From positions 62,001 to 126,000 of the forward strand of contig QCMG01000002.1 of assembly GCA_003213955.1 (NCBI GenBank): a stretch of DNA of 64,000 nt, in the 5' to 3' direction. A program made the position numbers and the translations under genes. Within the stretch, counting starts at the first letter, position 1, and the number at the start of each line of letters is the position of its first letter. Positions 1 to 64,000 of this stretch are shown here, one piece after another. The notes below the pieces were generated by a model, which had not been told where the DNA came from, did not search any database, and saw only the letters and a program-made list of their open reading frames with translations. This DNA is from Prochlorococcus sp. AG-418-M08 (GTDB lineage Bacteria; Cyanobacteriota; Cyanobacteriia; PCC-6307; Cyanobiaceae).

Positions 1-543
1 ACTTTTGATCACCTTCGCAGAAGACCCGTTACAGTTCAATATCCCTACGAAAAACTAATTCCTTCAGAAAGATATAGAGGAAGAATCCACTATGAATTTG
101 ACAAATGTATTGCTTGTGAAGTTTGTGTGCGCGTTTGTCCGATAAATCTACCTGTGGTTGATTGGGTTATGAATAAGGAAACAAAAAAAAAGGAACTTAG
201 AAATTATTCTATAGATTTTGGTGTCTGTATTTTTTGCGGTAATTGTGTTGAATATTGCCCGACAAATTGTTTGTCTATGACTGAAGAATATGAATTAGCC
301 ACATTTGATAGACATAATTTAAATTTTGATAATATCGCATTAGGAAGATTACCTACAAACGTTACTACAGATCCATCTGTAAAACCTTTAAGGGAACTTG
401 CATATTTGCCTAAAGGAGTTATGGATCCGCATGAAATTTCTCCTTCTGATCTTCGAGTTGGTAAACTACCTGAAGAAGTTTATGATTGGATGAAACCAGA
501 AGCTAATGATAAAAAGGATTCTACTATCAAAACAAACAATTAA
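1..543 (+). CDS. ndhI: NDH-1 subunit I, 5' end cut by window
   Basis: This is the ferredoxin-like subunit of the thylakoid NDH-1 complex, which carries two [4Fe-4S] clusters. The reading frame is open from base 1, well upstream of the first ATG at 127, so the true start lies outside the window. Two cluster motifs are visible: [12 protein letters not shown] at about bases 109-144 and [12 protein letters not shown] at about 226-261. The C-terminal tail is the charged, proline-containing extension typical of cyanobacteria. ndhG follows 12 bases later and then ndhE, the usual ndhA-I-G-E order. Identity is secure; only the N-terminus is missing. Confidence 0.97.
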
Positions 544-555
544 TTAAAATAATTC

Positions 556-1155
556 ATGTCAATAGCAGTAACTACACAAATAATTTGTTTTTCAATATTA
601 TCGTTAGTAATCATAGTCGGAGCATTAGGAGTAATATTATTAGAAAATATTGTTTACTCTGCATTCTTACTTGGTGGAGTTTTCTTGAGTGTTGCAGGCT
701 TATATCTACTTCTAAACGCTAGTTTTGTTGCTGCAGCTCAGGTTTTGGTTTATGTTGGCGCAGTGAATGTTCTGATAATTTTTGCAATTATGTTAGTCAA
801 TAAAAAAGAAGATTTGAATCCGATAGATAATCTGAGGTCAAGGAGATTTATATCCACGTCAATTTGTCTAACTCTTTTAAGTCTTTTAATAAGAGTTGAT
901 TTATCAAATATATGGGGTCTGTCCGATCCCAATAAGTCTATAGGTGAAGAATCCACAATAAGAATAGGGGAACACTTATTTAGTGATTATTTACTCCCAT
1001 TTGAAGTTGCATCCGTATTACTTTTAATGGCCATGATTGGAGCTATAGTTTTAGCTAGAAGAGATGTTATGAATAAAGATATTTCAACAGGATTACCTGT
1101 AGACCAAGAGTTGATTGAAAAATCAAGCGAACCTCTACTAATAAAAAAAAATTAA
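556..1155 (+). CDS. ndhG: NDH-1 subunit G (NuoJ-like)
   Basis: A membrane subunit of the NDH-1 proton pump, 199 aa and close to the usual family length. It has about five hydrophobic helices, with the family motif [21 protein letters not shown] near residues 59-79 (the NuoJ-type helix 3 region). A further helix near residues 149-166 ends in ARRD. It sits between ndhI and ndhE with only one base before the next start, so the three are almost certainly one transcript. Confidence 0.96.
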
Positions 1156-1156
1156 A

Positions 1157-1477
1157 ATGAATCTAGAATCCATTCCACTTCAAGCTTTTTTAATTATTTC
1201 ATCAATATTATTTTGTATTGGTATTTGGGGATTATTAAATAGTAGAAATGCAGTAAGAGTTTTAATGAGCATAGAATTAATGTTGAATGCAGTTAATATC
1301 AATTTGATGGCTTTTTCGTCTTATATAGATAATAACCTTATTCAAGGTCAAGTTTTCACAATTTTTGTAATCACAGTTGCCGCAGCAGAAGCAGCTGTAG
1401 GTTTAGCAATATTATTATCTCTTTATAGAAATAGAGTAACTGTGGATATGGAAAGTTTTAATTTATTAAAATGGTAA
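1157..1477 (+). CDS. ndhE: NDH-1 subunit E (NuoK-like)
   Basis: A three-helix membrane subunit of NDH-1, 106 aa, the normal size. The family core is clear: a buried glutamate in [18 protein letters not shown] (about residues 37-54) and a second in [15 protein letters not shown] (about 73-87), both part of the proton-translocation path in the NuoK family. It ends the ndhI-G-E set; the NAD kinase gene starts nine bases after its stop. Confidence 0.96.
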
Positions 1478-1486
1478 AAGTATTTA

Positions 1487-2401
1487 GTGAAACTTTCATT
1501 GGTACTCATAATTTATCGTTCTAATAGCTCTATTGCTAAAAAATCATCCGAATTTTGTGAGAATGCTCTTAAAGATAGAAATATTAAATCAAGAAGGATA
1601 GAAAGTGATTTTGATAAAAATGAACTTAATAAATATATTATCAATCTTAATTCACTACCTGAAGTAGTTATTGTTCTTGGAGGTGATGGCACTGTTCTCA
1701 AATCAGCTAATGCATTAGTTAACTATGATATTCCATTACTAAGTTTTAATATTGGTGGTAATTTAGGATTTTTGACTCAAGAGAAAGATTTTTTATTAAA
1801 CCATTCATTTATTGAAATTTTAGAAAAAGAAGAATTTGTAATTAATTTTAGAAACAGACTTCATTGTGATGTGTATAGATGTGAAAATCATAAAGAAAAA
1901 AAAATAATAAAAAGCTATGACGCATTAAACGATTTTTATTTTAAATCTGTTGAAGAAGATATTTCCCCTACTAATCACATTCAAATAGAAATCGATAATG
2001 AAAAAGTAAATGAATATAAAGGTGATGGTTTAATTATTTCTTCCTCAACTGGTTCAACCGCATATTCTATGGCAGCAGGAGGTCCAATAGTACATCCTTC
2101 AATAAATGCATTTGTAATAAATCCAATATGTCCTATGAGTCTGGCTAGCCGTCCAATTATTATTCCTGATACAAGTAAGGTAATCATTAGAGCCATACAA
2201 AAGAATAAAAGAGAAATAAAGCTTTGGAAAGATGGATCAAAATGTATGACTATAAAAGAAAGTGATTATTGTGAAATTAATAAAGAAACAAAACCCTGCA
2301 AAATGATTAAATTTGATAAAAGCATTTCCTACTACAAAACATTAATTAAAAAGCTCGATTGGAAGGGAGATTTATCATTAAAAAATAATCAAATTAATTA
2401 G
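1487..2401 (+). CDS. nadK: NAD kinase
   Basis: Phosphorylates NAD to NADP in the cytoplasm using ATP or inorganic polyphosphate. The 304-aa protein shows the family GGDGTVL loop (about residues 65-71), the NIGGNLGFL segment and the [15 protein letters not shown] motif that binds NAD. The start is GTG, nine bases after ndhE, because no ATG is available before the conserved domain. Placement behind NDH-1 genes fits shared pyridine-nucleotide metabolism and is common in marine picocyanobacteria. It abuts the CYTH gene with no gap. Confidence 0.93.
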
Positions 2402-2899
2402 ATGGCTTTAGAAATAGAAAGGCGATTTCTCATAAAAAATGATCAATGGAAAAAATTTATTACTCATAAAACTTCAATAGAGCAGGGTTATCTTTCCTCT
2501 GATTTAGAAGATTGGATTATAAGAATCAGATTTGACGGTGAGAACTTTGTAATTGCTCTGAAAAAACATATAAAAAATTTTACTAATTATGAATATGAAT
2601 ATTCAATTCCAACTAATGAAGGTGAAATAATCATGTCTACATTAAAAAATAAAATTAAAAAAGAAAGGTTTTTTCTAGAAGTTGATCAAAAAAGTTGGAT
2701 CGTAGATTGTTTTAAAGAGGAAAATTTTCCATTAAAGATTGCAGAAATTGAGCTAACTGAAGAAAAAGAAGAAGTTATTCTTCCACCGTTTTTATCAAGA
2801 GAAATTACGGGTATTAAAGTTTTTACCAACTTTAGTCTCATAAACTATCCTTTTTCAAAATGGGTAAATAAAGATCTAAAAAGTTTCACAAAAAAATAG
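2402..2899 (+). CDS. CYTH-domain triphosphate tunnel protein
   Basis: A 165-aa single-domain CYTH protein. The N-terminal EIERRFL motif (residues 4-10) is the metal/triphosphate-binding ExExK-type signature, and later acidic and basic strands (for example IAEIELTEE near residues 113-121) fit the tunnel fold. Bacterial members are mostly inorganic triphosphatases, with a few adenylate cyclases; the substrate cannot be read from sequence. It starts directly after the nadK stop, so it is probably co-transcribed with it. A link to polyphosphate or nucleotide metabolism is inference. Confidence 0.85.
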   Translation: MALEIERRFLIKNDQWKKFITHKTSIEQGYLSSDLEDWIIRIRFDGENFVIALKKHIKNFTNYEYEYSIPTNEGEIIMSTLKNKIKKERFFLEVDQKSWIVDCFKEENFPLKIAEIELTEEKEEVILPPFLSREITGIKVFTNFSLINYPFSKWVNKDLKSFTKK

Positions 2900-2964
2900 C
2901 TCAAAAAATCCACTCTTCTTTTATTTTCTTTTTAATATTTGTAATATATTTAAGTTATTTGAAT

Positions 2965-3150
2965 ATGTATGGTCTTTATGACAAAGATGGGATATTGAGA
3001 TTTGTTAACTCTGATAGAGATGCATGTTTTGATTATGCAGAACTATTTGAAATGAATTCTGCACATTTTTCCTTAATGAATTTAATAGAAAATAAAGATA
3101 AAAAAATTGATATTAATCTTGTTCAGAATCAGGCAGTGAACAACAATTAA
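2965..3150 (+). CDS. small conserved-looking protein, unknown
   Basis: A 61-aa protein if begun at the ATG at 2965; a TTG two codons earlier at 2959 is also possible. It begins MYGLYDKDGILRFVNSDRD, has no membrane segment and looks globular and acidic. Its last 38 bases overlap tail-to-tail with the PedR-like gene on the other strand. No function is recognised. The codon pattern and the compact, ordered N-terminus make it a likely gene rather than a chance frame. Confidence 0.6.
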   Translation: MYGLYDKDGILRFVNSDRDACFDYAELFEMNSAHFSLMNLIENKDKKIDINLVQNQAVNNN

Positions 3151-3391
3151 ATCCATCTCTACAGATTTTTCCGTGATCCATTGCCCAATTTAATAGTGCT
3201 ACTCTATTTTTTGAACCTGTTTTAGTAAACATATTACTTACATGATTATCAACAGTTCTTTTACTAATAGTAAGCTTCACTGCTATTTCTTGATTTGTAA
3301 GCCCATCAGCTACTAAATCTATGATTTCCATCTCTCTAGATGAGAGACCCATCATATCAATGTCGTTTACTCCTTCTTCAACCATTTGCAT
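3113..3391 (-). CDS. pedR: small LuxR-type regulator, PedR-like
   Basis: A 92-aa DNA-binding protein that is almost only a LuxR/GerE helix-turn-helix: LSSREMEIIDLVADGLTNQEIA followed by the recognition helix region SKRTVDNHVSNMF. In Synechocystis the small regulator PedR has this architecture and responds to photosynthetic electron flow through thioredoxin and a C-terminal cysteine. Here the tail carries three cysteines (CRDGFNCC), consistent with redox sensing. The family match is by architecture and cysteines, so the name is likely but not proven. It has no receiver domain. Confidence 0.75.
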   Translation of the reverse strand: MQMVEEGVNDIDMMGLSSREMEIIDLVADGLTNQEIAVKLTISKRTVDNHVSNMFTKTGSKNRVALLNWAMDHGKICRDGFNCCSLPDSEQD

Positions 3392-3468
3392 TTAAACAGT
3401 TCCTTTTTTATATTAATTGAGTTTAGCAATCTCGGTAAACTTCTTAACCAAGTAGGGGAAAAAAGCAA

Positions 3469-4359
3469 TTGAAATCAAAACTTCAGCAAACTTTAGAAAA
3501 AAATTCAAAAGTAATTACAGCAGAATTAATGCCGCCAAGAGGAGGGGACCCCATAAGATCTCTTAAGATAGCACAACTTCTGAAAGATAAGGTGCATGCT
3601 GTTAACATTACAGATGGAAGTAGAGCAATAATGAGAATGTGCAGTTTAGCAATGTCCAAACTACTACTGGAAAATGGTATAGAACCTATAATGCAAATAT
3701 CTTGTAGAGATCGTAATAAAATTGCTTTACAATCAGACATTCTTGGCGCAAACGCCTTGGGCATCAAAAATATTTTATGCATTACTGGGGATTCTGTGAA
3801 AGCTGGAGATCAGCAAGGGGCAAAAGCTGTTCATGAATTTGAAGCGGTTCGATTATTAAAACAAATACAAGCTTTTAATCAAGGAGTTGATCCTACTTTT
3901 GAGCACCTACCCGACAAAAGAACTAATATATTTTCAGGAGCTGCAGTAGATCCCAGTTGTAGCAATCAAAAAAGTTTGAAAACTAGAACCAGAAAGAAAA
4001 AAGAGGCTGGAGCGAAATTTTTACAAACTCAAATTGTTATGGATAGAAATTGTTTAATAAATTTTTGCAAAGAAATTAGTAATCCACTGGAGATACCAGT
4101 TATTGCGGGAGTATTTCTTTTGAAATCATATAAAAATGCCCTTTTTATAAATAAATTTGTACCTGGCGCGAATATTCCTGAAAATATTTTAAATCGTCTC
4201 AAAGGTGCAAAAGATCCTTTGAAAGAGGGTATATTAATTGCCTCTGAACAAGCCAAAGATTTTATTAATATTGCCGAGGGTATTCATATAATGGCAGTCA
4301 AGGCAGAAAATCTAATACCAGAAATACTTGAGAAAGCGGGACTTAATCTGGAATATTAA
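3469..4359 (+). CDS. metF: methylenetetrahydrofolate reductase
   Basis: Reduces 5,10-methylene-THF to 5-methyl-THF for methionine synthesis; a cytoplasmic TIM-barrel flavoprotein. The 296-aa length is normal. Visible family blocks are AELMPPRGGD near residue 19, NITDGSRA near 46, the segment NILCITGDSVKAGDQQGAKAV near 101, and IPVIAGVFLLKSYKNALF near 209. The start is TTG with an upstream AGGGGAA. Its last 17 bases overlap tail-to-tail with the sugar nucleotidyltransferase gene. Confidence 0.92.
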   Translation: MKSKLQQTLEKNSKVITAELMPPRGGDPIRSLKIAQLLKDKVHAVNITDGSRAIMRMCSLAMSKLLLENGIEPIMQISCRDRNKIALQSDILGANALGIKNILCITGDSVKAGDQQGAKAVHEFEAVRLLKQIQAFNQGVDPTFEHLPDKRTNIFSGAAVDPSCSNQKSLKTRTRKKKEAGAKFLQTQIVMDRNCLINFCKEISNPLEIPVIAGVFLLKSYKNALFINKFVPGANIPENILNRLKGAKDPLKEGILIASEQAKDFINIAEGIHIMAVKAENLIPEILEKAGLNLEY

Positions 4360-5521
4360 TTAAATCAGAACCTAATAATTCTGCCATAGCTTTTTGCTGC
4401 GGAGACGGCTCAGTTAAATCTAATCTTCTTGAGTCTGTTATTAACCAATCCAAGGAAGCATCTTTCAGATCAAAATGATCACCATTTTTTCCAACACAAT
4501 ATCTACCAAATACCAATTTGTCGACAAGTTGAACTCCTTTACCAATTTTTGAATAATCAAAAATTATAGAGTTATCTATAGTTGCTCCCTCACAAATACA
4601 ACAACTTGGTCCAATCATTGAGGGGCCAATAATTGTTGCACCATCCTCGATTCTTGTCATCCCTCCAATATAAACTGGCCCTTTTATATCAACTTGATCC
4701 CAATTTGCAGCAACATTAAGACCTGTGAAGACTCCAGGTTTAATTTCTTTACCAGGAATTTCTACTTGCCTTACTTTACCTAGCAGTACATTTCTAATAG
4801 CACTCCAGTAATCAGGGACTTTTCCAATATCTACCCACTCAAAATCCATCGGCAAAGCAAAAAATGGCAAATCCATTTCAACAAGTTTAGGAAATAAATC
4901 AGCCCCAATATCAAATTTTTCCCCTGAAGGGATATAATCAAAAATTTTCGGCTCAAAAAGATAAATTCCAGTATTAATTGAATCACTCAAGGCATTATCT
5001 ACTGTTGGTTTTTCTTGAAACGCTTTAACTCGACCATTTTCATCTGAAACTACAACTCCATAACTAGATACCTGTTCTCGAGTTACCTTCTTTGTAATTA
5101 AGCTTGCTAATGCTCCTTTTTGCTTGTGCTTTTTTACAGCTTCAGTCAAATCCAAATCAACCAAAGCGTCACCGCACAATACAACAAAAGTTTCATCAAA
5201 AAAGTTTTGAAAATCTTGAATTTTTTTTAATCCTCCGGCAGAACCTAAGGCATCACCTATCATTTCTCCATCTTCAATTCTTCCCTCAAAGCTATAAGCT
5301 ATCTCCACACCAAATCTTTGCCCATCTCTAAAGTAATTTTCAATTTCCTCAGCAAGATGAGAAACATTAACCATTATTTCTCTAAAACCATGTTCTTTTA
5401 AAAGTTCCAATAAAAATTCCATTACAGGTTTTTGTAAAATAGGAATCATGGGTTTTGGAATAATATGCGTAATTGGCTGAATGCGCGTTCCTTTACCTGC
5501 TGCAAGTATCATTGCCTTCAT
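4343..5521 (-). CDS. sugar-phosphate nucleotidyltransferase
   Basis: A 392-aa enzyme of the mannose-1-phosphate guanylyltransferase/glucose-1-phosphate nucleotidyltransferase type. The N-terminal domain begins MKAMILAAGKGTRIQPIT, the nucleotide-binding signature, then KPMIPILQKPVMEF, with a metal-binding CGDALVDLDL near residue 116. The C-terminal part carries left-handed beta-helix hexapeptides (TIIGPSMIGPSCCICEGATI near 290). It makes an activated sugar (GDP- or NDP-hexose) for surface polysaccharide or glycan synthesis; the exact sugar cannot be read. It stands alone on its strand between metF and scpA. Confidence 0.85.
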   Translation of the reverse strand: MKAMILAAGKGTRIQPITHIIPKPMIPILQKPVMEFLLELLKEHGFREIMVNVSHLAEEIENYFRDGQRFGVEIAYSFEGRIEDGEMIGDALGSAGGLKKIQDFQNFFDETFVVLCGDALVDLDLTEAVKKHKQKGALASLITKKVTREQVSSYGVVVSDENGRVKAFQEKPTVDNALSDSINTGIYLFEPKIFDYIPSGEKFDIGADLFPKLVEMDLPFFALPMDFEWVDIGKVPDYWSAIRNVLLGKVRQVEIPGKEIKPGVFTGLNVAANWDQVDIKGPVYIGGMTRIEDGATIIGPSMIGPSCCICEGATIDNSIIFDYSKIGKGVQLVDKLVFGRYCVGKNGDHFDLKDASLDWLITDSRRLDLTEPSPQQKAMAELLGSDLINIPD

Positions 5522-5570
5522 CAGCTTTAAAACCTCTTTTTACAGATTATACGTTATTGCTCTCATATCT

Positions 5571-6389
5571 TTAAGCAGCAGATGTAGAAGTATCTGCTAC
5601 CTCAAGATTTTCTATAGGTAATTGAGCTAATTCTCCATCAGGAATAATTCTTTTTATTTGAATTGGACCATAAAGAGAATTTTTTTGTTTTATTTCGATT
5701 TTATTTTCTGATGATAGAAATAATAAAGCCCAAAAAACACCAAGCCTATCTTTATCTAAATCACTTTTAACCACACTCTTCCATTTATTTACTAAATATT
5801 CAAAGTCAGTCCATTGCAATGCTTTTTCCCATCCATCAATAAACTTACCTAGCGCTTTGGTTGTTTCAGGAAGTTTTTCGCGATGTGCTAAGGATTGAAC
5901 TTTAGAAATTAAAATCTTATCAGAATATTTTTTATTTCTTTTTCTTTTCATAAGCAAAAGATCTTGCGTTTCAATTATTTCTGCAATCGCCTCAAGTTGA
6001 CTGACAAGTTCTCCTAAAGTTGATGTACGTTGGATAACGGGTTGAGCTACAGATCTTCTTCTTAAATATTTTTCAGGATATTTCGGGATATCAAATCCTT
6101 GATTAATCCATTCTTGGTTATCCATTTCAATTTCCTCTTCAAAATCTAATGTTTCTTCTTGAAAAACATCAGATTCTAAAACTTGAGCTTTTAAATTTAC
6201 TAACACTGAGGCAGCGAAAAATGCTTCGCTTGTCTCAGATAAGTCCTTTTGATATGAAATTTGATCATTTGATGTATATTTCAAATTCTTGTTGAATTGT
6301 TCTAAAAAACTATCGATAACGCTTATGACATCAATATCCCATGGATCAAGATCACCTCTTCCAGCAGCATCTTGAAGAAATTTTATCAA
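5571..6389 (-). CDS. scpA: segregation and condensation protein A
   Basis: The kleisin subunit of the SMC-ScpAB complex that compacts and segregates chromosomes. The 272-aa frame begins with the conserved block IKFLQDAAGRGDLDPWDIDVISVIDSFL, typical of cyanobacterial ScpA, and ends with a winged-helix-like region. The given start is a TTG at 6389. Homology clearly continues upstream in frame (reading GSQLGPRLL), but no ATG, GTG or TTG lies between the TTG and the upstream stop, only ATT codons. The true start is therefore uncertain and may be non-canonical. Confidence 0.85.
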   Translation of the reverse strand: MIKFLQDAAGRGDLDPWDIDVISVIDSFLEQFNKNLKYTSNDQISYQKDLSETSEAFFAASVLVNLKAQVLESDVFQEETLDFEEEIEMDNQEWINQGFDIPKYPEKYLRRRSVAQPVIQRTSTLGELVSQLEAIAEIIETQDLLLMKRKRNKKYSDKILISKVQSLAHREKLPETTKALGKFIDGWEKALQWTDFEYLVNKWKSVVKSDLDKDRLGVFWALLFLSSENKIEIKQKNSLYGPIQIKRIIPDGELAQLPIENLEVADTSTSAA

Positions 6390-6514
6390 TAATCTAGGTC
6401 CTAGCTGTGACCCATCAATAGATGTTGAATTAGTAACTTTAATTAGATATGTTCTTTTTCAAGATATCTTTATATGATTTTTTATGCAAAACAATAATAT
6501 AAATTTTTAGAAAA

Positions 6515-8155
6515 TTATATAGTTGGTGCTTTTAATATTTGATTTGATTTATTTCCGGCAAAAATATTTGTCTTTGGAGTACTTTTCACAGCATTTAAAT
6601 CTCGATCAACCAAGTTATTTACTGTAGCCAAATAACTTTCTGTAACTAACCTTGGATATAAACCTATACCGATTATTGGTAAGAGTAAACATGCAATGAT
6701 ATATATCTCTCTTGGCTCTGCGTCAATTAAATTCCTATCTTCAGTTAACTTTGGATTTTCTTTACCAAAGAAAATCTCACGTAACATTGAAAGTAAATAA
6801 ATAGGAGTAAGTATCACACCTATTGCTGCTAAAGATGCCATAATCACCCTAAAAGGCAAAGTATAAACTTCATCAGTAACAAATCCAGTAAATACCATTA
6901 ATTCAGAAACAAATCCACTCATACCTGGCAAAGCAAGAGAAGCAAGAGAGCAAGCCGTCCACAATGCAAACATAATACGCATTTTTTGTCCTACTCCACC
7001 CATTTCATCAAGTTTTAAAGTCTTTGTTCTGTCATAAGTTGCTCCAACAAGAAAAAATAAACTTGCTCCGATTAAACCATGACTAACCATTTGCAACATC
7101 GCTCCACTTGTGCCAAGACTACTAAAACTTCCTATACCAATCAGGACAAAACCCATGTGACTAATTGAACTATATGCAATTTTCCTTTTAAGATTTCTTT
7201 GTGCAAATGATGTTAATGCAGCGTAAATTATATTAACTACTCCAAGAACTATTAATAGTGGAGCGAATTGGGCATGTGCAATAGGTAATAATTGTGCATT
7301 AAATCTTAAAAGAGCATATCCACCCATTTTCAATAAAATACCTGCTAGTAACATATGAACAGGTGCTGTAGCCTCCCCATGAGCATCAGGGAGCCAAGTA
7401 TGCAAAGGGACAATTGGGAGTTTCACGCCAAAAGCAATTAATAAACCTATATAACAAAGGATTTGAAAGTTTTGTCCAAAATCTTGATTAGCTAAATGAG
7501 AAAAATCAAAATTTGGAACTTCAGTTCCATAAAAACCCATAGCTAACGCAGCTAAAAGAATAAAGATAGAACTCCCAGCTGTATAGATAATGAATTTTGT
7601 AGCTGCATATTGCCTATTTTTTCCTCCCCAGATAGCTAAAAGTAAATATACTGGCAAAAGTTCTAGTTCCCAACTTAAAAAGAATAGGAGCATATCTTGA
7701 ACAGCAAAAACAGCTATTTGTCCTCCATCCATTATAAGTATTAAAAAGAAAAACAATTTGGGTTTAAACTTTACTGGCCATGCAGCTAGGACAGCTAGCG
7801 CTGTTATAAAACTAGTTAATAATATAAGAGGCATTGAAATACCATCAGCGCCGACTGACCAAGTAAGCCCTAGATTTGGTAACCAAGTTATACTTTCTTT
7901 AAGTTGAACATTTTCATTATTAATATCAAAACCGTTTATGTAAGATCCTACAGTTATCAAAAAAGTAATTAAAGCAACACTTAAAGCAAACCATCTTACT
8001 TCTTTACCCTCTCCTTTATCAGGGAAGAAAGGTATCAAAAATGCGCTTCCAATTGGGAAAAGAATAGATACTGATAACCAAGGAAAATCAGATAAACCTC
8101 CACCCAATGTTCCTATTGTATGTAGTGCAAAATGTGTAAAAAAATAGCTGCCCAA
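6515..8155 (-). CDS. ndhD: NDH-1 subunit D (NuoM-like antiporter subunit)
   Basis: A proton-pumping membrane subunit of NDH-1 with about 14 helices. The core motifs are present: [23 protein letters not shown] with the key glutamate, [39 protein letters not shown] with the TM7-8 lysine/histidine set, and [15 protein letters not shown]. With the TTG at 8155 it is 546 aa. A second in-frame TTG at 8107 would give about 530 aa, begin nearer to the family's usual N-terminus and is at least as likely. It lies 84 bases after ndhF on the same strand. Confidence 0.95.
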
Positions 8156-8239
8156 ATGAATAAGAAATTGATCTTAAACAAATTCTAGAAATTATCTAGA
8201 TTTTTTCATCCCATGGACAGTGAAGACACACATTTGTTA

Positions 8240-10264
8240 TTAACTTACTTGGGGTGATTGGAAACCAAATATTGCTACCAATAAAATTACTCCTCCAAAA
8301 ACTATCAGAGCATAGAATTGAGCTTTACCAGTTTCAAAATACTTTAAGCCCTCTCCGCTTCCCAATGTTACAAGTCCAGTAAGATTTACGACTCCATCAA
8401 CAACTTTGGAATCAACTTCTAGAACTTCTTTTGCAAGTTTTCTGCTGCCTTTCACAAAAAGTTTTTCATTAATATCGTCTAAATACCATTTATTTGATAA
8501 AAACTTATTAACAGATGGAAATCTTTGTGCAAATAATATTGATAAGTTAATTTTCTTAGCAAAATAAGCTTGATAAGCAATAGTTATACCTATTGAAGCA
8601 ATAAAAACAGATGCAATAGCTAGAGGTAAAAACTCTTTTAATTCAAAGGACTCTATAGCAATCAAGGCTTCTTCGGGATCTAATAAGTTTGCAAATTTAC
8701 TATCCCAAGGAAATCCCATAAACCCGATTATTACCGAAGGTACTGCTAGAAAAACTAGTGGGAATGTCATAGACCAAGGAGACTCATGGAGTGAGCCATG
8801 TTCTTCTTCATGTTCTTCTTCTTGTTCTTCTTCTATTTTAATTTCAGAAGCTAATAAAAGTTCCTTTTGTAACTCCTTATTTTCACCTCTAAAATCCCCT
8901 TCAAAAGTTAAAAAATAAAGTCTAAACATATAAAAGGCAGTCATTCCAGCTGTTACAAATCCCACAAACCAAAAAGCTGGAAATGATATAAAAGCACTTC
9001 CCAATATTTCATCTTTACTCCAAAACCCAGCCAATGGAGGAATACCACTTATCGCTATGCAACCTATTAAGAAAGTTGTAGAAGTAAAGGGCATTTTCTT
9101 TCTTAAACCTCCCATCAACCTCATATCTTGTGCAAGTACAGGTTGATGACCAACAACTTCTTCCATCGCATGAATTACTGAGCCAGAACCTAAAAACAGC
9201 ATTGCCTTGAAACAAGCATGTGTTATCAAGTGAAAAATTCCTGCTACTGGAGCACCACAACCCATCGCAAGCATCATATACCCGAGCTGAGAAACAGTAC
9301 TATATGCCAAACCTTTTTTGAGATCCATCTGAGTTAAGGCAATAGAAGCACCTAAGAAACATGTAATAGTTCCAACTAAAGCAATAATGAATTGAATTGA
9401 GGGGAATAATGAGTAGAGAGGTTGGAGCCTTGCTACTAAGAAAATTCCAGCAGCGACCATCGTCGCTGCATGAATCAAAGCTGATATAGGAGTAGGTCCT
9501 TCCATAGCGTCTGGAAGCCATACATGAAGAGGGAATTGAGCAGATTTTGCCATAGGTCCTAAGAAGACTAAAAAACAAAGTAATAACGCAGCCCAGACTG
9601 GCAATGAATTCTCTGAAACTGACTGTGAGACTTTTATGGCAATTTCATTAAAGTCAAAGCTTTTTGTTGCCCAAAATAGACCCAAAATTCCTAGTAATAA
9701 CCCAAAGTCTCCAACTCTATTTACAACAAACGCTTTTTGTGCAGCATTTGCTGCACCATCTCTGTCGTACCAGAAACCAACTAATAAGTATGAACACATT
9801 CCTACTAATTCCCAAAAAACGTATATTTCTAACAAATTTGGGCTAATAATTAGACCCATCATTGAACTACTAAAGAGAGCTAAATATGTAAAAAATCTTA
9901 CGTAACCTTTGTCATGATCCATATATCCATGCGAGTAAACCATGACTAATAAAGTTATGGTGGTAACCAATGCAAGCATTACGCTACCTAATGGGTCGAG
10001 AACAAATCCCATTGGTATTGTGAAATCTCCTGCACTTGCCCATATAAATAATTTTTCTACTGATTCGTAACCATTTATTTGTTCAATTAATGTTTTATAA
10101 CTGATTACCGCAGAGACACCAACTAATGACAAAAGGCTGATAGAAACAATTTCTCTAGAATTATTAATTTTTTTATTTGCACATATTAAGCCTAAGCCAG
10201 AAAGTACCGCACCAATAAGGGGAAAGACAGGAATAATCCAGGCAATTTCTGAAGCTTGAGGCAT
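8240..10264 (-). CDS. ndhF: NDH-1 subunit F (NuoL-like antiporter subunit)
   Basis: The distal proton-pumping subunit of NDH-1, 674 aa, normal length. The Proton_antipo_N and core regions are evident: VFWELVGMCSYLLVGFWYDR, SAQFPLHVWLPDAMEGPTPISALIHAATMVAAGIFLVARL and KKGLAYSTVSQLGYMMLAMG. A strongly acidic, histidine-containing loop (about residues 476-490, many Glu with two His) lies in the C-terminal half. ndhD follows on the same strand, so D and F probably form one transcript. The D/F pair appears to be the respiratory NDH-1L form, since no CO2-uptake partner genes are adjacent. Confidence 0.96.
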   Translation of the reverse strand: MPQASEIAWIIPVFPLIGAVLSGLGLICANKKINNSREIVSISLLSLVGVSAVISYKTLIEQINGYESVEKLFIWASAGDFTIPMGFVLDPLGSVMLALVTTITLLVMVYSHGYMDHDKGYVRFFTYLALFSSSMMGLIISPNLLEIYVFWELVGMCSYLLVGFWYDRDGAANAAQKAFVVNRVGDFGLLLGILGLFWATKSFDFNEIAIKVSQSVSENSLPVWAALLLCFLVFLGPMAKSAQFPLHVWLPDAMEGPTPISALIHAATMVAAGIFLVARLQPLYSLFPSIQFIIALVGTITCFLGASIALTQMDLKKGLAYSTVSQLGYMMLAMGCGAPVAGIFHLITHACFKAMLFLGSGSVIHAMEEVVGHQPVLAQDMRLMGGLRKKMPFTSTTFLIGCIAISGIPPLAGFWSKDEILGSAFISFPAFWFVGFVTAGMTAFYMFRLYFLTFEGDFRGENKELQKELLLASEIKIEEEQEEEHEEEHGSLHESPWSMTFPLVFLAVPSVIIGFMGFPWDSKFANLLDPEEALIAIESFELKEFLPLAIASVFIASIGITIAYQAYFAKKINLSILFAQRFPSVNKFLSNKWYLDDINEKLFVKGSRKLAKEVLEVDSKVVDGVVNLTGLVTLGSGEGLKYFETGKAQFYALIVFGGVILLVAIFGFQSPQVS

Positions 10265-10297
10265 TTTTAATAATATTTATACACCAATACTAAACTG

Positions 10298-11026
10298 CTA
10301 ATTGAAAATTTTAGATATAAAAGACGAATTAAATGTTGTAACAGCAATATTTATATATTTATGAGACCACCAAATTACCGCAATCGCTAATAATATCCCA
10401 AGCTGAGACAATTTAAAAAATTCTTTTACTTTAAATTGTTGTCTTCCATCAAAAATTGCAACGAATGGGATTATGGAAGTACTTTCTTTGAATTTATAAA
10501 ATTCTTCACCAAATTTAATTTCTAATCTCCTATCACCATGCCAAATTGCAAATAGATGATGAGTAATTAAACCTAAAGAAGTAATAAATGTAAATGATGT
10601 CCCAATCCATAAAGTATGAGCTAAACACCAAATAATTTGACCAAATGCTTGCGGGTGTCTTGTAATTCTCATTATTCCTGTCCCATATATCCTGACCTTA
10701 GGTTTTAAGACTGAAGGAATTTCCAGTAAATTATATGTTGCAGGATATAAAAACAAGAAACTTATAGCAGTTAAAAGCCAAACCAACAAAAATACATAAT
10801 TATTACCTTGAAAATTCCATAATCTAATTCCATCGTATCTATGCGCTAGAAAATAACTAATTAATATTACTGCAGACGGCAAACTAAAAGAGACAAAACA
10901 TAGTCTCCATAATCTTGGACCCATTACAGCCTCTGCTCTACTTCTCAAAGCAGCGCCCCCACTATGAATAACTGCGAAGATAAATATTAATCCCAAAATT
11001 AATAAAGAAGTTTTGTGAGTCTCCAT
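10298..11026 (-). CDS. 15-cis-zeta-carotene isomerase (Z-ISO/NnrU family)
   Basis: A 242-aa membrane protein of the NnrU family with about six helices. Conserved histidines are H21 (HSGGAALRSR), H62 (HRYDG) and H124 (TRHPQ). The blocks GPRLWR, HRYDGIRLW, LYPATYNLLE, GIMRITRHPQ and IIWCLAHTLWIG match what is known of plant and cyanobacterial Z-ISO, a heme-b enzyme that isomerises the central double bond of zeta-carotene between the two desaturases. The nearby pds and crtB genes and zds in the same window support this. It lies 33 bases upstream of ndhF and is divergent from the LysR gene. Confidence 0.82.
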   Translation of the reverse strand: METHKTSLLILGLIFIFAVIHSGGAALRSRAEAVMGPRLWRLCFVSFSLPSAVILISYFLAHRYDGIRLWNFQGNNYVFLLVWLLTAISFLFLYPATYNLLEIPSVLKPKVRIYGTGIMRITRHPQAFGQIIWCLAHTLWIGTSFTFITSLGLITHHLFAIWHGDRRLEIKFGEEFYKFKESTSIIPFVAIFDGRQQFKVKEFFKLSQLGILLAIAVIWWSHKYINIAVTTFNSSFISKIFN

Positions 11027-11049
11027 ATAATTAAAAAATTCAAGTTATT

Positions 11050-11066
11050 TATTATTAACAATAATA
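11050..11066. promoter_or_regulatory. inverted repeat, possible LysR operator
   Basis: A perfect inverted repeat TATTATT-AAC-AATAATA lies in the 84-base gap between the divergent Z-ISO and LysR-type genes. It contains ATTA-N7-TAAT, close to the reported RbcR-type core. The sequence is seen directly; the operator role is inferred from position, since LysR regulators usually bind next to their own divergent promoter. AT-rich DNA makes chance repeats more likely. Confidence 0.35.
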
Positions 11067-11110
11067 CGCTTAGGTATTAGAATTACTATAAAAATAATAG
11101 GCATCGCTAA

Positions 11111-12058
11111 ATGCCAGAATTACCCTTTACTCTTGACCAATTAAGAATATTAAAAGCTATAGCAGCTCAAGGAAGTTTTAAGAAAGCAGCAGATTTACTA
11201 TATGTGACTCAACCAGCTGTCAGCTTGCAAATTCAAAATTTAGAAAAACAACTTGAAATCACAATTTTTGATAGAGGTGGTAGAAAGGCACTTCTCACAG
11301 AAGGAGGAAAACTATTACTTGATTATTGTGAAAGAATTCTTAATCAATGTGATGAAGCTTGCAAAGCTATTGAAGATTTAAATAGTTTGAAAGGTGGAAC
11401 ACTGATAATTGGAGCTAGTCAAACTACAGGTACCTACTTAATGCCAAGGATGATAGGGATTTTTCGTCAAAAATATCCTGATGTATCTGTCCAACTGCAG
11501 GTGCACAGTACTAGAAGAACTGGTTGGAGCGTTGCGAATGGTCAAATTGATTTAGCTATTATTGGAGGTCAATTACCAAGCGATTTAGAAAACTTATTAG
11601 AAGTAATTCCCTATGCAACTGACGAATTAGCTCTTGTACTACCAACCAAACACCCACTTGCCAGCAAGCAAGAACTTATGAAAGAAGATTTATACAAACT
11701 GAATTTCGTCACATTAGATTCACAATCCACAACTAGAAAAGTTGTTGATAAACTTCTCAAAGATTCTGGTCTTGATATTCAAAGATTAAAAATTGAAATG
11801 GAATTGAATTCTCTTGAAGCAATTAAAAACGCTGTTCAATCTGGTCTCGGGGCCTCTTTTTTACCCGTTGTTTCAATTGAAAGAGAATTAGCAGGTGGTT
11901 CGATTCACAAACCCCATTTAACTGATTTAGAGGTTAAGAGAGAACTCAAGTTAATTACTAACCCATCAAGATATACATCTAGGGCCTCAGAAGCTTTTAA
12001 AAGAAATATACTTCCTAAATTTGCAAGTTCCGAAAGCCCATTAAGAAAATTTAATTAA
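11111..12058 (+). CDS. rbcR: LysR-type regulator, RbcR/NdhR type
   Basis: A 315-aa LysR regulator with an N-terminal winged helix ([41 protein letters not shown], residues 8-49) and a C-terminal effector domain ([19 protein letters not shown] onward). The start of the effector domain matches the cyanobacterial RbcR/CmpR/NdhR group, which senses carbon status through photorespiratory or Calvin-cycle metabolites. It is divergent from Z-ISO-ndhF-ndhD and near ndhM, so control of NDH-1 genes (NdhR role) or of rbcL (RbcR role) are both possible. The name is by family, not by proven target. Confidence 0.85.
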
Positions 12059-12059
12059 T

Positions 12060-12683
12060 TTAAAACTGAATTGCTTCCCTGTTAATTCCTACACCGCCAT
12101 CTTCAGCTTGTCCATCTCCCTTTATGATGAATTTATTTTCATTTACATCAGTTTGATAGACACATTTAACTATAGGCTTATCTCTTATTGAGCCGATGTA
12201 GGCAAAAGTATTCATTCTTTGCTTACATTCTCTAACGTCTTCATTGCTTATAGCTCCTTGTTTTTGTAATACTGTCCAATTTTCTCTTCGAATGACACAA
12301 CCCGGCTGAAGTGCAGGTTGTGTAACAAAACTAGTTGATGGATTTAGAGTTGTGTACATTTCTACATCAATTACGAAAGCGCTTGCACCCCATTGCCTAC
12401 AAAATTCAGGGTCTGGAACAGCCATGTCTAATTGCTGTTGACTAGCTATATTACCTTGCCCTCCATCAGTTGTACTAGTAATAGCACTTCCAATTCCTAC
12501 TCCTAGGATCAAAACTCCTGCAAGAACAGCAATAGTTCCAGTATTGAAATTATTGTTTTGCTCATTAGCGGAAGGTTGTATCCTTTTACTGCGTTGAGTA
12601 TAATTGCCCCCATCTCTTGAGTTTGGGGAGTAAGAATTTCTTCCAGGGCCTCTTCTAGAGCCTCTATTAGGATATCTATTCAC
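12060..12683 (-). CDS. DUF3172 protein, one membrane helix
   Basis: A 207-aa cyanobacterial protein of unknown function. It has a basic, Arg/Asn/Gly-rich N-terminus (residues 1-45), one hydrophobic helix ([20 protein letters not shown], about 49-68) and a soluble domain with [15 protein letters not shown] and [16 protein letters not shown], the DUF3172 blocks. The domain carries several conserved-looking cysteines that could form disulfides in the lumen or periplasm. GTG start; it overlaps the ndhM stop by four bases (GTGA), so translation is probably coupled to ndhM. Confidence 0.85.
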
Positions 12684-13027
12684 AGTACTTCTTTTGTCTT
12701 AGGTAATCCCATTGAATAATTCATCACTCTACATTCTGGGTTATAGCTTAATAATCCATTTTGTAGCAAATACTTTATTAGACCCTCAATTTCTGACCCT
12801 ATTTTACGAAGTTCATAATCATCTAAACTTTTTCCAGCTTTCTCTTCGACTAGTTCAGTAAATTTATTGTTTATTTTTTTTAAGGATTCTTCACTCCAAA
12901 TAAATTCATTATCAGGATCTAAGTCAAGAGTTAATTTTTTAGGGTGAAACTGTAAATTATTATTAACTACTTCAGCAGTGTATATCCTCACATGCCTAGT
13001 AGTTGATTTTAAAAGCATTTTTTCCAT
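12680..13027 (-). CDS. ndhM: NDH-1 subunit M
   Basis: A 115-aa soluble subunit of the cyanobacterial and chloroplast NDH-1 complex, located at the ferredoxin-binding hydrophilic arm. Family blocks are [11 protein letters not shown] near residue 10, [14 protein letters not shown] near 31 and [19 protein letters not shown] near 74, ending in [15 protein letters not shown]. It leads a two-gene unit with the DUF3172 gene and is divergent from pds. Confidence 0.94.
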
Positions 13028-13063
13028 AATTTAATAAAATAACCAACAAAAAAAACAATAATG

Positions 13064-14536
<1,473 letters not shown>

Positions 14537-14559
14537 AAACTCAAAATAAAAAAAGCTTT

Positions 14560-15468
14560 TTGAAAAATACATTGTCTCATCTCAACAAAGCATATGCAAT
14601 ATGCCAAAAAGAAACTCAGAAATGGGCTAAAACTTTTTATTTGGGAACTCTTTTATTACCTATCGAAAAGAGAAAAGCGATCTGGGCTATTTACGTTTGG
14701 TGTAGGAGAACAGATGAAATAATGGATAGCTTTGAAGCCTCTACCAAATCCACAGAGGAACTTTCCGATAACCTAAATGAATGGGAAGAAAACACGAAAA
14801 ATGTTTTTAAAGGGAAAATACAAACAGACTTAGATGCTGTCCTCTTGGATACAATTGAAAAATTTCCCCAAGAAATAAAACCATATTTAGATATGATTGA
14901 AGGCCAAAGAATGGATCTAAACAAATTTAGGTATAAAAATTTTTCCGAATTAAAACTATATTGTTATCGAGTAGCAGGGACGGTTGGTTTAATGACACAG
15001 AATGTAATGGGAATTGATAGTGCTTACACCTCAGCACCTTGGAGTAATATTCCTGACCCATCAGAAGCAGCTATATCTTTGGGAATAGCTAATCAACTTA
15101 CTAACATCTTAAGAGATGTTGGAGAAGATAGACAAAGAGGTAGGATTTATATACCTCAGGAAGATATAAAGCAATTTAATTATTCGGAAGAAGAGTTAAT
15201 GAAAGGAAAAATTAATAATCAATGGAGAATGCTAATGAGCTTTCAGTTAACAAGAGCCCGAGATTGGTTTAAAAAATCTGAAGATGGTATCAAATGGCTT
15301 TCAGCAGACGCAAGATGGCCTGTATGGACCTCTTTACGCCTTTACAGAGGAATATTAGATTCAATTGAAAGACTGGATTATGATGTCTTTAATAATAGAG
15401 CTTTTGTAAAAAATTCCGTAAAAGCGTTTGAAATTCCCATATCTTTTTTAATCTCAAGGATCAAATAA
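14560..15468 (+). CDS. crtB: phytoene synthase
   Basis: Joins two geranylgeranyl diphosphates into 15-cis-phytoene, the first committed carotenoid step. The 302-aa protein has both aspartate-rich motifs that bind Mg-diphosphate: RRTDEIMD (about residues 49-56) and NQLTNILRDVGEDRQRGRIY (about 179-198). TTG start. The gene ends one base before the end of the convergent RRM gene, leaving no room for a terminator between them. Confidence 0.96.
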   Translation: MKNTLSHLNKAYAICQKETQKWAKTFYLGTLLLPIEKRKAIWAIYVWCRRTDEIMDSFEASTKSTEELSDNLNEWEENTKNVFKGKIQTDLDAVLLDTIEKFPQEIKPYLDMIEGQRMDLNKFRYKNFSELKLYCYRVAGTVGLMTQNVMGIDSAYTSAPWSNIPDPSEAAISLGIANQLTNILRDVGEDRQRGRIYIPQEDIKQFNYSEEELMKGKINNQWRMLMSFQLTRARDWFKKSEDGIKWLSADARWPVWTSLRLYRGILDSIERLDYDVFNNRAFVKNSVKAFEIPISFLISRIK

Positions 15469-15888
15469 CTAAGCTGGAGTTTTTTGATTAGCTAACAAAT
15501 CTTTTAATTTTGATAGTTCCCCGGCCCATCTAGGATCAGGCGCCTCAAGATTTGGCGCATCACTATGAACAACCTTCTTAAAATCTTTCCTCCTTTTCTT
15601 TTTATTAGAACTAACATTATTTCTTTTATTTGAAGAGGAGTCTTTCTTTTCTGATAGCTCAACTCGCAATTTAGATCCATTAAATTCAAAACCGTTAAGC
15701 TTTTCGATTATTAAATTTGCATTTTGTTCATTATTAGTTGTAGCAAAACCAAATCCTCTGCATTCTTTTGTTTCTTTATCTAAAACTGCTTTAAATCTAA
15801 TTGAATCAGATACTGATCTTAAAATACTATCAAACTCTTTTGGATTAAATCCTTGTGGAAGATTGCCAATGTAAATACGAATGCTCAT
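15469..15888 (-). CDS. RNA-binding protein with one RRM
   Basis: A 139-aa protein with an N-terminal RNA recognition motif. RNP2 is IYIGNL (residues 5-10) and RNP1 is CRGFGFATT (near residue 43). A lysine- and serine-rich linker follows (residues 81-110), then a short C-terminal tail containing DPRWAGELSKLK. Cyanobacterial Rbp proteins of this kind often help in cold acclimation or in targeting thylakoid mRNAs, but the RNA partner is unknown here. Confidence 0.88.
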   Translation of the reverse strand: MSIRIYIGNLPQGFNPKEFDSILRSVSDSIRFKAVLDKETKECRGFGFATTNNEQNANLIIEKLNGFEFNGSKLRVELSEKKDSSSNKRNNVSSNKKKRRKDFKKVVHSDAPNLEAPDPRWAGELSKLKDLLANQKTPA

Positions 15889-15947
15889 AAATTTTTAAAT
15901 AATAATTTGAAGTCCGAAATTTTTAAACAAAACTAAGCTATGTGTAT

Positions 15948-17201
15948 TTAATCACATTTTGGCGCATTTTGTTGAATCCATTGCTTTCCTTTATAAATAG
16001 CTTCATCAAAATTATTCAATCTATTAAATGCAAGCTCCCTAGAAAGATAATTCATAAGTTTTCCTAATGTAGGTCCCTCTTTAATTTCAAAATATTTTTT
16101 TAATATATCGCCTTTTATTAAATTCGAGGGATGAAATAATTTATCATCCTTATTCCTCCATCTTGCGAGCCAATTCATATGAAATGTTTCTGGCAAGAAA
16201 AGAATAAAAGATGGAAGAATAGTTTCTAATTCATTATGCAAATCAAATCTTTCTTTTTCATTAAATTCATCAATATTTTTTTTATCTAGTACTAGTTTCC
16301 ATTTTTTTAGCAATCTTATTTGTGAAATTTCAGATTTGCTGAATGTAAGTTTTTTTAAAGAAAATTCGTCTAAGATTTGAAATAAATAAAATAATGGTAA
16401 AAATTTCTCCTTTTCAAATTGATTAAAATTTTCAAAATTAATTTTGCCTAAATCATTTGATATGCAATCTCTTTCTGCTTGTATATACCCAAAAATTTTA
16501 AATTTATTGATTAAAAATATTGATATAGCAGCATTTTCACCTCGTATTATTCTCTGTATTTCATAATTAATTCTTTCATTAGATACAAGTCTTAACTGAT
16601 TGCTAAATATTTTTATAAGATCTATTAATTTCTCGTCAATATTGAAATTCAATTCAGAAACAAAACGAAAGCATCTTAAAACTCTTAATGGATCGTTTAT
16701 TAAATTTTGTTTTGAATTAGTCCGCAGTAAAAAACGTTGAATATCTGTGATCCCATTTAGTGGATCAATTAATAATTTTTTCTCAAAAGAAAAAGCAATA
16801 GCATTTATTGAAAAGTCTCTGCTAAATAGATCAGAATCTATAGAATGTGAGATTTGGGAAGCGATATCAATTGTTATATGTTTAAAAATGATTCTTACTA
16901 CCTCTCTATTCTCATCAAGAATAATAAATTTACCTTTGAATTCGTCAGCAATTTTTTTTCCAATCCTAATAGCATTTTTTGGAACTACAATATCAATATC
17001 AATATTATTTTTTTCTTTTAATCTTCTTAAAATTAAATCTCTTATGTAACCGCCAACTAAGAAAGATCCAGAAGGTAAAGAAGATAAAATAAAATCCCAC
17101 TTATAAAGTTTGATACTTCTATCTATTTCATGATTTATTAGTGTATGATCTGTAATAAAGCTTTTTTGACAATTTTCTTTCTTGATTATGTGCATTTGCA
17201 T
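15948..17201 (-). CDS. cca: CCA-adding enzyme / poly(A) polymerase family
   Basis: Class II tRNA nucleotidyltransferase that adds or repairs the 3' CCA of tRNA; the tRNA-Asn gene in this window lacks an encoded CCA, so the activity is needed. The 417-aa protein shows GSFLVGGYIRDLILRR and the metal-binding DIDIVV (near residues 46-78), then DPLRVLRCFRF. Its 5' end overlaps head-to-head with ycf34 by 14 bases. No methionine or other usual start lies between residue 3 and the catalytic domain, so the overlap seems real. Confidence 0.88.
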   Translation of the reverse strand: MQMHIIKKENCQKSFITDHTLINHEIDRSIKLYKWDFILSSLPSGSFLVGGYIRDLILRRLKEKNNIDIDIVVPKNAIRIGKKIADEFKGKFIILDENREVVRIIFKHITIDIASQISHSIDSDLFSRDFSINAIAFSFEKKLLIDPLNGITDIQRFLLRTNSKQNLINDPLRVLRCFRFVSELNFNIDEKLIDLIKIFSNQLRLVSNERINYEIQRIIRGENAAISIFLINKFKIFGYIQAERDCISNDLGKINFENFNQFEKEKFLPLFYLFQILDEFSLKKLTFSKSEISQIRLLKKWKLVLDKKNIDEFNEKERFDLHNELETILPSFILFLPETFHMNWLARWRNKDDKLFHPSNLIKGDILKKYFEIKEGPTLGKLMNYLSRELAFNRLNNFDEAIYKGKQWIQQNAPKCD

Positions 17202-17439
17202 TAACTGTAAGTGGGTTGATAGATGTATTACTTATCATGACGTTGAAAACAATCATGGTGTTGAAAACATTTGTGATGCTCCTAATTTTAAAGCAAAACA
17301 ACCTTACATTCATGTAAGTATAGTCAAAGAATTAAATGGTGAATACAAAACTGATTGGGACGTTCAATCTTGTTCAAGTTTTATAGAAGAATACGGGAAG
17401 TGGTCTAAGTGTAAACCTGGTTTAGAATTACCTGTTTAA
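17188..17439 (+). CDS. ycf34: Ycf34 family protein
   Basis: An 83-aa protein found in cyanobacteria and red-lineage plastids. The ATG at 17188 gives the family N-terminus MCICINCKWVDRCITYHDVE, with a CxCxxC group plus later cysteines that in this family bind an iron-sulfur cluster. The role is unclear; reports link it to photosynthetic electron transfer. A TTG at 17182 would add two residues. It is followed by tsaB after six bases and faces cca with overlapping starts. Confidence 0.88.
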   Translation: MCICINCKWVDRCITYHDVENNHGVENICDAPNFKAKQPYIHVSIVKELNGEYKTDWDVQSCSSFIEEYGKWSKCKPGLELPV

Positions 17440-17445
17440 AGGTAG

Positions 17446-18099
17446 ATGACTTATGATTTAAAAAGAAAATCAGATCAATTAACTTTGGCAATTCATAGTA
17501 CTGATAATTCTTTTGGATTCGCCTATAGAGCAAATAACAATGATTTATCTGATCATTTTTTTATAAAAAAATTCGAGAAAGATCTATGTAATCATTTAAT
17601 AATTGATTTTTCAAAATTTATTAAAAAAGAAAACTTTAAGAAAATAAATAAAATATCTGTGAGTATCGGGCCAGCTAATTTTAATGCCTCAAGACAAATA
17701 GTTGTATTAGCAAGAACTCTTTCTCAGCAAATCAACTGTTCATTACATAGCTTTAGTTCATTTGAATTAATGGCAAAAAGAATTGCTAAGAAAAATAATA
17801 TATATTCAGATAAAAAATTATTCTGGATTTTTAAAAAATTGAAGAGAAGAGGATATATTGCAGGCCAATATGAGATCTTAATGTCCGAAAAAACAAAAAA
17901 AATTACCGATATAAAAGAAAGACTAATGCCAAAAATATTTGAAGAATTACAAAATAAACATAATTCTTATCAAGCTGAATTCAATGACGAACAAGATTTA
18001 AAAGAATTATTAAATTTATCTAATAAAAATTCTCAAGACTCAAATTTTAATTCATGGGATAAAGTATTACCTTTATATCCAATATCCCCAGTTAACTAA
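17446..18099 (+). CDS. tsaB: TsaB-like t6A synthesis protein
   Basis: Scaffold partner of TsaD in making N6-threonylcarbamoyl-adenosine at position 37 of ANN-decoding tRNAs. The 217-aa protein shows the ASKHA-fold start LAIHSTDNSFGFAYR and the family block SIGPANFNASRQIVVLARTLSQQINCSLHSFSSFELMA (about residues 73-110), equivalent to the usual GPGSFTGLR region but degenerated. The protein is lysine-rich and diverged. It lies six bases after ycf34 and converges on plsC. Confidence 0.8.
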   Translation: MTYDLKRKSDQLTLAIHSTDNSFGFAYRANNNDLSDHFFIKKFEKDLCNHLIIDFSKFIKKENFKKINKISVSIGPANFNASRQIVVLARTLSQQINCSLHSFSSFELMAKRIAKKNNIYSDKKLFWIFKKLKRRGYIAGQYEILMSEKTKKITDIKERLMPKIFEELQNKHNSYQAEFNDEQDLKELLNLSNKNSQDSNFNSWDKVLPLYPISPVN

Positions 18100-18103
18100 A
18101 ACT

Positions 18104-18724
18104 TTATTCAAGCATATTATTTATAGATTCCTGCAAATAAGAAGTTACCATTATTAAATCATCTTTTGATGAAACTTTTGGAGGGTTAATAGGTTTTCCA
18201 ACTTTAATAACAATTTTTGTAAAAAATGGAATACAAAATCTAAATTTAACTAACTTATGTGAATTAATAATTGCAACTGGTAAGAGCAACTTTTGGTTCT
18301 TAAATGCTAAAAGTGCTGCGCCTTGTTTAGGCTTGTTTACTCGTCCATTTTGTTGACGTGTCCCATCAATAAAAATACCAATACTATTATCATTTAATAA
18401 TTTTTCACATGCAATTTTAATAGTAGTTTTATCAGCTATGCCTCTCTTTACGGGATAGGCTCCACAAGCTTTTATTACAAAGCCAAGCAAAGGAATTCTA
18501 AAAAGTTCTGACTTCGCCATAAAAGATATATTTCGACCAATAGCATGACCCAATAAAGGCGGGTCGAGCAAGGATCCATGATTTGATACCAATATAAAAG
18601 AACCTTTTTTAGGAATATTTTCTCTTCCAATTAAAATTCCTCTAAAAAGCAATTTATAAATAGGAAATATAATTACTTGACTTACCAATTGATAAATTAT
18701 TTTTTGATAAAAGTTACTTTTCAT
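18104..18724 (-). CDS. plsC: 1-acyl-glycerol-3-phosphate acyltransferase
   Basis: Converts lysophosphatidate to phosphatidate at the membrane. The 206-aa protein has the acyltransferase blocks NHGSLLDPPLLG (catalytic His and Asp, near residue 49) and GIFIDGTRQQNGRV (near residue 117), with a hydrophobic N-terminal segment. It is the last gene of rpaB-plsX-fabH-fabD-plsC, four bases after fabD, so fatty-acid initiation and phospholipid assembly are encoded together. Confidence 0.92.
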   Translation of the reverse strand: MKSNFYQKIIYQLVSQVIIFPIYKLLFRGILIGRENIPKKGSFILVSNHGSLLDPPLLGHAIGRNISFMAKSELFRIPLLGFVIKACGAYPVKRGIADKTTIKIACEKLLNDNSIGIFIDGTRQQNGRVNKPKQGAALLAFKNQKLLLPVAIINSHKLVKFRFCIPFFTKIVIKVGKPINPPKVSSKDDLIMVTSYLQESINNMLE

Positions 18725-18728
18725 ACAA

Positions 18729-19625
18729 TCAGTAGTTAATTTTATCTGAAGAAGAAACCTGAGAAATTTTTACTTCTTTTAAATGCCTTTTTCCTAAACC
18801 TCCCAATACATTAGAAGGGCCAATCTCTACAATATGGAGATTACTACTTTCTGCCATTACATTCATAGTTTCTCGCCATCTAACAGCATTGCACATTTGA
18901 TTTTTTAATCTAATTTTCAATTCATCTGGTTCATTAGATAATGAAGGATTAGAGTTGCTTATAACAGGCAAATTAGGATGCTTAAATTCGAGATTGTCCA
19001 AATATTTTGAGAATTTAATTGATGGTTCTTTCATAAATGGTGAATGAAAAGCACCTGAGACATTTAGTTTGATAAATCTTTTACAAGTAATACGCTTAGA
19101 AATATTATCTAAAGCCTTTTCACTCCCTGATAAGACAACTTGAGAATCACTATTATCGTTTGCTATAACAAGTTCATCAGTCTCCTCCACCAACAACTCC
19201 AGTTGGTTCCTTTCAAAACCAATTAATGCTGCCATAGATCCCTTCGAAGCATCTGCCATTAATTTAGATCTTTCTTTTATAAGTAATACAGAATCCTCAA
19301 AAGACAAAACATCTGCGCAATATAAGGCTGTGATTTCACCTAAACTATGCCCAGCAATATAGTTTGGTTTGTACCCATTTTCTTTTAAAGAATCTAATAG
19401 AACTGACTCAACCAAAAAAAGACAAATTTGTGTGTTAGCTGTATTGTTTAAATCTTTCTCAAGATTATCTTTCTCAGAAACATGTTCACAAATTTCAAAC
19501 AAATTCTTTTCGAATATTTTAGAGGCGTAATTAAATCTATCTTTTGCATTAGGCAATTCTATTATTTTATTTGCCATTCCAATTTTTTGTGAACCCTGAC
19601 CAGGAAATACCCAAGCAACTGTCAT
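18729..19625 (-). CDS. fabD: malonyl-CoA:ACP transacylase
   Basis: Loads malonyl groups on acyl carrier protein. The 298-aa protein begins AWVFPGQGSQKIGM and contains the catalytic-serine motif YIAGHSLGEITALYCAD (about residues 88-104), and SGAFHSPFM with the catalytic His near residue 192. ATG start. It lies 18 bases after fabH on the same strand. Confidence 0.95.
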   Translation of the reverse strand: MTVAWVFPGQGSQKIGMANKIIELPNAKDRFNYASKIFEKNLFEICEHVSEKDNLEKDLNNTANTQICLFLVESVLLDSLKENGYKPNYIAGHSLGEITALYCADVLSFEDSVLLIKERSKLMADASKGSMAALIGFERNQLELLVEETDELVIANDNSDSQVVLSGSEKALDNISKRITCKRFIKLNVSGAFHSPFMKEPSIKFSKYLDNLEFKHPNLPVISNSNPSLSNEPDELKIRLKNQMCNAVRWRETMNVMAESSNLHIVEIGPSNVLGGLGKRHLKEVKISQVSSSDKINY

Positions 19626-19643
19626 AAGAAAACCTTTTTTATT

Positions 19644-20651
19644 TTAACCCCACCGAAAGAGGGCTGCACCCCAACTTAACCCAGCACCAAAACCACTGGT
19701 AGCAATAATGTCATTTTGTTTAATTTTCTTATTTCTGACAGCCTCATCTAATACTAAAGGAATTGTTGCTGCCGAAGTATTTCCATAGTCGCTCAAATTA
19801 CTAAGAATTTTTCCTCTCGAGAAATTTAATCTATCTCCAACAGAATCTAATATTCTTTGATTAGCTTGATGTAATAAAAGCCAATCAATTTTTTCAGAAC
19901 TATAATTTGTTTTTTTAAATAAATTTTCAATAATTAATGGTACCTCTTTAACTGCAAACTTATAAACTTCTTGACCATTCATTTGAATTGAGGAAAAACT
20001 ACTACTTGAATAATTAATATTTTCGGTAATGACATCTTCATTAATTTGAGATGGCAGATTTAAAAAACAGCCTCTTTGCCCATCAGTTCTCATATCAAAT
20101 CCAATTAAATTATCGTATTTGAGTGTTGCTTCAATTGCTATTGCACCTGCTCCATCTCCAAATAAGATACAACTTCTCCTATCATTCCAATCTATGTAAC
20201 TTGAAATTTGATCAGAACCAATTACTATAGCCCTTTTATAGCTTCCTGTTTTTAGAAATTGAGAAGCGGTTATTACCGCAAATAAAAATCCGCTGCATGC
20301 AGCTGTTAGATCAAAAGCTACTGCATTTTTGGCACCTAATCTTTCTTGAATACTTGGCGCAGATCCAAATAAATCATGTGGAGTTGAAGTAGCTAAAATT
20401 ATTAAATCAATCGTATTAATATCCCATTTAGTCATATTAATTGCTGCTAATGCTGCTTTATAACCCATTTGACTAACATCTTCCTCTATTCCAGAGATTC
20501 TCCTCTCAGAAATACCTGTTCTAGATTTAATCCATTCATCACTTGTATCTACTCTCTTACTGATATCCTGATTAGTAAGAATTTGATTTGGCACGTAACT
20601 TCCACTTCCTTTAAATGAAACTCCGATTTGATTTAAATTTGTTCCTTCCAA
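19644..20651 (-). CDS. fabH: beta-ketoacyl-ACP synthase III
   Basis: Starts fatty-acid chains by condensing acetyl-CoA with malonyl-ACP. The 335-aa protein has the active Cys in DLTAACSGFLFAV (about residues 114-126), the His in LLLHQANQRILD (near 258) and the closing glycine-rich SGFGAGLSWGAALFRWG. TTG start, since the first ATG is well inside the fold. It sits between plsX and fabD. Confidence 0.95.
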   Translation of the reverse strand: MEGTNLNQIGVSFKGSGSYVPNQILTNQDISKRVDTSDEWIKSRTGISERRISGIEEDVSQMGYKAALAAINMTKWDINTIDLIILATSTPHDLFGSAPSIQERLGAKNAVAFDLTAACSGFLFAVITASQFLKTGSYKRAIVIGSDQISSYIDWNDRRSCILFGDGAGAIAIEATLKYDNLIGFDMRTDGQRGCFLNLPSQINEDVITENINYSSSSFSSIQMNGQEVYKFAVKEVPLIIENLFKKTNYSSEKIDWLLLHQANQRILDSVGDRLNFSRGKILSNLSDYGNTSAATIPLVLDEAVRNKKIKQNDIIATSGFGAGLSWGAALFRWG

Positions 20652-20704
20652 AAGAGTTTTCTAATTACTTATATAAGTCAAACATAAATCTGACAAAATA
20701 TGTT

Positions 20705-22105
20705 TTAAGAATTTAAAACTTGAAGCTTTTGAAGTTGATTTAAATTTTCCATCACATCATGATTTACAGCAGAGTGAGCCAAACGAAGAGCACTTACTAC
20801 AGATAAAGACTTACTACTACCATGCCCAATTACACAAATACCATTTACCCCAAGCAACAATGCTCCTCCATGTTCAGCATGATCTAACCTTTTCTTAATC
20901 CTTAATAAATTACTTTTTAAAAAAGCAGAACCAACCTTACCCCTTCTTCCCCTTGGCAGCTCTGATCTTAATATATCTAATAAAACTCCTCCGACGGACT
21001 CAAGAAATTTAAGTAATATATTTCCTGTAAAACCATCGCAGACGACTACATCAAAATCACCAGATAAAACATCTCTTCCTTCACAATTACCACCAAAATC
21101 AAAACTTTTTTCTTTGGATAATAATTCAAATGTTTTTAAAGACAAATCATTCCCTTTACATTCCTCTTCTCCAATATTTAATAAGCCAATTCGTGGTTTT
21201 TCTATTTGTAAAACATCCTTGGCATAAACATTACCAAGAAGAGCAAATTGATGTAGATAAGAAGGCTTGCAATCAGTATTTGCTCCAACATCTAAAACTA
21301 ATACAGGTCGAGTTTGATCTCTAGTTGGGAATAATGCTCCTATTGCTGGTCGTTCGATCCCTTTTAATCTCCCTATTCTAAATATTGCAGAGGCCATAAG
21401 GGCGCCCGAATTACCTGCAGAGTAAACAGCTTTTGCTTTATTAGTTTTAACTAAATCCATAGCAACATTTATACTTGCATCTTTTCTCTTTCTTACAGCT
21501 GTTGCTTCCTCATTCATCCCTATGGGGTCTCCACTATCTATTAATTCAAGACGATTATTATCTATTTCTTTTTGTAATAGGTCTATTAAACCAAATTTTT
21601 TAGCTTCATATCTAACTTTTTCAATTTTCCCAACAAACTTTATATTGATTGGAAATCTACTAATAGCATCGAGGCAGCCCTCTAAAATGGGCACTGGTGC
21701 ATAATCTCCTCCCATACCATCAACTGCGATCCAAATCCTCTCAGAATTTAACGCCTCTTTTTTATTTATCAAATTATCATTATTTTGCAACCTTTTTAAA
21801 GGATCAAAAACTAATGGTTGCAATGTATTCTTTGCAATTGAACTAGCATTTAAAACTACACTGCTAGCAGTGTGAACAACCGATTCAGCACTAGAGACTA
21901 CATTTCCCGCTACATTACCTGCAACATTACTTGCAGTACTTACTACAGTCCCAGCACCAGAAACTACATTTCCAGCTACGTTACTTGCAGTCGTTGCAGA
22001 ATTAGTTGCAGTATCAACTATTGAAGTTACAGCAGAATTTCTCTTATACCAAATAACTAATCTTCTTATAGCTCTAGACTTTTTATTAGAAGAATCTTTT
22101 TCCAT
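20705..22105 (-). CDS. plsX: phosphate acyltransferase with long N-terminal extension
   Basis: Makes acyl-phosphate from acyl-ACP for glycerolipid synthesis. The catalytic domain begins near residue 124 (IWIAVDGMGGDYAP) and continues with the family blocks GAGNSGA-like VYSAGNSGALMASA, ARP-rich segments and HAEHGGALLLGV. It is 466 aa where most PlsX are about 340. The first 123 residues are basic (residues 7-22), then a low-complexity Ala/Val/Ser/Asn/Thr repeat (28-92), probably an amphipathic helix. Its ATG directly follows the rpaB stop. Confidence 0.94.
   Translation of the reverse strand: MEKDSSNKKSRAIRRLVIWYKRNSAVTSIVDTATNSATTASNVAGNVVSGAGTVVSTASNVAGNVAGNVVSSAESVVHTASSVVLNASSIAKNTLQPLVFDPLKRLQNNDNLINKKEALNSERIWIAVDGMGGDYAPVPILEGCLDAISRFPINIKFVGKIEKVRYEAKKFGLIDLLQKEIDNNRLELIDSGDPIGMNEEATAVRKRKDASINVAMDLVKTNKAKAVYSAGNSGALMASAIFRIGRLKGIERPAIGALFPTRDQTRPVLVLDVGANTDCKPSYLHQFALLGNVYAKDVLQIEKPRIGLLNIGEEECKGNDLSLKTFELLSKEKSFDFGGNCEGRDVLSGDFDVVVCDGFTGNILLKFLESVGGVLLDILRSELPRGRRGKVGSAFLKSNLLRIKKRLDHAEHGGALLLGVNGICVIGHGSSKSLSVVSALRLAHSAVNHDVMENLNQLQKLQVLNS
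21830..22024 (-). repeat. degenerate repeat coding the PlsX N-terminal extension
   Basis: Codons 28-92 of plsX consist of imperfect repeats built on units like SNVAGNVVS and STASNVAGN. At DNA level two copies of a GCAACGTAGC-type block are recognisable (around 21905-21935 and 21965-21990). The period is about 11 residues, which would place alanine/valine on one helix face and serine/asparagine on the other. Confidence 0.6.
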
Positions 22106-22852
22106 CTATTTACCATCAAATGGAGATATATCAACTATTCTCTGGAACAAATATCCTGTACCTCTTGCTGTGAGAATTAATTCAGGATTTGCAGGATCAG
22201 CTTCCAATTTTGATCTTAATCTAGATATATGAACATCCACTACTCTAGTATCTACATGTCTTTCAGGAGTGTAGCCCCAAACTTCTTTTAAAATCTCTCC
22301 CCGACTAAATGGCTCTCCTGATCGACTTACTAAAAGCTCCAAAAGACTAAATTCCATTCCTGTTAATCTGATTCTTTCATCACGTTTAAAAACTTGTCTT
22401 CTATTTGTATCAATTTTGATATCCGTAACCAAAATTAAACCTGAATTAGGCATACCAGGAAGCTGCTCTTTATCTATTCTTCTTAATACACATCGAATCC
22501 TAGCTTCTAATTCCTTAGGACTAAATGGTTTAACAACATAATCATCAGCGCCTAATTCTAATCCCGTAATTCTATCCGCAACATCTCCTAACGCTGTTAA
22601 CATGACAATTGGGACATCAGAATCCTTTCTTAATTCTTGACAAACACCATAGCCATCTAGTTTTGGCATCATTACATCGAGTACAACCAAATCAGGATCA
22701 TAATCTTTGAATAATTTTAATGCTTCTTTGCCATCACAAGCAGTTACTACTTTGTAACCAATCATTGATAGACGAGTTTCGAGAATTCTTCTGATGCTTG
22801 CCTCGTCATCAGCAACAAGAATTGTTTCTTTTGTTTGACTAGATACAGCCAT
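22106..22852 (-). CDS. rpaB: OmpR-type response regulator RpaB
   Basis: High-light stress and phycobilisome/photosystem regulator (Ycf27 family). The 248-aa protein has a receiver domain with acidic pocket DDE (15-17), phospho-acceptor D59 in LVVLDVMMP and Lys in the VVKPFSPKELEARI segment, then a winged-helix domain ending in HISRLRSKLEADP and ARGTGYLFQR. It is the first gene before plsX on the same strand with no gap, and divergent from radA. No sensor kinase is adjacent, as expected for this family. Confidence 0.93.
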   Translation of the reverse strand: MAVSSQTKETILVADDEASIRRILETRLSMIGYKVVTACDGKEALKLFKDYDPDLVVLDVMMPKLDGYGVCQELRKDSDVPIVMLTALGDVADRITGLELGADDYVVKPFSPKELEARIRCVLRRIDKEQLPGMPNSGLILVTDIKIDTNRRQVFKRDERIRLTGMEFSLLELLVSRSGEPFSRGEILKEVWGYTPERHVDTRVVDVHISRLRSKLEADPANPELILTARGTGYLFQRIVDISPFDGK

Positions 22853-22958
22853 TTGTTTCTATTAGCTAATCCGTAAGAGAATTTATCCTTAACCCAATCT
22901 AACTTGTAGAGGGGCAATATCCCAAACATCTCAGTTCTTCAATCTAATAAAAAATTAA

Positions 22959-24311
22959 ATGCCTAGTAAATTTTCGACTTTTATTTGTCAAAATTGCGGA
23001 TCTGAAACTTCTCAATACTTTGGTAGGTGCATAAATTGTAATGAATGGAATACTATCGTTGAAGAAAAGAAAAAACCAAGACCTAAAACAGAAAATATTA
23101 CCCAAAGTAAAAAATCTAAGCTATTTCACGAAATTGAAATAGATACCATATCCAGATTTACGAGCGGTTTTAAAGAATTTGACAGAGTTCTCGGAGGTGG
23201 AATAGTACCAGGATCTATAGTTTTACTTGGTGGGGAGCCAGGAATTGGTAAAAGTACAATAGTACTTCAATCTGCAGGGATAATATCCCTTAATGAAAAA
23301 GTTTTATACATCACTGCAGAAGAATCTCTAGAACAAGTAAAAATAAGATGGGAAAGATTGAATCAAAACAGCCTCAATCTAAAAATTTATGCAGAAACCA
23401 ATTTTTCTTTAATTCTTGAAGAAATTAAAAAAGTTAAACCCAGTTTTGCTGTTATTGATAGTATCCAAGCTATTTATAATGATGAATTGGAAAGTACCCC
23501 AGGATCTGTTTCTCAAGTTCGGACTTGTTCTTCTGAACTCCAAAACTTTGCAAAAGAAAACAATATTGCATTATTAATAATAGGCCATGTAACGAAAGAA
23601 GGTTCTCTTGCAGGTCCAAAAACTTTAGAACATTTAGTAGATGTTGTACTCAACTTTGAAGGAGATAATATTGCCTCTCATAGATTACTAAGAAGTATAA
23701 AAAATAGGTTTGGATCTACTTTTGAAATTGGAATTTTTGAAATGTTTGAAAATGGTTTAAAAGAAGTTGGGAACCCTAGTTCAATTTTCACAAATAAAGA
23801 AAACATATCTGGGGTGACCACCACAATAACTAATGAAGGATCTAGACCGTTTGCGGTAGATATTCAAGCTTTGGTAAATAAATCATTCTACAATAACCCA
23901 AGGAGAACAACTACTGGAATAAGTATCAACAGATTGCACCAGATATTAGCTGTTATCGAAAAACACATTGGGATTAAATTATCTGAATATGACTGTTATA
24001 TTGCTACGGGAGGAGGGTTTGAAATAAATGACACTTCTTCAGATTTAGGTGTTGCGATATCAATCATATCAAGCTTAAAAAATATTCCGCCTTTAAAAAA
24101 TTGTTCATTTGTTGGAGAATTGGGATTAAGCGGTCAGGTAAGGCAGGCAAATAATCTTCGCGCAAAAATTGATGAGGCTGTAAGATTAGGATTCGAAAAT
24201 ATTTTGATACCTAAAACTACTATTGAAATTAAAGATAATTTTCAAAGTTTCATACAAATTAAAGAAATTTCGAATATTAAAGAAGCCATGAATTATGTTT
24301 TGAGAGAGTAG
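22959..24311 (+). CDS. radA: DNA repair protein RadA (Sms)
   Basis: A branch-migration helicase-like protein for recombinational repair and natural transformation. The 450-aa protein has an N-terminal C4 zinc finger (CQNCG...CINCNEW, residues 10-31), a RecA-like ATPase with Walker A GGEPGIGKST (about 89-98), the RadA-specific KNRFG motif (near residue 248) and a C-terminal Lon-like domain (GGGFEINDTSSDLGVAISII). Normal length. It is divergent from rpaB and convergent with ycf3. Confidence 0.95.
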   Translation: MPSKFSTFICQNCGSETSQYFGRCINCNEWNTIVEEKKKPRPKTENITQSKKSKLFHEIEIDTISRFTSGFKEFDRVLGGGIVPGSIVLLGGEPGIGKSTIVLQSAGIISLNEKVLYITAEESLEQVKIRWERLNQNSLNLKIYAETNFSLILEEIKKVKPSFAVIDSIQAIYNDELESTPGSVSQVRTCSSELQNFAKENNIALLIIGHVTKEGSLAGPKTLEHLVDVVLNFEGDNIASHRLLRSIKNRFGSTFEIGIFEMFENGLKEVGNPSSIFTNKENISGVTTTITNEGSRPFAVDIQALVNKSFYNNPRRTTTGISINRLHQILAVIEKHIGIKLSEYDCYIATGGGFEINDTSSDLGVAISIISSLKNIPPLKNCSFVGELGLSGQVRQANNLRAKIDEAVRLGFENILIPKTTIEIKDNFQSFIQIKEISNIKEAMNYVLRE

Positions 24312-24322
24312 ATCAAAAAAAT

Positions 24323-24844
24323 CTAAAGATAAATATCAATTGAACTCCTTCCAGAGGTTTTTAACCAATTTTCAATATCTAAATATCCACCAGGATAAAG
24401 CCTTACAGCCTTAGACCAAACTTGTGCAGCTTTATCGAACCACATATCTCTTTGATCTAGATCACCATTTTGTTCAGCATATCTTCCCCTTTTTTCATAA
24501 ATTAAGCCTATGTTCTTAAGACAAGATGGCTGTTTTGGATTTTCAACTAAGGCATTTTGATAAGTTTCTATAGATAGATCTTCTTCTCCGTTGCTCATAT
24601 ATATTATCGCCATATTTTTTAAAGTTTCCCCTCTATCAATTTTATTTTCTTCTAGTAACAAACTTTCTTTATAATATTCCAGAGCTTCTGAATAATCGCC
24701 ATTGTTTTGAGCAGCTAATCCATCTCGATAATATATATAAGCCTTTTTTTCTTTGTCAGCTATTGGCATTATCTTAACAATAGACTCAGCAATTACAGTA
24801 AAAGCTTTATCAATAAAATTGTCTCTATTTTGATTACTTGGCAC
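24323..24844 (-). CDS. ycf3: photosystem I assembly protein Ycf3
   Basis: A 173-aa TPR protein that helps assemble photosystem I at the thylakoid surface. Three tetratricopeptide repeats are visible: [47 protein letters not shown] and [22 protein letters not shown]. The opening [19 protein letters not shown] is the Ycf3 N-terminal signature. GTG start. It converges on radA with 11 bases between stops. Confidence 0.95.
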
Positions 24845-24961
24845 TTTTTTTTAATAAAATTAAATTAATCAAATAAGTATCGACTATTTAAAAAGTCAAT
24901 AATATTTAATATTATACTAATGAATACAATTAATTATTAATTTTCTTACATTCCACAAAAT

Positions 24962-27259
24962 ATGAAAAGCATACAAATAAATATAACCGGTATGAAATGT
25001 GGTGGATGCGTTAACACTGTAGAAAATATATTAAAAAATGCCGATGGCATCGAAAATGTCTCTGTAAACTTATTAACTAATAGTGCCTATTTTGAAATTA
25101 ATAAAACTTTTCAAAATATTGATAAGCTTCTAGAAAACCTTGATCAAAACGGATTCCCTTCGGAAATTTACATCAATGACTTTTCAAAAAAAGTAAATAA
25201 AGTTCAATTAGAAAAAAAAAAGAAATGGGTTAATCAATGGAAAAAACTTAATTTTGCACTTCTACTTTTGTTACTCTCAGGTTTAGGACATTTAGCAGAG
25301 GGAGGTTATTTAAATTTACCCATACTAGGGAGTTTGTTGTTTCATGCACTACTTGCCACAATCACATTATTGTTTCCTGGAAGAGAAATTGTAATTAAAG
25401 GATTTAAATCATTTCTAAAGAATAGACCAGATATGGATTCTTTAGTAGCTCTTGGAGTAACTAGTGCCTACTTAACAAGTCTTTTATCTTTAATATTTCC
25501 ATCTACTGGTTTTCCTTGTTTTTTTAATGAACCAGTAATGTTATTAGGATTTATCCTAATTGGACGTTTCTTAGAAGAGAGAGCGAAGTACCATACAGGT
25601 TCTTCAATTGGAGAATTATTAGATCTACAACCAGAAATGGCAAACATTTTTATAGAAACAAATAAAGTCAAATCAGTCAGAGTACATTCCTTAAAAACTG
25701 GAGATGAAATTCAATTATTAGCAGGAGATAGGGTGCCTGCTGACTGTACTGTCATTGAGGGAAATTCATCTTTAGATGTTTCCCACATTACCGGTGAATC
25801 AAAGCCAATAAATGTTAACCCAGGTGAACATTTACTTAATGGCTCATTAAATTTAAATTCCACTTTAAGACTAAAAGTTACAAAAGTTGGAGATGATACT
25901 TCTCTAGCAAAACTTGTTAACCTTATTGAATCAATACAGTTTAATAAACCGCCCATACAAAGAATTGCTGATCAAATTGCTGGTAAATTTACATACTTTG
26001 TAATCTTCATAGCAACTTCAAGCTTCTTTTTTTGGTGGAAAGGAGCAAAGCAAATTTGGCCAGATTTGTTAATAAATTCTCATCAAGGATTGATAACTCA
26101 CTCAACCCACTCTTTACATAATTCATTAGGTAGTAATGCTGAAAACTTTTTAAGTTTAGCCATTCAACTCTCGATTGCCGTTTTAGTGATAGCCTGTCCT
26201 TGCGCTTTAGGTCTTGCTACTCCTACTGTCATAACTGTTGCTTCAGGGAAAGCGGCAAAAAAAGGTGTTTTATTTAAAGGAGGAGACAAAATAGAAATCG
26301 CCTCAAAAATTAATCATATTATTTTTGACAAAACAGGAACATTAACAAAAGGAGAACCTTTCATTATTAAATATATAAATAGTGAAGATAATTTATATCT
26401 GTTAAAGATATCTGCGAGTTTAGAAAGTCAAAGCAGACATCCCATAGCTCGTGCATTAGTTAAAGAAGCAAAAAAACAAAATCTTAGTTTACTATCAATA
26501 AAAAGCATTCATACAGAATCTGGAAGAGGTATTACAGGAGAACTTGAATCAATTAATGGAATAATCAATATTGGGAGTATTGAATGGTTGAGCAGCAAAG
26601 GAGTGATAATTGATATTGAATCACAAAAAAGATTAGCAGCCGAGGAAAATAAATCCCATTCAGTAATTGGGTTAAGTATAAATAATAAATTACTTGGATT
26701 GATTTTATTTGGCGATTTATTAAGAGAAGATTCGATTAGTTCTGTCCAAAAATTGAGAAAAGATAATTATGCGATTAAGATTTTAAGTGGAGATAGAAAA
26801 GAAACCGTAGTGGAGTTGGCCAAGAAATTAGGTAGCCCAGAAGAGGAAATAAAATGGGGTCTGCTTCCAGAAATGAAATTAAAAAGTATTGAAGATTTAA
26901 AGAAAAATAATAAAGTTGCAATGATTGGAGATGGCATCAATGACGCACCTGCTTTAGCTGCATCAGATTTAGGAATAGCAGTAGGTTCGGGAACTCAGAT
27001 TGCAAAAGCAAATGCAGATGTTGTTTTAATGGGAAATCAGTTATGTGGATTACCTTATGCACTAAGTCTTGCAAAAAGAACAATTCGAAAAATTAAACAA
27101 AATATCTTTTGGGCTTTTGGTTACAACTTGATTGCAATTCCGTTAGCTGCAGGTATTCTATTTCCTAAATATGGCATTCTTCTTACCCCATCAATAGCAG
27201 CTTTATTAATGGCAACAAGTTCAATAACCGTTGTAATAAATGCTTTATCTTTAGAATAA
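24962..27259 (+). CDS. copper-type P1B ATPase
   Basis: A heavy-metal transporting ATPase of 765 aa. An N-terminal metal-binding domain has GMKCGGC (residues 10-16). The transport motif CPC is at residues 412-414 in ACPCALGLATP, the phosphorylated aspartate is in DKTGT (456-460), and the HP motif (SRHPIARALV) and GDGINDAPALAASD hinge follow. CPC plus CxxC points to Cu(I). Cyanobacteria use such pumps (CtaA, PacS) to supply plastocyanin and cytochrome oxidase; which one this is cannot be decided here. tmk starts immediately after its stop. Confidence 0.92.
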   Translation: MKSIQINITGMKCGGCVNTVENILKNADGIENVSVNLLTNSAYFEINKTFQNIDKLLENLDQNGFPSEIYINDFSKKVNKVQLEKKKKWVNQWKKLNFALLLLLLSGLGHLAEGGYLNLPILGSLLFHALLATITLLFPGREIVIKGFKSFLKNRPDMDSLVALGVTSAYLTSLLSLIFPSTGFPCFFNEPVMLLGFILIGRFLEERAKYHTGSSIGELLDLQPEMANIFIETNKVKSVRVHSLKTGDEIQLLAGDRVPADCTVIEGNSSLDVSHITGESKPINVNPGEHLLNGSLNLNSTLRLKVTKVGDDTSLAKLVNLIESIQFNKPPIQRIADQIAGKFTYFVIFIATSSFFFWWKGAKQIWPDLLINSHQGLITHSTHSLHNSLGSNAENFLSLAIQLSIAVLVIACPCALGLATPTVITVASGKAAKKGVLFKGGDKIEIASKINHIIFDKTGTLTKGEPFIIKYINSEDNLYLLKISASLESQSRHPIARALVKEAKKQNLSLLSIKSIHTESGRGITGELESINGIINIGSIEWLSSKGVIIDIESQKRLAAEENKSHSVIGLSINNKLLGLILFGDLLREDSISSVQKLRKDNYAIKILSGDRKETVVELAKKLGSPEEEIKWGLLPEMKLKSIEDLKKNNKVAMIGDGINDAPALAASDLGIAVGSGTQIAKANADVVLMGNQLCGLPYALSLAKRTIRKIKQNIFWAFGYNLIAIPLAAGILFPKYGILLTPSIAALLMATSSITVVINALSLE

Positions 27260-27889
27260 ATGAAAGGCAAATTTATTGTTATCGAAGGAATAGATGGTTG
27301 CGGAAAAACAACCCAAATTGATGCGATTTCAAAATGGCTTCCTTCGAGTGGTCTTATGGGTGGAAATTCAAAATTAGTAAAAACTAGAGAACCAGGAGGA
27401 AGCTTATTAGGGAAAAAACTTAGAAATTTAATTCTTGACAACAATACAAATAATAAGCCTTCTTCCCTTGCAGAATTATTACTTTACTCTGCTGATAGAG
27501 CAGAACATGTTTCTAAAATAATTTCTCCTGCATTAGAAAAAGAGGACTGGGTAATTAGCGATAGATTTGCTGACTCTACACTTGCCTATCAAGGCTATGG
27601 AAGAAATATAAATCTAGAAATAATAAAAAATATTGAATCAATTGTTTGTCAAGGAGAACATCCAGACCTTACAATTTTTTTAGAAATTTCTGCTGAAGAG
27701 AGCATTTTACGTAGAAAAAACTTTGTCCCTGACAGAATAGAATCTGAAGGCATAAAATTTTTACATAAAGTTAATGAAGGATTCAAGTTAATTGCTAAAG
27801 AAAAAAACTGGAAAGTAATATCTGCAACGCAAAATGTTAATGCTATTTCTCATGAAATAAAAAAAACTTTATTAAAAAACTTTTCATAA
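27260..27889 (+). CDS. tmk: thymidylate kinase
   Basis: Phosphorylates dTMP to dTDP. The 209-aa protein begins [18 protein letters not shown] with the P-loop, then TREPGGS, the lid-associated [16 protein letters not shown] (about residues 94-109), normal for the family. It lies between the copper ATPase and holB with seven bases before holB, so the three are probably co-transcribed. Confidence 0.95.
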
Positions 27890-27896
27890 TTAAATA

Positions 27897-28856
27897 ATGA
27901 TTAATCTTAAAAATGATAATCTTTTAATTAATCAAGAAGTAAAAGAAAATTTAGAAAATATTCTTATAAGAAAAGTATTTTCAAACGGTTATATTTTCTA
28001 TGGTCCTGAAGGAATAGGAAAAAAACAAACAGCTATTCAATTTATTAAAGAAATTTTCAATCAATATTCCAATCATTCAAACATAGAAGATAAAATCAAA
28101 AATAATAACTACCCTGATTTTTTATTAATAGAGCCCACATATTTTTTAAAGGGTAATATCATAAATCGTTCAGAAACTGAGTCTTCAAAAAATAAAAAAG
28201 AAACAATCAGAATAGAGCAAATTCGAAAAATAAAGACTTTTCTTAGTCAAAAGTCTATTGAATCAGGAAAAAAAATTGTATTGATTGTTGATGCAGAGCT
28301 TTTAAATGAAGCAGCATCTAATTGCCTTTTAAAAACACTTGAAGAGCCCACTAACGGCATATTTATACTTTTGACATCTAGATTAAGTTCACTTTTAGAT
28401 ACTATTAAATCCAGATGTCAACTTATAAGATTTAAATCTTTTTCATACAAACAACTTGAGATTTTTGTAAAAAATAATTTAGATTCATCAATATTGAATA
28501 TTAAAGAAGAATTAAAGATAAAAGATTTAATTAATTCAGCAAATGGCTCACCAGGGAAAATACTGAATAATATAAAAATATGGAACGAATTACCTAATGA
28601 GATTAAGGATAATTTAGAATATCCAATTAGTGATAATTTAGAGATACTAAAAATTTCAAAAATAATAACTGAAAAACTTGAAATTGATCAACAGGTTTTT
28701 TTAATAAATTTTATACAAAAGAAATATTGGGAAAAAACTAAAAATAAAAGTATTGTTAAAACATTAGAAACTTTGAAAATCCATATTAGAGGCTTTATTC
28801 AGCCAAGACTAGCTTGGGAGGTGGCGTTATTAAAAGTAGCTCTTGATGATTTATAA
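27897..28856 (+). CDS. holB: DNA polymerase III delta' subunit
   Basis: A clamp-loader AAA+ subunit. The 319-aa protein has the P-loop region YGPEGIGKKQTAIQF (about residues 37-51), a sensor/arginine-finger type segment NEAASNCLLKTLEEPTNGIFILLTS and SRCQLIRFKSF. It is lysine-rich and diverged but has the tmk-holB order common in bacteria. It ends two bases from the convergent rpaA stop. Confidence 0.88.
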   Translation: MINLKNDNLLINQEVKENLENILIRKVFSNGYIFYGPEGIGKKQTAIQFIKEIFNQYSNHSNIEDKIKNNNYPDFLLIEPTYFLKGNIINRSETESSKNKKETIRIEQIRKIKTFLSQKSIESGKKIVLIVDAELLNEAASNCLLKTLEEPTNGIFILLTSRLSSLLDTIKSRCQLIRFKSFSYKQLEIFVKNNLDSSILNIKEELKIKDLINSANGSPGKILNNIKIWNELPNEIKDNLEYPISDNLEILKISKIITEKLEIDQQVFLINFIQKKYWEKTKNKSIVKTLETLKIHIRGFIQPRLAWEVALLKVALDDL

Positions 28857-28858
28857 AA

Positions 28859-29641
28859 TTACTCAAATACTGTATTGATTAAATTTGAATTTTTAGATTC
28901 TGCAAATTCTTCGCTTGCACAATCAATTTGAGATTCATCAGGTAATTCAAGACAATAACCTGCTCCATAAACAGTTTTAATATATGTTGGCTTTCTAGGA
29001 TCGGGCTCTAATTTTGTTCTTAGATGTCTAACGTGCACCCTAATTGTCTCAATATCATCATCTGGCTCATAGCCCCAGACTTCTTTGAGAATAAGTGCTG
29101 GTGATACTGTTTGACCATGTCTTTGTAATAAGCAATGCAGTAGTTCAAACTCTAAATGAGTAAGTCTCACTGGCGATCCAAACCATATAGCCTCAAATCT
29201 TTCTGGGACAAGAGTGAGAGGGCCATAATTTAAAATTTCTTGTTGATTAGATGAATTCAGTTGTGCTCTATTAGTTCTTCTCAATAAAGCTTTAATGCGA
29301 ACATGTAATTCTTCAAGATCAAAAGGTTTTGTTATGTAATCATCAGCACCTGAATTAAAACCAGTCACTTTATCTTTTAATCCACCCAAAGCTGTAATCA
29401 TGAGTATGGGAATATTTGAAGTTCTTTCATCCCTTCTCAACCTTTGACATAATGTCAACCCATCAACATTAGGTAACATTAAATCCAAAAGGATTAAGTC
29501 AGGCGAATACTGAAGTGCAAAAGCTTGACCTTTTATGCCATCTTCAGCTTTTTGAACATCAAAACCAGAATGCTCTAGATGTCCAGCTACCAAATCACGC
29601 ATATCACGATCATCTTCTATTAAAAGGATTGAAATTTTCAT
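28859..29641 (-). CDS. rpaA: OmpR-type response regulator RpaA
   Basis: The main output regulator of the cyanobacterial circadian and day/night program. Using the ATG at 29641 gives 260 aa starting [30 protein letters not shown]; an upstream in-frame TTG at 29662 would add seven residues unlike the family. The receiver has phospho-acceptor D53 (LILLDLMLP). The winged helix ends [13 protein letters not shown]. It shares the long [26 protein letters not shown] segment of RpaA. It faces the island with a 422-base gap upstream. Confidence 0.9.
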
Positions 29642-30063
29642 ATCTATAAATTTATTAAACAAAAATAAGATTTTGGTATTATGATTCTCTCAATAATTTG
29701 CATTTACTGCAGACTTAATGTAAAAACTTTAAAGAGTAAATAATATATAAAAAACTAATGACTCCAAGCTTTTAGAAGAAAATACTAATTTAAAAAATTA
29801 AATAAATTTTATAATTTCTTTTGATTTTTTTAATAATTACTTAATAATTTACTGTAATTCTACAAATAACCACATCACAATTTCATAAAAAATTTGATTT
29901 AAAATATTTATAACAGCTTTAAATTAAGATTATTATTAGCTACCCAATTGAAATCTTTTATTTTTTAAATTAAAATTTTCTTATAAGAAAGCGCGTTTTT
30001 TAGCACCTTAAAATCTTTTTTAAGACTCTAAAAGTCAATTATGTTATAAAAAATTCAACATTT
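29642..30063. other. 422-base gap, no gene seen
   Basis: Extremely A+T-rich DNA between rpaA and the 119-aa gene. No ORF of note was found. A 7-bp stem with a 4-base loop (CTTAAAA-TCTT-TTTTAAG) lies at 30007-30024, and a TTCTTATAAGAA palindrome lies about 40 bases before it. The region must hold the rpaA promoter and probably the promoter for the downstream gene. It marks the left edge of the island. Confidence 0.6.
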
Positions 30064-30423
30064 ATGAAAAAGAAATCTATTACATATGCTGATCTATCAA
30101 AAAAGCAGTTACAACATTTAAAAGAACAATATATTCAAAAAAAAGTTGAATACATGAGTAATAAAGAGTTAAAAGAATTTGTCTTAGAAGTTATTAGCCA
30201 TCAGATAAATAACACTATCGGTCATGAGGAGGAAATGGAAGCATGGAGAGAAATCTCAAATTTTTATGGAGATCAATTTGAGATTATCATTCTTGAAATC
30301 CAACAAAAATATAAGAACAACCAAAACCTAAAAAATTTTGAAGAAGATACTCAAGAGCACAGATTAGAGTTACTTCAAAAGAATAGTATTGAAAAGGAAA
30401 AAGAAGACATGTGGGATGACTAA
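30064..30423 (+). CDS. charged helical protein, unknown
   Basis: A 119-aa protein rich in Lys, Glu and Gln with a predicted helical character throughout, and no signal peptide or membrane segment. Notable are YADLSKKQLQHLKEQYIQKKVEY near the N-terminus and an acidic C-terminus (EDMWDD). No family is recognised. It stands alone between two long AT-rich gaps. The ATG and codon use look real, so it is likely a gene. Confidence 0.7.
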   Translation: MKKKSITYADLSKKQLQHLKEQYIQKKVEYMSNKELKEFVLEVISHQINNTIGHEEEMEAWREISNFYGDQFEIIILEIQQKYKNNQNLKNFEEDTQEHRLELLQKNSIEKEKEDMWDD

Positions 30424-30595
30424 ATAATATTTTCTAATATTCCTTAGAAATAACTAAAATTATTATTTTATTGATTAAATTTAAATAAACAATAAATGAA
30501 GAGAAAATAAATCAAATATATATATAAGAGAATTTATTAATCAGTTCTAAATAAAATGGGTAATTACAAATTTTCTTTTATTGTCCCAAAATTGT

Positions 30596-30624
30596 TTGAC
30601 AACTTAAAAGCATAATGCTTATTT
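30596..30624 (+). promoter_or_regulatory. sigma70-like promoter before the island ABC gene
   Basis: TTGACA at 30596-30601 is followed after 17 bases by TTATTT at 30619-30624 (or TATTTT with an 18-base gap). It lies 78 bases upstream of the first ABC exporter start. A full -35 box is uncommon in Prochlorococcus-like promoters, so it stands out; function is inferred. Confidence 0.35.
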
Positions 30625-30701
30625 TATGGCCGTTTTAATTTAAAATATTGCCTTTTACTACACTTCATTTAAAATATAGATAAGTTCGGTAGTCTAAGTA
30701 T

Positions 30702-32462
30702 TTGATTAAAATATTTGAATTAATATCATATTTAAATAAACATACAAAAAGACAATTTATTTTTATTATATTTGTAATTCTTATAAATTCATTTTTAGAA
30801 TTTATGACTATAGGAACTGTGGTTCCTCTTATATCATTTGTTAGTAATCCAAATAAGATTTCACAGATAGAAGTATTAAAAAGAATTTCAGATTTTTTTA
30901 ATTTTAATCAACCTGATGAATTATTTTTATTTATATCTATTTCATTTTTGATAATAATATTATTATCTGGATTTATAAAGATTTTATGTTTAAAAAAAAT
31001 TAATTTTTTTACAGGAAATCTTAAGGTAGAGTTAGGTGAAAAATTATATAGAGAAATTATATATAAAGATTATCAATATCATTTAAATACAAATTCAAGT
31101 GAATTAATTAATGCTCAAATACAGCAACTAGACTGTTCTCTATCTGCAATTAGTGAATCTTTATATCTTGGACTTTCAGTTCTAAATATAGTAGCAATCA
31201 CTATATCCTTACTTATTATTGATTTTAGGATTCTATGTTTTATTATTACTTTTTCATTTTTGTTCTATTTTATTGCATCTATTACCACAAAAAAATATGT
31301 TGATATTTATGGGAAAATAATTTTTGAAACTAGGAAAAACATTATAAGAGTTGTACAGGAATCATTAGGTTTTATTAGACAAATAATTTTAGATGATTCT
31401 CATAGTTTTTTTATTAAGGAATATAGTAAAAATAATTCTCATAATGTTTTAACTGAAGCAAAGTCTGCCACTATTTCACAGATTCCAAGATACTTAATGG
31501 AATCAATAATACTATCGGGAATTGTAATATCGATTATATTTATGTATTTATCTAGGATTGATTTTTATATCTATTTAACAAAATTTGGGGCATTCATATT
31601 AGGACTACAAAAATTATTGCCTCTTTTTCAAAAAACATTTAGAGCCATATATGCAATACGTCAAGAAAAATTAAGTGTATATTCAGTAGTACAACTTTTA
31701 AAAGAGACTAAAAAAAATAAAAGCAATTCAAGAGATAAATTAGTAAATATTTTCAATCTTAAAAATAATATTAGATTTGAGAATATTAGTTTTTCTTATA
31801 AAGATAATAGAGTATTAGAAAATATAAATTTAGAGATCAAGAAAGGAGAAGTAATTGGTATTGTTGGGAAGACTGGTACAGGAAAGTCAACTTTTATAGA
31901 TATATTATTAGGTTTAATAAGACCAAATTCTGGTCATATCTATATAGATGATAATAAAATGAACTCTAATCTTTTTCGTCGATTTAGATTATCGGTATCC
32001 AGCGTTCCACAAGATTATTTCTTACTAGATAGAACTATTGAAGAAAATATAACTTTTGGAAAATCTAAAGTTGACTACAATTTACTAAATAAAGTAGTTA
32101 ATATAGCAATGTTAAAAGATCTTATAAACTCTCTTAAGTATGGTCTAAAAACTTTTGTTGGGGAGAATGGAGTTAGATTAAGTGGCGGCCAAAAGCAAAG
32201 ATTAGCAATAGCAAGAGCTCTTTATAAAAATCACTCTCTTCTTATACTTGATGAAGCTACAAGTTCAGTAGATTCAGAAACTGAAAAAAATATTCTTAAA
32301 AATATAGTTAATAACAATCCAAAAATAACTGTTCTAATGATTGCCCATAGATTACAAACATTAAAAAATTGCGACTATATCCTTGAAATTAAAAATAAAA
32401 GGTTATTTAAATATCAAAATATAAATCAATACAAAGCAAAAAACATAATAAATGAAAAATGA
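30702..32462 (+). CDS. ABC exporter (PglK/MsbA-like glycan flippase)
   Basis: A 586-aa half-transporter with an N-terminal six-helix membrane domain (about residues 1-330) fused to an ATPase. The ATPase has Walker A GKTGTGKST (near residue 390), signature LSGGQKQRLAIARAL and Walker B LLILDEATSSVDSETE. The membrane domain start (EFMTIGTVVPLISFVSNP) and the end (LGLQKLLPLFQKTFRAIY) resemble PglK-type flippases of lipid-linked oligosaccharides. TTG start. A paralog follows 248 bases later; together with flanking sugar genes this suggests surface-glycan export. Confidence 0.85.
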   Translation: MIKIFELISYLNKHTKRQFIFIIFVILINSFLEFMTIGTVVPLISFVSNPNKISQIEVLKRISDFFNFNQPDELFLFISISFLIIILLSGFIKILCLKKINFFTGNLKVELGEKLYREIIYKDYQYHLNTNSSELINAQIQQLDCSLSAISESLYLGLSVLNIVAITISLLIIDFRILCFIITFSFLFYFIASITTKKYVDIYGKIIFETRKNIIRVVQESLGFIRQIILDDSHSFFIKEYSKNNSHNVLTEAKSATISQIPRYLMESIILSGIVISIIFMYLSRIDFYIYLTKFGAFILGLQKLLPLFQKTFRAIYAIRQEKLSVYSVVQLLKETKKNKSNSRDKLVNIFNLKNNIRFENISFSYKDNRVLENINLEIKKGEVIGIVGKTGTGKSTFIDILLGLIRPNSGHIYIDDNKMNSNLFRRFRLSVSSVPQDYFLLDRTIEENITFGKSKVDYNLLNKVVNIAMLKDLINSLKYGLKTFVGENGVRLSGGQKQRLAIARALYKNHSLLILDEATSSVDSETEKNILKNIVNNNPKITVLMIAHRLQTLKNCDYILEIKNKRLFKYQNINQYKAKNIINEK

Positions 32463-32475
32463 AATTTAAGAAGCT

Positions 32476-32646
32476 ATGAACTTTTGCTCTACAACTCTAA
32501 TTAAAAAAATTTTAAAAAAAACAAGGTTTTTTTATTATGATGAATTCAAGTTTTTTGACAAGAATTATATTGAGTTTAGGGGACATAAAATTATAATTAT
32601 TTTAAATCAACTGGATAGTTGGGTCTTAAAGCAAATAAATTTTTAA
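32476..32646 (+). pseudogene. 56-aa ORF, possible glycosyltransferase remnant
   Basis: An ATG-initiated frame of 56 codons lies in the gap between the two ABC exporters. Its end reads GHKIIIILNQLDSWVLKQIN, which looks like the first strand-helix of a GT-B-type glycosyltransferase, then stops. No continuation of such a domain is apparent downstream before the next gene. It may be a decayed gene start or a chance frame in AT-rich DNA. The glycosyltransferase resemblance is pattern recognition only. Confidence 0.3.
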
Positions 32647-32710
32647 ATATTTTGTATAAATTTAATTTTTATAAAAAGTTAAAAAATAACTCTTTTTATA
32701 TATTTAAAAC

Positions 32711-34516
32711 ATGATGCTAAGCACTCTCTCTAAAAATGATTCACAAGAAAGTATATTTTCTCTATTGAAGTGGCTTTATAAAATTATCTCAAAAAAAAAT
32801 AAGATTAAGCTTTTTAGCTTATTGCTTTTAATACTAAGTTGTGGCTTTTCAGAAGTTTTAGCTATCTCAGCTGTAATACCATTTCTAGACATGCTTTCTG
32901 ATCCAGAAAAAGTAAATAATTATGTATTTTTAATAAAAATTACAAAATTTATTAATTTTCCTAGACCAATTGTGATTAGTGGTTTTTTTCTTATTTTAGC
33001 TAATGTATTAAATCTGTATTTAAGACTTCTAAACATTAAGAAAATAAATCAAGTAACTGCACAATTAGGAAATGAGTTGAGTAATAATTTATTCAGTACT
33101 ACAATTTACCAACCATATAATTATCATCTAAACATTAATAGTAGTGTAATAATTAATGCTGTTGCTGATGACGTACCAAAAACAATAAATGTTTTAAGCT
33201 CAGTAAATGAACTTATTAGTGGATTTATAATCGCGAGTTTTATAGTTTTAACTTTATTGATTATTGATTTCAGGGTTGCATTAATTTCATTAATAGTTTT
33301 TGGTTTGACATATATATTCGTAGCTAAAAGAGCAAATAAAAAATTAGTTAGTAATAGTTTTAAAAGTACACAAGCATCTTCTGATCAAATTAGAATAGTT
33401 CAAGAAACTTTTGATTCGATACAAGAAGTTATTTTATATTCAGATCAAAAAATTTTTTTAAAAGAATACGATGCTAGAGATAAGCCTCTAAGAAAATTAA
33501 GAGCAGAGAATAATTTTATTGCTGTCTACCCAAAATTTATAATTGAGGCATTAGGGATAATTTTCATAATCGTTCTTGGTATGATTTTTTCAATTGACGT
33601 AGAAAATAATATGCTAGCGATAACCTCATTGGGGCTTTTTGCATTGGCTTCACAAAAACTTCTTCCAAGCTTACAACTCATATATAGTTCTTATGCAAGA
33701 ATAAAAGGAAATAAAGCTAGTGTTCAGAGAGTTAAGAATTTATTAATTTCTGATAAATTATCTAGAGAATTAATTTCGGTCAAAGATTATTTATTTAAGG
33801 AAAAATTTGAATTAAAAGATATTAGTTTTTGCTATCCAAATGAAAAACCACTTTTTTCAAACATTAATTTAAATATAATAAAGGGAGAAAAAATTGGATT
33901 GATTGGAAAAACTGGTTGTGGAAAATCAACACTTATAAGCATTATCCTAGGATTATTAGAGCCTAATAATGGTGAAATATTTCTAGATGGTAAATTAATA
34001 AATAGTGTAAAAAATAAGCTTAATTTAACTAAATGGCAGAAATGTATTGGATATGTCCCACAAAAGATTTATTTACAAAATAGATCTTTTGCTGAAAATA
34101 TTGCCTTTGGAGTTAATAAAAAAGAAATTGATTTTCAAAGAGTAATTTATGCCGCAAAATATTCTGAAATTGATAAATTTATTGAAACAACTAAATTTGG
34201 TTATCAGACTAATATTGGAGAAAGAGGTATACAGCTTAGTGGAGGACAAATTCAAAGGATTGCTATTGCTAGGGCAATTTATAGAAAACCCCAAATTTTA
34301 TTTTTTGATGAAGCAACAAGTGCATTAGATATTAATACCGAAGAAAAAATTATTAATAACTTATTTAAAGATGATATTAACTATACAATTTTTTTTATTT
34401 CGCATAGATTACAAACATTAAAACAATGCGATACAATTTACCATTTTAATAAACAAAAGCTTCAAAATGTAAGTTTCAAAGAATTAGATAAAGTTTTATC
34501 TTTTGAAAGTTTATAA
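32711..34516 (+). CDS. second ABC exporter (PglK/MsbA-like)
   Basis: A 601-aa half-transporter, paralog of the one just upstream. Shared landmarks in the membrane domain are AISAVIPFLDMLSDPEK, LIIDFRVALISLIVF and ASQKLLPSLQ. The ATPase has Walker A GKTGCGKST, signature LSGGQIQRIAIARAI, Walker B ILFFDEATSALDINTE and the H-loop ISHRLQTL. It may act as a heterodimer with the upstream protein or export a different glycan. The next gene begins inside its last codons (TTG 34503) or just after its stop (TTG 34518). Confidence 0.85.
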   Translation: MMLSTLSKNDSQESIFSLLKWLYKIISKKNKIKLFSLLLLILSCGFSEVLAISAVIPFLDMLSDPEKVNNYVFLIKITKFINFPRPIVISGFFLILANVLNLYLRLLNIKKINQVTAQLGNELSNNLFSTTIYQPYNYHLNINSSVIINAVADDVPKTINVLSSVNELISGFIIASFIVLTLLIIDFRVALISLIVFGLTYIFVAKRANKKLVSNSFKSTQASSDQIRIVQETFDSIQEVILYSDQKIFLKEYDARDKPLRKLRAENNFIAVYPKFIIEALGIIFIIVLGMIFSIDVENNMLAITSLGLFALASQKLLPSLQLIYSSYARIKGNKASVQRVKNLLISDKLSRELISVKDYLFKEKFELKDISFCYPNEKPLFSNINLNIIKGEKIGLIGKTGCGKSTLISIILGLLEPNNGEIFLDGKLINSVKNKLNLTKWQKCIGYVPQKIYLQNRSFAENIAFGVNKKEIDFQRVIYAAKYSEIDKFIETTKFGYQTNIGERGIQLSGGQIQRIAIARAIYRKPQILFFDEATSALDINTEEKIINNLFKDDINYTIFFISHRLQTLKQCDTIYHFNKQKLQNVSFKELDKVLSFESL

Positions 34517-35411
34517 GTTGAACTCACTAAAAAAGAAAAAAAAGTTACTTATTCTTGGAGGCTCAAGCTTATTAGCTTTTTTGTGGGTAAAAGAAGTTAA
34601 TGATAAATATGAAATCTTTATAACTAAACATAAAAACTGTATCGATTATATGAGTTTAAAAGTTATTGAAATTGATCTTTTTTCAACAAATTCGGTTCAA
34701 AGGATATTGGAATCTTATGAAATAGATATAGTTTTAAACTGCATAGGATTAACTAATATAGAAGCCTGTGAGTACAAACCTGCTGAAGCTTACAGACTTA
34801 ACTCTTATCTACCTGGGATAATTGCAAATGCTTGTAATTGTACTAATACGAAATTGATACATATATCTACGGATCATTTGTTCGATGATGAAAATATTTT
34901 GTATTCAGAAGAAGATGAAGTAAGACTTATAAATGTTTATGCCAAATCAAAATATGAAGGAGAATTAGAGGTTTTAACTAATTGCCAAGCTTCCATAATT
35001 TGTAGAACAAATTTTTTTGGATATGGTCCTGCTCATAAAAATTCTTTCAGCGATTGGATTGAAGAATCAGCTAAAAATAATAAAAAAATAGTACTATTTA
35101 AGGATGTGTTTATTACTCCAGTAAGCGGAAAAAATTTAGCTTTTTATACACATAAATTATTAGAACATAATTTTACTGGTATATTTAATATTTCTTCAAA
35201 TAAACAAATATCCAAATTCGAATTTGGAAAGCTTCTCTGTGAAAAATTAAATATACCTTCTTATTCAATCATACCAGGATTTATAGATGATAGATCAGAT
35301 CTTGTGCAGAGGCCAAAATCAATGGGTTTATCAAATAAGAAATTGACTAAAGCAATCAAAAATCAGAATTTAGGGATTGAAATTCAAATTGGAAGTATTT
35401 TAAAAAACTGA
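34503..35411 (+). CDS. RmlD-like sugar-nucleotide reductase
   Basis: A 302-aa short-chain reductase of the dTDP-4-dehydrorhamnose reductase family. It has a weakened dinucleotide loop (LLILGGSSLLAFLW), NCIGLTNIEACEYKPAEAYRLN, the catalytic STDHLFDDEN serine/threonine region and the YAKSKYEGE Tyr-Lys pair. The GGSSLLA loop departs from the usual GxxGxxG. A TTG at 34518 is an equally good start. The product may be a deoxysugar nucleotide for the glycan of this island; the sugar is not known. It ends before two minus-strand genes. Confidence 0.82.
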   Translation: MKVYKLNSLKKKKKLLILGGSSLLAFLWVKEVNDKYEIFITKHKNCIDYMSLKVIEIDLFSTNSVQRILESYEIDIVLNCIGLTNIEACEYKPAEAYRLNSYLPGIIANACNCTNTKLIHISTDHLFDDENILYSEEDEVRLINVYAKSKYEGELEVLTNCQASIICRTNFFGYGPAHKNSFSDWIEESAKNNKKIVLFKDVFITPVSGKNLAFYTHKLLEHNFTGIFNISSNKQISKFEFGKLLCEKLNIPSYSIIPGFIDDRSDLVQRPKSMGLSNKKLTKAIKNQNLGIEIQIGSILKN

Positions 35412-35449
35412 TAAACACATATTCTTAAATTTTAAATATTAATGATAAT

Positions 35450-36328
35450 TTAAAAAAGATTTTTCAAAAAATAAAAAAAATTTATTATTATTTTTCTTAT
35501 AAAAAAATTGATAATTAAAATAAAATAAGTCATTAATAACGGAATCAAAGGATTTTTTATGGTTTTTCTAAAATAATTTCTTGTTTTGAAATCATTTTTT
35601 ATAAAATTTACAAAATCTTGAATCTTAAGATCTTTATGGTTTTGTAGTTTTGTTTGATAGAAAGATTTATTACTTATAAATAATTTAACGCCATTTTTTT
35701 TTAATAAATTACTATGAATTAGATCTTCACAATAAGCCTTACCTTCAAAACTAAAATATGGATCTTTAATAATATGTTCTTTCCTAATTATAGAGATACC
35801 GCCTGGTATCCAATCCACACTTTCAATAGATTTACTTGAATCAGAAGGTAAATTAGGTGGAATAGCAAAAGTAGATTTTGATATGGTTCCAGGTCTAGGT
35901 TTATAGTCATTATAAAGCAATAAATTTATATATTTTTTGTAAAATAATTCTTTCTTATTATTATTTTTAATAATAAGCCTTGGTGCGATAGATGATTTTC
36001 TTGGCAAATTTTCAAATTGATTTAATAGTATTTTTAAATTTTTAATACTTATAAAAATATCGTCATCCATATGCATCAAATACTCTGTTTTGACGAATTT
36101 ATAACCATATTGTCTTTGATTTACCTGACCTTTTTTATCACTTCTGATAATTAATATTCCCTTATCAAATTTATTTATCAACGTATTTGTTTGAATTAAA
36201 TTTGGAGGAATAGAAATAATTATATTTATTTTTTCCTTTTTAAATCGATTAATTTGATCTATCCATCTTTGATTAATATTACAAAGTAAACTAGGAATAA
36301 TAATTGTTAATTTTTTTAATTCTATCAT
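35450..36328 (-). CDS. family 2 glycosyltransferase
   Basis: A 292-aa GT-A enzyme. It begins KKLTIIIPSLLCNINQRWIDQI, carries the metal-binding LMHMDDDIFISIKNL (DxD, about residues 90-104) and a later WIPGGISIIRKEH acceptor region with a CEDLIHSNLL motif. The C-terminus has a hydrophobic hairpin (residues about 263-292), suggesting membrane attachment. Very Lys/Asn/Ile-rich, like the rest of the island. Probably adds a sugar to a surface glycan. Three bases separate it from the upstream gene on the same strand. Confidence 0.85.
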   Translation of the reverse strand: MIELKKLTIIIPSLLCNINQRWIDQINRFKKEKINIIISIPPNLIQTNTLINKFDKGILIIRSDKKGQVNQRQYGYKFVKTEYLMHMDDDIFISIKNLKILLNQFENLPRKSSIAPRLIIKNNNKKELFYKKYINLLLYNDYKPRPGTISKSTFAIPPNLPSDSSKSIESVDWIPGGISIIRKEHIIKDPYFSFEGKAYCEDLIHSNLLKKNGVKLFISNKSFYQTKLQNHKDLKIQDFVNFIKNDFKTRNYFRKTIKNPLIPLLMTYFILIINFFIRKIIINFFYFLKNLF

Positions 36329-36331
36329 TTA

Positions 36332-37837
36332 TTATTTTTTTAAAATATTATGAAAAACTGATTTCTTTAATTTAATCCGTAATTGATCCAAATCCAGATT
36401 TAATTTAAAAAAGGTTTTATTTAATATATATTCATTATTTTCAGAATATTTATATTTATATATGATTTTGTAAAGATCGACTTCGGATTTTATCGTTTTA
36501 ATAAATTTTGATTTTAATTGCCAAAGAGGATCTGATAAATCATTTACAGAATTCCAACTTAATCTGATTGGTATGCAACCTAATGATATTGATTCAAAGA
36601 CTGCAGTACTTGTTGAATAAATAACATATCTACTTTGTTTTGAATCATGCTGAATTCTAGAATTACTTATTTTAAAGTTATCAATTTTTGGGAATCTTTT
36701 AATAATTTTTTTTCTATTAAATGCTGGATGTAATCTTATCAAAATCTGTAGTTCTGGATATTTTTTAGCAAAATTAAAAGCAAATTTTGTAAAGAAAAAT
36801 ACCTCTTTTTCTTCTCCAGAAGGAATGAATAATATTCTATTATTTATATTTATTTTTATATTATTTGAGTTATTTGATTTAGGAGAACCTAATGTTTTAA
36901 TTGAAATTTCTTTTGATATTTTTTTATTAAAAAAAGCTCTTGAAATATCTCCTGAGACTAAAATAAAATCTGGATCCCATTCTTTTCTTAATAATCTATT
37001 TAAAGAATGTTGATATTTAAAAATTATTGTATGTTGAAATCCTACACAATTTATAAGAGGATTATTTTTTCGAGAAAAATAATAAAATAATCTTTCCCAA
37101 TTATGACCTTCAAAGGTTGTTACTATATTTTTAGATTTAGTATTTTTAATAATATCTCCAATTTGCAATCCATAAATAAAATTACAAAAATTATTTCTGA
37201 ATAAAAAAGATTCAGCGGTGTAAAGAGCTAGATTACTTTTATATCCAGATATATTTTTTGAAAATTGCAGAAACTTATGCCTTTCTCTAAGTAGTGAAAT
37301 TAAAGTTTTAAATTTTGTTTTGAAGCTTGTGATATGTTCATCAAGTATATAACAATCATATCTTTTATTTTTTTTGAGATATTTATTAAATGCTTTTTTG
37401 TTTACTTTAATATGAGGTATAAAGATAAGTAATACGGATAAACCTTTTTCACTGGTTTGATTAATTAAACTGCCAAAATAATTTTCAACTGATGATTCGA
37501 ATTGTTTTTGATTTACAAGATGTGAAATAAAAATAACATCATAATTTTTTTTATAAATCTCTTTTTTATTATCTAATATTTTTTTTTCTTTATTATCTTT
37601 AAAAAAATTTAATAAATTTTTTAATAAAGAAATATAAAAATTCGTTCTCAACTTTAACTTATAAAATAACGAAATATTTTTTAAATTTACTAAAATTCTA
37701 TTATTTTGAATTGTTGGCCTTATTGGATGAAGAAAACAATTGCTAAGTGTATATTGATTGACAAAATTATAATTTATGCATTCATCTGTAAATTTAATAT
37801 ATTCTTTCCATTCCTTAGACGGCTTAATAATTACCAT
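36332..37837 (-). CDS. capsule/surface-carbohydrate GT-B-like protein
   Basis: A 501-aa protein from the ATG at 37837 (a TTG at 37870 would add 11 residues). The C-terminal half looks like a GT-B donor domain: NRILFIPSGEEKEVFFFTKF, then ELQILIRLHPAF, then YSTSTAVFESISLGCIPIRL, a pattern seen in capsule and surface carbohydrate biosynthesis proteins. The N-terminal half contains DVIFISHLVNQKQFESSVENYF. No signal peptide or membrane helix. A polysaccharide glycosyl- or phosphoglycosyltransferase role is inferred; the substrate is unknown. Unusually rich in Lys, Asn and Ile. Confidence 0.65.
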   Translation of the reverse strand: MVIIKPSKEWKEYIKFTDECINYNFVNQYTLSNCFLHPIRPTIQNNRILVNLKNISLFYKLKLRTNFYISLLKNLLNFFKDNKEKKILDNKKEIYKKNYDVIFISHLVNQKQFESSVENYFGSLINQTSEKGLSVLLIFIPHIKVNKKAFNKYLKKNKRYDCYILDEHITSFKTKFKTLISLLRERHKFLQFSKNISGYKSNLALYTAESFLFRNNFCNFIYGLQIGDIIKNTKSKNIVTTFEGHNWERLFYYFSRKNNPLINCVGFQHTIIFKYQHSLNRLLRKEWDPDFILVSGDISRAFFNKKISKEISIKTLGSPKSNNSNNIKININNRILFIPSGEEKEVFFFTKFAFNFAKKYPELQILIRLHPAFNRKKIIKRFPKIDNFKISNSRIQHDSKQSRYVIYSTSTAVFESISLGCIPIRLSWNSVNDLSDPLWQLKSKFIKTIKSEVDLYKIIYKYKYSENNEYILNKTFFKLNLDLDQLRIKLKKSVFHNILKK

Positions 37838-38035
37838 AAAACTATATTTATTAACTCTTAATTGTAGCAATTAAAATTAATTATAAATTTTGTTTATTAT
37901 TTGAAAACTTATTAATTTTTACATTAATTAATTTCTGAGTTAGATTATATAAATTAAGATTTTTCCCATATACACAAAAAATCATTTCTAATCTTTCTTA
38001 ATATCAATTAATAGTAATTAATAGACCTTGAAATA

Positions 38036-38125
38036 ATGGTAAATTCCAAAAACAAAAAAAAGGGCTATCAACCTTTAGAATGGATAGTAAAAGGTTATAT
38101 AAAGAAAAGCATTTGGGATGTATAA
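38036..38125 (+). CDS. 29-aa ORF just upstream of the dehydratase
   Basis: An ATG-to-TAA frame of 29 codons (begins MVNSKNKKKGYQPLEWIV) ends three bases before the dehydratase start. It could be a leader peptide, the remnant of a lost upstream gene, or chance. Its aromatic, ordered composition (YQPLEW, YIKKSIWDV) is unlike random AT-rich translation. No family is recognised. Confidence 0.3.
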   Translation: MVNSKNKKKGYQPLEWIVKGYIKKSIWDV

Positions 38126-38128
38126 ATT

Positions 38129-39145
38129 ATGATTCAGAATAAAAGTATTGAAAATTCGATAATATTAATCACTGGAGGGACTGGATCGTTCGGAAATACT
38201 CTTACTGAACTTCTTCTCAAGAATAATGTTAAAGAAATACGAATATTTAGTAGGGATGAAAACAAACAAGATTTAATGAGAAAAAAATTAAATGACCCCA
38301 GACTTTCTTTTTACATTGGTGATGTCAGAGATTATCAAAGTACCTCTGACGCTTGCATAAATGTTGATTATATTTTTCATGCAGCTGCTTTGAAGCAGGT
38401 ACCATCTTGTGAATTTTATCCTTTAGAAGCATTTAAAACAAATGTTTTAGGAACTGAGAATATTTTAAAGGCTTCCCTAGATAGAGATGTAAAAAAAGTT
38501 GTATTTTTAAGTACAGATAAAGCTGTTTATCCAATAAATGCAATGGGTCTTTCAAAAGCGATGATGGAAAAATTAATGCTTTCAAAATCATTGCACAATC
38601 ATAAAAAGGGTATATTTTGTGCTACTCGTTATGGGAATGTTATTTGTTCAAGGGGTTCTGTAATTCCTTTATTCGTTGATCAAATAAAAAAGAATAAACC
38701 GATCACAATTACTGATCCAAACATGACAAGATATTTAATGAGTTTAAAGGACGCTGTGAGCTTGGTTTTATATGCTTTTAATGAGGGCTTAAACGGAGAT
38801 ATTTTTGTACAAAAGGCTCCAGCATCTACTATCGGAGATCTCGTATTGGCGTTAAAAGAAATATTTAACTATAAAAAAGAAAATATCATAATTGGAACTA
38901 GGCATAGTGAAAAATTTTATGAAACACTTATTTCAAGAGAAGAAATGGCAAGGGTAGAGGATAGAGGTAAATTCTTTAAAGTCCCACCTGATAACAGGGG
39001 GTTAGACTATGAAAACTATTTTACTAAAGGTAAAGAAATCTTGTCAGAAACTTTAGAATATACTTCTCATAATACTAAGAGATTAAAGGTCAATGAAATT
39101 ATAGATATACTTTTAAAAGATGATTTTATCTCAAAATTTTTATAG
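38129..39145 (+). CDS. UDP-GlcNAc 4,6-dehydratase-like (FnlA/CapE/PseB group)
   Basis: A 338-aa extended short-chain dehydrogenase. It has TGGTGSFG (NAD loop, near residue 14), FHAAALKQVPSCEFYPLEAFKTNVLGT, STDKAVYPINAMGLSKAMMEK and the end DNRGLDYENYFTKG. In the Y-x-x-x-K pair the Tyr is replaced by Met (MGLSK), a known trait of this group. Members dehydrate, and often epimerise, UDP-GlcNAc toward FucNAc, QuiNAc or pseudaminic-type sugars. It fits an island that builds an aminodeoxysugar-containing surface glycan. Confidence 0.85.
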   Translation: MIQNKSIENSIILITGGTGSFGNTLTELLLKNNVKEIRIFSRDENKQDLMRKKLNDPRLSFYIGDVRDYQSTSDACINVDYIFHAAALKQVPSCEFYPLEAFKTNVLGTENILKASLDRDVKKVVFLSTDKAVYPINAMGLSKAMMEKLMLSKSLHNHKKGIFCATRYGNVICSRGSVIPLFVDQIKKNKPITITDPNMTRYLMSLKDAVSLVLYAFNEGLNGDIFVQKAPASTIGDLVLALKEIFNYKKENIIIGTRHSEKFYETLISREEMARVEDRGKFFKVPPDNRGLDYENYFTKGKEILSETLEYTSHNTKRLKVNEIIDILLKDDFISKFL

Positions 39146-39170
39146 TAGACAAATTTAGAAGAATTAAAAT

Positions 39171-39193
39171 AAGAGGGCATTTGTTTGCCCTCT
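39171..39193 (-). terminator. hairpin, terminator-like
   Basis: AAGAGGGCA pairs perfectly with TGCCCTCTT across a 5-base loop (TTTGT). On the minus strand it is followed by ATTTTAATTC, a weak T-tract; on the plus strand there is no T-tract. It lies 26 bases after the dehydratase stop and may insulate both directions. The structure is clear, the direction is not. Confidence 0.5.
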
Positions 39194-39324
39194 TCGAGTC
39201 TTGCTCACTTCCTTGTCTACAAAGTCGGGGAAGAACTTTACTCCTAAATTATTTCTACTCCTCTTATATGGGAAAAGATAGTCATGACAACCACAAAGCA
39301 CTAATACTCGAGTAAAAATACCCT

Positions 39325-39423
39325 ATGAATTTCAAGTCAAAAGGAGGAAAATATAAGTGTAGATATAGGAGGTCTTATGAAACTCATTACTCCTTTCACT
39401 ATTCTCAATCGAAAATTCAATGA
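39325..39423 (+). CDS. 32-aa ORF overlapping the 49-aa ORF
   Basis: An ATG-to-TGA frame of 32 codons reading MNFKSKGGKYKCRYRRSY and on, rich in Lys, Arg, Tyr, Ser and His. It overlaps the 49-aa frame in another phase, so at most one is likely real. It has no ribosome binding site of its own. Its basic aromatic composition is unusual. Reported as an alternative, not as a favoured gene. Confidence 0.2.
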   Translation: MNFKSKGGKYKCRYRRSYETHYSFHYSQSKIQ

Positions 39424-39526
39424 AATGGATTTGATTTTAGATGCAATGAAGAATAGAAGATTAGCGACTAAAAGATTGCACGATGATTATAGAAAAATGT
39501 GCAAAAATTATGAATTTGCCTATTGA
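39377..39526 (+). CDS. 49-aa ORF with consensus ribosome binding site
   Basis: An ATG frame of 49 codons (starts MKLITPFTILNRKFNEMDLI) preceded four bases upstream by AGGAGG, a near-perfect Shine-Dalgarno, rare in this genome type. A second AAGGAGG lies about 25 bases further up. The protein is small, basic and helical (DAMKNRRLATKRLHDDYRKM). No family is recognised. The strong binding site and position near a tRNA suggest a horizontally acquired small gene. Confidence 0.5.
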   Translation: MKLITPFTILNRKFNEMDLILDAMKNRRLATKRLHDDYRKMCKNYEFAY

Positions 39527-39537
39527 AAATAGGCGTT

Positions 39538-39735
39538 CTATTCACATTGCTTATTGTTCAATCTGTTGAACATACATTTGCTGTTCATGACCATTCCTTT
39601 GTAGTCGGGAAGATTTAGTTCTTTCAACCAGATAGAAATTTCCTGAGCAGCATCAGACTTTTTAGGCATATAAAAAATGAACTCTTTAGAGGGTTCTATT
39701 ACTAGATGAGGAGGTATCTTGACTGATGTTTTCAT
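39538..39735 (-). CDS. 65-aa protein, unknown
   Basis: An ATG-started 65-aa frame reading MKTSVKIPPHLVIEPSKEFIF, then DAAQEISIWLKELNLPDY. It is soluble, has two cysteines in the C-terminal part and no known domain. It converges on the 49-aa ORF with 11 bases between. The AT-rich upstream (rc ATTTAAATT) could hold a promoter. Probably a small island-edge gene. Confidence 0.45.
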   Translation of the reverse strand: MKTSVKIPPHLVIEPSKEFIFYMPKKSDAAQEISIWLKELNLPDYKGMVMNSKCMFNRLNNKQCE

Positions 39736-39933
39736 AATTTAAATATTATCTAGTTGTTTTTTTTTGCAAACAAAATATCTTGGACGTTTAACCGAAAAGG
39801 ATGGAGTCCAGAAGTTGCCTAAAACACATTTTTTAAAAGGCTACAACACATAAAAAACACATTTTCATCCAAAAACCTGAACTACTATGAAAACCTGTAA
39901 TTCATGAGATATGACAACAAGACCAGTTATTCC

Positions 39934-39959
39934 AATAAAAAAGACCCTTTTGAGGTCTT
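39934..39959 (-). terminator. rho-independent terminator of tRNA-Asn
   Basis: On the minus strand AAGACC pairs with GGTCTT across a 7-base loop and is followed by TTTTATT. It lies 28 bases beyond the tRNA-Asn 3' end, in the right direction. A classic stem plus T-tract, one of the few clear terminators in this window. Confidence 0.75.
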
Positions 39960-39987
39960 ATGGTCATCTAATGATCTTGTAATTGAA

Positions 39988-40059
<72 letters not shown>

Positions 40060-40108
40060 TTATATTAAAACTTAACCCTTCAATGTCCCATATGACAAGG
40101 GGTGATCA

Positions 40109-40801
40109 TTAATTATATTGAAAGTTTAATGGTTTTTGCCAATCTGATAAATTTCCATTCTTCATCTCTGCAACTGCATCTGAGTAATCTAATTCCTCTA
40201 GACGATGCGTAATCCATAAGGCAGTAAATGGATTACTTTTATTGTTTGTAAGTTCTTTAACTATTTCTAAAACTTTTAATTGACTAGAACTATCCAAAAG
40301 GGAAGTCGGCTCGTCCAAAAGAACAAAATTCTTATCACTAATCAAGGAACAAGCAATAGTCAAACGTTGTTTTTGGCCACCACTTAGAGTGTGGATAGGC
40401 CTTTTATCAAATCCATTTAATCCAACTTTCTTCAATACAAAATCAATTTTTTTGGTGATATCTTCTCTGCTTAATTTTTTATTAATATTTAGAAGAAGTT
40501 CGCTCCTGCAGTTTGGCATTAAAATTTGATGATCAGGGTTTTGAAAAACCATCCCAACATTAGCTAAATTATTAATAACTCCATTTGTTGGTTTAAGAAT
40601 TCCATTAATTAACTTAAACAAGGTACTCTTGCCACAGCCATTTTTACCGACAATCATCCATAAGCCTGGCTTTTTAATAGAGAAATTACAGTTATATATT
40701 ACGTGCTCTTTTTTGCCCGGCCATGAAAAATTCACATTTTTAAAGTCTATAATAGGTTCTTGATTTAAAAAATTATCCTCGCTTTCAGCCATATTAAACA
40801 T
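40109..40801 (-). CDS. CbiO/EcfA-like ABC transporter ATPase
   Basis: A 230-aa stand-alone ATPase. Walker A is GKNGCGKST (near residue 53), Q-loop VFQNPDHQILM, signature LSGGQKQRLTIA and Walker B FVLLDEPTSLLDSSSQ, with an H-loop TALWITHRL. The NPDHQ type Q-loop points to the cobalt/ECF vitamin group. No membrane partner is adjacent, so its transporter is unknown. Its start is at 40801 or 40792; with the first it overlaps the UPF0367 gene by eight bases. Confidence 0.85.
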   Translation of the reverse strand: MFNMAESEDNFLNQEPIIDFKNVNFSWPGKKEHVIYNCNFSIKKPGLWMIVGKNGCGKSTLFKLINGILKPTNGVINNLANVGMVFQNPDHQILMPNCRSELLLNINKKLSREDITKKIDFVLKKVGLNGFDKRPIHTLSGGQKQRLTIACSLISDKNFVLLDEPTSLLDSSSQLKVLEIVKELTNNKSNPFTALWITHRLEELDYSDAVAEMKNGNLSDWQKPLNFQYN

Positions 40802-41063
40802 CTAAAGAAAATCCAGGCCTTTTTGAACCACCAGCTAATGCAGATTTTTCATATATTTGAACAGAAATAACCTCCTTAGCAAGAACAGTGATCAATTTAT
40901 CCTGAACTTTTTCACAACTTAATTCAATTAAATTTGAATTTTGGTTATTACCTTGCATAAAGTCTTTAATTTCATCATAAATTCTTTTAACATCCTCATA
41001 ATCTTTCTTCTGGATTGAAAGAGGGAAAGGAGAATATCTAAGGCTAATCTCAAGAGAATACAT
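40794..41063 (-). CDS. UPF0367 family protein
   Basis: An 89-aa cyanobacterial protein. It starts MYSLEISLRYSPFPLSIQKKD and contains LIELSCEKVQDKLITVLAKEVISVQIYEKS, the family blocks, ending GGSKRPGFSLDV. The function is unknown; it is soluble and widely kept in cyanobacteria. It leads the ABC ATPase on the same strand and is divergent from cysK. Confidence 0.85.
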   Translation of the reverse strand: MYSLEISLRYSPFPLSIQKKDYEDVKRIYDEIKDFMQGNNQNSNLIELSCEKVQDKLITVLAKEVISVQIYEKSALAGGSKRPGFSLDV

Positions 41064-41072
41064 AATTGGTAT

Positions 41073-41082
41073 CGTATATACG
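41073..41082. promoter_or_regulatory. palindrome between UPF0367 and cysK
   Basis: CGTATATACG is a perfect 10-base palindrome in the 155-base gap between the divergent UPF0367 and cysK genes, ten bases before the UPF0367 start. Possible operator for the UPF0367-ABC unit. A short palindrome of this kind can occur by chance. Confidence 0.2.
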
Positions 41083-41218
41083 TAATTATAAACAAACTAT
41101 AGAACAATCTTTTCTAAGAAGTTGTTTTTAAATTAATTTCAATTGAAAAATTTTTATTAAAGTTTCATAAATTTACTTATCATAAGATAAACAGATTTAA
41201 TTTTGTAGACTTTTCTCC

Positions 41219-42187
41219 ATGAAAATCGCAAGAGATATAACTTCTTTAGTAGGTAACACACCTTTAGTTAAATTAGATCGTATAAAAAATTACTGCAAGT
41301 GTCACCCTGAAATAATAGCTAAACTTGAAAGTTTTAATCCATCAGCATCTGTTAAAGATCGTATCGCATATTCTATGTTAAATTCAGCGGAGAAAGATGG
41401 TTTAATATGCCCTGGAAAAACAACCTTAATTGAGGCCACAAGTGGAAATACTGGCATTGCTTTAGCTATGGTTGCAGCAGCTAAAGGCTACAGATTGATA
41501 TTGACTATGCCAGACACTATGAGTATTGAGAGAAGGGCAATGCTGCGAGCATATGGTGCAGAATTACAACTTACTCCAGGAAATGAAGGAATGAAAGGAG
41601 CATTAGATTTAGCTAATGAATTATCTTCAAGTATTCCAAATAGCTTTCAGTTTAACCAGTTTGAAAATATCGCGAATCCAGATATTCATGAAAGGACAAC
41701 CGCTAGAGAAATTTGGGAACAATCTAATCAAAATATTGATGGATTAGTCACTGGCGTTGGTACTGGAGGAACAGTAACTGGCTGTGCTAGATTTCTAAAA
41801 AAAGTTAATCCAAATTGCAAAATATTTGCAGTTGAGCCTGCTAAAAGTGCTGTTATTTCAGGAGAAAAAGCAGGATCTCACTCTATTCAAGGCATTGGCG
41901 CGGGCTTCGTTCCTAAAGTTCTTAATACTCAATTAATAGACGAAATCATCAAAATAGATGATGATGAAGCATTTTATTATGGGAGGTTATTAGCTCGTTT
42001 AGAGGGTCTTTTATCGGGAATTAGTAGCGGTGCTGCTTTGGCAGCAACAATCAAAATTGGACAAAGGGAGGAATTTATTAATCAAAGATTAATAGTGATT
42101 CTTCCAAGTTTTGGTGAAAGATACTTATCAACAGCCATGTTTGAATCAAATACTGCAATTAAAGCAAGAGAAGATGGTTATTTATAA
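41219..42187 (+). CDS. cysK: cysteine synthase (O-acetylserine sulfhydrylase)
   Basis: Makes cysteine from O-acetylserine and sulfide with PLP. The 322-aa protein begins ITSLVGNTPLVKLDRI, has the PLP lysine in NPSASVKDRIAY (about residues 41-52), the phosphate/substrate loop TSGNTGIAL and the GTGGTVTGCARFLK PLP-phosphate loop (near residue 182). Normal length. A dnaJ-like gene follows 15 bases later. Confidence 0.95.
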   Translation: MKIARDITSLVGNTPLVKLDRIKNYCKCHPEIIAKLESFNPSASVKDRIAYSMLNSAEKDGLICPGKTTLIEATSGNTGIALAMVAAAKGYRLILTMPDTMSIERRAMLRAYGAELQLTPGNEGMKGALDLANELSSSIPNSFQFNQFENIANPDIHERTTAREIWEQSNQNIDGLVTGVGTGGTVTGCARFLKKVNPNCKIFAVEPAKSAVISGEKAGSHSIQGIGAGFVPKVLNTQLIDEIIKIDDDEAFYYGRLLARLEGLLSGISSGAALAATIKIGQREEFINQRLIVILPSFGERYLSTAMFESNTAIKAREDGYL

Positions 42188-42202
42188 ATATAGGTATGAG
42201 AT

Positions 42203-42880
42203 ATGGTAAATAATCTTTATGAAGAATTAGGCCTAGAAGAAAACGCAAGTCCAGGCGAAATTAAATCTTCTTATCGTCGCTTAGTAAAACAACATCATCC
42301 TGATGCAGGAGGGGAAAAAGATAGGTTTCTTGCAATTCAAGATGCATGGGAGACGCTTAGTGATCCCTTTAAAAAACAACAATATGATAAAAACCTTTTT
42401 TCTTTCAATCAATCTTCTAATTTAAAAAATAACAATTGGGAAGAGAAAGTTAACACAAAAAAATATAGCTCAACAATTAAAGATAACGAAGTAAAAAATT
42501 GGATTAAAAATATTTATATGCCCACCAATAGATTTATTAGCCAAATAATCAAACCTTTGAATCAAGAAATAAAAAAACTATCTGCTGATCCATATGATGA
42601 AGAACTGATGGATAAATTTTGCAGTTACATTTCTCATTCACAAAAAAAAATTGAAAAGGTTGATAAATTATATAAGTCAATATCTGTTCCAAATTCAATA
42701 TCTTCTTTAGGTTTAGATCTCTATCATTGTTTTTCTCAAGTAAAAGATGCTTTATCAGAACTTGATAAGTACACACAAGGATATGTGGATGATTATTTAT
42801 TTGATGGTAAAGAAATGATGAAAGAGGCAAAAAGAATCCAATCAAAAATGGCTAATGATAAAAAATATATTCTTTCATGA
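42203..42880 (+). CDS. J-domain protein (short DnaJ-like)
   Basis: A 225-aa cochaperone with an N-terminal J domain (residues 3-64) including the HHPDAGG motif that stimulates Hsp70. It lacks the Gly/Phe region, zinc fingers and C-terminal substrate domain of classic DnaJ, so it is a type III protein. The rest is helical and lysine-rich with no known domain. It follows cysK on the same strand. Its client is unknown. Confidence 0.85.
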   Translation: MVNNLYEELGLEENASPGEIKSSYRRLVKQHHPDAGGEKDRFLAIQDAWETLSDPFKKQQYDKNLFSFNQSSNLKNNNWEEKVNTKKYSSTIKDNEVKNWIKNIYMPTNRFISQIIKPLNQEIKKLSADPYDEELMDKFCSYISHSQKKIEKVDKLYKSISVPNSISSLGLDLYHCFSQVKDALSELDKYTQGYVDDYLFDGKEMMKEAKRIQSKMANDKKYILS

Positions 42881-42884
42881 TTAA

Positions 42885-43127
42885 TTATTCTACAACTGCA
42901 TATTCTTTAAGTTGATCTAATTTAAACCAAACATCTGGTACAGGTCTGCGCCATCTTACTTGGGCATAATCTTCTTTAATACCTAAAATTTCTCCTGGGC
43001 CCTCAAAGACATAATTAGGTAAATCTTTATCACTTGCCAATGCTTCAATACTTTTTGAATAGATATCTTTATCTACATAGACTAAGTTACCTTTTTTAAG
43101 AGGTTTTTTGGGTATCGACTCAGTCAT
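42885..43127 (-). CDS. ndhO: NDH-1 subunit O
   Basis: An 80-aa soluble subunit specific to cyanobacterial and chloroplast NDH-1. The diagnostic block is VFEGPGEILGIKEDYAQVRWRRPVPDVWFKLDQL (about residues 40-73), which marks the SH3-like fold at the ferredoxin side. Preceded by KKGNLVYVDKDIYSKSIEALASD. It is isolated from other NDH genes and converges on the J-domain gene with four bases between stops. Confidence 0.94.
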   Translation of the reverse strand: MTESIPKKPLKKGNLVYVDKDIYSKSIEALASDKDLPNYVFEGPGEILGIKEDYAQVRWRRPVPDVWFKLDQLKEYAVVE

Positions 43128-43265
43128 AATAAGATTTATTTAATTAAATTCCAAATCTATTATACAAAAAATTTTTTTATTAATTTTTTTTTAAATTGAT
43201 TACATCATAAAAATTACAATCGACCTAAAAATTTTATAGTCTTAAATGATTACTTTATTAAAAAT

Positions 43266-44198
43266 ATGCGTCTTTTACTTTTTGGCTGTACAGGATTTGT
43301 GGGTAAAGAATTAGTCCCAGCTTTAATAAAAGAAGGTCACGAACTTTCTATCGTAAGCAGAAAAAATATTAATAACCTAAAAATCAATATACCACTTGAA
43401 AAATTTAAGTTTCTTAAAATAGATTTGTCAAAAAAACAAAATTGGAGTGATGAAAATCTTTTAATTAATTTAAAAGATTCTGATGGAATAATTAATTTAA
43501 TTGGTGAACCAATAGCTGATAAAAAATGGACTGATAGTCAAAAAGAAGAGATTGAAAAAAGCAGAATTAATTCAACTAAGTTTTTAATGGAAACGCTGAA
43601 AAAATACAGAATTAACCCAAAGGTTATAATAAATGGTTCAGCAATTGGCTTTTATGGAACAAGTTTGACAAAAGAATTTAATGAAAATAGTAAGTCTGGG
43701 AATGATTTTTTAGCTAACCTTTGTAAGAAATGGGAGGAAGTTGCTAACGAAAAACCATTTTTCTCAAGATTAGTCATTTTTAGAATTGGTATTGTCTTAG
43801 AAGCAGAAGGCGGAGCACTAGGTAAAATGCTTCCTATATTTAAAATTGGATTAGGAGGTCCAATTGGAGATGGTAAACAATGGATGAGTTGGATTCATAG
43901 AAGTGATTTATGTGGTCTAATTATTAATGCATTAGTAGATAAAAAATTTTCTGGGGTATTTAATGCTGTTGCACCCGAACCAGTATTAATGAAAGATTTT
44001 TCTAAGACGTTAGGAAAATGCCTAAATAGACCAAATTTACTTCCAGTTCCAGGCAGAATCCTTAAATTATTATTAGGAGATGGAGCAAAATTAGTATTAG
44101 AAGGACAAAAAGTATTAAGTATTAAATTACAAGAAAAAATATATAAATTTAAATATCCTCTTCTTGAGAAAGCAATTTACGCCTCCACCAAGAATTAA
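43266..44198 (+). CDS. SDR-family epimerase (TIGR01777/YfcH group)
   Basis: A 310-aa extended short-chain dehydrogenase with an N-terminal NAD(P) loop RLLLFGCTGFVGKELV, the middle NGSAIGFYGTS (active-site Ser and Tyr region) and a C-terminal YfcH-type domain (GPIGDGKQWMSWIHRSDLCGLI and the GVFNAVAPEPVLMKDFSKTLG block). It is widespread with unknown substrate; it is not a UDP-galactose epimerase. Its 3' end overlaps 50 bases with the next minus-strand gene. Confidence 0.88.
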   Translation: MRLLLFGCTGFVGKELVPALIKEGHELSIVSRKNINNLKINIPLEKFKFLKIDLSKKQNWSDENLLINLKDSDGIINLIGEPIADKKWTDSQKEEIEKSRINSTKFLMETLKKYRINPKVIINGSAIGFYGTSLTKEFNENSKSGNDFLANLCKKWEEVANEKPFFSRLVIFRIGIVLEAEGGALGKMLPIFKIGLGGPIGDGKQWMSWIHRSDLCGLIINALVDKKFSGVFNAVAPEPVLMKDFSKTLGKCLNRPNLLPVPGRILKLLLGDGAKLVLEGQKVLSIKLQEKIYKFKYPLLEKAIYASTKN

Positions 44199-44418
44199 TT
44201 CCATTAACTAAAGAACCAACAATTAAAATTGTAATTAATGGAACGATAAGAGGATTCCAAAGATTCTGAATTAAATTGAGGAAAACAAATACTCCATTTA
44301 GTTGCATAATTACTGCAAAAATAAAAAAAATAGCAAAAAATATAACTACAAATAAATTTATCAATAAAAAATTATCAATAATTTCTATTAGCCTTTTTTG
44401 AGATTTCTCTTTAGTCAT
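44149..44418 (-). CDS. two-helix membrane protein, unknown
   Basis: An 89-aa protein with two hydrophobic helices (about residues 18-42 and 52-70) and charged ends. It ends in NGINSWWRRKLLSQEED. No family is recognised with confidence. It lies four bases before the LpxB-like gene on the same strand, and its 3' end runs 50 bases into the epimerase gene on the other strand. A real gene is favoured by composition and ATG start. Confidence 0.65.
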   Translation of the reverse strand: MTKEKSQKRLIEIIDNFLLINLFVVIFFAIFFIFAVIMQLNGVFVFLNLIQNLWNPLIVPLITILIVGSLVNGINSWWRRKLLSQEEDI

Positions 44419-44421
44419 TGT

Positions 44422-45612
44422 TCATGACAGTTTTATATCATTAACTATTTTAATACATGCATTATTGCCTCCGATTCTTAAATTTGCATTATCAATACAA
44501 GTACTCAAAAAGTTTTTATCTATTTTTAGTAGATAATTAACTTTAAGAATTAGATTGATTGTTTGATTTATTTGATCTCTCTTATTTTTATAATTAGTAG
44601 CACAAAAAACATATCTCCCAAGTAATCTTCTTTGAGCTTCTGCAAAAGATTTAGTAAATTGAGGACCTTTACCCTCAATTTGAATAACTGGCTTTGCCAA
44701 TCCTATTGCTTGCTCTGTCGCAGTGCCTGCCATACTTATCACAAACTTACTATTAAATAAAATTTCTTCAAAAAAATTCCAATTAAAAATAACTGTAATA
44801 AAACCAAATTTAAATTCTAAACCATTATTTTCATTTACTTTATCTATATAAGTCCATTTTCTTCTAGTTAGTATCTGTCTAATTTTTTCAATAGAAAGAT
44901 CATTTACAATGGCAAATTTGAATGCAATTTTCTGAAAATATTCCAAATTATACATTGTCTCTAAAACTTCCAGAATCAATTGCAAATTATCTATAATTTC
45001 AGGAAATCTGCTTCCAGGAAATAATCCAATATAAAAAGGTAAGTTCTTTGAACTTTTTTCAAAAAAAGAAAATTTGTCCATAAATGGATTGCCCAAAAAA
45101 GAGACTCTTTTGCTTAATTGTTTAGATAAATCATTTGCTGTTAAATAATCACGAGCATAGATTTTTTTCGCGTATTTTGAGAGTAAAAAAAATTTGCAAG
45201 GCCAAGGTAATCTTAATTTTCCCTCATAATGACTTGAATATGCGACTAAATATGTATAAAAATCTTTTTTTGCAAACCATGCAAAAAAAACAGGAATTAT
45301 ATCTCCAATAACAAAATAAAAATCATATTTATTTCTTAATTTATAAGACAAATATAATTTTTTTAATAAATATATAATTTGCCCCCCAAATATTTCAATT
45401 AATCTTCCTTTGAAAGAATTGTAGCCAATACCACCAGTTTTAAATTTTTTAGTTTTACCAATAATACTTACATTTACTTTTTTATAATTTTCACCATCAC
45501 CTACGATAGGGAGTGCCTCAACAAGGTGGCCCTTTTTTACAAAATATTTGGCTAAAAAACTACCTGATAAATCTTCTCCATGTCCATTACTTAATAGTAA
45601 AATTCTGGACAA
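44422..45612 (-). CDS. LpxB-like protein (TIGR03492 type)
   Basis: A 396-aa protein of the cyanobacterial 'lipid-A-disaccharide synthase-related' family. It begins SRILLLSNGHGEDLSGSFLAKYF, with GSRFPEIIDNLQLILEV (about residue 205) and SMAGTATEQAIGLAKPVIQIEGKGP (about 313), GT-B-like donor motifs. Picocyanobacteria of this type make unusual lipid A, so a role in glycolipid synthesis is plausible; no acceptor is known. TTG start, two bases after a TPR-like gene on the same strand. Confidence 0.8.
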   Translation of the reverse strand: MSRILLLSNGHGEDLSGSFLAKYFVKKGHLVEALPIVGDGENYKKVNVSIIGKTKKFKTGGIGYNSFKGRLIEIFGGQIIYLLKKLYLSYKLRNKYDFYFVIGDIIPVFFAWFAKKDFYTYLVAYSSHYEGKLRLPWPCKFFLLSKYAKKIYARDYLTANDLSKQLSKRVSFLGNPFMDKFSFFEKSSKNLPFYIGLFPGSRFPEIIDNLQLILEVLETMYNLEYFQKIAFKFAIVNDLSIEKIRQILTRRKWTYIDKVNENNGLEFKFGFITVIFNWNFFEEILFNSKFVISMAGTATEQAIGLAKPVIQIEGKGPQFTKSFAEAQRRLLGRYVFCATNYKNKRDQINQTINLILKVNYLLKIDKNFLSTCIDNANLRIGGNNACIKIVNDIKLS

Positions 45613-45613
45613 T

Positions 45614-46042
45614 TTAAAATTCCAACCATTTATTGATTTTGGTTAATTCTGGCCAGTTTGGATATCTTTTAAAACCATCTTCAACAGACTCTTTTAACTC
45701 ATTCTTTAAATCAGGCATCATCATTGCCATTTTTTTAATTAAATCAACATGCTCTCTAACACCTTTATTATTTGTAGCTAAAAGAGCCAAAGACAAATTC
45801 ATTCTCGCTTGAGGATCTTGCTGATTTAAGCGAACCGCCTGTCTAGCTGCTGCTAATGCTTCTTCATTATTCTTTAATAAAAGTTGTAGCCAAGATAAGC
45901 AAGTCCAGGCGGCAAAGTGATTAGGTATTTGTTGAATGATTTTTTTGAAATCTTCTGCAATAGCTACTAATTCTTGACCATCTTGATATCTTGATAAGGC
46001 TGCATTGAAATCGGATTCAATTGGATTTATATCATCTAACAT
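45614..46042 (-). CDS. TPR-like protein
   Basis: A 142-aa helical protein with two or three TPR-like repeats: LVAIAEDFKKIIQQIPNHFAAWTCLSWLQLLLKNNEEALAAARQAVRLNQQDPQARMNLSLALLAT spans about residues 25-90 and follows the TPR pattern. It probably serves as an interaction scaffold. It sits nine bases downstream of sufA-like and just before the LpxB-like gene, on the same strand. Partner unknown. Confidence 0.78.
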   Translation of the reverse strand: MLDDINPIESDFNAALSRYQDGQELVAIAEDFKKIIQQIPNHFAAWTCLSWLQLLLKNNEEALAAARQAVRLNQQDPQARMNLSLALLATNNKGVREHVDLIKKMAMMMPDLKNELKESVEDGFKRYPNWPELTKINKWLEF

Positions 46043-46051
46043 ATATATTTT

Positions 46052-46444
46052 CTAAACTGCAAAAGAGCTTCCACAGCCACAAGTTTGTGAAGCATTGGGA
46101 TTAACGAAATTAAATCCTCCTCCAATTAAATCCTTACTAAAATCTAATTGCATGCCGTAAATATATAAAAGGCTTTTTGGGTCGCATACTACTTTGAAGG
46201 TTTGTTTTGAACTCAATGAATAATCATATATTTTATCATCAGAATTTATTTCATTACCACCGATAAAATCCATCGTATAACTCATGCCACTGCATCCACC
46301 TGATCTTACACCAACTCTAAGTGCTTTCTTATCAGTCTGACTCTTCAATAAAAAAGATATTTGTTCTATAGCATCGTTTGTAATTAAAATTCCCTTACCG
46401 TCGTCTGAGGTTTTTATTTTTTCTTCTATCTTTGCATTTTCCAT
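46052..46444 (-). CDS. iron-sulfur carrier, HesB/IscA/SufA family
   Basis: A 130-aa A-type carrier that receives iron-sulfur clusters for delivery to apo-proteins. The three ligand cysteines are in GGCSGMSYTMDF (about residues 53-64) and in the C-terminal QTCGCGSSFAV. The N-terminal 22 residues are extra and charged. It is divergent from zds, and followed by the TPR-like and LpxB-like genes. Which apo-proteins it serves is unknown; photosystem I is a candidate. Confidence 0.92.
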   Translation of the reverse strand: MENAKIEEKIKTSDDGKGILITNDAIEQISFLLKSQTDKKALRVGVRSGGCSGMSYTMDFIGGNEINSDDKIYDYSLSSKQTFKVVCDPKSLLYIYGMQLDFSKDLIGGGFNFVNPNASQTCGCGSSFAV

Positions 46445-46525
46445 AGATACAAATCCTTATATATTCATACTATAAAAAATTCAGCCGCATCATGCAGAAA
46501 CAAACGATATACAAAGTTGATTTGT

Positions 46526-46531
46526 TATAAT
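46526..46531 (+). promoter_or_regulatory. -10 box before zds
   Basis: A perfect TATAAT lies 15 bases before the GTG start of zds, with the AT-rich context typical of such promoters. It implies a very short leader, or a start further in. No -35 box was found at the right distance. Confidence 0.4.
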
Positions 46532-46545
46532 TTAAGAAAAAAAAA

Positions 46546-48000
46546 GTGAAAATTGCGATAGTAGGTTCGGGATTAGCTGGTTTAACTGCAGCGGTTAATT
46601 TAGTCGACGAGGGACATGAAGTTGATATTTATGAAAGCAGATCATTTTGGGGAGGAAAAGTTGGGAGTTGGGAAGATAAAGATGGTAACCACATAGAAAT
46701 GGGTTTACACGTATTTTTTTACAACTATGCAAATTTATTTAGACTCATGAAAAAAGTTGGAGCTCTAGATAATCTGCTTCCTAAAGAACATACTCATTTA
46801 TTCATAAATAATGGTGGTAATTTAAAGTCTTTGGATTTTAGATTTGCTTTAGGAGCTCCTTTTAACGGACTGAAAGCTTTTTTCACTACAGAACAATTGA
46901 CTTGGGTAGACAAGTTGAGAAATGCATTAGCTTTAGGAACTAGCCCTATAGTAAGAGGATTAGTAGATTATGAGGGTGCAATGAAAATAATTAGAGACTT
47001 AGATAAATTAAGCTTTAAAGAATGGTTCTTAAATCACGGAGGTAGTTTAAGAAGTCTTGAAAGAATGTGGGACCCAATTGCATACGCGTTAGGTTTTATA
47101 AATTGTCAAGATATTTCTGCAAGATGCATGTTAACAATTTTTATGATGTTTGCATCTAAAACTGAAGCTTCTAAGCTTAATCTTTTAAAAGGATCTCCTC
47201 ATAAATGGCTTACACAACCAATAGTTGACTACATTTCAAAAAAAGGCTGCAAAATCCATTTAAATCATAAAGTAGAGGAAATTATTTATGAAAAAGAATC
47301 TTCATCCTACTCTGTCACCCAATTAAAAATATCAACTTCTGAAGGTCCCAAATCTATATTTGCTGATACATTTCTAGCTGCTTGTGATGTTCCTGGAATT
47401 AAAAAAATAGTTCCTAAAGAATGGTATCAATTTAAAGAATTTGAAGGTTTAAAAAAACTAAGAGCAGTCGCAGTAGCAACAATTCAACTAAGATATGATG
47501 GATGGGTTACTGAACTAAAAAATGATAATAAGAGTCAAGTTCCTACAGGTTTAAATAATCTTTTATATTCAGCTGATGCATCTTTTAGTTGTTTTGCAGA
47601 TTTAGCTTTGGCAAGTCCTGTAGATTATAGAAAAGAGGGAATGGGATCTCTACTACAATGTGTTTTGACTCCCGGCGATCGTTGGATGGGTAGATCAACA
47701 AAAAGAATAACGAAAGAAATTGATGCTGAGGTACGTCGTCTATTTCCTTCTTCAAAAAATCTCAAATTGCTGTGGAGCAATGTAGTTCAAATTCCGCAAT
47801 CACTTTATAGAGAATCTCCAGGTATGGAACCTTTTAGACCAGATCAAAAAACTTCAATATCAAATTTCTTTGTAGCAGGTAGTTATACAAAGCAAGACTA
47901 TATTGATTCTATGGAGGGAGCTACTATGAGCGGTCATCTAGCAGCAGCTGCAATCTTAGATAAGAAAGCTGAACTAGCAAAGAATCTTGCGGTTAGCTGA
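46546..48000 (+). CDS. zds: zeta-carotene desaturase
   Basis: FAD enzyme converting zeta-carotene to lycopene precursors through neurosporene, paralogous to pds. The 484-aa protein starts [18 protein letters not shown], has [18 protein letters not shown], and ends [30 protein letters not shown], all matching the plant-type CrtQ. GTG start. It is separate from pds-crtB but in the same window as Z-ISO, giving the complete poly-cis pathway except the final isomerase CrtH. Confidence 0.95.
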
Positions 48001-48002
48001 CT

Positions 48003-48473
48003 ATGGGTACCTGGCTTAAACATGAAGTAATTACCATTGTAAGTGCACCATTGGATGACGTTTGGAACACATGGAGTGATTTGGATTCTATGTCTTTATG
48101 GATGAGCTGGATTGAATCCGTTAAAACAGTTGATCAAGAAACATCTACTTTACCGGATTTAACCGAATGGACTTTAGCTGCTAATGGATTCAAATTTAAG
48201 TGGAAAGCACAAATAACTGAAAGGATTGAGAAGAACAAATTAAAATGGAAATCCATAGGAGGATTACCAACTCAAGGATCTGTAGTTTTTGAATCAAAAG
48301 GAAAACAATCAACGTCAGTAAACTTAGCTGTTACCTATGAATTACCTAAAATGATCGCTAGATTTATGGAAGAAAAAATCCTGGGTAAAATGGTAACTAA
48401 TGAATTACAAGCTAATATTGACAGGTTTCGAGACTTGGTGGAAAAAAATTATAATCATGAAATATCTAATTAA
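48003..48473 (+). CDS. SRPBCC-fold protein (polyketide-cyclase-like)
   Basis: A 156-aa START/Bet v1-like protein. It begins LKHEVITIVSAPLDDVWNTWSDLDSMSLWMSWI and has the beta-strand pattern of SRPBCC proteins, with no catalytic motif visible. It follows zds with two bases between, so a role linked to carotenoid binding or transfer is a fair guess. Its last eight bases overlap the convergent hemD gene. Confidence 0.8.
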   Translation: MGTWLKHEVITIVSAPLDDVWNTWSDLDSMSLWMSWIESVKTVDQETSTLPDLTEWTLAANGFKFKWKAQITERIEKNKLKWKSIGGLPTQGSVVFESKGKQSTSVNLAVTYELPKMIARFMEEKILGKMVTNELQANIDRFRDLVEKNYNHEISN

Positions 48474-49263
48474 AAATATCAATCGCAGCATCTAACAATC
48501 CTTCAAAGGTATACTTGAGCGCCTGCATATCTACTCTGCCAAAAATTTTTTTACATGTTTCTGAAGTTTGGGGACCAATAGTTAGTAACTTTGCATCATC
48601 TAGAAATTTTAACCATTCTTCTCCAAATTCTTTTTCAAGCAAAAAAGCAGAATTTAATACGGTTTTACCACTTGAAAAAACCATTGAATCAACTTTTCTA
48701 CTTGCTATTGCATTAACTGTTTCTTGAGGAATTGAATCCGGACATCTTGTTTCATAAGCCGCAACCTCTGCAACACGTGAACCAGAATTCCTAAATTCAT
48801 CAGCAATTAAATTCCTTCCTCCTGTTTGAACCCTTGGCAAAAAGACTCTTAGTCCATATCCTGATATCGGAAAATTTTCAATTAAACTTTCTGCCACAAA
48901 TTCTGGGGGGACGAAATCAGGCTCGATACCTAAATCATTAAGCGTTAAAGAAGTTTTCTCACCTACTACAGCAATTTTTATTTTCTTTGAACATTCTTTC
49001 AATGAAGTATTGAAATTTTTTAATCTTTCATCTACAAATTTTATTCCATTACTACTCGAAAAAATAATCCAGTGAAAATCATTTATTTCACTTAGGGCAT
49101 CATCAAGAGGATTTAAATCATCAGGATATCCAATATCAATTGCTGGGAAATCAAATATTTGCGCCCCTTTATTGGTGAATAATTTTTTTACATCAGATAT
49201 CTTATCTTTTGATCGAGTAATAATTATGTTTTTTTGATGCAAAGGAAGCTCAACTTTTATCAT
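48466..49263 (-). CDS. hemD: uroporphyrinogen-III synthase
   Basis: Cyclises hydroxymethylbilane into uroporphyrinogen III for heme, chlorophyll and cobalamin. The protein begins KVELPLHQKNIIITRSKDK, and has FSSSNGIKFVDERL (near residue 70) and the second-domain blocks RVFLPRVQTGGRNLIADEFR and MVFSSGKTVLNSA. The ATG at 49263 is chosen because GAGG lies six bases upstream. A TTG at 49275, overlapping the rbfA stop as TTGA, would add four residues. Confidence 0.9.
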   Translation of the reverse strand: MIKVELPLHQKNIIITRSKDKISDVKKLFTNKGAQIFDFPAIDIGYPDDLNPLDDALSEINDFHWIIFSSSNGIKFVDERLKNFNTSLKECSKKIKIAVVGEKTSLTLNDLGIEPDFVPPEFVAESLIENFPISGYGLRVFLPRVQTGGRNLIADEFRNSGSRVAEVAAYETRCPDSIPQETVNAIASRKVDSMVFSSGKTVLNSAFLLEKEFGEEWLKFLDDAKLLTIGPQTSETCKKIFGRVDMQALKYTFEGLLDAAIDIFN

Positions 49264-49271
49264 TATTTTCC

Positions 49272-49649
49272 TCAAATTTTTGAATCATGCTCTTGATTTT
49301 TATTTTTTAATTCTTCTAAAAGTTTTAGCACTGACAATCCTTTTTCCAATACTATGTCATCTTTGAAAGTGATTTCCGGTACTCGTCTCATCTCAATTCT
49401 TTGACCTAGAGTATGTCTTATAAAGTTTTTTGCGAGATTTAAATTATCAATAATTTCTTTTCTTGTTTCCTCTTCAGCATTTGATGTTATGTAAATCTTA
49501 CAAAATTGCAAATCTCCTTTTAAGTCTATTTTGGAAATATGAATGAAATTACTCTTTAGCAGATGATTTTCCAAATCATTCTGCAAAATAAAAGTTATCT
49601 CCTTTTTCAGTAATGAAGAAACTTTTGCAATTCGATAATTATTAGGCAT
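49272..49649 (-). CDS. rbfA: ribosome-binding factor A
   Basis: Helps mature the 30S subunit and its 16S 5' end, important in the cold. The 125-aa KH-like protein begins NNYRIAKVSSLLKKEITFILQND and has the family blocks FCKIYITSNAEEETRKEIIDNL and RHTLGQRIEMRRVPEITFKDD, ending in a lysine/asparagine tail. It precedes hemD on the same strand and follows the DUF751 gene by five bases. Confidence 0.93.
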   Translation of the reverse strand: MPNNYRIAKVSSLLKKEITFILQNDLENHLLKSNFIHISKIDLKGDLQFCKIYITSNAEEETRKEIIDNLNLAKNFIRHTLGQRIEMRRVPEITFKDDIVLEKGLSVLKLLEELKNKNQEHDSKI

Positions 49650-49654
49650 TATGG

Positions 49655-49858
49655 TTATAAGTTAATTGGATTGGTCATTGTTTGTAGTACAAAATAAACT
49701 GTTATGAAAGCACTGATTACTGATGATATTAAACCCACTAATGTTAATGGATTTGATCTATTTTTAAACAAAGGTTCTAGTATCGCAACTAAACCTCCAG
49801 CAATAATTGAAATTAAATATTTTGGATATCTTGCAACATTAGAAAAGAATTCGCCCAT
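49655..49858 (-). CDS. DUF751/Ycf33 family membrane protein
   Basis: A 67-aa protein with two hydrophobic helices, GEFFSNVARYPKYLISIIAGG and LTLVGLISSVISAFITVYFVL. The NxxRYPxY start and NPLTLVG middle match the DUF751/Ycf33 family of cyanobacteria and algal plastids; function unknown. The ATG at 49858 follows a GGAG; a GTG at 49867 would add three residues. It leads the rbfA-hemD unit. Confidence 0.82.
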   Translation of the reverse strand: MGEFFSNVARYPKYLISIIAGGLVAILEPLFKNRSNPLTLVGLISSVISAFITVYFVLQTMTNPINL

Positions 49859-49912
49859 TAGCTCCACAATTAGATTACTTTTTTAGCTAAGTTTTAACAA
49901 ATATTAAATAGC

Positions 49913-50638
49913 ATGATTACATTATATCAATTTAGACATAGCGCTTTTTGTTTAAAGACAAGAATGGCTCTTCACGCTAAGAAATTACAATATAGAGTTG
50001 AAGAAGTGACCCCAGGCATAGGCCAATTTGAAATCTTCAAGATATCAGGTCAAAAAAAAGTTCCAGTTATTGTTGATGATAATGATCAAATTATTAGTGA
50101 TTCTTCAATAATTTGCGAATATATAAATAAAAAAAATGATAATAATCCACTTTTCCCTGATGATCCTTTGTTATTTGCACAATGCAAATTAATAGAAGAT
50201 TGGGCTGATACTACTATGGCAGCGACTTGTAGAAAAGCTCTAATTAGATCAGCAATAGAGAATCCAAATCTACGCACTGCTTTACTTCCAGAAGAGATGC
50301 CATCTTCAGTAAAAGGATTAGTTGATAAATTACCTTTTAAAAATCTTAGTAAAATTTCTAATATGGTTTTATCTTCTAAAGATAATTTAGAACTCCAAAA
50401 AATATTAGAATCTTTATCAAAATCTTTAATTAATAAAAAATATCTAATAGGTGAAAATTTATCAATAGCCGACATTGCCATTGCAGCACAATTATCTCTC
50501 CTTAAGTTTCCAAAGTCTTCAGGTCCTATCCTTTCTGGAGAAGGTTGCCAAGAATATATAAACAACCCTTACCTAGAAAATCTATTTATGTGGAGAAATA
50601 ATTTAGAAGAATATATTTTTAGTGCTAATTCCCAATAA
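49913..50638 (+). CDS. glutathione S-transferase-like protein
   Basis: A 241-aa protein with a thioredoxin-fold N-terminal domain (LYQFRHSAFCLKTRMALHAKKLQYRVEEV, GQKKVPVIVDDNDQIISDSSIICEYI; cis-Pro and SS glutathione-binding site) and an all-helical C-terminal domain with the family IADIAIAAQLSLL motif. The catalytic N-terminal residue is a Ser/Cys type rather than Tyr. Substrate unknown; possibly redox or lyase roles. It overlaps its convergent neighbour by 14 bases. Confidence 0.88.
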   Translation: MITLYQFRHSAFCLKTRMALHAKKLQYRVEEVTPGIGQFEIFKISGQKKVPVIVDDNDQIISDSSIICEYINKKNDNNPLFPDDPLLFAQCKLIEDWADTTMAATCRKALIRSAIENPNLRTALLPEEMPSSVKGLVDKLPFKNLSKISNMVLSSKDNLELQKILESLSKSLINKKYLIGENLSIADIAIAAQLSLLKFPKSSGPILSGEGCQEYINNPYLENLFMWRNNLEEYIFSANSQ

Positions 50639-51332
50639 ATTTAAAAGTTAATTCATATTTATTAGTCTTTATTGCATGAACTGATGGGTCACCAACTTTA
50701 GATCCATATGTAGCAATATATTGAACACCGCATATATCGGATTTTTGATTATCTTTAAATTTTAAATTGACTTTATCACATTTTTTAAATTTACTAATTG
50801 TCTCTACCTGATTAATCCTTGAAGCACCTGGCTTATGGGCTGTTTGTATAACTAGTTCATCTGCAAAAAAAATATCATCATCTTGGATCTGATTTCTCCC
50901 TGTAATTCTTGAATCAATATAAAAATCATCTTTTAAATAAGTAATTTGATTATTAATAGATTGAGGATCATTTACAACCTTGATTAAGGTGTCACCAAAT
51001 ATTGCTTTTCCAATAGATTCAGAATTTTTTGCACGATTACCAACAATTAAATCTGAATCATTCTTAAAGAAATTCACTTTATAAATAACTGGCTCTTCTG
51101 AATCATTAATTATATCTTGAGAGGTAACAAGCCAATTACCCTCGAACCATTTAGGATAAATTAAATCTTTAGAAGTATCTGATAATTTAAAATTTGGCAA
51201 ATATAATTGTGGCCATTGATTTACACGATTTTCCAAAAAATTTCGTACGTTAGAATCATCTAAAGCAAAAGAACTTTCCAAAAAAATTCCTTGAAAAATA
51301 AAGCAAAGAATTAATCCAAGAAGAATTTTCAT
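50625..51332 (-). CDS. secreted/lumenal DUF6816-like protein
   Basis: A 235-aa protein with a signal peptide (KILLGLILCFIFQGIFLESSFALDD, cleavage likely after SFA near residue 23) and a beta-rich body containing LIYPKWFEGNWLVTSQD and YIATYGSKVGDPSVHAIKTNKYELTFKFIGN. This resembles a cyanobacterial/plant thylakoid-lumen family of unknown function. It begins one base from the start of a divergent gene (CATTATG), so the two genes share no gap. Confidence 0.72.
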   Translation of the reverse strand: MKILLGLILCFIFQGIFLESSFALDDSNVRNFLENRVNQWPQLYLPNFKLSDTSKDLIYPKWFEGNWLVTSQDIINDSEEPVIYKVNFFKNDSDLIVGNRAKNSESIGKAIFGDTLIKVVNDPQSINNQITYLKDDFYIDSRITGRNQIQDDDIFFADELVIQTAHKPGASRINQVETISKFKKCDKVNLKFKDNQKSDICGVQYIATYGSKVGDPSVHAIKTNKYELTFKFIGN

Positions 51333-51333
51333 T

Positions 51334-51591
51334 ATGTCAAATCCACTAATAAGAGCATCAGATCATTATGTATTATTAGAGCCAGATTCAAAAGAAAAAA
51401 TTGTATCAAAGCAAGAAGCAATTTTATGGTTGAAGAATTGGCTTAGTAAGACAGAAACACAAACAATATATCAAAATATAGAAGATCCTGATCAGGAATT
51501 TTTTGAAGAATTATTGGAAAGCACTTATGAATTAGAGATAAAAATAGGATACGTTATTAAATGGTTTGCAGTAAGAATTGAACCAGATTAA
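51334..51591 (+). CDS. small protein, unknown
   Basis: An 85-aa soluble protein reading MSNPLIRASDHYVLLEPDSKE, with QEAILWLKNWLSKTETQTI and a final GYVIKWFAVRIEPD. It has the look of a conserved cyanobacterial protein but no family is recognised. Its ATG is one base after the ATG of the divergent secreted gene. Its end overlaps aroK by four bases. Confidence 0.72.
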   Translation: MSNPLIRASDHYVLLEPDSKEKIVSKQEAILWLKNWLSKTETQTIYQNIEDPDQEFFEELLESTYELEIKIGYVIKWFAVRIEPD

Positions 51592-52145
51592 CTAATTATT
51601 TCTTTATGAATTGCATTAATTATCTTCATAGCAACTTCTTCAATATTTTCCCTTTTTACCTGAATTCTTAAATCTGCTTGAGAATACAAATTTTCTCTGG
51701 ATTGAAGAATGCTCATATATAAATCATTTAGATTCTTTCCCTGAAGTAGAGGCCTGTTTTCAATTTCATTTTTCAATCTTTCAATTGCTATATCTTTGTC
51801 GAGATCTATCCAAGCAATTATTCCCTGTCTTAAGATTCCCCAGTTTTCTGATTTGGTAACTATTCCTCCCCCAGTTGAAATTACTAATGAAGGAATTTTG
51901 ATAGTTTCTTTGAGACAGTTTGCTTCTAATTGACGGAAATTATCTTCTCCTTCATCATTAAAAATTTGATTGATAGATTTTTTTGCCAACTTCTCTATTA
52001 ATGAATCTAAATCAATGTATTTATACTTCAATAATTCAGCCAGCTTGCAACCAGTTTGTGACTTACCAGAACCCATCATTCCTATTAAAAATATGCTTCT
52101 GCCCTTGATAGTACGAATTGTTTTTTCGATAATGGATTGTTCCAT
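51588..52145 (-). CDS. aroK: shikimate kinase
   Basis: Phosphorylates shikimate in the aromatic amino-acid pathway. The 185-aa protein has the P-loop LIGMMGSGKSQTGCKLAELL (about residues 21-40), the DLDSLIEK metal/shikimate site, the STGGGIV loop and the ENRPLLQGKN lid-near segment. Normal length. It is divergent from the QueD-like gene, 50 bases apart. Confidence 0.93.
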   Translation of the reverse strand: MEQSIIEKTIRTIKGRSIFLIGMMGSGKSQTGCKLAELLKYKYIDLDSLIEKLAKKSINQIFNDEGEDNFRQLEANCLKETIKIPSLVISTGGGIVTKSENWGILRQGIIAWIDLDKDIAIERLKNEIENRPLLQGKNLNDLYMSILQSRENLYSQADLRIQVKRENIEEVAMKIINAIHKEIIS

Positions 52146-52195
52146 AAAGACAAAAGCGTATTTGAAACCTTAAGATAGTATTATCGCAGATAGGT

Positions 52196-53122
52196 ATGAC
52201 TTCTACACAATCCAAACCATTACATGGAAAAGGACGTGAATGCGTCATAACTCGACGTGCCTGCTTTAGTTCTAGTCACCGTTATTGGCTTCCTGAAAAA
52301 AGCCAAGAAGAAAATTTATCTCTTTTTGGAAAGTGCAGTATTGCTCCAGGACATGGTCATAATTATGAACTTATTGTTTCAATGGGTGGAGAACTAGACT
52401 CTGATGGGATGGTGCTTAATCTCTCTGATGTAAAACACTCTATTAAAGATAAGGTTACTGGACAATTAGATTTTCGTTTTTTAAATGATGTCTGGCCTGA
52501 ATTTAATCTTAATAATCAAGAGGGTATACTTCCCACAACTGAAGCATTAGTAAAAGTGATTTGGAGTCGTCTTAAGGATGATTTACCTCTTACAAGTCTA
52601 AGGCTTTATGAAAACCCAAATTTATGGGCAGATTATTTTGGAAAAAACATGGAAGCATTTTTAACAGTTCAAACTCATTTTGCAGCCGCTCATAGACTTG
52701 CAAAAGAAGAGATATCTTTTGATGAAAATAAAAAAATCTATGGGAAATGTGCCAGAGTTAATGGACATGGTCATAACTATATTGTCGATATAACTGTTAA
52801 AGGAGACATTGATAAAAGAACAGGAATGATTTGCGACTTATCTGCACTCCAAGATATTGTTAATGACTTGGTTGTTGAACAACTAGATCATACTTTTCTA
52901 AATAAAGACATCGAATTTTTCCATAATTGTGTTCCAACTGCTGAAAATATAGCTTTATATATCTCTGATATTCTTAAAAAACCAATACATAATCTTGGTG
53001 CAACATTACACAAAATAAGACTCCAAGAGAGCCCAAATAATGCTGCAGAAATTTATGTTGATCAAAAGTTAACCAATTCATTAAAGTTGAAATTTGAAAA
53101 TAGTTTAGTCACACAAACTTGA
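52196..53122 (+). CDS. tandem PTPS/QueD-like protein (two domains)
   Basis: A 308-aa protein holding two copies of the 6-pyruvoyl-tetrahydropterin synthase / 6-carboxy-tetrahydropterin synthase domain. Copy 1 (about residues 18-140) has SSSHRY, catalytic C47 and GHGH (52-55) but D92-F93 where DH is expected. Copy 2 (about 158-285) has AAAHR, C185, GHGH (190-193) and D231-H232. Copy 2 looks catalytic; copy 1 may be structural or altered. It probably serves queuosine or pterin synthesis. The RibD-C-like gene starts within its stop. Confidence 0.9.
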   Translation: MTSTQSKPLHGKGRECVITRRACFSSSHRYWLPEKSQEENLSLFGKCSIAPGHGHNYELIVSMGGELDSDGMVLNLSDVKHSIKDKVTGQLDFRFLNDVWPEFNLNNQEGILPTTEALVKVIWSRLKDDLPLTSLRLYENPNLWADYFGKNMEAFLTVQTHFAAAHRLAKEEISFDENKKIYGKCARVNGHGHNYIVDITVKGDIDKRTGMICDLSALQDIVNDLVVEQLDHTFLNKDIEFFHNCVPTAENIALYISDILKKPIHNLGATLHKIRLQESPNNAAEIYVDQKLTNSLKLKFENSLVTQT

Positions 53123-53769
53123 GTATCCCAAGAGTAATAATTGTTATAGCATCTAGTCTTGATGGGAGAATTGCATTTCCTAGAGGTGGCGAATCGCATC
53201 TTGGAAGTGAAGAAGATAAAAAAATGTTAAATCAAAACTTATCAATGGTTGATGCCACCATTTTTGGTTTAGGTACTTTAATAGCTCATCAATCAACTTA
53301 CCTAATTAAAAATCTTAATGATAATGACGAGGAAAATGTATCAAAAAGCCAACCAATTTCTATAGTTGCTTCAAATAGCAAAAAATTTGACAGTAATTGG
53401 AAATACTTTCGTCAACCAATTAGAAGATGGCTAATAAGCTCAAGTAAAGTTGATAATTCTTCGAATAATCACTTCGAGAAACAACTTTTTTTCGAAGATT
53501 CATGGGGAAAAACTTTAATTTCACTCAAAAAACAAGGGATAAATGATTTAGCTCTTTTAGGAGGTGCAAAACTTATAAATTCATTTGTAAAAGAGGATCT
53601 AATAACAGATATAAAAATTACAATAATTCCACGAATTATTGGAGGTAGATATACATGGATCCCTCCAGAAAAAACAAATGAGATTTTTAATCTCAAAAGA
53701 CTATGGGAAATAAAATCTATTATAAATTTAATGAATAATGAAATCCACGTGCATTACAAAAAAATTTGA
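53119..53769 (+). CDS. RibD-C/dihydrofolate-reductase-like reductase
   Basis: A 216-aa protein with the RibD C-terminal reductase fold: VIIVIASSLDGRIAFPRGGESHLGS and a later NDLALLGGAKLINSFVKEDLI. It lacks the deaminase domain of RibD, so it is either a stand-alone riboflavin-type reductase or a pterin reductase. TTG start overlapping the stop of the tandem QueD gene (TTGA). The neighbourhood favours a pterin or deazaflavin-like role; the substrate is not known. Confidence 0.82.
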   Translation: MSIPRVIIVIASSLDGRIAFPRGGESHLGSEEDKKMLNQNLSMVDATIFGLGTLIAHQSTYLIKNLNDNDEENVSKSQPISIVASNSKKFDSNWKYFRQPIRRWLISSSKVDNSSNNHFEKQLFFEDSWGKTLISLKKQGINDLALLGGAKLINSFVKEDLITDIKITIIPRIIGGRYTWIPPEKTNEIFNLKRLWEIKSIINLMNNEIHVHYKKI

Positions 53770-53790
53770 AATAAAATTAGTATTAAATAA

Positions 53791-54945
53791 ATGAACCAAA
53801 AAATACATAAAGTTGAAGTCAAATTGTCAATTAAGGAAATCTCCAAGGAGATATGGAATGAATTAGCAAATGAAATCAATAATCCATTTTTTGAATGGAA
53901 CTGGCTTAAAAACCTTGAAATATCAAAAAGTGTTTCAAGAGAAACTGGTTGGCAACCTCTCTATTTTATTGCTTACAAAAATGAAGAAATATTAGGAATT
54001 GCTCCACTTTTTTTAAAAAATCATAGCTATGGAGAATTCATTTTTGATCAATCATTTGCAAGATTAGCTCAAGAATTGAATTTAAATTATTACCCTAAAT
54101 TAATTGGAATGAGTCCTTATAGTCCTATAAATGGATATCAATTTCTTTATAAAAAAAATAAAGATAAGAAAGAAATTACAAATTTACTTATAAACCATAT
54201 CGAAAGATTTGCTATTACAAACAAAATTTTAAGCTGTAATTTTTTATATATTGATGAAAGCTGGGGCAAACATATTAAATCTTTGGGATACCATGAATGG
54301 ATAAATTCCAGCAGTGAATGGAGGAGTAATGGAGAAAAAACGTTTGATGATTTTCTTTCTAGATTTAATTCTAATCAGAGAAAAAATATAAAAAAAGAGA
54401 GGAAATCAATTACTAAACAAGATATTAAAGTAGAAATTTTTAACGAAGATGATATCAACCTAGAAATCCTCAAAAAAATGCATAATTTTTATGAACAGCA
54501 TTGTGCGAGGTGGGGAGTTTGGGGAAGTAAATATCTAACATCTACATTTTTCGAAAAAATTTTTGATAATAAAAAAAATCTTTTACTTTTTAGCGCATCA
54601 AAAAATGATTCAAATGATATTTATGCTATGTCGATGTGCGTTAAAAATAAAAACAACTTATGGGGTAGATATTGGGGTAGTCAAGAAGAAATATCTAATT
54701 TACATTTTGAATTATGCTACTACCAGCCGATTGAATGGGCAATAAAAAATGGTATCCATTTGTTTGATCCTGGAGCGGGTGGTAAACATAAAAGGCGGAG
54801 AGGCTTTTTTGCAAAAAGCACTATTAGCTTGCATAAATGGTTTGACAAAAATATGGAAAATATAATTAATCCTTGGCTAAATGAAGTTAATAAACAAACC
54901 GAGACCGAAATAGATTTTGAAAATAAATCTGTACCCTTTAAATAA
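53791..54945 (+). CDS. FemAB-like N-acyltransferase (DUF482 type)
   Basis: A 384-aa protein of the COG3146-like group with two GNAT-like folds. Recognisable are NPFFEWNWLKNLE, TGWQPLYFIAYKNEEILGIAPLFLKNHSYGEFIFDQSFA and the C-terminal GIHLFDPGAGGKHKRRRGF (near residue 325), a strong signature of this family. It was described as peptidoglycan-related by analogy; the true acceptor is unknown. It follows the RibD-C-like gene by 21 bases on the same strand. Confidence 0.82.
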   Translation: MNQKIHKVEVKLSIKEISKEIWNELANEINNPFFEWNWLKNLEISKSVSRETGWQPLYFIAYKNEEILGIAPLFLKNHSYGEFIFDQSFARLAQELNLNYYPKLIGMSPYSPINGYQFLYKKNKDKKEITNLLINHIERFAITNKILSCNFLYIDESWGKHIKSLGYHEWINSSSEWRSNGEKTFDDFLSRFNSNQRKNIKKERKSITKQDIKVEIFNEDDINLEILKKMHNFYEQHCARWGVWGSKYLTSTFFEKIFDNKKNLLLFSASKNDSNDIYAMSMCVKNKNNLWGRYWGSQEEISNLHFELCYYQPIEWAIKNGIHLFDPGAGGKHKRRRGFFAKSTISLHKWFDKNMENIINPWLNEVNKQTETEIDFENKSVPFK

Positions 54946-55006
54946 AAAATTATTTGACCTTAACAAAGATTATATTAGTAATATAGTTTTTTATTAACTT
55001 CTAAGA

Positions 55007-55393
55007 ATGGATTCTAGTAAAAGATTCGATAAAAAAATAAAGATTGATAATAATCTATCCAACCGATATATAGACTTAGATCCAAACGGTTACTTTATTA
55101 TAAAAGTAGATTTAGAAGAAAATAAAATAATTTTAGAGCACTTTCTAAATAATATTAATGATGACGGATATGCGCTTGACCCAGAAACAAATGAACCAAT
55201 TAAATGCGACTCTCAAAATAAAAGAATTAGTAATGAAGTTTTTGAAGGTATTAGTGCGAAACAACTTGGAATATTGATCACTGAAGAAAGAAATGACTTA
55301 ATAACCAGATTCGATCATGCTCTATATTTAGGCCGTGAACTACAAAAAGCAGAAGAATGTTTATACAAAAAATTACCATATGTGCAAGATTAA
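55007..55393 (+). CDS. DUF4346-like protein
   Basis: A 128-aa soluble protein. It contains RYIDLDPNGYFIIKVDLEENKIILEHF, NDDGYALDPETNEPI and EGISAKQLGILITEERNDLITRFDHALYLGRELQKAE, the blocks of a cyanobacterial family related to a methanogen methyltransferase subunit. Function unknown. It lies 64 bases before petL on the same strand. Confidence 0.78.
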   Translation: MDSSKRFDKKIKIDNNLSNRYIDLDPNGYFIIKVDLEENKIILEHFLNNINDDGYALDPETNEPIKCDSQNKRISNEVFEGISAKQLGILITEERNDLITRFDHALYLGRELQKAEECLYKKLPYVQD

Positions 55394-55457
55394 GAAATTA
55401 AACGAAAAAATCTAATCTTTTCATCTGATGTTAAATTAAATAAAAATAAAAAAATTA

Positions 55458-55550
55458 ATGAACATCATTTTCTATTTTGCATTTATTGGTTTTGGTTTTG
55501 GAGCTGCTTTCGCATTAGATAAGCTCTTAAGAGCAGTAAAACTAATTTAA
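55458..55550 (+). CDS. petL: cytochrome b6f subunit PetL
   Basis: A 30-aa single-helix protein too short for usual gene calls. It starts MNIIFYFAFIGFGFGAAF and ends in KLLRAVKLI, the PetL pattern of an N-terminal aromatic helix and a closing IxLI/VKLI. PetL stabilises the cytochrome b6f complex in the thylakoid. It stands alone, as petL does in other cyanobacteria, five bases from the convergent rimO stop. Confidence 0.8.
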   Translation: MNIIFYFAFIGFGFGAAFALDKLLRAVKLI

Positions 55551-55555
55551 AAAAA

Positions 55556-56920
55556 CTACAAAATTTTAATAGTCTCTCCATACAAATCATATTCATCCGC
55601 AAAAGTAATATTTGCTTCAACAAATTTACCAATATAATTTTTCAAATCATTATAAGCATTAATAGATAAAATCACATTTCCGTCAATTTCAGGAGCGAAA
55701 TTGTACGACCTACCTATTAATTCGTTATTGTCGGATATTTTTTCTACCAAAATCTTCATTTTTGAACCAACATATGACTGATTTTTATCTTTAGAGATAT
55801 ATTGTTGAACTGAAATAACGTTATCTTTTCTTGCGACTGCAACCTCTGGGGAAACTTTATTTGGTAAATCAAAAGCTGCAGTTCCTTCCTCAGGAGAAAA
55901 AATAAACACTCCCACATGATCAAATTTGTGCTTATCCAAAAATTCAAGAAGATGTGCAAAATGTTCTTTTTTTTCTCCTGGGAAACCAACAATGAGACTA
56001 GTCCTTAATACGGCAGATGGAATTTCTTCTCTAATTTTCTCCAAAATTGATTCATTCAAAGAAGCCTGCCAAGGTCTATTCATACTCCTCAACACATCTG
56101 GATGACTATGCTGAAGTGGCAAATCAAAGTAAGGTACTATATTCTTTGAATCTTTGAAAGCTCTAATAACTTCATCAGTTAAACCCGTTGGATAAGCATA
56201 ATGTATCCTTAGCCAAGGAATTGGAACTTTAGAAAGCTCATTCAAAAGTTTAGCTAATGATGGTTTTCCATAAATATCTTGACCATAATTAGTTGTTATT
56301 TGACTAATTAATATGATTTCTTGAATACCCTGCTTTGCAAGACTTTTGGCTTCTGAAACTATAGATTCTATTGTTCTACTTCTTTGAGGACCTCTCAACT
56401 TAGGAATAATACAAAAAGCACAATTATAGTTGCAGCCTTCAGCAATACGAAGATAAGCAACAAATTTATTTTTATCTACAAAACGAGGTATTTCTTCATC
56501 TGCAATAAATTCTGGTATTTTTGAAACTTCATTAACGATTTCCCCTTTTTCTACTCTGTCTAAAACCTTGGCTATCTTTTGATAATCTCCTGTTCCAACC
56601 AAACCTTTTATTTCAGGGATTTCCTTTAGAAGTTCATCTTTAAAATGCTGAGCCATACAGCCTGCAACTATTACTTCCTTTCCTTGATTTGTATATTCTA
56701 GAATTTTTCTAATAGATTCTTCTCTAGCTTTTTCAATAAAACTACAAGTATTTACAATAACAACATTTGCATCATTTATATTGCTGTTAACTTCATAACC
56801 ATCTTTATCTAATAAGCCTTGCATATGTTCAGTATCAACAAGATTTTTCTCACAACCAACATGACTGAATGCAATCTTAGAAAGTTTTTTTTCATTTACA
56901 TTACGACTATTTTGTTTCAC
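55556..56920 (-). CDS. rimO: ribosomal protein S12 methylthiotransferase
   Basis: Radical-SAM enzyme adding a methylthio group to Asp88 of ribosomal protein S12. The 454-aa protein has the UPF0004 domain with three cysteines ([25 protein letters not shown]), the radical-SAM [11 protein letters not shown] motif (near residue 168) and a C-terminal TRAM domain. The CEKNLVD opening separates RimO from MiaB. GTG start. Confidence 0.92.
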
Positions 56921-57025
56921 AACTTGAAAAATAAGAATTAAAAGATTTAAAAAGCATTTCGTATATAACTGTCATGCCAAAATAATATTAGGATAGATAA
57001 TGTAAATTACAAACTTTGATTTTGC

Positions 57026-57961
57026 ATGGCCCTTAAGACTTTTAACAGAAGAAATAAAAAAGATTTGAAATGGGCAAAAATCATAATCGCAATTCTTAGC
57101 ACTATAGGGATAGTTGACACAGGTTCGATTACTTTAAAAAACTGGGGATTATTTACTTCACTTTCATGCCCAGGAATACAAAATGGTTGTGAAACAGTTT
57201 TAAATAGTCCTTGGGGTACTTTATTTGAAAATAATCAAGTTAATATTCCTCTCTCATTAGCTGGATTTATAACGTATTTATCGATATTAGTTATCACAAT
57301 AATACTTTCGCTTAATTTAATTTCCCCACAAGAAAAACTCAATAAATTTTTATGGTGGTTAATATTTCTAATATCTTGTGCGTCATCAACATTTAGCTTT
57401 TTATTGATAAATATAATGTTTTTTAAGATTGAAGCATATTGCTTTTTTTGTATCCTTTCAGCAATTTTATCGTTTTCTATCTTTATAATTTCTATGATTG
57501 GAGCAAAGTTTGAAAGTAGAGAACCTATGATTTTAAGAGGTTTCATTGTAGCCATAAGTGTTTTGCTTGGTGGTCTAATTTGGTCAACTAACGTTGACCC
57601 TTCTAATGCTATTAATGTTGAAGGCCCTGCGGAAAATGTATCGCCGATAATAACAACTTCAAGCTCTCCCCAGAAAATAAAATTTGCAAAATTTTTGAAA
57701 GAAAACAATATCGTTATGTATAGTGCGTATTGGTGCCCTCATTGCCATGATCAGAAACAACTATTCGGGAAGAAAGCCGTTAAAGAGTTAGAAATAGTTG
57801 AATGTGCTAAAGATGGGAAAGACAATCAGTATGAGCTATGCCAAACTAGAGGAATTAGTGGATTTCCTTCTTGGGAAATAAATGGAGAAATATATAGTGG
57901 TGTTAAAGACTTAAATGACTTGGCAATAATGACTGAATATGGAGGTGATTCTAATTTTTGA
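57026..57961 (+). CDS. VKOR-thioredoxin fusion protein
   Basis: A 311-aa membrane disulfide-forming protein. The N-terminal VKOR domain has four to five helices, a loop cysteine pair (SCPGIQNGCETV, about residues 49-60) and the active CFFC (near 138). A lumenal thioredoxin-like domain follows with WCPHC (near 236) after an extended linker. In Synechocystis such fusions oxidise thylakoid-lumen proteins. Full-length and intact here. Its last 11 bases overlap the convergent nadB gene. Confidence 0.92.
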   Translation: MALKTFNRRNKKDLKWAKIIIAILSTIGIVDTGSITLKNWGLFTSLSCPGIQNGCETVLNSPWGTLFENNQVNIPLSLAGFITYLSILVITIILSLNLISPQEKLNKFLWWLIFLISCASSTFSFLLINIMFFKIEAYCFFCILSAILSFSIFIISMIGAKFESREPMILRGFIVAISVLLGGLIWSTNVDPSNAINVEGPAENVSPIITTSSSPQKIKFAKFLKENNIVMYSAYWCPHCHDQKQLFGKKAVKELEIVECAKDGKDNQYELCQTRGISGFPSWEINGEIYSGVKDLNDLAIMTEYGGDSNF

Positions 57962-59618
57962 TAAATCTTTTACGTATTTTTTTATTTAATTGCTGCCTAG
58001 TATGACATTCCCAAGTAAGATCTTTTGTTGGGAAATCATTTCTATAATGACCCCCTCTACTCTCTTCTCTAAAAAGACAAGCCTTTAACAATAGTATCGT
58101 TGTAATTTGTCTATTATGCAGATCAAGCAATAAATTAAGTCCTCTCCTATTTGGTTCACTGAGTTTCAATTTTTGATCAATTTCTATTTGCGCGAGGCTC
58201 TTGAGCAAAGGATTTTTTTTTGATTCTTCTATATCCTCTTGAAGAGTTGTTAAAAGTTTAAGCATACTTTTTTTGTCACGAGAGACTCCTAAATTTGACC
58301 AACATAATTTTCTTAAAGTATCAATCTTTTTTGAGAGACTTAGAATAAAATCCTCCTGAGGCTTATCCATATAAATTTCTTTAGTATATCTTTTTAACCT
58401 TCTTCTTTCAGATGAAGTATTTAACTCTATAGAAGACATTTTTCTTGCAAATACAAGGCATTCCATCAGTGAATTACTTGCTAGTCTATTAGCACCATGT
58501 ACTCCTGTGGAGGCTACTTCTCCCACAGCATATAATCCTTTAATTGTTGTAGATGCATTTAAGTCTGTAAACACCCCTCCCATCCAATAATGAGCTGCAG
58601 GCGCAACAGGAATTACCTCATTAAGAGGATTAACTCCATAATCTTGACATCTACTTAAGATAGTTGGAAACCTTTCCACAATTTTTTTTGGATCAATAAA
58701 TCTTAAATCAAGACCAACATGATCAACATTGTTTTTATGCATATTATCCATAATTGCCCTGCTCACTTGATCTCTTGAAGCTAAATCCCCATTATGTAAA
58801 TGCTTTACAGGACTTTCACCATTCTTATCAACAAGAACTGCTCCTTCTCCTCGAAGTGCTTCAGAGATTAAAAAGCAAGGAGAACCATAAAACTTTAAGG
58901 CTGTTGGATGAAATTGTATAAATTCCAAATCCTCAATTGCTGCTCCAGCTTTCCATGAAAGCGCAATACCTTCTCCAGAAGATTGTGCAGGATTTGTTGT
59001 ATTGGTAAATAAATGCCCTCCTCCGCCAGTTGCTAAAACAACAGCTTTTGATGAAATCCAATACAATTTGGATCCATCAAGTACTTGAACTCCTCTACAT
59101 TCTTTGTTTTCAATAAGCAATTCAGTTACTCGAACTCCTCTACAATGCAAAATATTCTTCTTGTTTTCAATCTGATCTTCTAAAACTTCTACAAGTGCTC
59201 TACCAGTTCTATCTTTTACATGTAAAACTCTCCTGCAAGAATGAGCAGCTTCTAAAGTTGTTGCTAATTGATCAGAGTTCTGATCAAAGATCATACCAAA
59301 ATTTTGCAACCGATCAACGCAACTAGGCGCTTCTCTCACAAGCATTTCTACAGCTGCTTTATCACACAAATCATCACCGGCTTTTAAAGTATCATCAACA
59401 TGCAAAGCAAAAGAATCTTCAGGTCTGACTACTGCAGCTATCCCACCTTGAGCCCATCTGCTGGAGGATCTTTTACTTGTATTTCTATTTAAAAGCAGTA
59501 CATTTAGATTTTCTGGCAATTCTAGACAAGTCATCAGGCCAGCAGCGCCGGCACCAATAACAATTACATCCCATTTATCGATAGATATTGGATCTGGCGA
59601 AAATGGCGGTCTTAACAT
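57951..59618 (-). CDS. nadB: L-aspartate oxidase
   Basis: First step of de novo NAD synthesis, oxidising aspartate to iminoaspartate with FAD. The 555-aa protein has DVIVIGAGAAGLMTCLEL, RSSSRWAQGGIAAV (substrate/FAD), VVLATGGGGHLF and HGANRLASNSLMECLVFA near residue 375, the family active region. Normal length. It overlaps the DUF3120 stop by one base on the same strand. Confidence 0.94.
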   Translation of the reverse strand: MLRPPFSPDPISIDKWDVIVIGAGAAGLMTCLELPENLNVLLLNRNTSKRSSSRWAQGGIAAVVRPEDSFALHVDDTLKAGDDLCDKAAVEMLVREAPSCVDRLQNFGMIFDQNSDQLATTLEAAHSCRRVLHVKDRTGRALVEVLEDQIENKKNILHCRGVRVTELLIENKECRGVQVLDGSKLYWISSKAVVLATGGGGHLFTNTTNPAQSSGEGIALSWKAGAAIEDLEFIQFHPTALKFYGSPCFLISEALRGEGAVLVDKNGESPVKHLHNGDLASRDQVSRAIMDNMHKNNVDHVGLDLRFIDPKKIVERFPTILSRCQDYGVNPLNEVIPVAPAAHYWMGGVFTDLNASTTIKGLYAVGEVASTGVHGANRLASNSLMECLVFARKMSSIELNTSSERRRLKRYTKEIYMDKPQEDFILSLSKKIDTLRKLCWSNLGVSRDKKSMLKLLTTLQEDIEESKKNPLLKSLAQIEIDQKLKLSEPNRRGLNLLLDLHNRQITTILLLKACLFREESRGGHYRNDFPTKDLTWECHTRQQLNKKIRKRFIKN

Positions 59619-60385
59619 TAAACCAGTCCACTAAGTTCTGGTTGAATAATTGCTAACAAGATGAAAATAGCATCAACAATTAGAGTGGTTTGAATTACAT
59701 AACTCGACACTAAAAGAGCCTTACCATTTGCTGAATTGGTAATAGCAGAACTAAAAATTTCCTTTGATATAAACCAAACTATTAATGCTACGAAAATTAT
59801 AATAGATAAAGATTTTAACTGAATAAGATTTTCGGAAGTTTTCTGAAGTATTATTGGAGCATTATCAGAGTCTGCAGTAATAACTTCTTTCCATTGATCC
59901 ATTATTCCTGTCATAAATATTGTCATATCTGTAATTGCTGTTCCAAACAAAGAAGAAATATAAAAACTTGAGCCAATTTTCCATTTTGTTCCAAGTCCCA
60001 CCAAAGCTAAAGGCAGTGGTACTGCCTCAACTGGTATATGAAGAATAGGATAAGCACTTAACCAACCCCAAAATAAGCAACCCCCAAGCCAACTGCCTGA
60101 AACTCCTAATAATAAGGAACCGACAATAAACCATTTATCTGTTTCTTTTCTAGATAGTACAAATCCTATAAAAAGAATAATAAAAGTAGCACAAAGAGCA
60201 CTGATAGGTTCGAACCTAACCCAAGGTGCTTGAACAAAAATTGGCAAAATTATAAAAAAAGAAGACCATAATCTCAAAGCAATTGGTCTAGATAAGAAAG
60301 TATTTCTCAAAACATCGAATTCATTTTGAAATCTAGGTTTCAAATTATCTTTTACTTCTAAATTTTTAGTAATTAATTCTTCCAA
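59618..60385 (-). CDS. DUF3120 membrane protein
   Basis: A 255-aa integral membrane protein with about six to seven helices and a charged N-terminus. Landmarks are RLWSSFFIILPIFVQAPWVRFEP and WLGGCLFWGWLSAYPILHIPVEAVPLPLALVGL, which match the cyanobacterial DUF3120 family. The function is unknown. TTG start. It is coupled to nadB and divergent from the DUF512 gene, 186 bases apart. Confidence 0.85.
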   Translation of the reverse strand: MEELITKNLEVKDNLKPRFQNEFDVLRNTFLSRPIALRLWSSFFIILPIFVQAPWVRFEPISALCATFIILFIGFVLSRKETDKWFIVGSLLLGVSGSWLGGCLFWGWLSAYPILHIPVEAVPLPLALVGLGTKWKIGSSFYISSLFGTAITDMTIFMTGIMDQWKEVITADSDNAPIILQKTSENLIQLKSLSIIIFVALIVWFISKEIFSSAITNSANGKALLVSSYVIQTTLIVDAIFILLAIIQPELSGLV

Positions 60386-60425
60386 TGCATTAAGGCTTTA
60401 AAAATATTTAAATTAAAATATTTCT

Positions 60426-60463
60426 AGTTTAATAAAAATGTAGATAACACATTTTATTAAACT
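60426..60463. repeat. long AT-rich inverted repeat, 15-bp stem
   Basis: AGTTTAATAAAAATGT (60426-60441) pairs with ACATTTTATTAAACT (60449-60463): 15 pairs, one bulged A, loop AGATAAC. It lies in the 186-base gap between the divergent DUF3120 and DUF512 genes. It could be a regulator site or an RNA hairpin near the start of one transcript. The arms are long for chance even in AT-rich DNA. Confidence 0.55.
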
Positions 60464-60571
60464 TTTAGTTGAAATAAATTAACCATATTAAGCATTTTAA
60501 GAGTATTTAATATACTTTGAGTCTTATATAAGTTTACAATAAATATATAGTTAAAAGTTTGGCATTCAATT

Positions 60572-61975
60572 GTGTGGAAAGAAATCAATTATAAAGAAAA
60601 TTCTGATGATCTTTTAATTCCCAATGTTAACTATCAAATTAATCCAGCAGAAATTGAAAGTGTTGAAGAAGATTCTATAGCTAAACAAATAGGGTTTGAA
60701 TCAGGTGATTCAATTATTAGTATTAATGGCAAAAAACCAAGAGATTTGATTGATTATCAGATCCTGATTAGTGAAGAAATACTAGATATATCAGTTTTAG
60801 ATAAAAACAAAAAAATTCATAATATTAGTATTGAAAAAGATCAAGATGACAATTTAGGTATTAATTTTAGAGATGCATTATTTGATTCAATTAAACAATG
60901 TAATAATAAGTGTCCTTTTTGCTTTATAGATCAACAACCAAACGGTAAAAGAAAAAGCCTCTATATTAAAGATGATGATTATAGATTAAGTTTTCTATAT
61001 GGTTCATATTTAACACTTACAAATTTAAATAAAGACGACTGGAATAGGATATCTACTCAAAAACTTTCACCACTTTTTATTTCAGTACATTCGACTGATC
61101 CAAAGACTAGGGAGCAATTACTAAAAAACAAAAAAGCAAACCAAATTCTTAATCAAATTAATTGGTTAGAACAAAATTCAATTCAAATTCATGCTCAAAT
61201 AGTTGTATGTCCACAAATTAATGATGGTAAGATTCTCGAAAAATCTATTTACGACCTTGCAAAATTTCATAAAAAAAGAATAAAAACAGTTCTCTCTACG
61301 GCGATAGTTCCAGTAGGTCTTACAAAGTTCAGACCAGAAAATGATGGCTTAATACCGATTAGTAAAGAATATGCGAGAAAAACTATTAAACAAATAGAGA
61401 AGATTCAAAACTCATTGCAAAAAAATATAGGAACTCGCTTTTGTTGGCTTGCGGATGAATGGTACTTAATAGCTGGTATGAAATTACCAAGTCATAAAAC
61501 ATATGAGGATATGCCCCAAGAATCTAATGGAGTAGGATCAATTAGAAGTTTTCTTAAACTGTTAAAAACTAAAACCAAATCGCTTCCTACGAAATTAGAT
61601 AAAAAAAGAAAGGTAAGTTGGATTGTTGGTAAATTAGTTTATGAAGCAATACTTCCTATTGTAAAAAAACTAAATAATATTGATGGACTTACAATTAATC
61701 TATATGGTTTACCAAGCGTTTATTGGGGCCAAGAACAAGTTGTTACAGGTCTCCTAACTGGTGAAGATTTAATTTCGGGTCTTGAGAGTAAGGATTTAGG
61801 AGAAAGTATTTACATACCTTCAATAATGCTGAAACTTAATAGTGATCTATTTTTAGATGACAAAAATATAACTGAAGTTTCAAATAAACTGAAAACTAAA
61901 ATTCACGTTCTTGATGATACAAATGATATTATTAGTACTTTGATTGGTAAATCTAATACTCAAAAAAATACTTAA
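60572..61975 (+). CDS. radical-SAM DUF512 iron-sulfur protein
   Basis: A 467-aa protein with an N-terminal PDZ-like domain (VEEDSIAKQIGFESGDSIISINGKKPRD, residues 31-58), a CxxxCxxC radical-SAM-type cluster site (C110, C114, C117; CNNKCPFCF) and a C-terminal DUF512 domain. The family occurs in cyanobacteria and clostridia, and its reaction is unknown. GTG start. It is followed two bases later by tolC-like and then by an IMPase-like gene, a probable three-gene unit. Confidence 0.88.
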   Translation: MWKEINYKENSDDLLIPNVNYQINPAEIESVEEDSIAKQIGFESGDSIISINGKKPRDLIDYQILISEEILDISVLDKNKKIHNISIEKDQDDNLGINFRDALFDSIKQCNNKCPFCFIDQQPNGKRKSLYIKDDDYRLSFLYGSYLTLTNLNKDDWNRISTQKLSPLFISVHSTDPKTREQLLKNKKANQILNQINWLEQNSIQIHAQIVVCPQINDGKILEKSIYDLAKFHKKRIKTVLSTAIVPVGLTKFRPENDGLIPISKEYARKTIKQIEKIQNSLQKNIGTRFCWLADEWYLIAGMKLPSHKTYEDMPQESNGVGSIRSFLKLLKTKTKSLPTKLDKKRKVSWIVGKLVYEAILPIVKKLNNIDGLTINLYGLPSVYWGQEQVVTGLLTGEDLISGLESKDLGESIYIPSIMLKLNSDLFLDDKNITEVSNKLKTKIHVLDDTNDIISTLIGKSNTQKNT

Positions 61976-61977
61976 TT

Positions 61978-63408
61978 ATGCTTAGAAAATTTATATATCC
62001 AATTTTATTTTTTCCTGTTTGTTTGTACCTCAATTCTCAAAAAGCATTATTAAGTGAGACTAAATATAACTTTGAAGAAGTAGCTAAAGAAAAAGAAAAT
62101 CAAATATCCCTTAATTATTCAGACATAGTAAATATTATTTTAAAAAATAATCAAGAACTTAAATCATTAGAAAATTTAGTTAATTCATCGTCTTTTAATC
62201 TTTCGAGCAAGTTAGCGAAAAGATACCCCAAATTAGATTTACAAGCGGCTGGATTTCCACAATATGTTTTAGGCAAAAATTTTAGTAGTAGCTCCATCAC
62301 AACAAAAACTTCCAAATTTTCAGCGAATCCTTCAGTTAATATTAAATTAGACTTATTAGACCCTGTAAGAGGTCCAGAAATTGAGATAGCTAAAGATAAC
62401 TATAAAATAGCAATAAATAATTATGAGATTAAAAAGAAAGATCTAATACTAGAGGCAAAATCACGTTATCACAAACTCCAGAAATCTTATCAGGATATTA
62501 AAAATAAAAAATTATCTCTCGATTTATCAATTATTAGTTTGAAAGATGCTCAATCAAAGTTTGATGCAGGGATAGGTACAAAATTTGAAATTCTTGAAGC
62601 TGATGCTCAATTATCTAGAGATAAGCAATTACTAAATGAGAAAAAAATCCAACATAAGATTAACAAAATTGAATTAGAGGAAATTTTAAATATAAAAGGA
62701 GATTTTGTAATTGATGAAAAGCAAAAATTAATTGGTTTCTGGAATCATAAATTAAACAAGAATATAAATGAAGGTTTGATTAAGAATCTCTCCTTAAAAA
62801 ATATTAATTTAAAAAAGACAATAAAACAAAATCAAGCTGATAAATATCTGAACACTTACAAGCCAAATATTTATATAAGTAATACATTATCCAGCTCATT
62901 TTCTAAAGGTGATTCTTTGGCAGTCCAAATAGACTCTAAAAAATCTGCATCTTCCTATACAAATACTGTTAGCTTAAACATTGGTTGGAATATTTTTGAT
63001 GGTGGACAAAATAAAGATTTATATAAATCAAGCAAAGCTGATGCCAAATCAGAAGAATACTCTTATAAAAATCTTGAAAATATTATAAAAACAAAAATTA
63101 GTAAAGCTTATTTTAATTTAAAATTAAATAAAGAGAAAATCTTATCATCTTCAAAAGAAATAACTTCTACAGAAGAATCTCTTAAATTAGCAAGATTAAG
63201 ATATGAGATAGGCATATCAACATTGAAAGATGTTCTCGTAAGACAAAAAGAATTAAGTCATGCTAATTCAAAAAATATTGATGCAATTTATAATTACAAT
63301 TTAAATTTGGATGAATTAGAAAGATTAACTTATCTTGAAATGAGTAATATTTGTGAAGAGAAAAATAGTTTCATAAAAAATGACATTCAATCTATTTGTA
63401 ATCTTTGA
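61978..63408 (+). CDS. TolC-family outer-membrane efflux protein
   Basis: A 476-aa TolC-like channel with a signal peptide (RKFIYPILFFPVCLYLNS, cleavage near residue 25) and two long coiled-coil OEP repeats: repeat 1 has AKSRYHKLQKSYQDIKNKKLSLDLSIISLKDAQSKFDAGIGTKFEILEADAQLS, and repeat 2 ends SLKLARLRYEIGISTLKDVLVRQKELSHA. Trimers form export tunnels with inner-membrane pumps or type I secretion systems. It is placed two bases after the DUF512 gene. No pump partner is adjacent. Confidence 0.9.
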   Translation: MLRKFIYPILFFPVCLYLNSQKALLSETKYNFEEVAKEKENQISLNYSDIVNIILKNNQELKSLENLVNSSSFNLSSKLAKRYPKLDLQAAGFPQYVLGKNFSSSSITTKTSKFSANPSVNIKLDLLDPVRGPEIEIAKDNYKIAINNYEIKKKDLILEAKSRYHKLQKSYQDIKNKKLSLDLSIISLKDAQSKFDAGIGTKFEILEADAQLSRDKQLLNEKKIQHKINKIELEEILNIKGDFVIDEKQKLIGFWNHKLNKNINEGLIKNLSLKNINLKKTIKQNQADKYLNTYKPNIYISNTLSSSFSKGDSLAVQIDSKKSASSYTNTVSLNIGWNIFDGGQNKDLYKSSKADAKSEEYSYKNLENIIKTKISKAYFNLKLNKEKILSSSKEITSTEESLKLARLRYEIGISTLKDVLVRQKELSHANSKNIDAIYNYNLNLDELERLTYLEMSNICEEKNSFIKNDIQSICNL

Positions 63409-63410
63409 AT

Positions 63411-64000
63411 ATGAATAAAAACAATTTAACCAACCAACAGTTAAAAGATTTAGATACTTTATTTAAATTGGTTAGTGATCGCCAATTAAAAGACTTTGGA
63501 AACATCAGTGCAAGTAACAAATCAGATGGTTCATTAGTTACAAGTTGCGATTTATGGAGCGATAAAACGATTGTAGACGCTCTCTCAATTATTGCTCCAG
63601 ATGAAGGAGTTTTAAGTGAAGAAGGAGGAAAGTTAGTTCCTAAAACAAATGCTTATTGGATAGTAGACCCTCTTGATGGTACGACAAATTTTGCCGCAGG
63701 AATTCCATATTGGTCGATATCAGTTGCAAGATTTGTGGATGGTAAACCTCAATCCTCATTTCTTATCATTCCTACATTAAAGAAAAAATTTGTCGCAATC
63801 AAAGGGAAAGGTGTTTGGCTTAATAACAAGAAAATAGAGGTTGACAAAGATAATCAAAAAAGTGAATGCGTATCATTATGCAGTAGATCTATTAAAATTT
63901 TACAAAAAAAACCTAATTCTATTTTTCCAGGAAAAATAAGACTCCTCGGTGTATCCAGTTTAAATTTAACAAGTGTTGCAATGGGTCAGACTTTTGGAGC
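63411..64000 (+). CDS. inositol monophosphatase family, 3' end cut by window
   Basis: The first 196 residues of an IMPase-family enzyme. Visible are the metal site glutamates GVLSEEGGK and the hallmark WIVDPLDGTTNFAAGIPYWSISV (about residues 81-103). Possible substrates include inositol phosphate, PAP/PAPS or histidinol phosphate; the class cannot be fixed from this part. ATG start two bases after the tolC-like stop. The C-terminal third lies outside the window. Confidence 0.9.
   Translation, partial: MNKNNLTNQQLKDLDTLFKLVSDRQLKDFGNISASNKSDGSLVTSCDLWSDKTIVDALSIIAPDEGVLSEEGGKLVPKTNAYWIVDPLDGTTNFAAGIPYWSISVARFVDGKPQSSFLIIPTLKKKFVAIKGKGVWLNNKKIEVDKDNQKSECVSLCSRSIKILQKKPNSIFPGKIRLLGVSSLNLTSVAMGQTFG

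Follow-up and report, generated by a model that had tools for sequence, protein, structure and literature searches.

Prochlorococcus is said, from the work of Coleman in 2006 and Avrani in 2011, to carry ISL-type islands with surface-polysaccharide genes, which reportedly are variable, are linked to tRNA genes and are tied to phage resistance. Non-autonomous elements of the MITE type are short and gene-poor, and some of them have ends like those of larger, enzyme-bearing relatives. Tycheposons are presented, in the available portions of two articles, as cargo elements that target tRNA genes in Prochlorococcus and have a tyrosine recombinase (PMC10872708, PMC10187409), and their targets are given in such a portion as seven tRNA genes, tRNA-Met among them (PMC10872708). 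The available portion of the second article also describes a picocyanobacterial integrase element at tRNA-Phe/tRNA-Cys that carries a small serine recombinase (PMC10187409).

Here we analyse one locus in a window of Prochlorococcus DNA, the window being the whole stretch of 64,000 nucleotides. Our reading, to which we give a probability of roughly three in four, is that the interval from a DUF7326 gene to tRNA-Asn(GUU) serves as a slot for cargo, which varies through elements that insert at the tRNA 3' end, and that in this window it holds an old cassette, whose glycan genes most likely make a surface glycan, and a young miniature element. The island itself is of a known kind; the miniature elements may be new. 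Its glycan genes lie in an interval that varies and is linked to a tRNA, a feature of Prochlorococcus surface-glycan islands.

Gene content, limits and composition

The features of the locus are as follows.

28859-29647, minus strand: rpaA-type (OmpR-type) response regulator with Response_reg and Trans_reg_C domains; conserved left flank, outside the variable block
30064-30423, plus strand: DUF7326 gene (PF24012), adjoining the regulator and marking the left edge
30702-32462, plus strand: ABC1, PglK/MsbA-like exporter whose membrane and ATPase parts are fused
32476-32646, plus strand: 56-codon remnant ORF, matching the C-terminus of a 553-codon gene of genome G025
32711-34516, plus strand: ABC2, second PglK/MsbA-like exporter, a near full-length match to the PglK structure 5c73
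34503-35411, plus strand: RmlD-like nucleotide-sugar reductase (PF04321, E 2.8e-40; TIGR01214, 137 bits, under the cut-off of 224)
35450-36328, minus strand: family-2-like glycosyltransferase, GT2-like (PF00535, E 1.2e-7, over the cut-off), with homologues in G025 and G026
36332-37870, minus strand: SurfPS, surface-carbohydrate-type protein (TIGR04396, E 7e-6, 25 bits, far under the cut-off of 125)
38129-39145, plus strand: FnlA/CapE-like UDP-GlcNAc 4,6-dehydratase/5-epimerase (TIGR04130, E 6.7e-144, 479 bits, under the cut-off of 730)
39162-39987, no strand: miniature tRNA-Asn element without left end and left att, with two small ORFs
39538-39735, minus strand: 65-codon ORF of the miniature element, present in 13 of 200 genomes, its own included
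39941-39959, minus strand: terminator-like hairpin just downstream of tRNA-Asn, within the right end of the miniature element
39988-40059, minus strand: tRNA-Asn(GUU), the integration target, 3' end toward the island
40109-40801, minus strand: ECF-type ATPase gene (ecfA), conserved right flank

The variable stretch is 30424-39987. An earlier note, made from the letters of the window, had bounded the island on the left by rpaA. The neighbour is an OmpR-type response regulator, but the name rpaA is not confirmed, the best NCBIfam model being RpaB with 207 bits at a cut-off of 330; the gene is present in at least 159 of 200 same-genus genomes, its own included (E 1e-100, among the matches listed). 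Since the DUF7326 gene stands beside it in all 40 loci fetched through the regulator gene, the variable stretch begins only after 30423, and the left bound has to be moved accordingly. The 40 loci are the best matches together with the most complete genomes and not a random pick. On the right, the tRNA closes the stretch as proposed, but the end is 39987 instead of 39200. The intact genes number six in total, two of them for ABC exporters and four for enzymes of glycan type (RmlD-like, GT2-like, surface-polysaccharide-type and FnlA-like), so that the former count of six glycan genes plus two exporters was too high. The block genes lie on both strands with four intergenic gaps of about 250-840 bp, in agreement with the long gaps and mixed strands noted before.

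The block 30424-38128, with the two exporters and three of the glycan-type enzymes, has a GC content of 0.229 versus 0.310, and all same-size windows outside 29600-40100 lie above it (mean 0.314, sd 0.013, minimum 0.294). GC3 is 0.119-0.185 in five block genes, compared with a mean of 0.198 and a minimum of 0.148 in 54 outside ORFs, and the Lys+Asn+Ile fraction is 0.30-0.39 versus an outside mean of 0.249, with outside ORFs reaching 0.367. The compositional contrast claimed earlier is therefore real for 30424-38128, but it does not extend over the whole of 29642-39200, as neither the FnlA-like gene that follows the block (0.302) nor the stretch 39146-39987 (0.324) is AT-rich. A scan with the terminator-like pattern, which is a consensus match only, gave 3 sites in 2401 bases where shuffles give 1.0.

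A variable slot with tRNA-Asn as integration site

The comparison among strains demonstrates the variability of this interval. The right flank is found in all 38 loci closed by tRNA-Asn, and the contents between it and the DUF7326 gene differ. Of these 38 loci, 16 have a DUF7326-tRNA-Asn interval shorter than 400 bp, and in the other 22 it measures 0.5-10.5 kb, with G025 at 22.5 kb. Likewise, across 121 genomes, the window's own included, regulator and ecfA are separated by between 959 bp and 23.4 kb, and in 46 of these genomes by less than 1300 bp; this table covers, among the matches listed, genomes with both genes on one contig and excludes those with the two on different contigs. Elsewhere the same site holds unrelated cargo, such as nitrite genes, restriction-type genes and an integrase. 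Conservation of the whole interval in all relatives, which would have spoken against an island, is not seen.

The tRNA-Asn 3' end, CTCCCCGGGCG, is repeated inside 13 of the 22 filled intervals and in none of the 16 near-empty ones. Counted on one strand, its extra copies number 16 in 101,084 bp of intervals and 0 in 568,854 bp outside, in the same 38 loci, and Markov resamplings gave 0 in 100. In 8 of the 13 loci, no more than 400 bp separate the DUF7326 gene from the outermost copy, which there takes the place that the tRNA has in empty sites. Because these copies occur inside filled intervals, in no empty one and nowhere else in the loci, tRNA-Asn is an integration site. A copy of the tRNA 3' end, 11-14 bp long, bounds many of the inserts. 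Often it lines up with the empty site, and in some cases there is stacking. These copies suggest the docking of mobile elements here, a good number of which are tiny. With an integrase, the tRNA end would recombine with a copy carried by the element and so dock it; this would restore the tRNA and leave the displaced copy at the far side, and elements without an integrase would need a helper. No att copy is present in 9 of the 22 filled intervals, nor in the filled loci G031, G124 and G032 or the seen stretches of G028, G158 and G051. A second att copy in the window is ruled out, as CTCCCCGGGCG occurs there in the tRNA itself only.

Five full-length integrases (64-100% identity to the query) map to the tRNA-Asn site, one of them indirectly. 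Those of G021, G189 and G111, with 64-66% identity to that of G050, stand beside the regulator or ecfA, while one at the same identity in G035 is placed indirectly: it shares a contig with ecfA, 13 kb from that gene in the direction of the island. Two complete elements (G050 and G021) carry the tyrosine-type integrase together with a small serine recombinase. Judged by eye against the motif, the catalytic Arg and Tyr are present in 8 of 8 rows and HxxR in 7 of 8, the second His being ambiguous. Integrase matches in G098, G142 and G034, where the site is not closed, are not placed relative to it, and ARAGORN gave no tRNA within the short loci beside 12 integrases. The island genes of the window include no integrase, and its genome has none related at E 1e-15. 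On the whole, the island reading of the earlier note is upheld by the variable interval, the near-empty sites, the tRNA-end copies and the integrases at the site.

Miniature elements

The window's element measures 0.83 kb, lacks an integrase and is truncated on the left. With the att-bounded copies of G182 and G092 it shares 89.8 and 91.5% identity, compared with only 72.6-82.0% for the flank genes in the same genomes, and by these values 39162-39987 is a recent arrival, younger than the glycan cassette. We collected 23 complete att-bounded elements, from 13 of the 40 loci and 5 of 12 further site loci (those with more than one copy). Among them, 12 measure 169-1034 bp and 21 are without integrase. 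Similar left ends were found in 26 of 253 pairs, versus 54 of 10,500 random internal pairs, a loose control with unmatched positions, and of the five left-end families in this sample, just one has a member with an integrase. The six best matches of the 65-codon ORF outside its own genome adjoin tRNA-Asn or tRNA-Phe, and six weaker ones have no tRNA in their short loci. A PHROGs search with the small ORFs gave no match.

From these data we tentatively put forward, at somewhat less than even odds for the reading as a whole, that marine picocyanobacteria have miniature integrase-less elements of about 170-1000 bp docking site-specifically at tRNA-Asn, in which a tiny, interchangeable cargo lies between two conserved ends, the left of about 105 bp and the right, beside the tRNA, of about 110-180 bp. 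There would be several end families, at least one of them (by left ends) common with integrase-bearing elements; the elements would form tandem stacks, cross distant clades and have cargo in common with a tRNA-Phe element. They would correspond to MITEs but dock at a tRNA, their movement being driven in trans, and would account for how the slot stays open for glycan, defence and nutrient genes.

Predicted function of the glycan genes

The two exporters score 265.6 and 305 bits against the PglK equivalog NF050066, under the curated cut-off of 1000, and by these scores are of the same kind as PglK without being the equivalog. The FnlA-like protein matches structure 4j2o over residues 7-335 of 338 (E 1.8e-129), and CapE (3vvb) is also matched almost end to end. 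SurfPS has no Pfam match, and its profile matches no solved structure up to E 1. Its predicted fold is weak (pLDDT 49.6), with weak fold matches to polysialyl/sialyltransferases, the best in Foldseek being 5wcn (E 1.5e-4, TM-scores only 0.18 and 0.23); this perhaps hints at a glycosyltransferase. SurfPS is present in 3 of 200 genomes, its own included, one of the three having it at another locus. A scan of genome contigs confirmed it, among the matches listed, only in AG-388-F11, and viral contigs scanned for SurfPS, the 65-aa ORF and the tRNA-end pattern gave none, pattern scans detecting close relatives only.

Most likely, to judge from these families, the genes make and export a surface glycan: the FnlA-like enzyme and the RmlD-like reductase would act on nucleotide sugars, the two transferases would assemble them, and the two ABC proteins would flip or export the product. 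The best hit of the FnlB-type reductase model NF047837 in the genome reaches 24 bits at a cut-off of 500, a model that passes in 0 of 14 control genomes; as no such reductase exceeds the cut-off, the identity of the sugar is uncertain. Of the two effects proposed earlier, a role in cell-surface chemistry is plausible by homology only, and phage resistance is conjectural; a changed phage receptor would be a plausible effect. The same genome has a further sugar-gene region on contig C3.

History of the glycan cassette

The cassette is collinear with G025 at about 82% identity, the same as the flanks. Its dS against G025 is 0.45-0.68, versus 0.42-0.96 for six flank genes; regulator pairs with G095, G106 and G015, where the aligned stretch crossed a stop, were left out. 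dN/dS of 0.09-0.41 indicates that the surviving cassette genes are under purifying selection. ABC1 has orthologues at the same site in G051, G022, G094 and G025, and the parent gene of the 56-codon ORF, of about 553 codons, is kept in G025 and G051, by which 32476-32646 is a deletion scar. We propose two layers in the window: on the outside an old, AT-rich glycan cassette, which a small group of relatives has inherited together with the flanks and which deletion has reduced here, and on the inside the younger, left-truncated miniature element.

How the cassette came to the site admits several explanations. The outer-edge att is missing in all carriers with that edge seen (G051, G022, G094 and G025; that of G028 is off the contig), and delivery by an integrase is thus not established. 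The same four carriers fit a real possibility, if short of an even chance, that the cassette was swapped through its conserved flanks, by homologous recombination of the ordinary kind, while the tRNA-docking elements only share the slot. This route is also proposed for O-antigen-type replacement islands. In flank trees of 22 taxa (left) and 25 taxa (right), the left flank places G051 with the window (regulator 95%) and the right flank places it with the non-carrier clade (ultrafast bootstrap 99), in favour of the swap; however, G051 is a 69% complete draft with its two flanks on separate contigs. The conflict may stem from DNA imported through homologous recombination or from chimerism of the draft. 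The other carriers form one clade in both trees, weakly (76 and 79), which fits vertical inheritance. Slightly less likely is that an integrase-bearing tRNA-Asn element brought the cassette and its outer att and integrase have since decayed. G022 has an integrase C-terminal fragment (65-69% identity) inside the interval with ABC1, GT61 and RmlB, and a glycan cluster in G004 adjoins an att-bounded element, but in G022 the glycan genes have the fragment on their tRNA side, perhaps as a later insertion, and no carrier has the outer att. It is unlikely that the cassette has been resident since ancient times, retained by one group and lost from all others without any transfer: such a history would agree with the core-like synonymous divergence, the collinearity with G025 and the deletion scars, yet SurfPS is so rare, with one copy at another locus, and the unrelated cargo at the same site suggests gain. 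Very improbable is the earlier note's implied reading that AT-richness marks recently arrived foreign DNA, for although the block's GC lies under every same-size outside window, the G025 counterparts are also AT-rich (0.20-0.25, FnlA excepted) and diverged like the flanks, so that collinearity and dS rule out AT-richness as a proof of recent transfer, and the demonstrably recent piece, 39162-39987, is at 0.324 not AT-rich.

Comparison with known systems

The slot account preferred here replaces a guess from composition by a docking site that is mapped, together with its empty sites, its att copies, a group of integrases and elements whose ends are defined. The host is of an abundant kind of ocean phototroph, and the enzyme that opens the slot, movement in trans and the link of the glycan to phage adsorption become directly testable. 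The miniature-element reading, if true, explains how the slot stays open for such different genes.

The locus resembles the Prochlorococcus surface-polysaccharide islands in its variability between relatives, its tRNA link and its glycan genes, and differs from them as an extra slot at the regulator and tRNA-Asn, the other sugar-gene region being on contig C3. The FnlA-like protein matches FnlA/CapE of the FucNAc capsule and O-antigen pathways nearly end to end, whereas of the fnlABC pathway to UDP-FucNAc no FnlB exceeds the cut-off and no FnlC is identified. Tycheposons, compared by description only, are alike in tRNA-targeted cargo and a tyrosine recombinase; unlike the elements described in the available portions of those articles, 21 of the 23 here are integrase-less, as is the window's own, and 12 are at most 1034 bp. 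The element at tRNA-Phe/tRNA-Cys, as far as that portion describes it, is matched by G050 and G021, which also have an integrase and a small serine recombinase in a variable tRNA-side island; the likeness is in gene layout, and the target here is tRNA-Asn. Finally, the miniature elements are short and gene-poor like MITEs, and some share ends with enzyme-bearing relatives, but their docking place is the end of one tRNA and their att copies are direct, while MITEs have inverted repeats and target-site duplications.

Variable slot between conserved flanks

Forty same-genus loci, chosen by regulator similarity and completeness and fetched for up to 18 kb on the regulator's island side, give an overall view of the interval. 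The DUF7326 gene comes next after the OmpR-type regulator in all 40, and the ECF-type ATPase (ecfA), hyp89 and cysK genes are present in 38 of 38 loci reaching the right side, the ATPase gene being split in one. The tRNA-Asn is present in the same 38, with its 3' end toward the interval. Because these flanks are conserved, the variable stretch of the window is 30424-39987. An earlier note had bounded the island on the left by the regulator under the name rpaA (the best model is RpaB, at 207 bits against a cut-off of 330); these edges were wrong, since the conserved DUF7326 gene precedes the variable stretch. Its place and class of island hold, the contents varying between fixed flanks.

The distance from DUF7326 to the tRNA 3' end is <400 bp in 16 of the 38 loci (empty) and 548 bp to 10.5 kb in 22 (filled), and the interval of genome G025 measures 22.5 kb. 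Among the 121 genomes, the window's own included, with both matches on one listed contig, the gap between regulator and ecfA ranges from 959 bp to 23.4 kb, being below 1300 bp in 46. The cargo is diverse, and many of its proteins gave no match in family searches.

Cargo of the slot in same-genus genomes
G105 (L040:4175-7615): nitrite/sulphite-reductase-type gene and formate/nitrite transporter gene, same regulator/tRNA-Asn slot
G144: restriction-helicase type
G128: MrcB_N/NOV_C type
G050: integrase
G015: polysaccharide lyase
G060: MORN repeats
G182: radical SAM and cytidylyltransferase
G004, G025: glycan-type clusters
G094, G022: glycan-type, by homology to G025

The block in the window is a genuine island and belongs to a known type.

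tRNA-Asn as a probable docking site

The tRNA 3' end, CTCCCCGGGCG, has 16 copies within 101,084 bp of intervals and none in 568,854 bp outside them in the same loci (one strand), with 0 copies in 100 Markov resamplings. Extra copies occur in 13 of 22 filled loci and 0 of 16 empty ones; the outermost lies <400 bp from DUF7326, the tRNA's place in empty sites, in eight of the 13, and further in for five. Twelve further loci of the site show extra copies in G112, G093, G008, G198 and G021, and none in G028, G031, G158, G124, G032, G133 (empty) and G051. Elements are stacked in G144, G050, G112 and G198. No copy was found in the interval of the window.

A 439-aa protein of G050 is recognised by PHROG integrase profiles and by the Pfam model for the N-terminal domain of phage integrases; all 8 aligned rows show, by eye, the tyrosine recombinase Arg and Tyr, and 7 of them HxxR. 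Relatives at E 1e-15 occur in 20 of 200 genomes, with none in the window's own. Their placement was read against the regulator and ecfA positions, G098, G142 and G034 not being placed. The closest integrases, of 64-66% identity, adjoin ecfA or the regulator at the tRNA-Asn site in G021, G189 and G111, another of them (G035) shares a contig with ecfA, from which it lies 13 kb toward the island, and G022 has a 65% C-terminal fragment within the interval. Those of G082 (38%) and G179 (34%) are also at the site, while those of G027 (40%), G175 (35%) and most weaker relatives lie away from it.

Miniature elements

From 18 loci we cut 23 complete elements bounded by att, a copy of the tRNA 3' end. 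They measure 169 bp to 10.3 kb, with 12 at or below 1034 bp, and two carry an integrase; this set of tiny tRNA-docking elements is the unexpected part of the result. With att removed, 26 of 253 pairs of left ends show similarity; in a loose control of random internal stretches, 54 of 10,500 pairs do. The left ends form five groups with 18 members, five being single, and right ends, the window's truncated copy included, form five groups with 20 members, four being single. The left-end group of the integrase-bearing G021 and G050 elements takes in those of G107 (169 bp) and G128 (1.9 kb), and the other four groups lack integrase-bearing members; the right ends of the same two group only with another G050 element. 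A 226-bp element of G137 and a 3.4-kb restriction-type element of G144 have both ends in common, at about 89%.

The window has such an element at 39147-39987. Over 840 aligned columns it shares 91.5% identity with the G092 element (952 bp) and 89.8% with the G182 element (988 bp), and locally 95.2% over 706 bp, above the 72.6-82.0% of six flank genes against these genomes. The similarity begins at 39162; the left end with att is missing, and the dehydratase gene FnlA abuts.

39959-39941: terminator-like hairpin just downstream of the tRNA, consensus match only

Of 200 genomes, 13 have the element's 65-aa ORF, the window's own among them; it adjoins tRNA-Asn in G182, G092 and G116, and tRNA-Phe in G137, G073 and G022. 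G137 (L049) carries a copy of the tRNA-Phe 3' end about 1.15 kb away, beyond the ORF; none was seen within the 3-kb loci of G073 (L050) and G022 (L051). Six weaker homologues (41-49%; L052-L057) have no tRNA within their short loci; among these six, the ones in G122 and G081 lie a few kb from the regulator.

The glycan cassette

GC is 0.229 at 30424-38128 and 0.310 elsewhere in the window; stretches of equal size that avoid 29600-40100 have a mean of 0.314 (sd 0.013), the minimum not under 0.294. Block genes have low GC3 and high Lys, Asn and Ile, although individual outside ORFs nearly match them on amino acids. FnlA has ordinary GC, unlike the AT-rich block. A second, milder dip (0.25-0.27) lies at 16001-18000, over genes read by eye as ordinary housekeeping. 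Rfam at the gathering threshold gives the tRNA as sole match in the window.

Island genes of the window
Two fused ABC exporters (ABC1, ABC2): nearest models PglK/MsbA
RmlD-like reductase: family search
GT2-like transferase: family search
SurfPS: distant match to TIGR04396 'surface carbohydrate' protein
FnlA/CapE-like dehydratase: last, after SurfPS; family search

Several of these six score under curated equivalog cut-offs. Among solved structures, CapE and FnlA match the window's FnlA along almost its entire length, and PglK matches ABC2. No FnlB passes the cut-off in the own genome, with a model that passes in no control either. Judging by these families, we take the six genes to make and export a surface glycan. 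Elsewhere in the own genome, a region of contig C3 (28924-37804; L089, L094) holds further sugar genes: an RmlA that passes its cut-off, an Epimerase_2 gene, and an ORF reading by eye like a CMP-sugar synthetase.

The alignment of window 30643-39117 with G025 consists of three collinear segments, whose identity of 81.6-82.8% is similar to that of the flanks (81.9 and 83.9%). G025 has an extra 8.4 kb (GT61, DegT aminotransferase, epimerase, RmlA-type, RmlB-type, methyltransferase and most of a 553-codon gene) and a second extra 4.8 kb near the tRNA. Because the 553-codon gene has been reduced to its 3' end in the window, part of the difference is a deletion there; G051 keeps this gene and lacks the stretch from GT61 to methyltransferase. 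Against G025, dS (NG86) of the six island genes is 0.45-0.68, inside the 0.42-0.96 of six flank genes, and dN/dS is 0.09-0.33 (ABC2 against G051, 0.41); therefore the cassette genes have been kept by selection and not recently imported. The AT-rich block of the earlier note is real, but its AT-richness does not mark a recent transfer, the dS lying within the flank range, and its six glycan genes plus two exporters come to six in family searches. Carriers group in a single clade in both flank trees, with weak support (ultrafast bootstrap 76 left, 79 right); the exception is G051, which shifts to the non-carrier clade in the right-flank tree (99).

Counting the window's own, three of 200 genomes have SurfPS. 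The third, G026 (L075/L076), has its RmlD, GT2 and SurfPS relatives (40-46%) at a different locus. Neighbouring ORFs there resemble by eye the KDO-pathway genes KdsA, KdsB and KdsC, which suggests a KDO-like sugar in this variant.

Relation to tycheposons

Tycheposons, tRNA-targeted cargo elements, have been described in Prochlorococcus (PMC10872708, PMC10187409). Among the papers listed by literature searches, no title or abstract opening names the tRNA-Asn slot or its miniature elements, though the defining tycheposon paper may describe them. Within the G050 and G021 elements there is a relative of a small serine recombinase, which recalls the integrase reported at tRNA-Phe or tRNA-Cys in PMC10187409.
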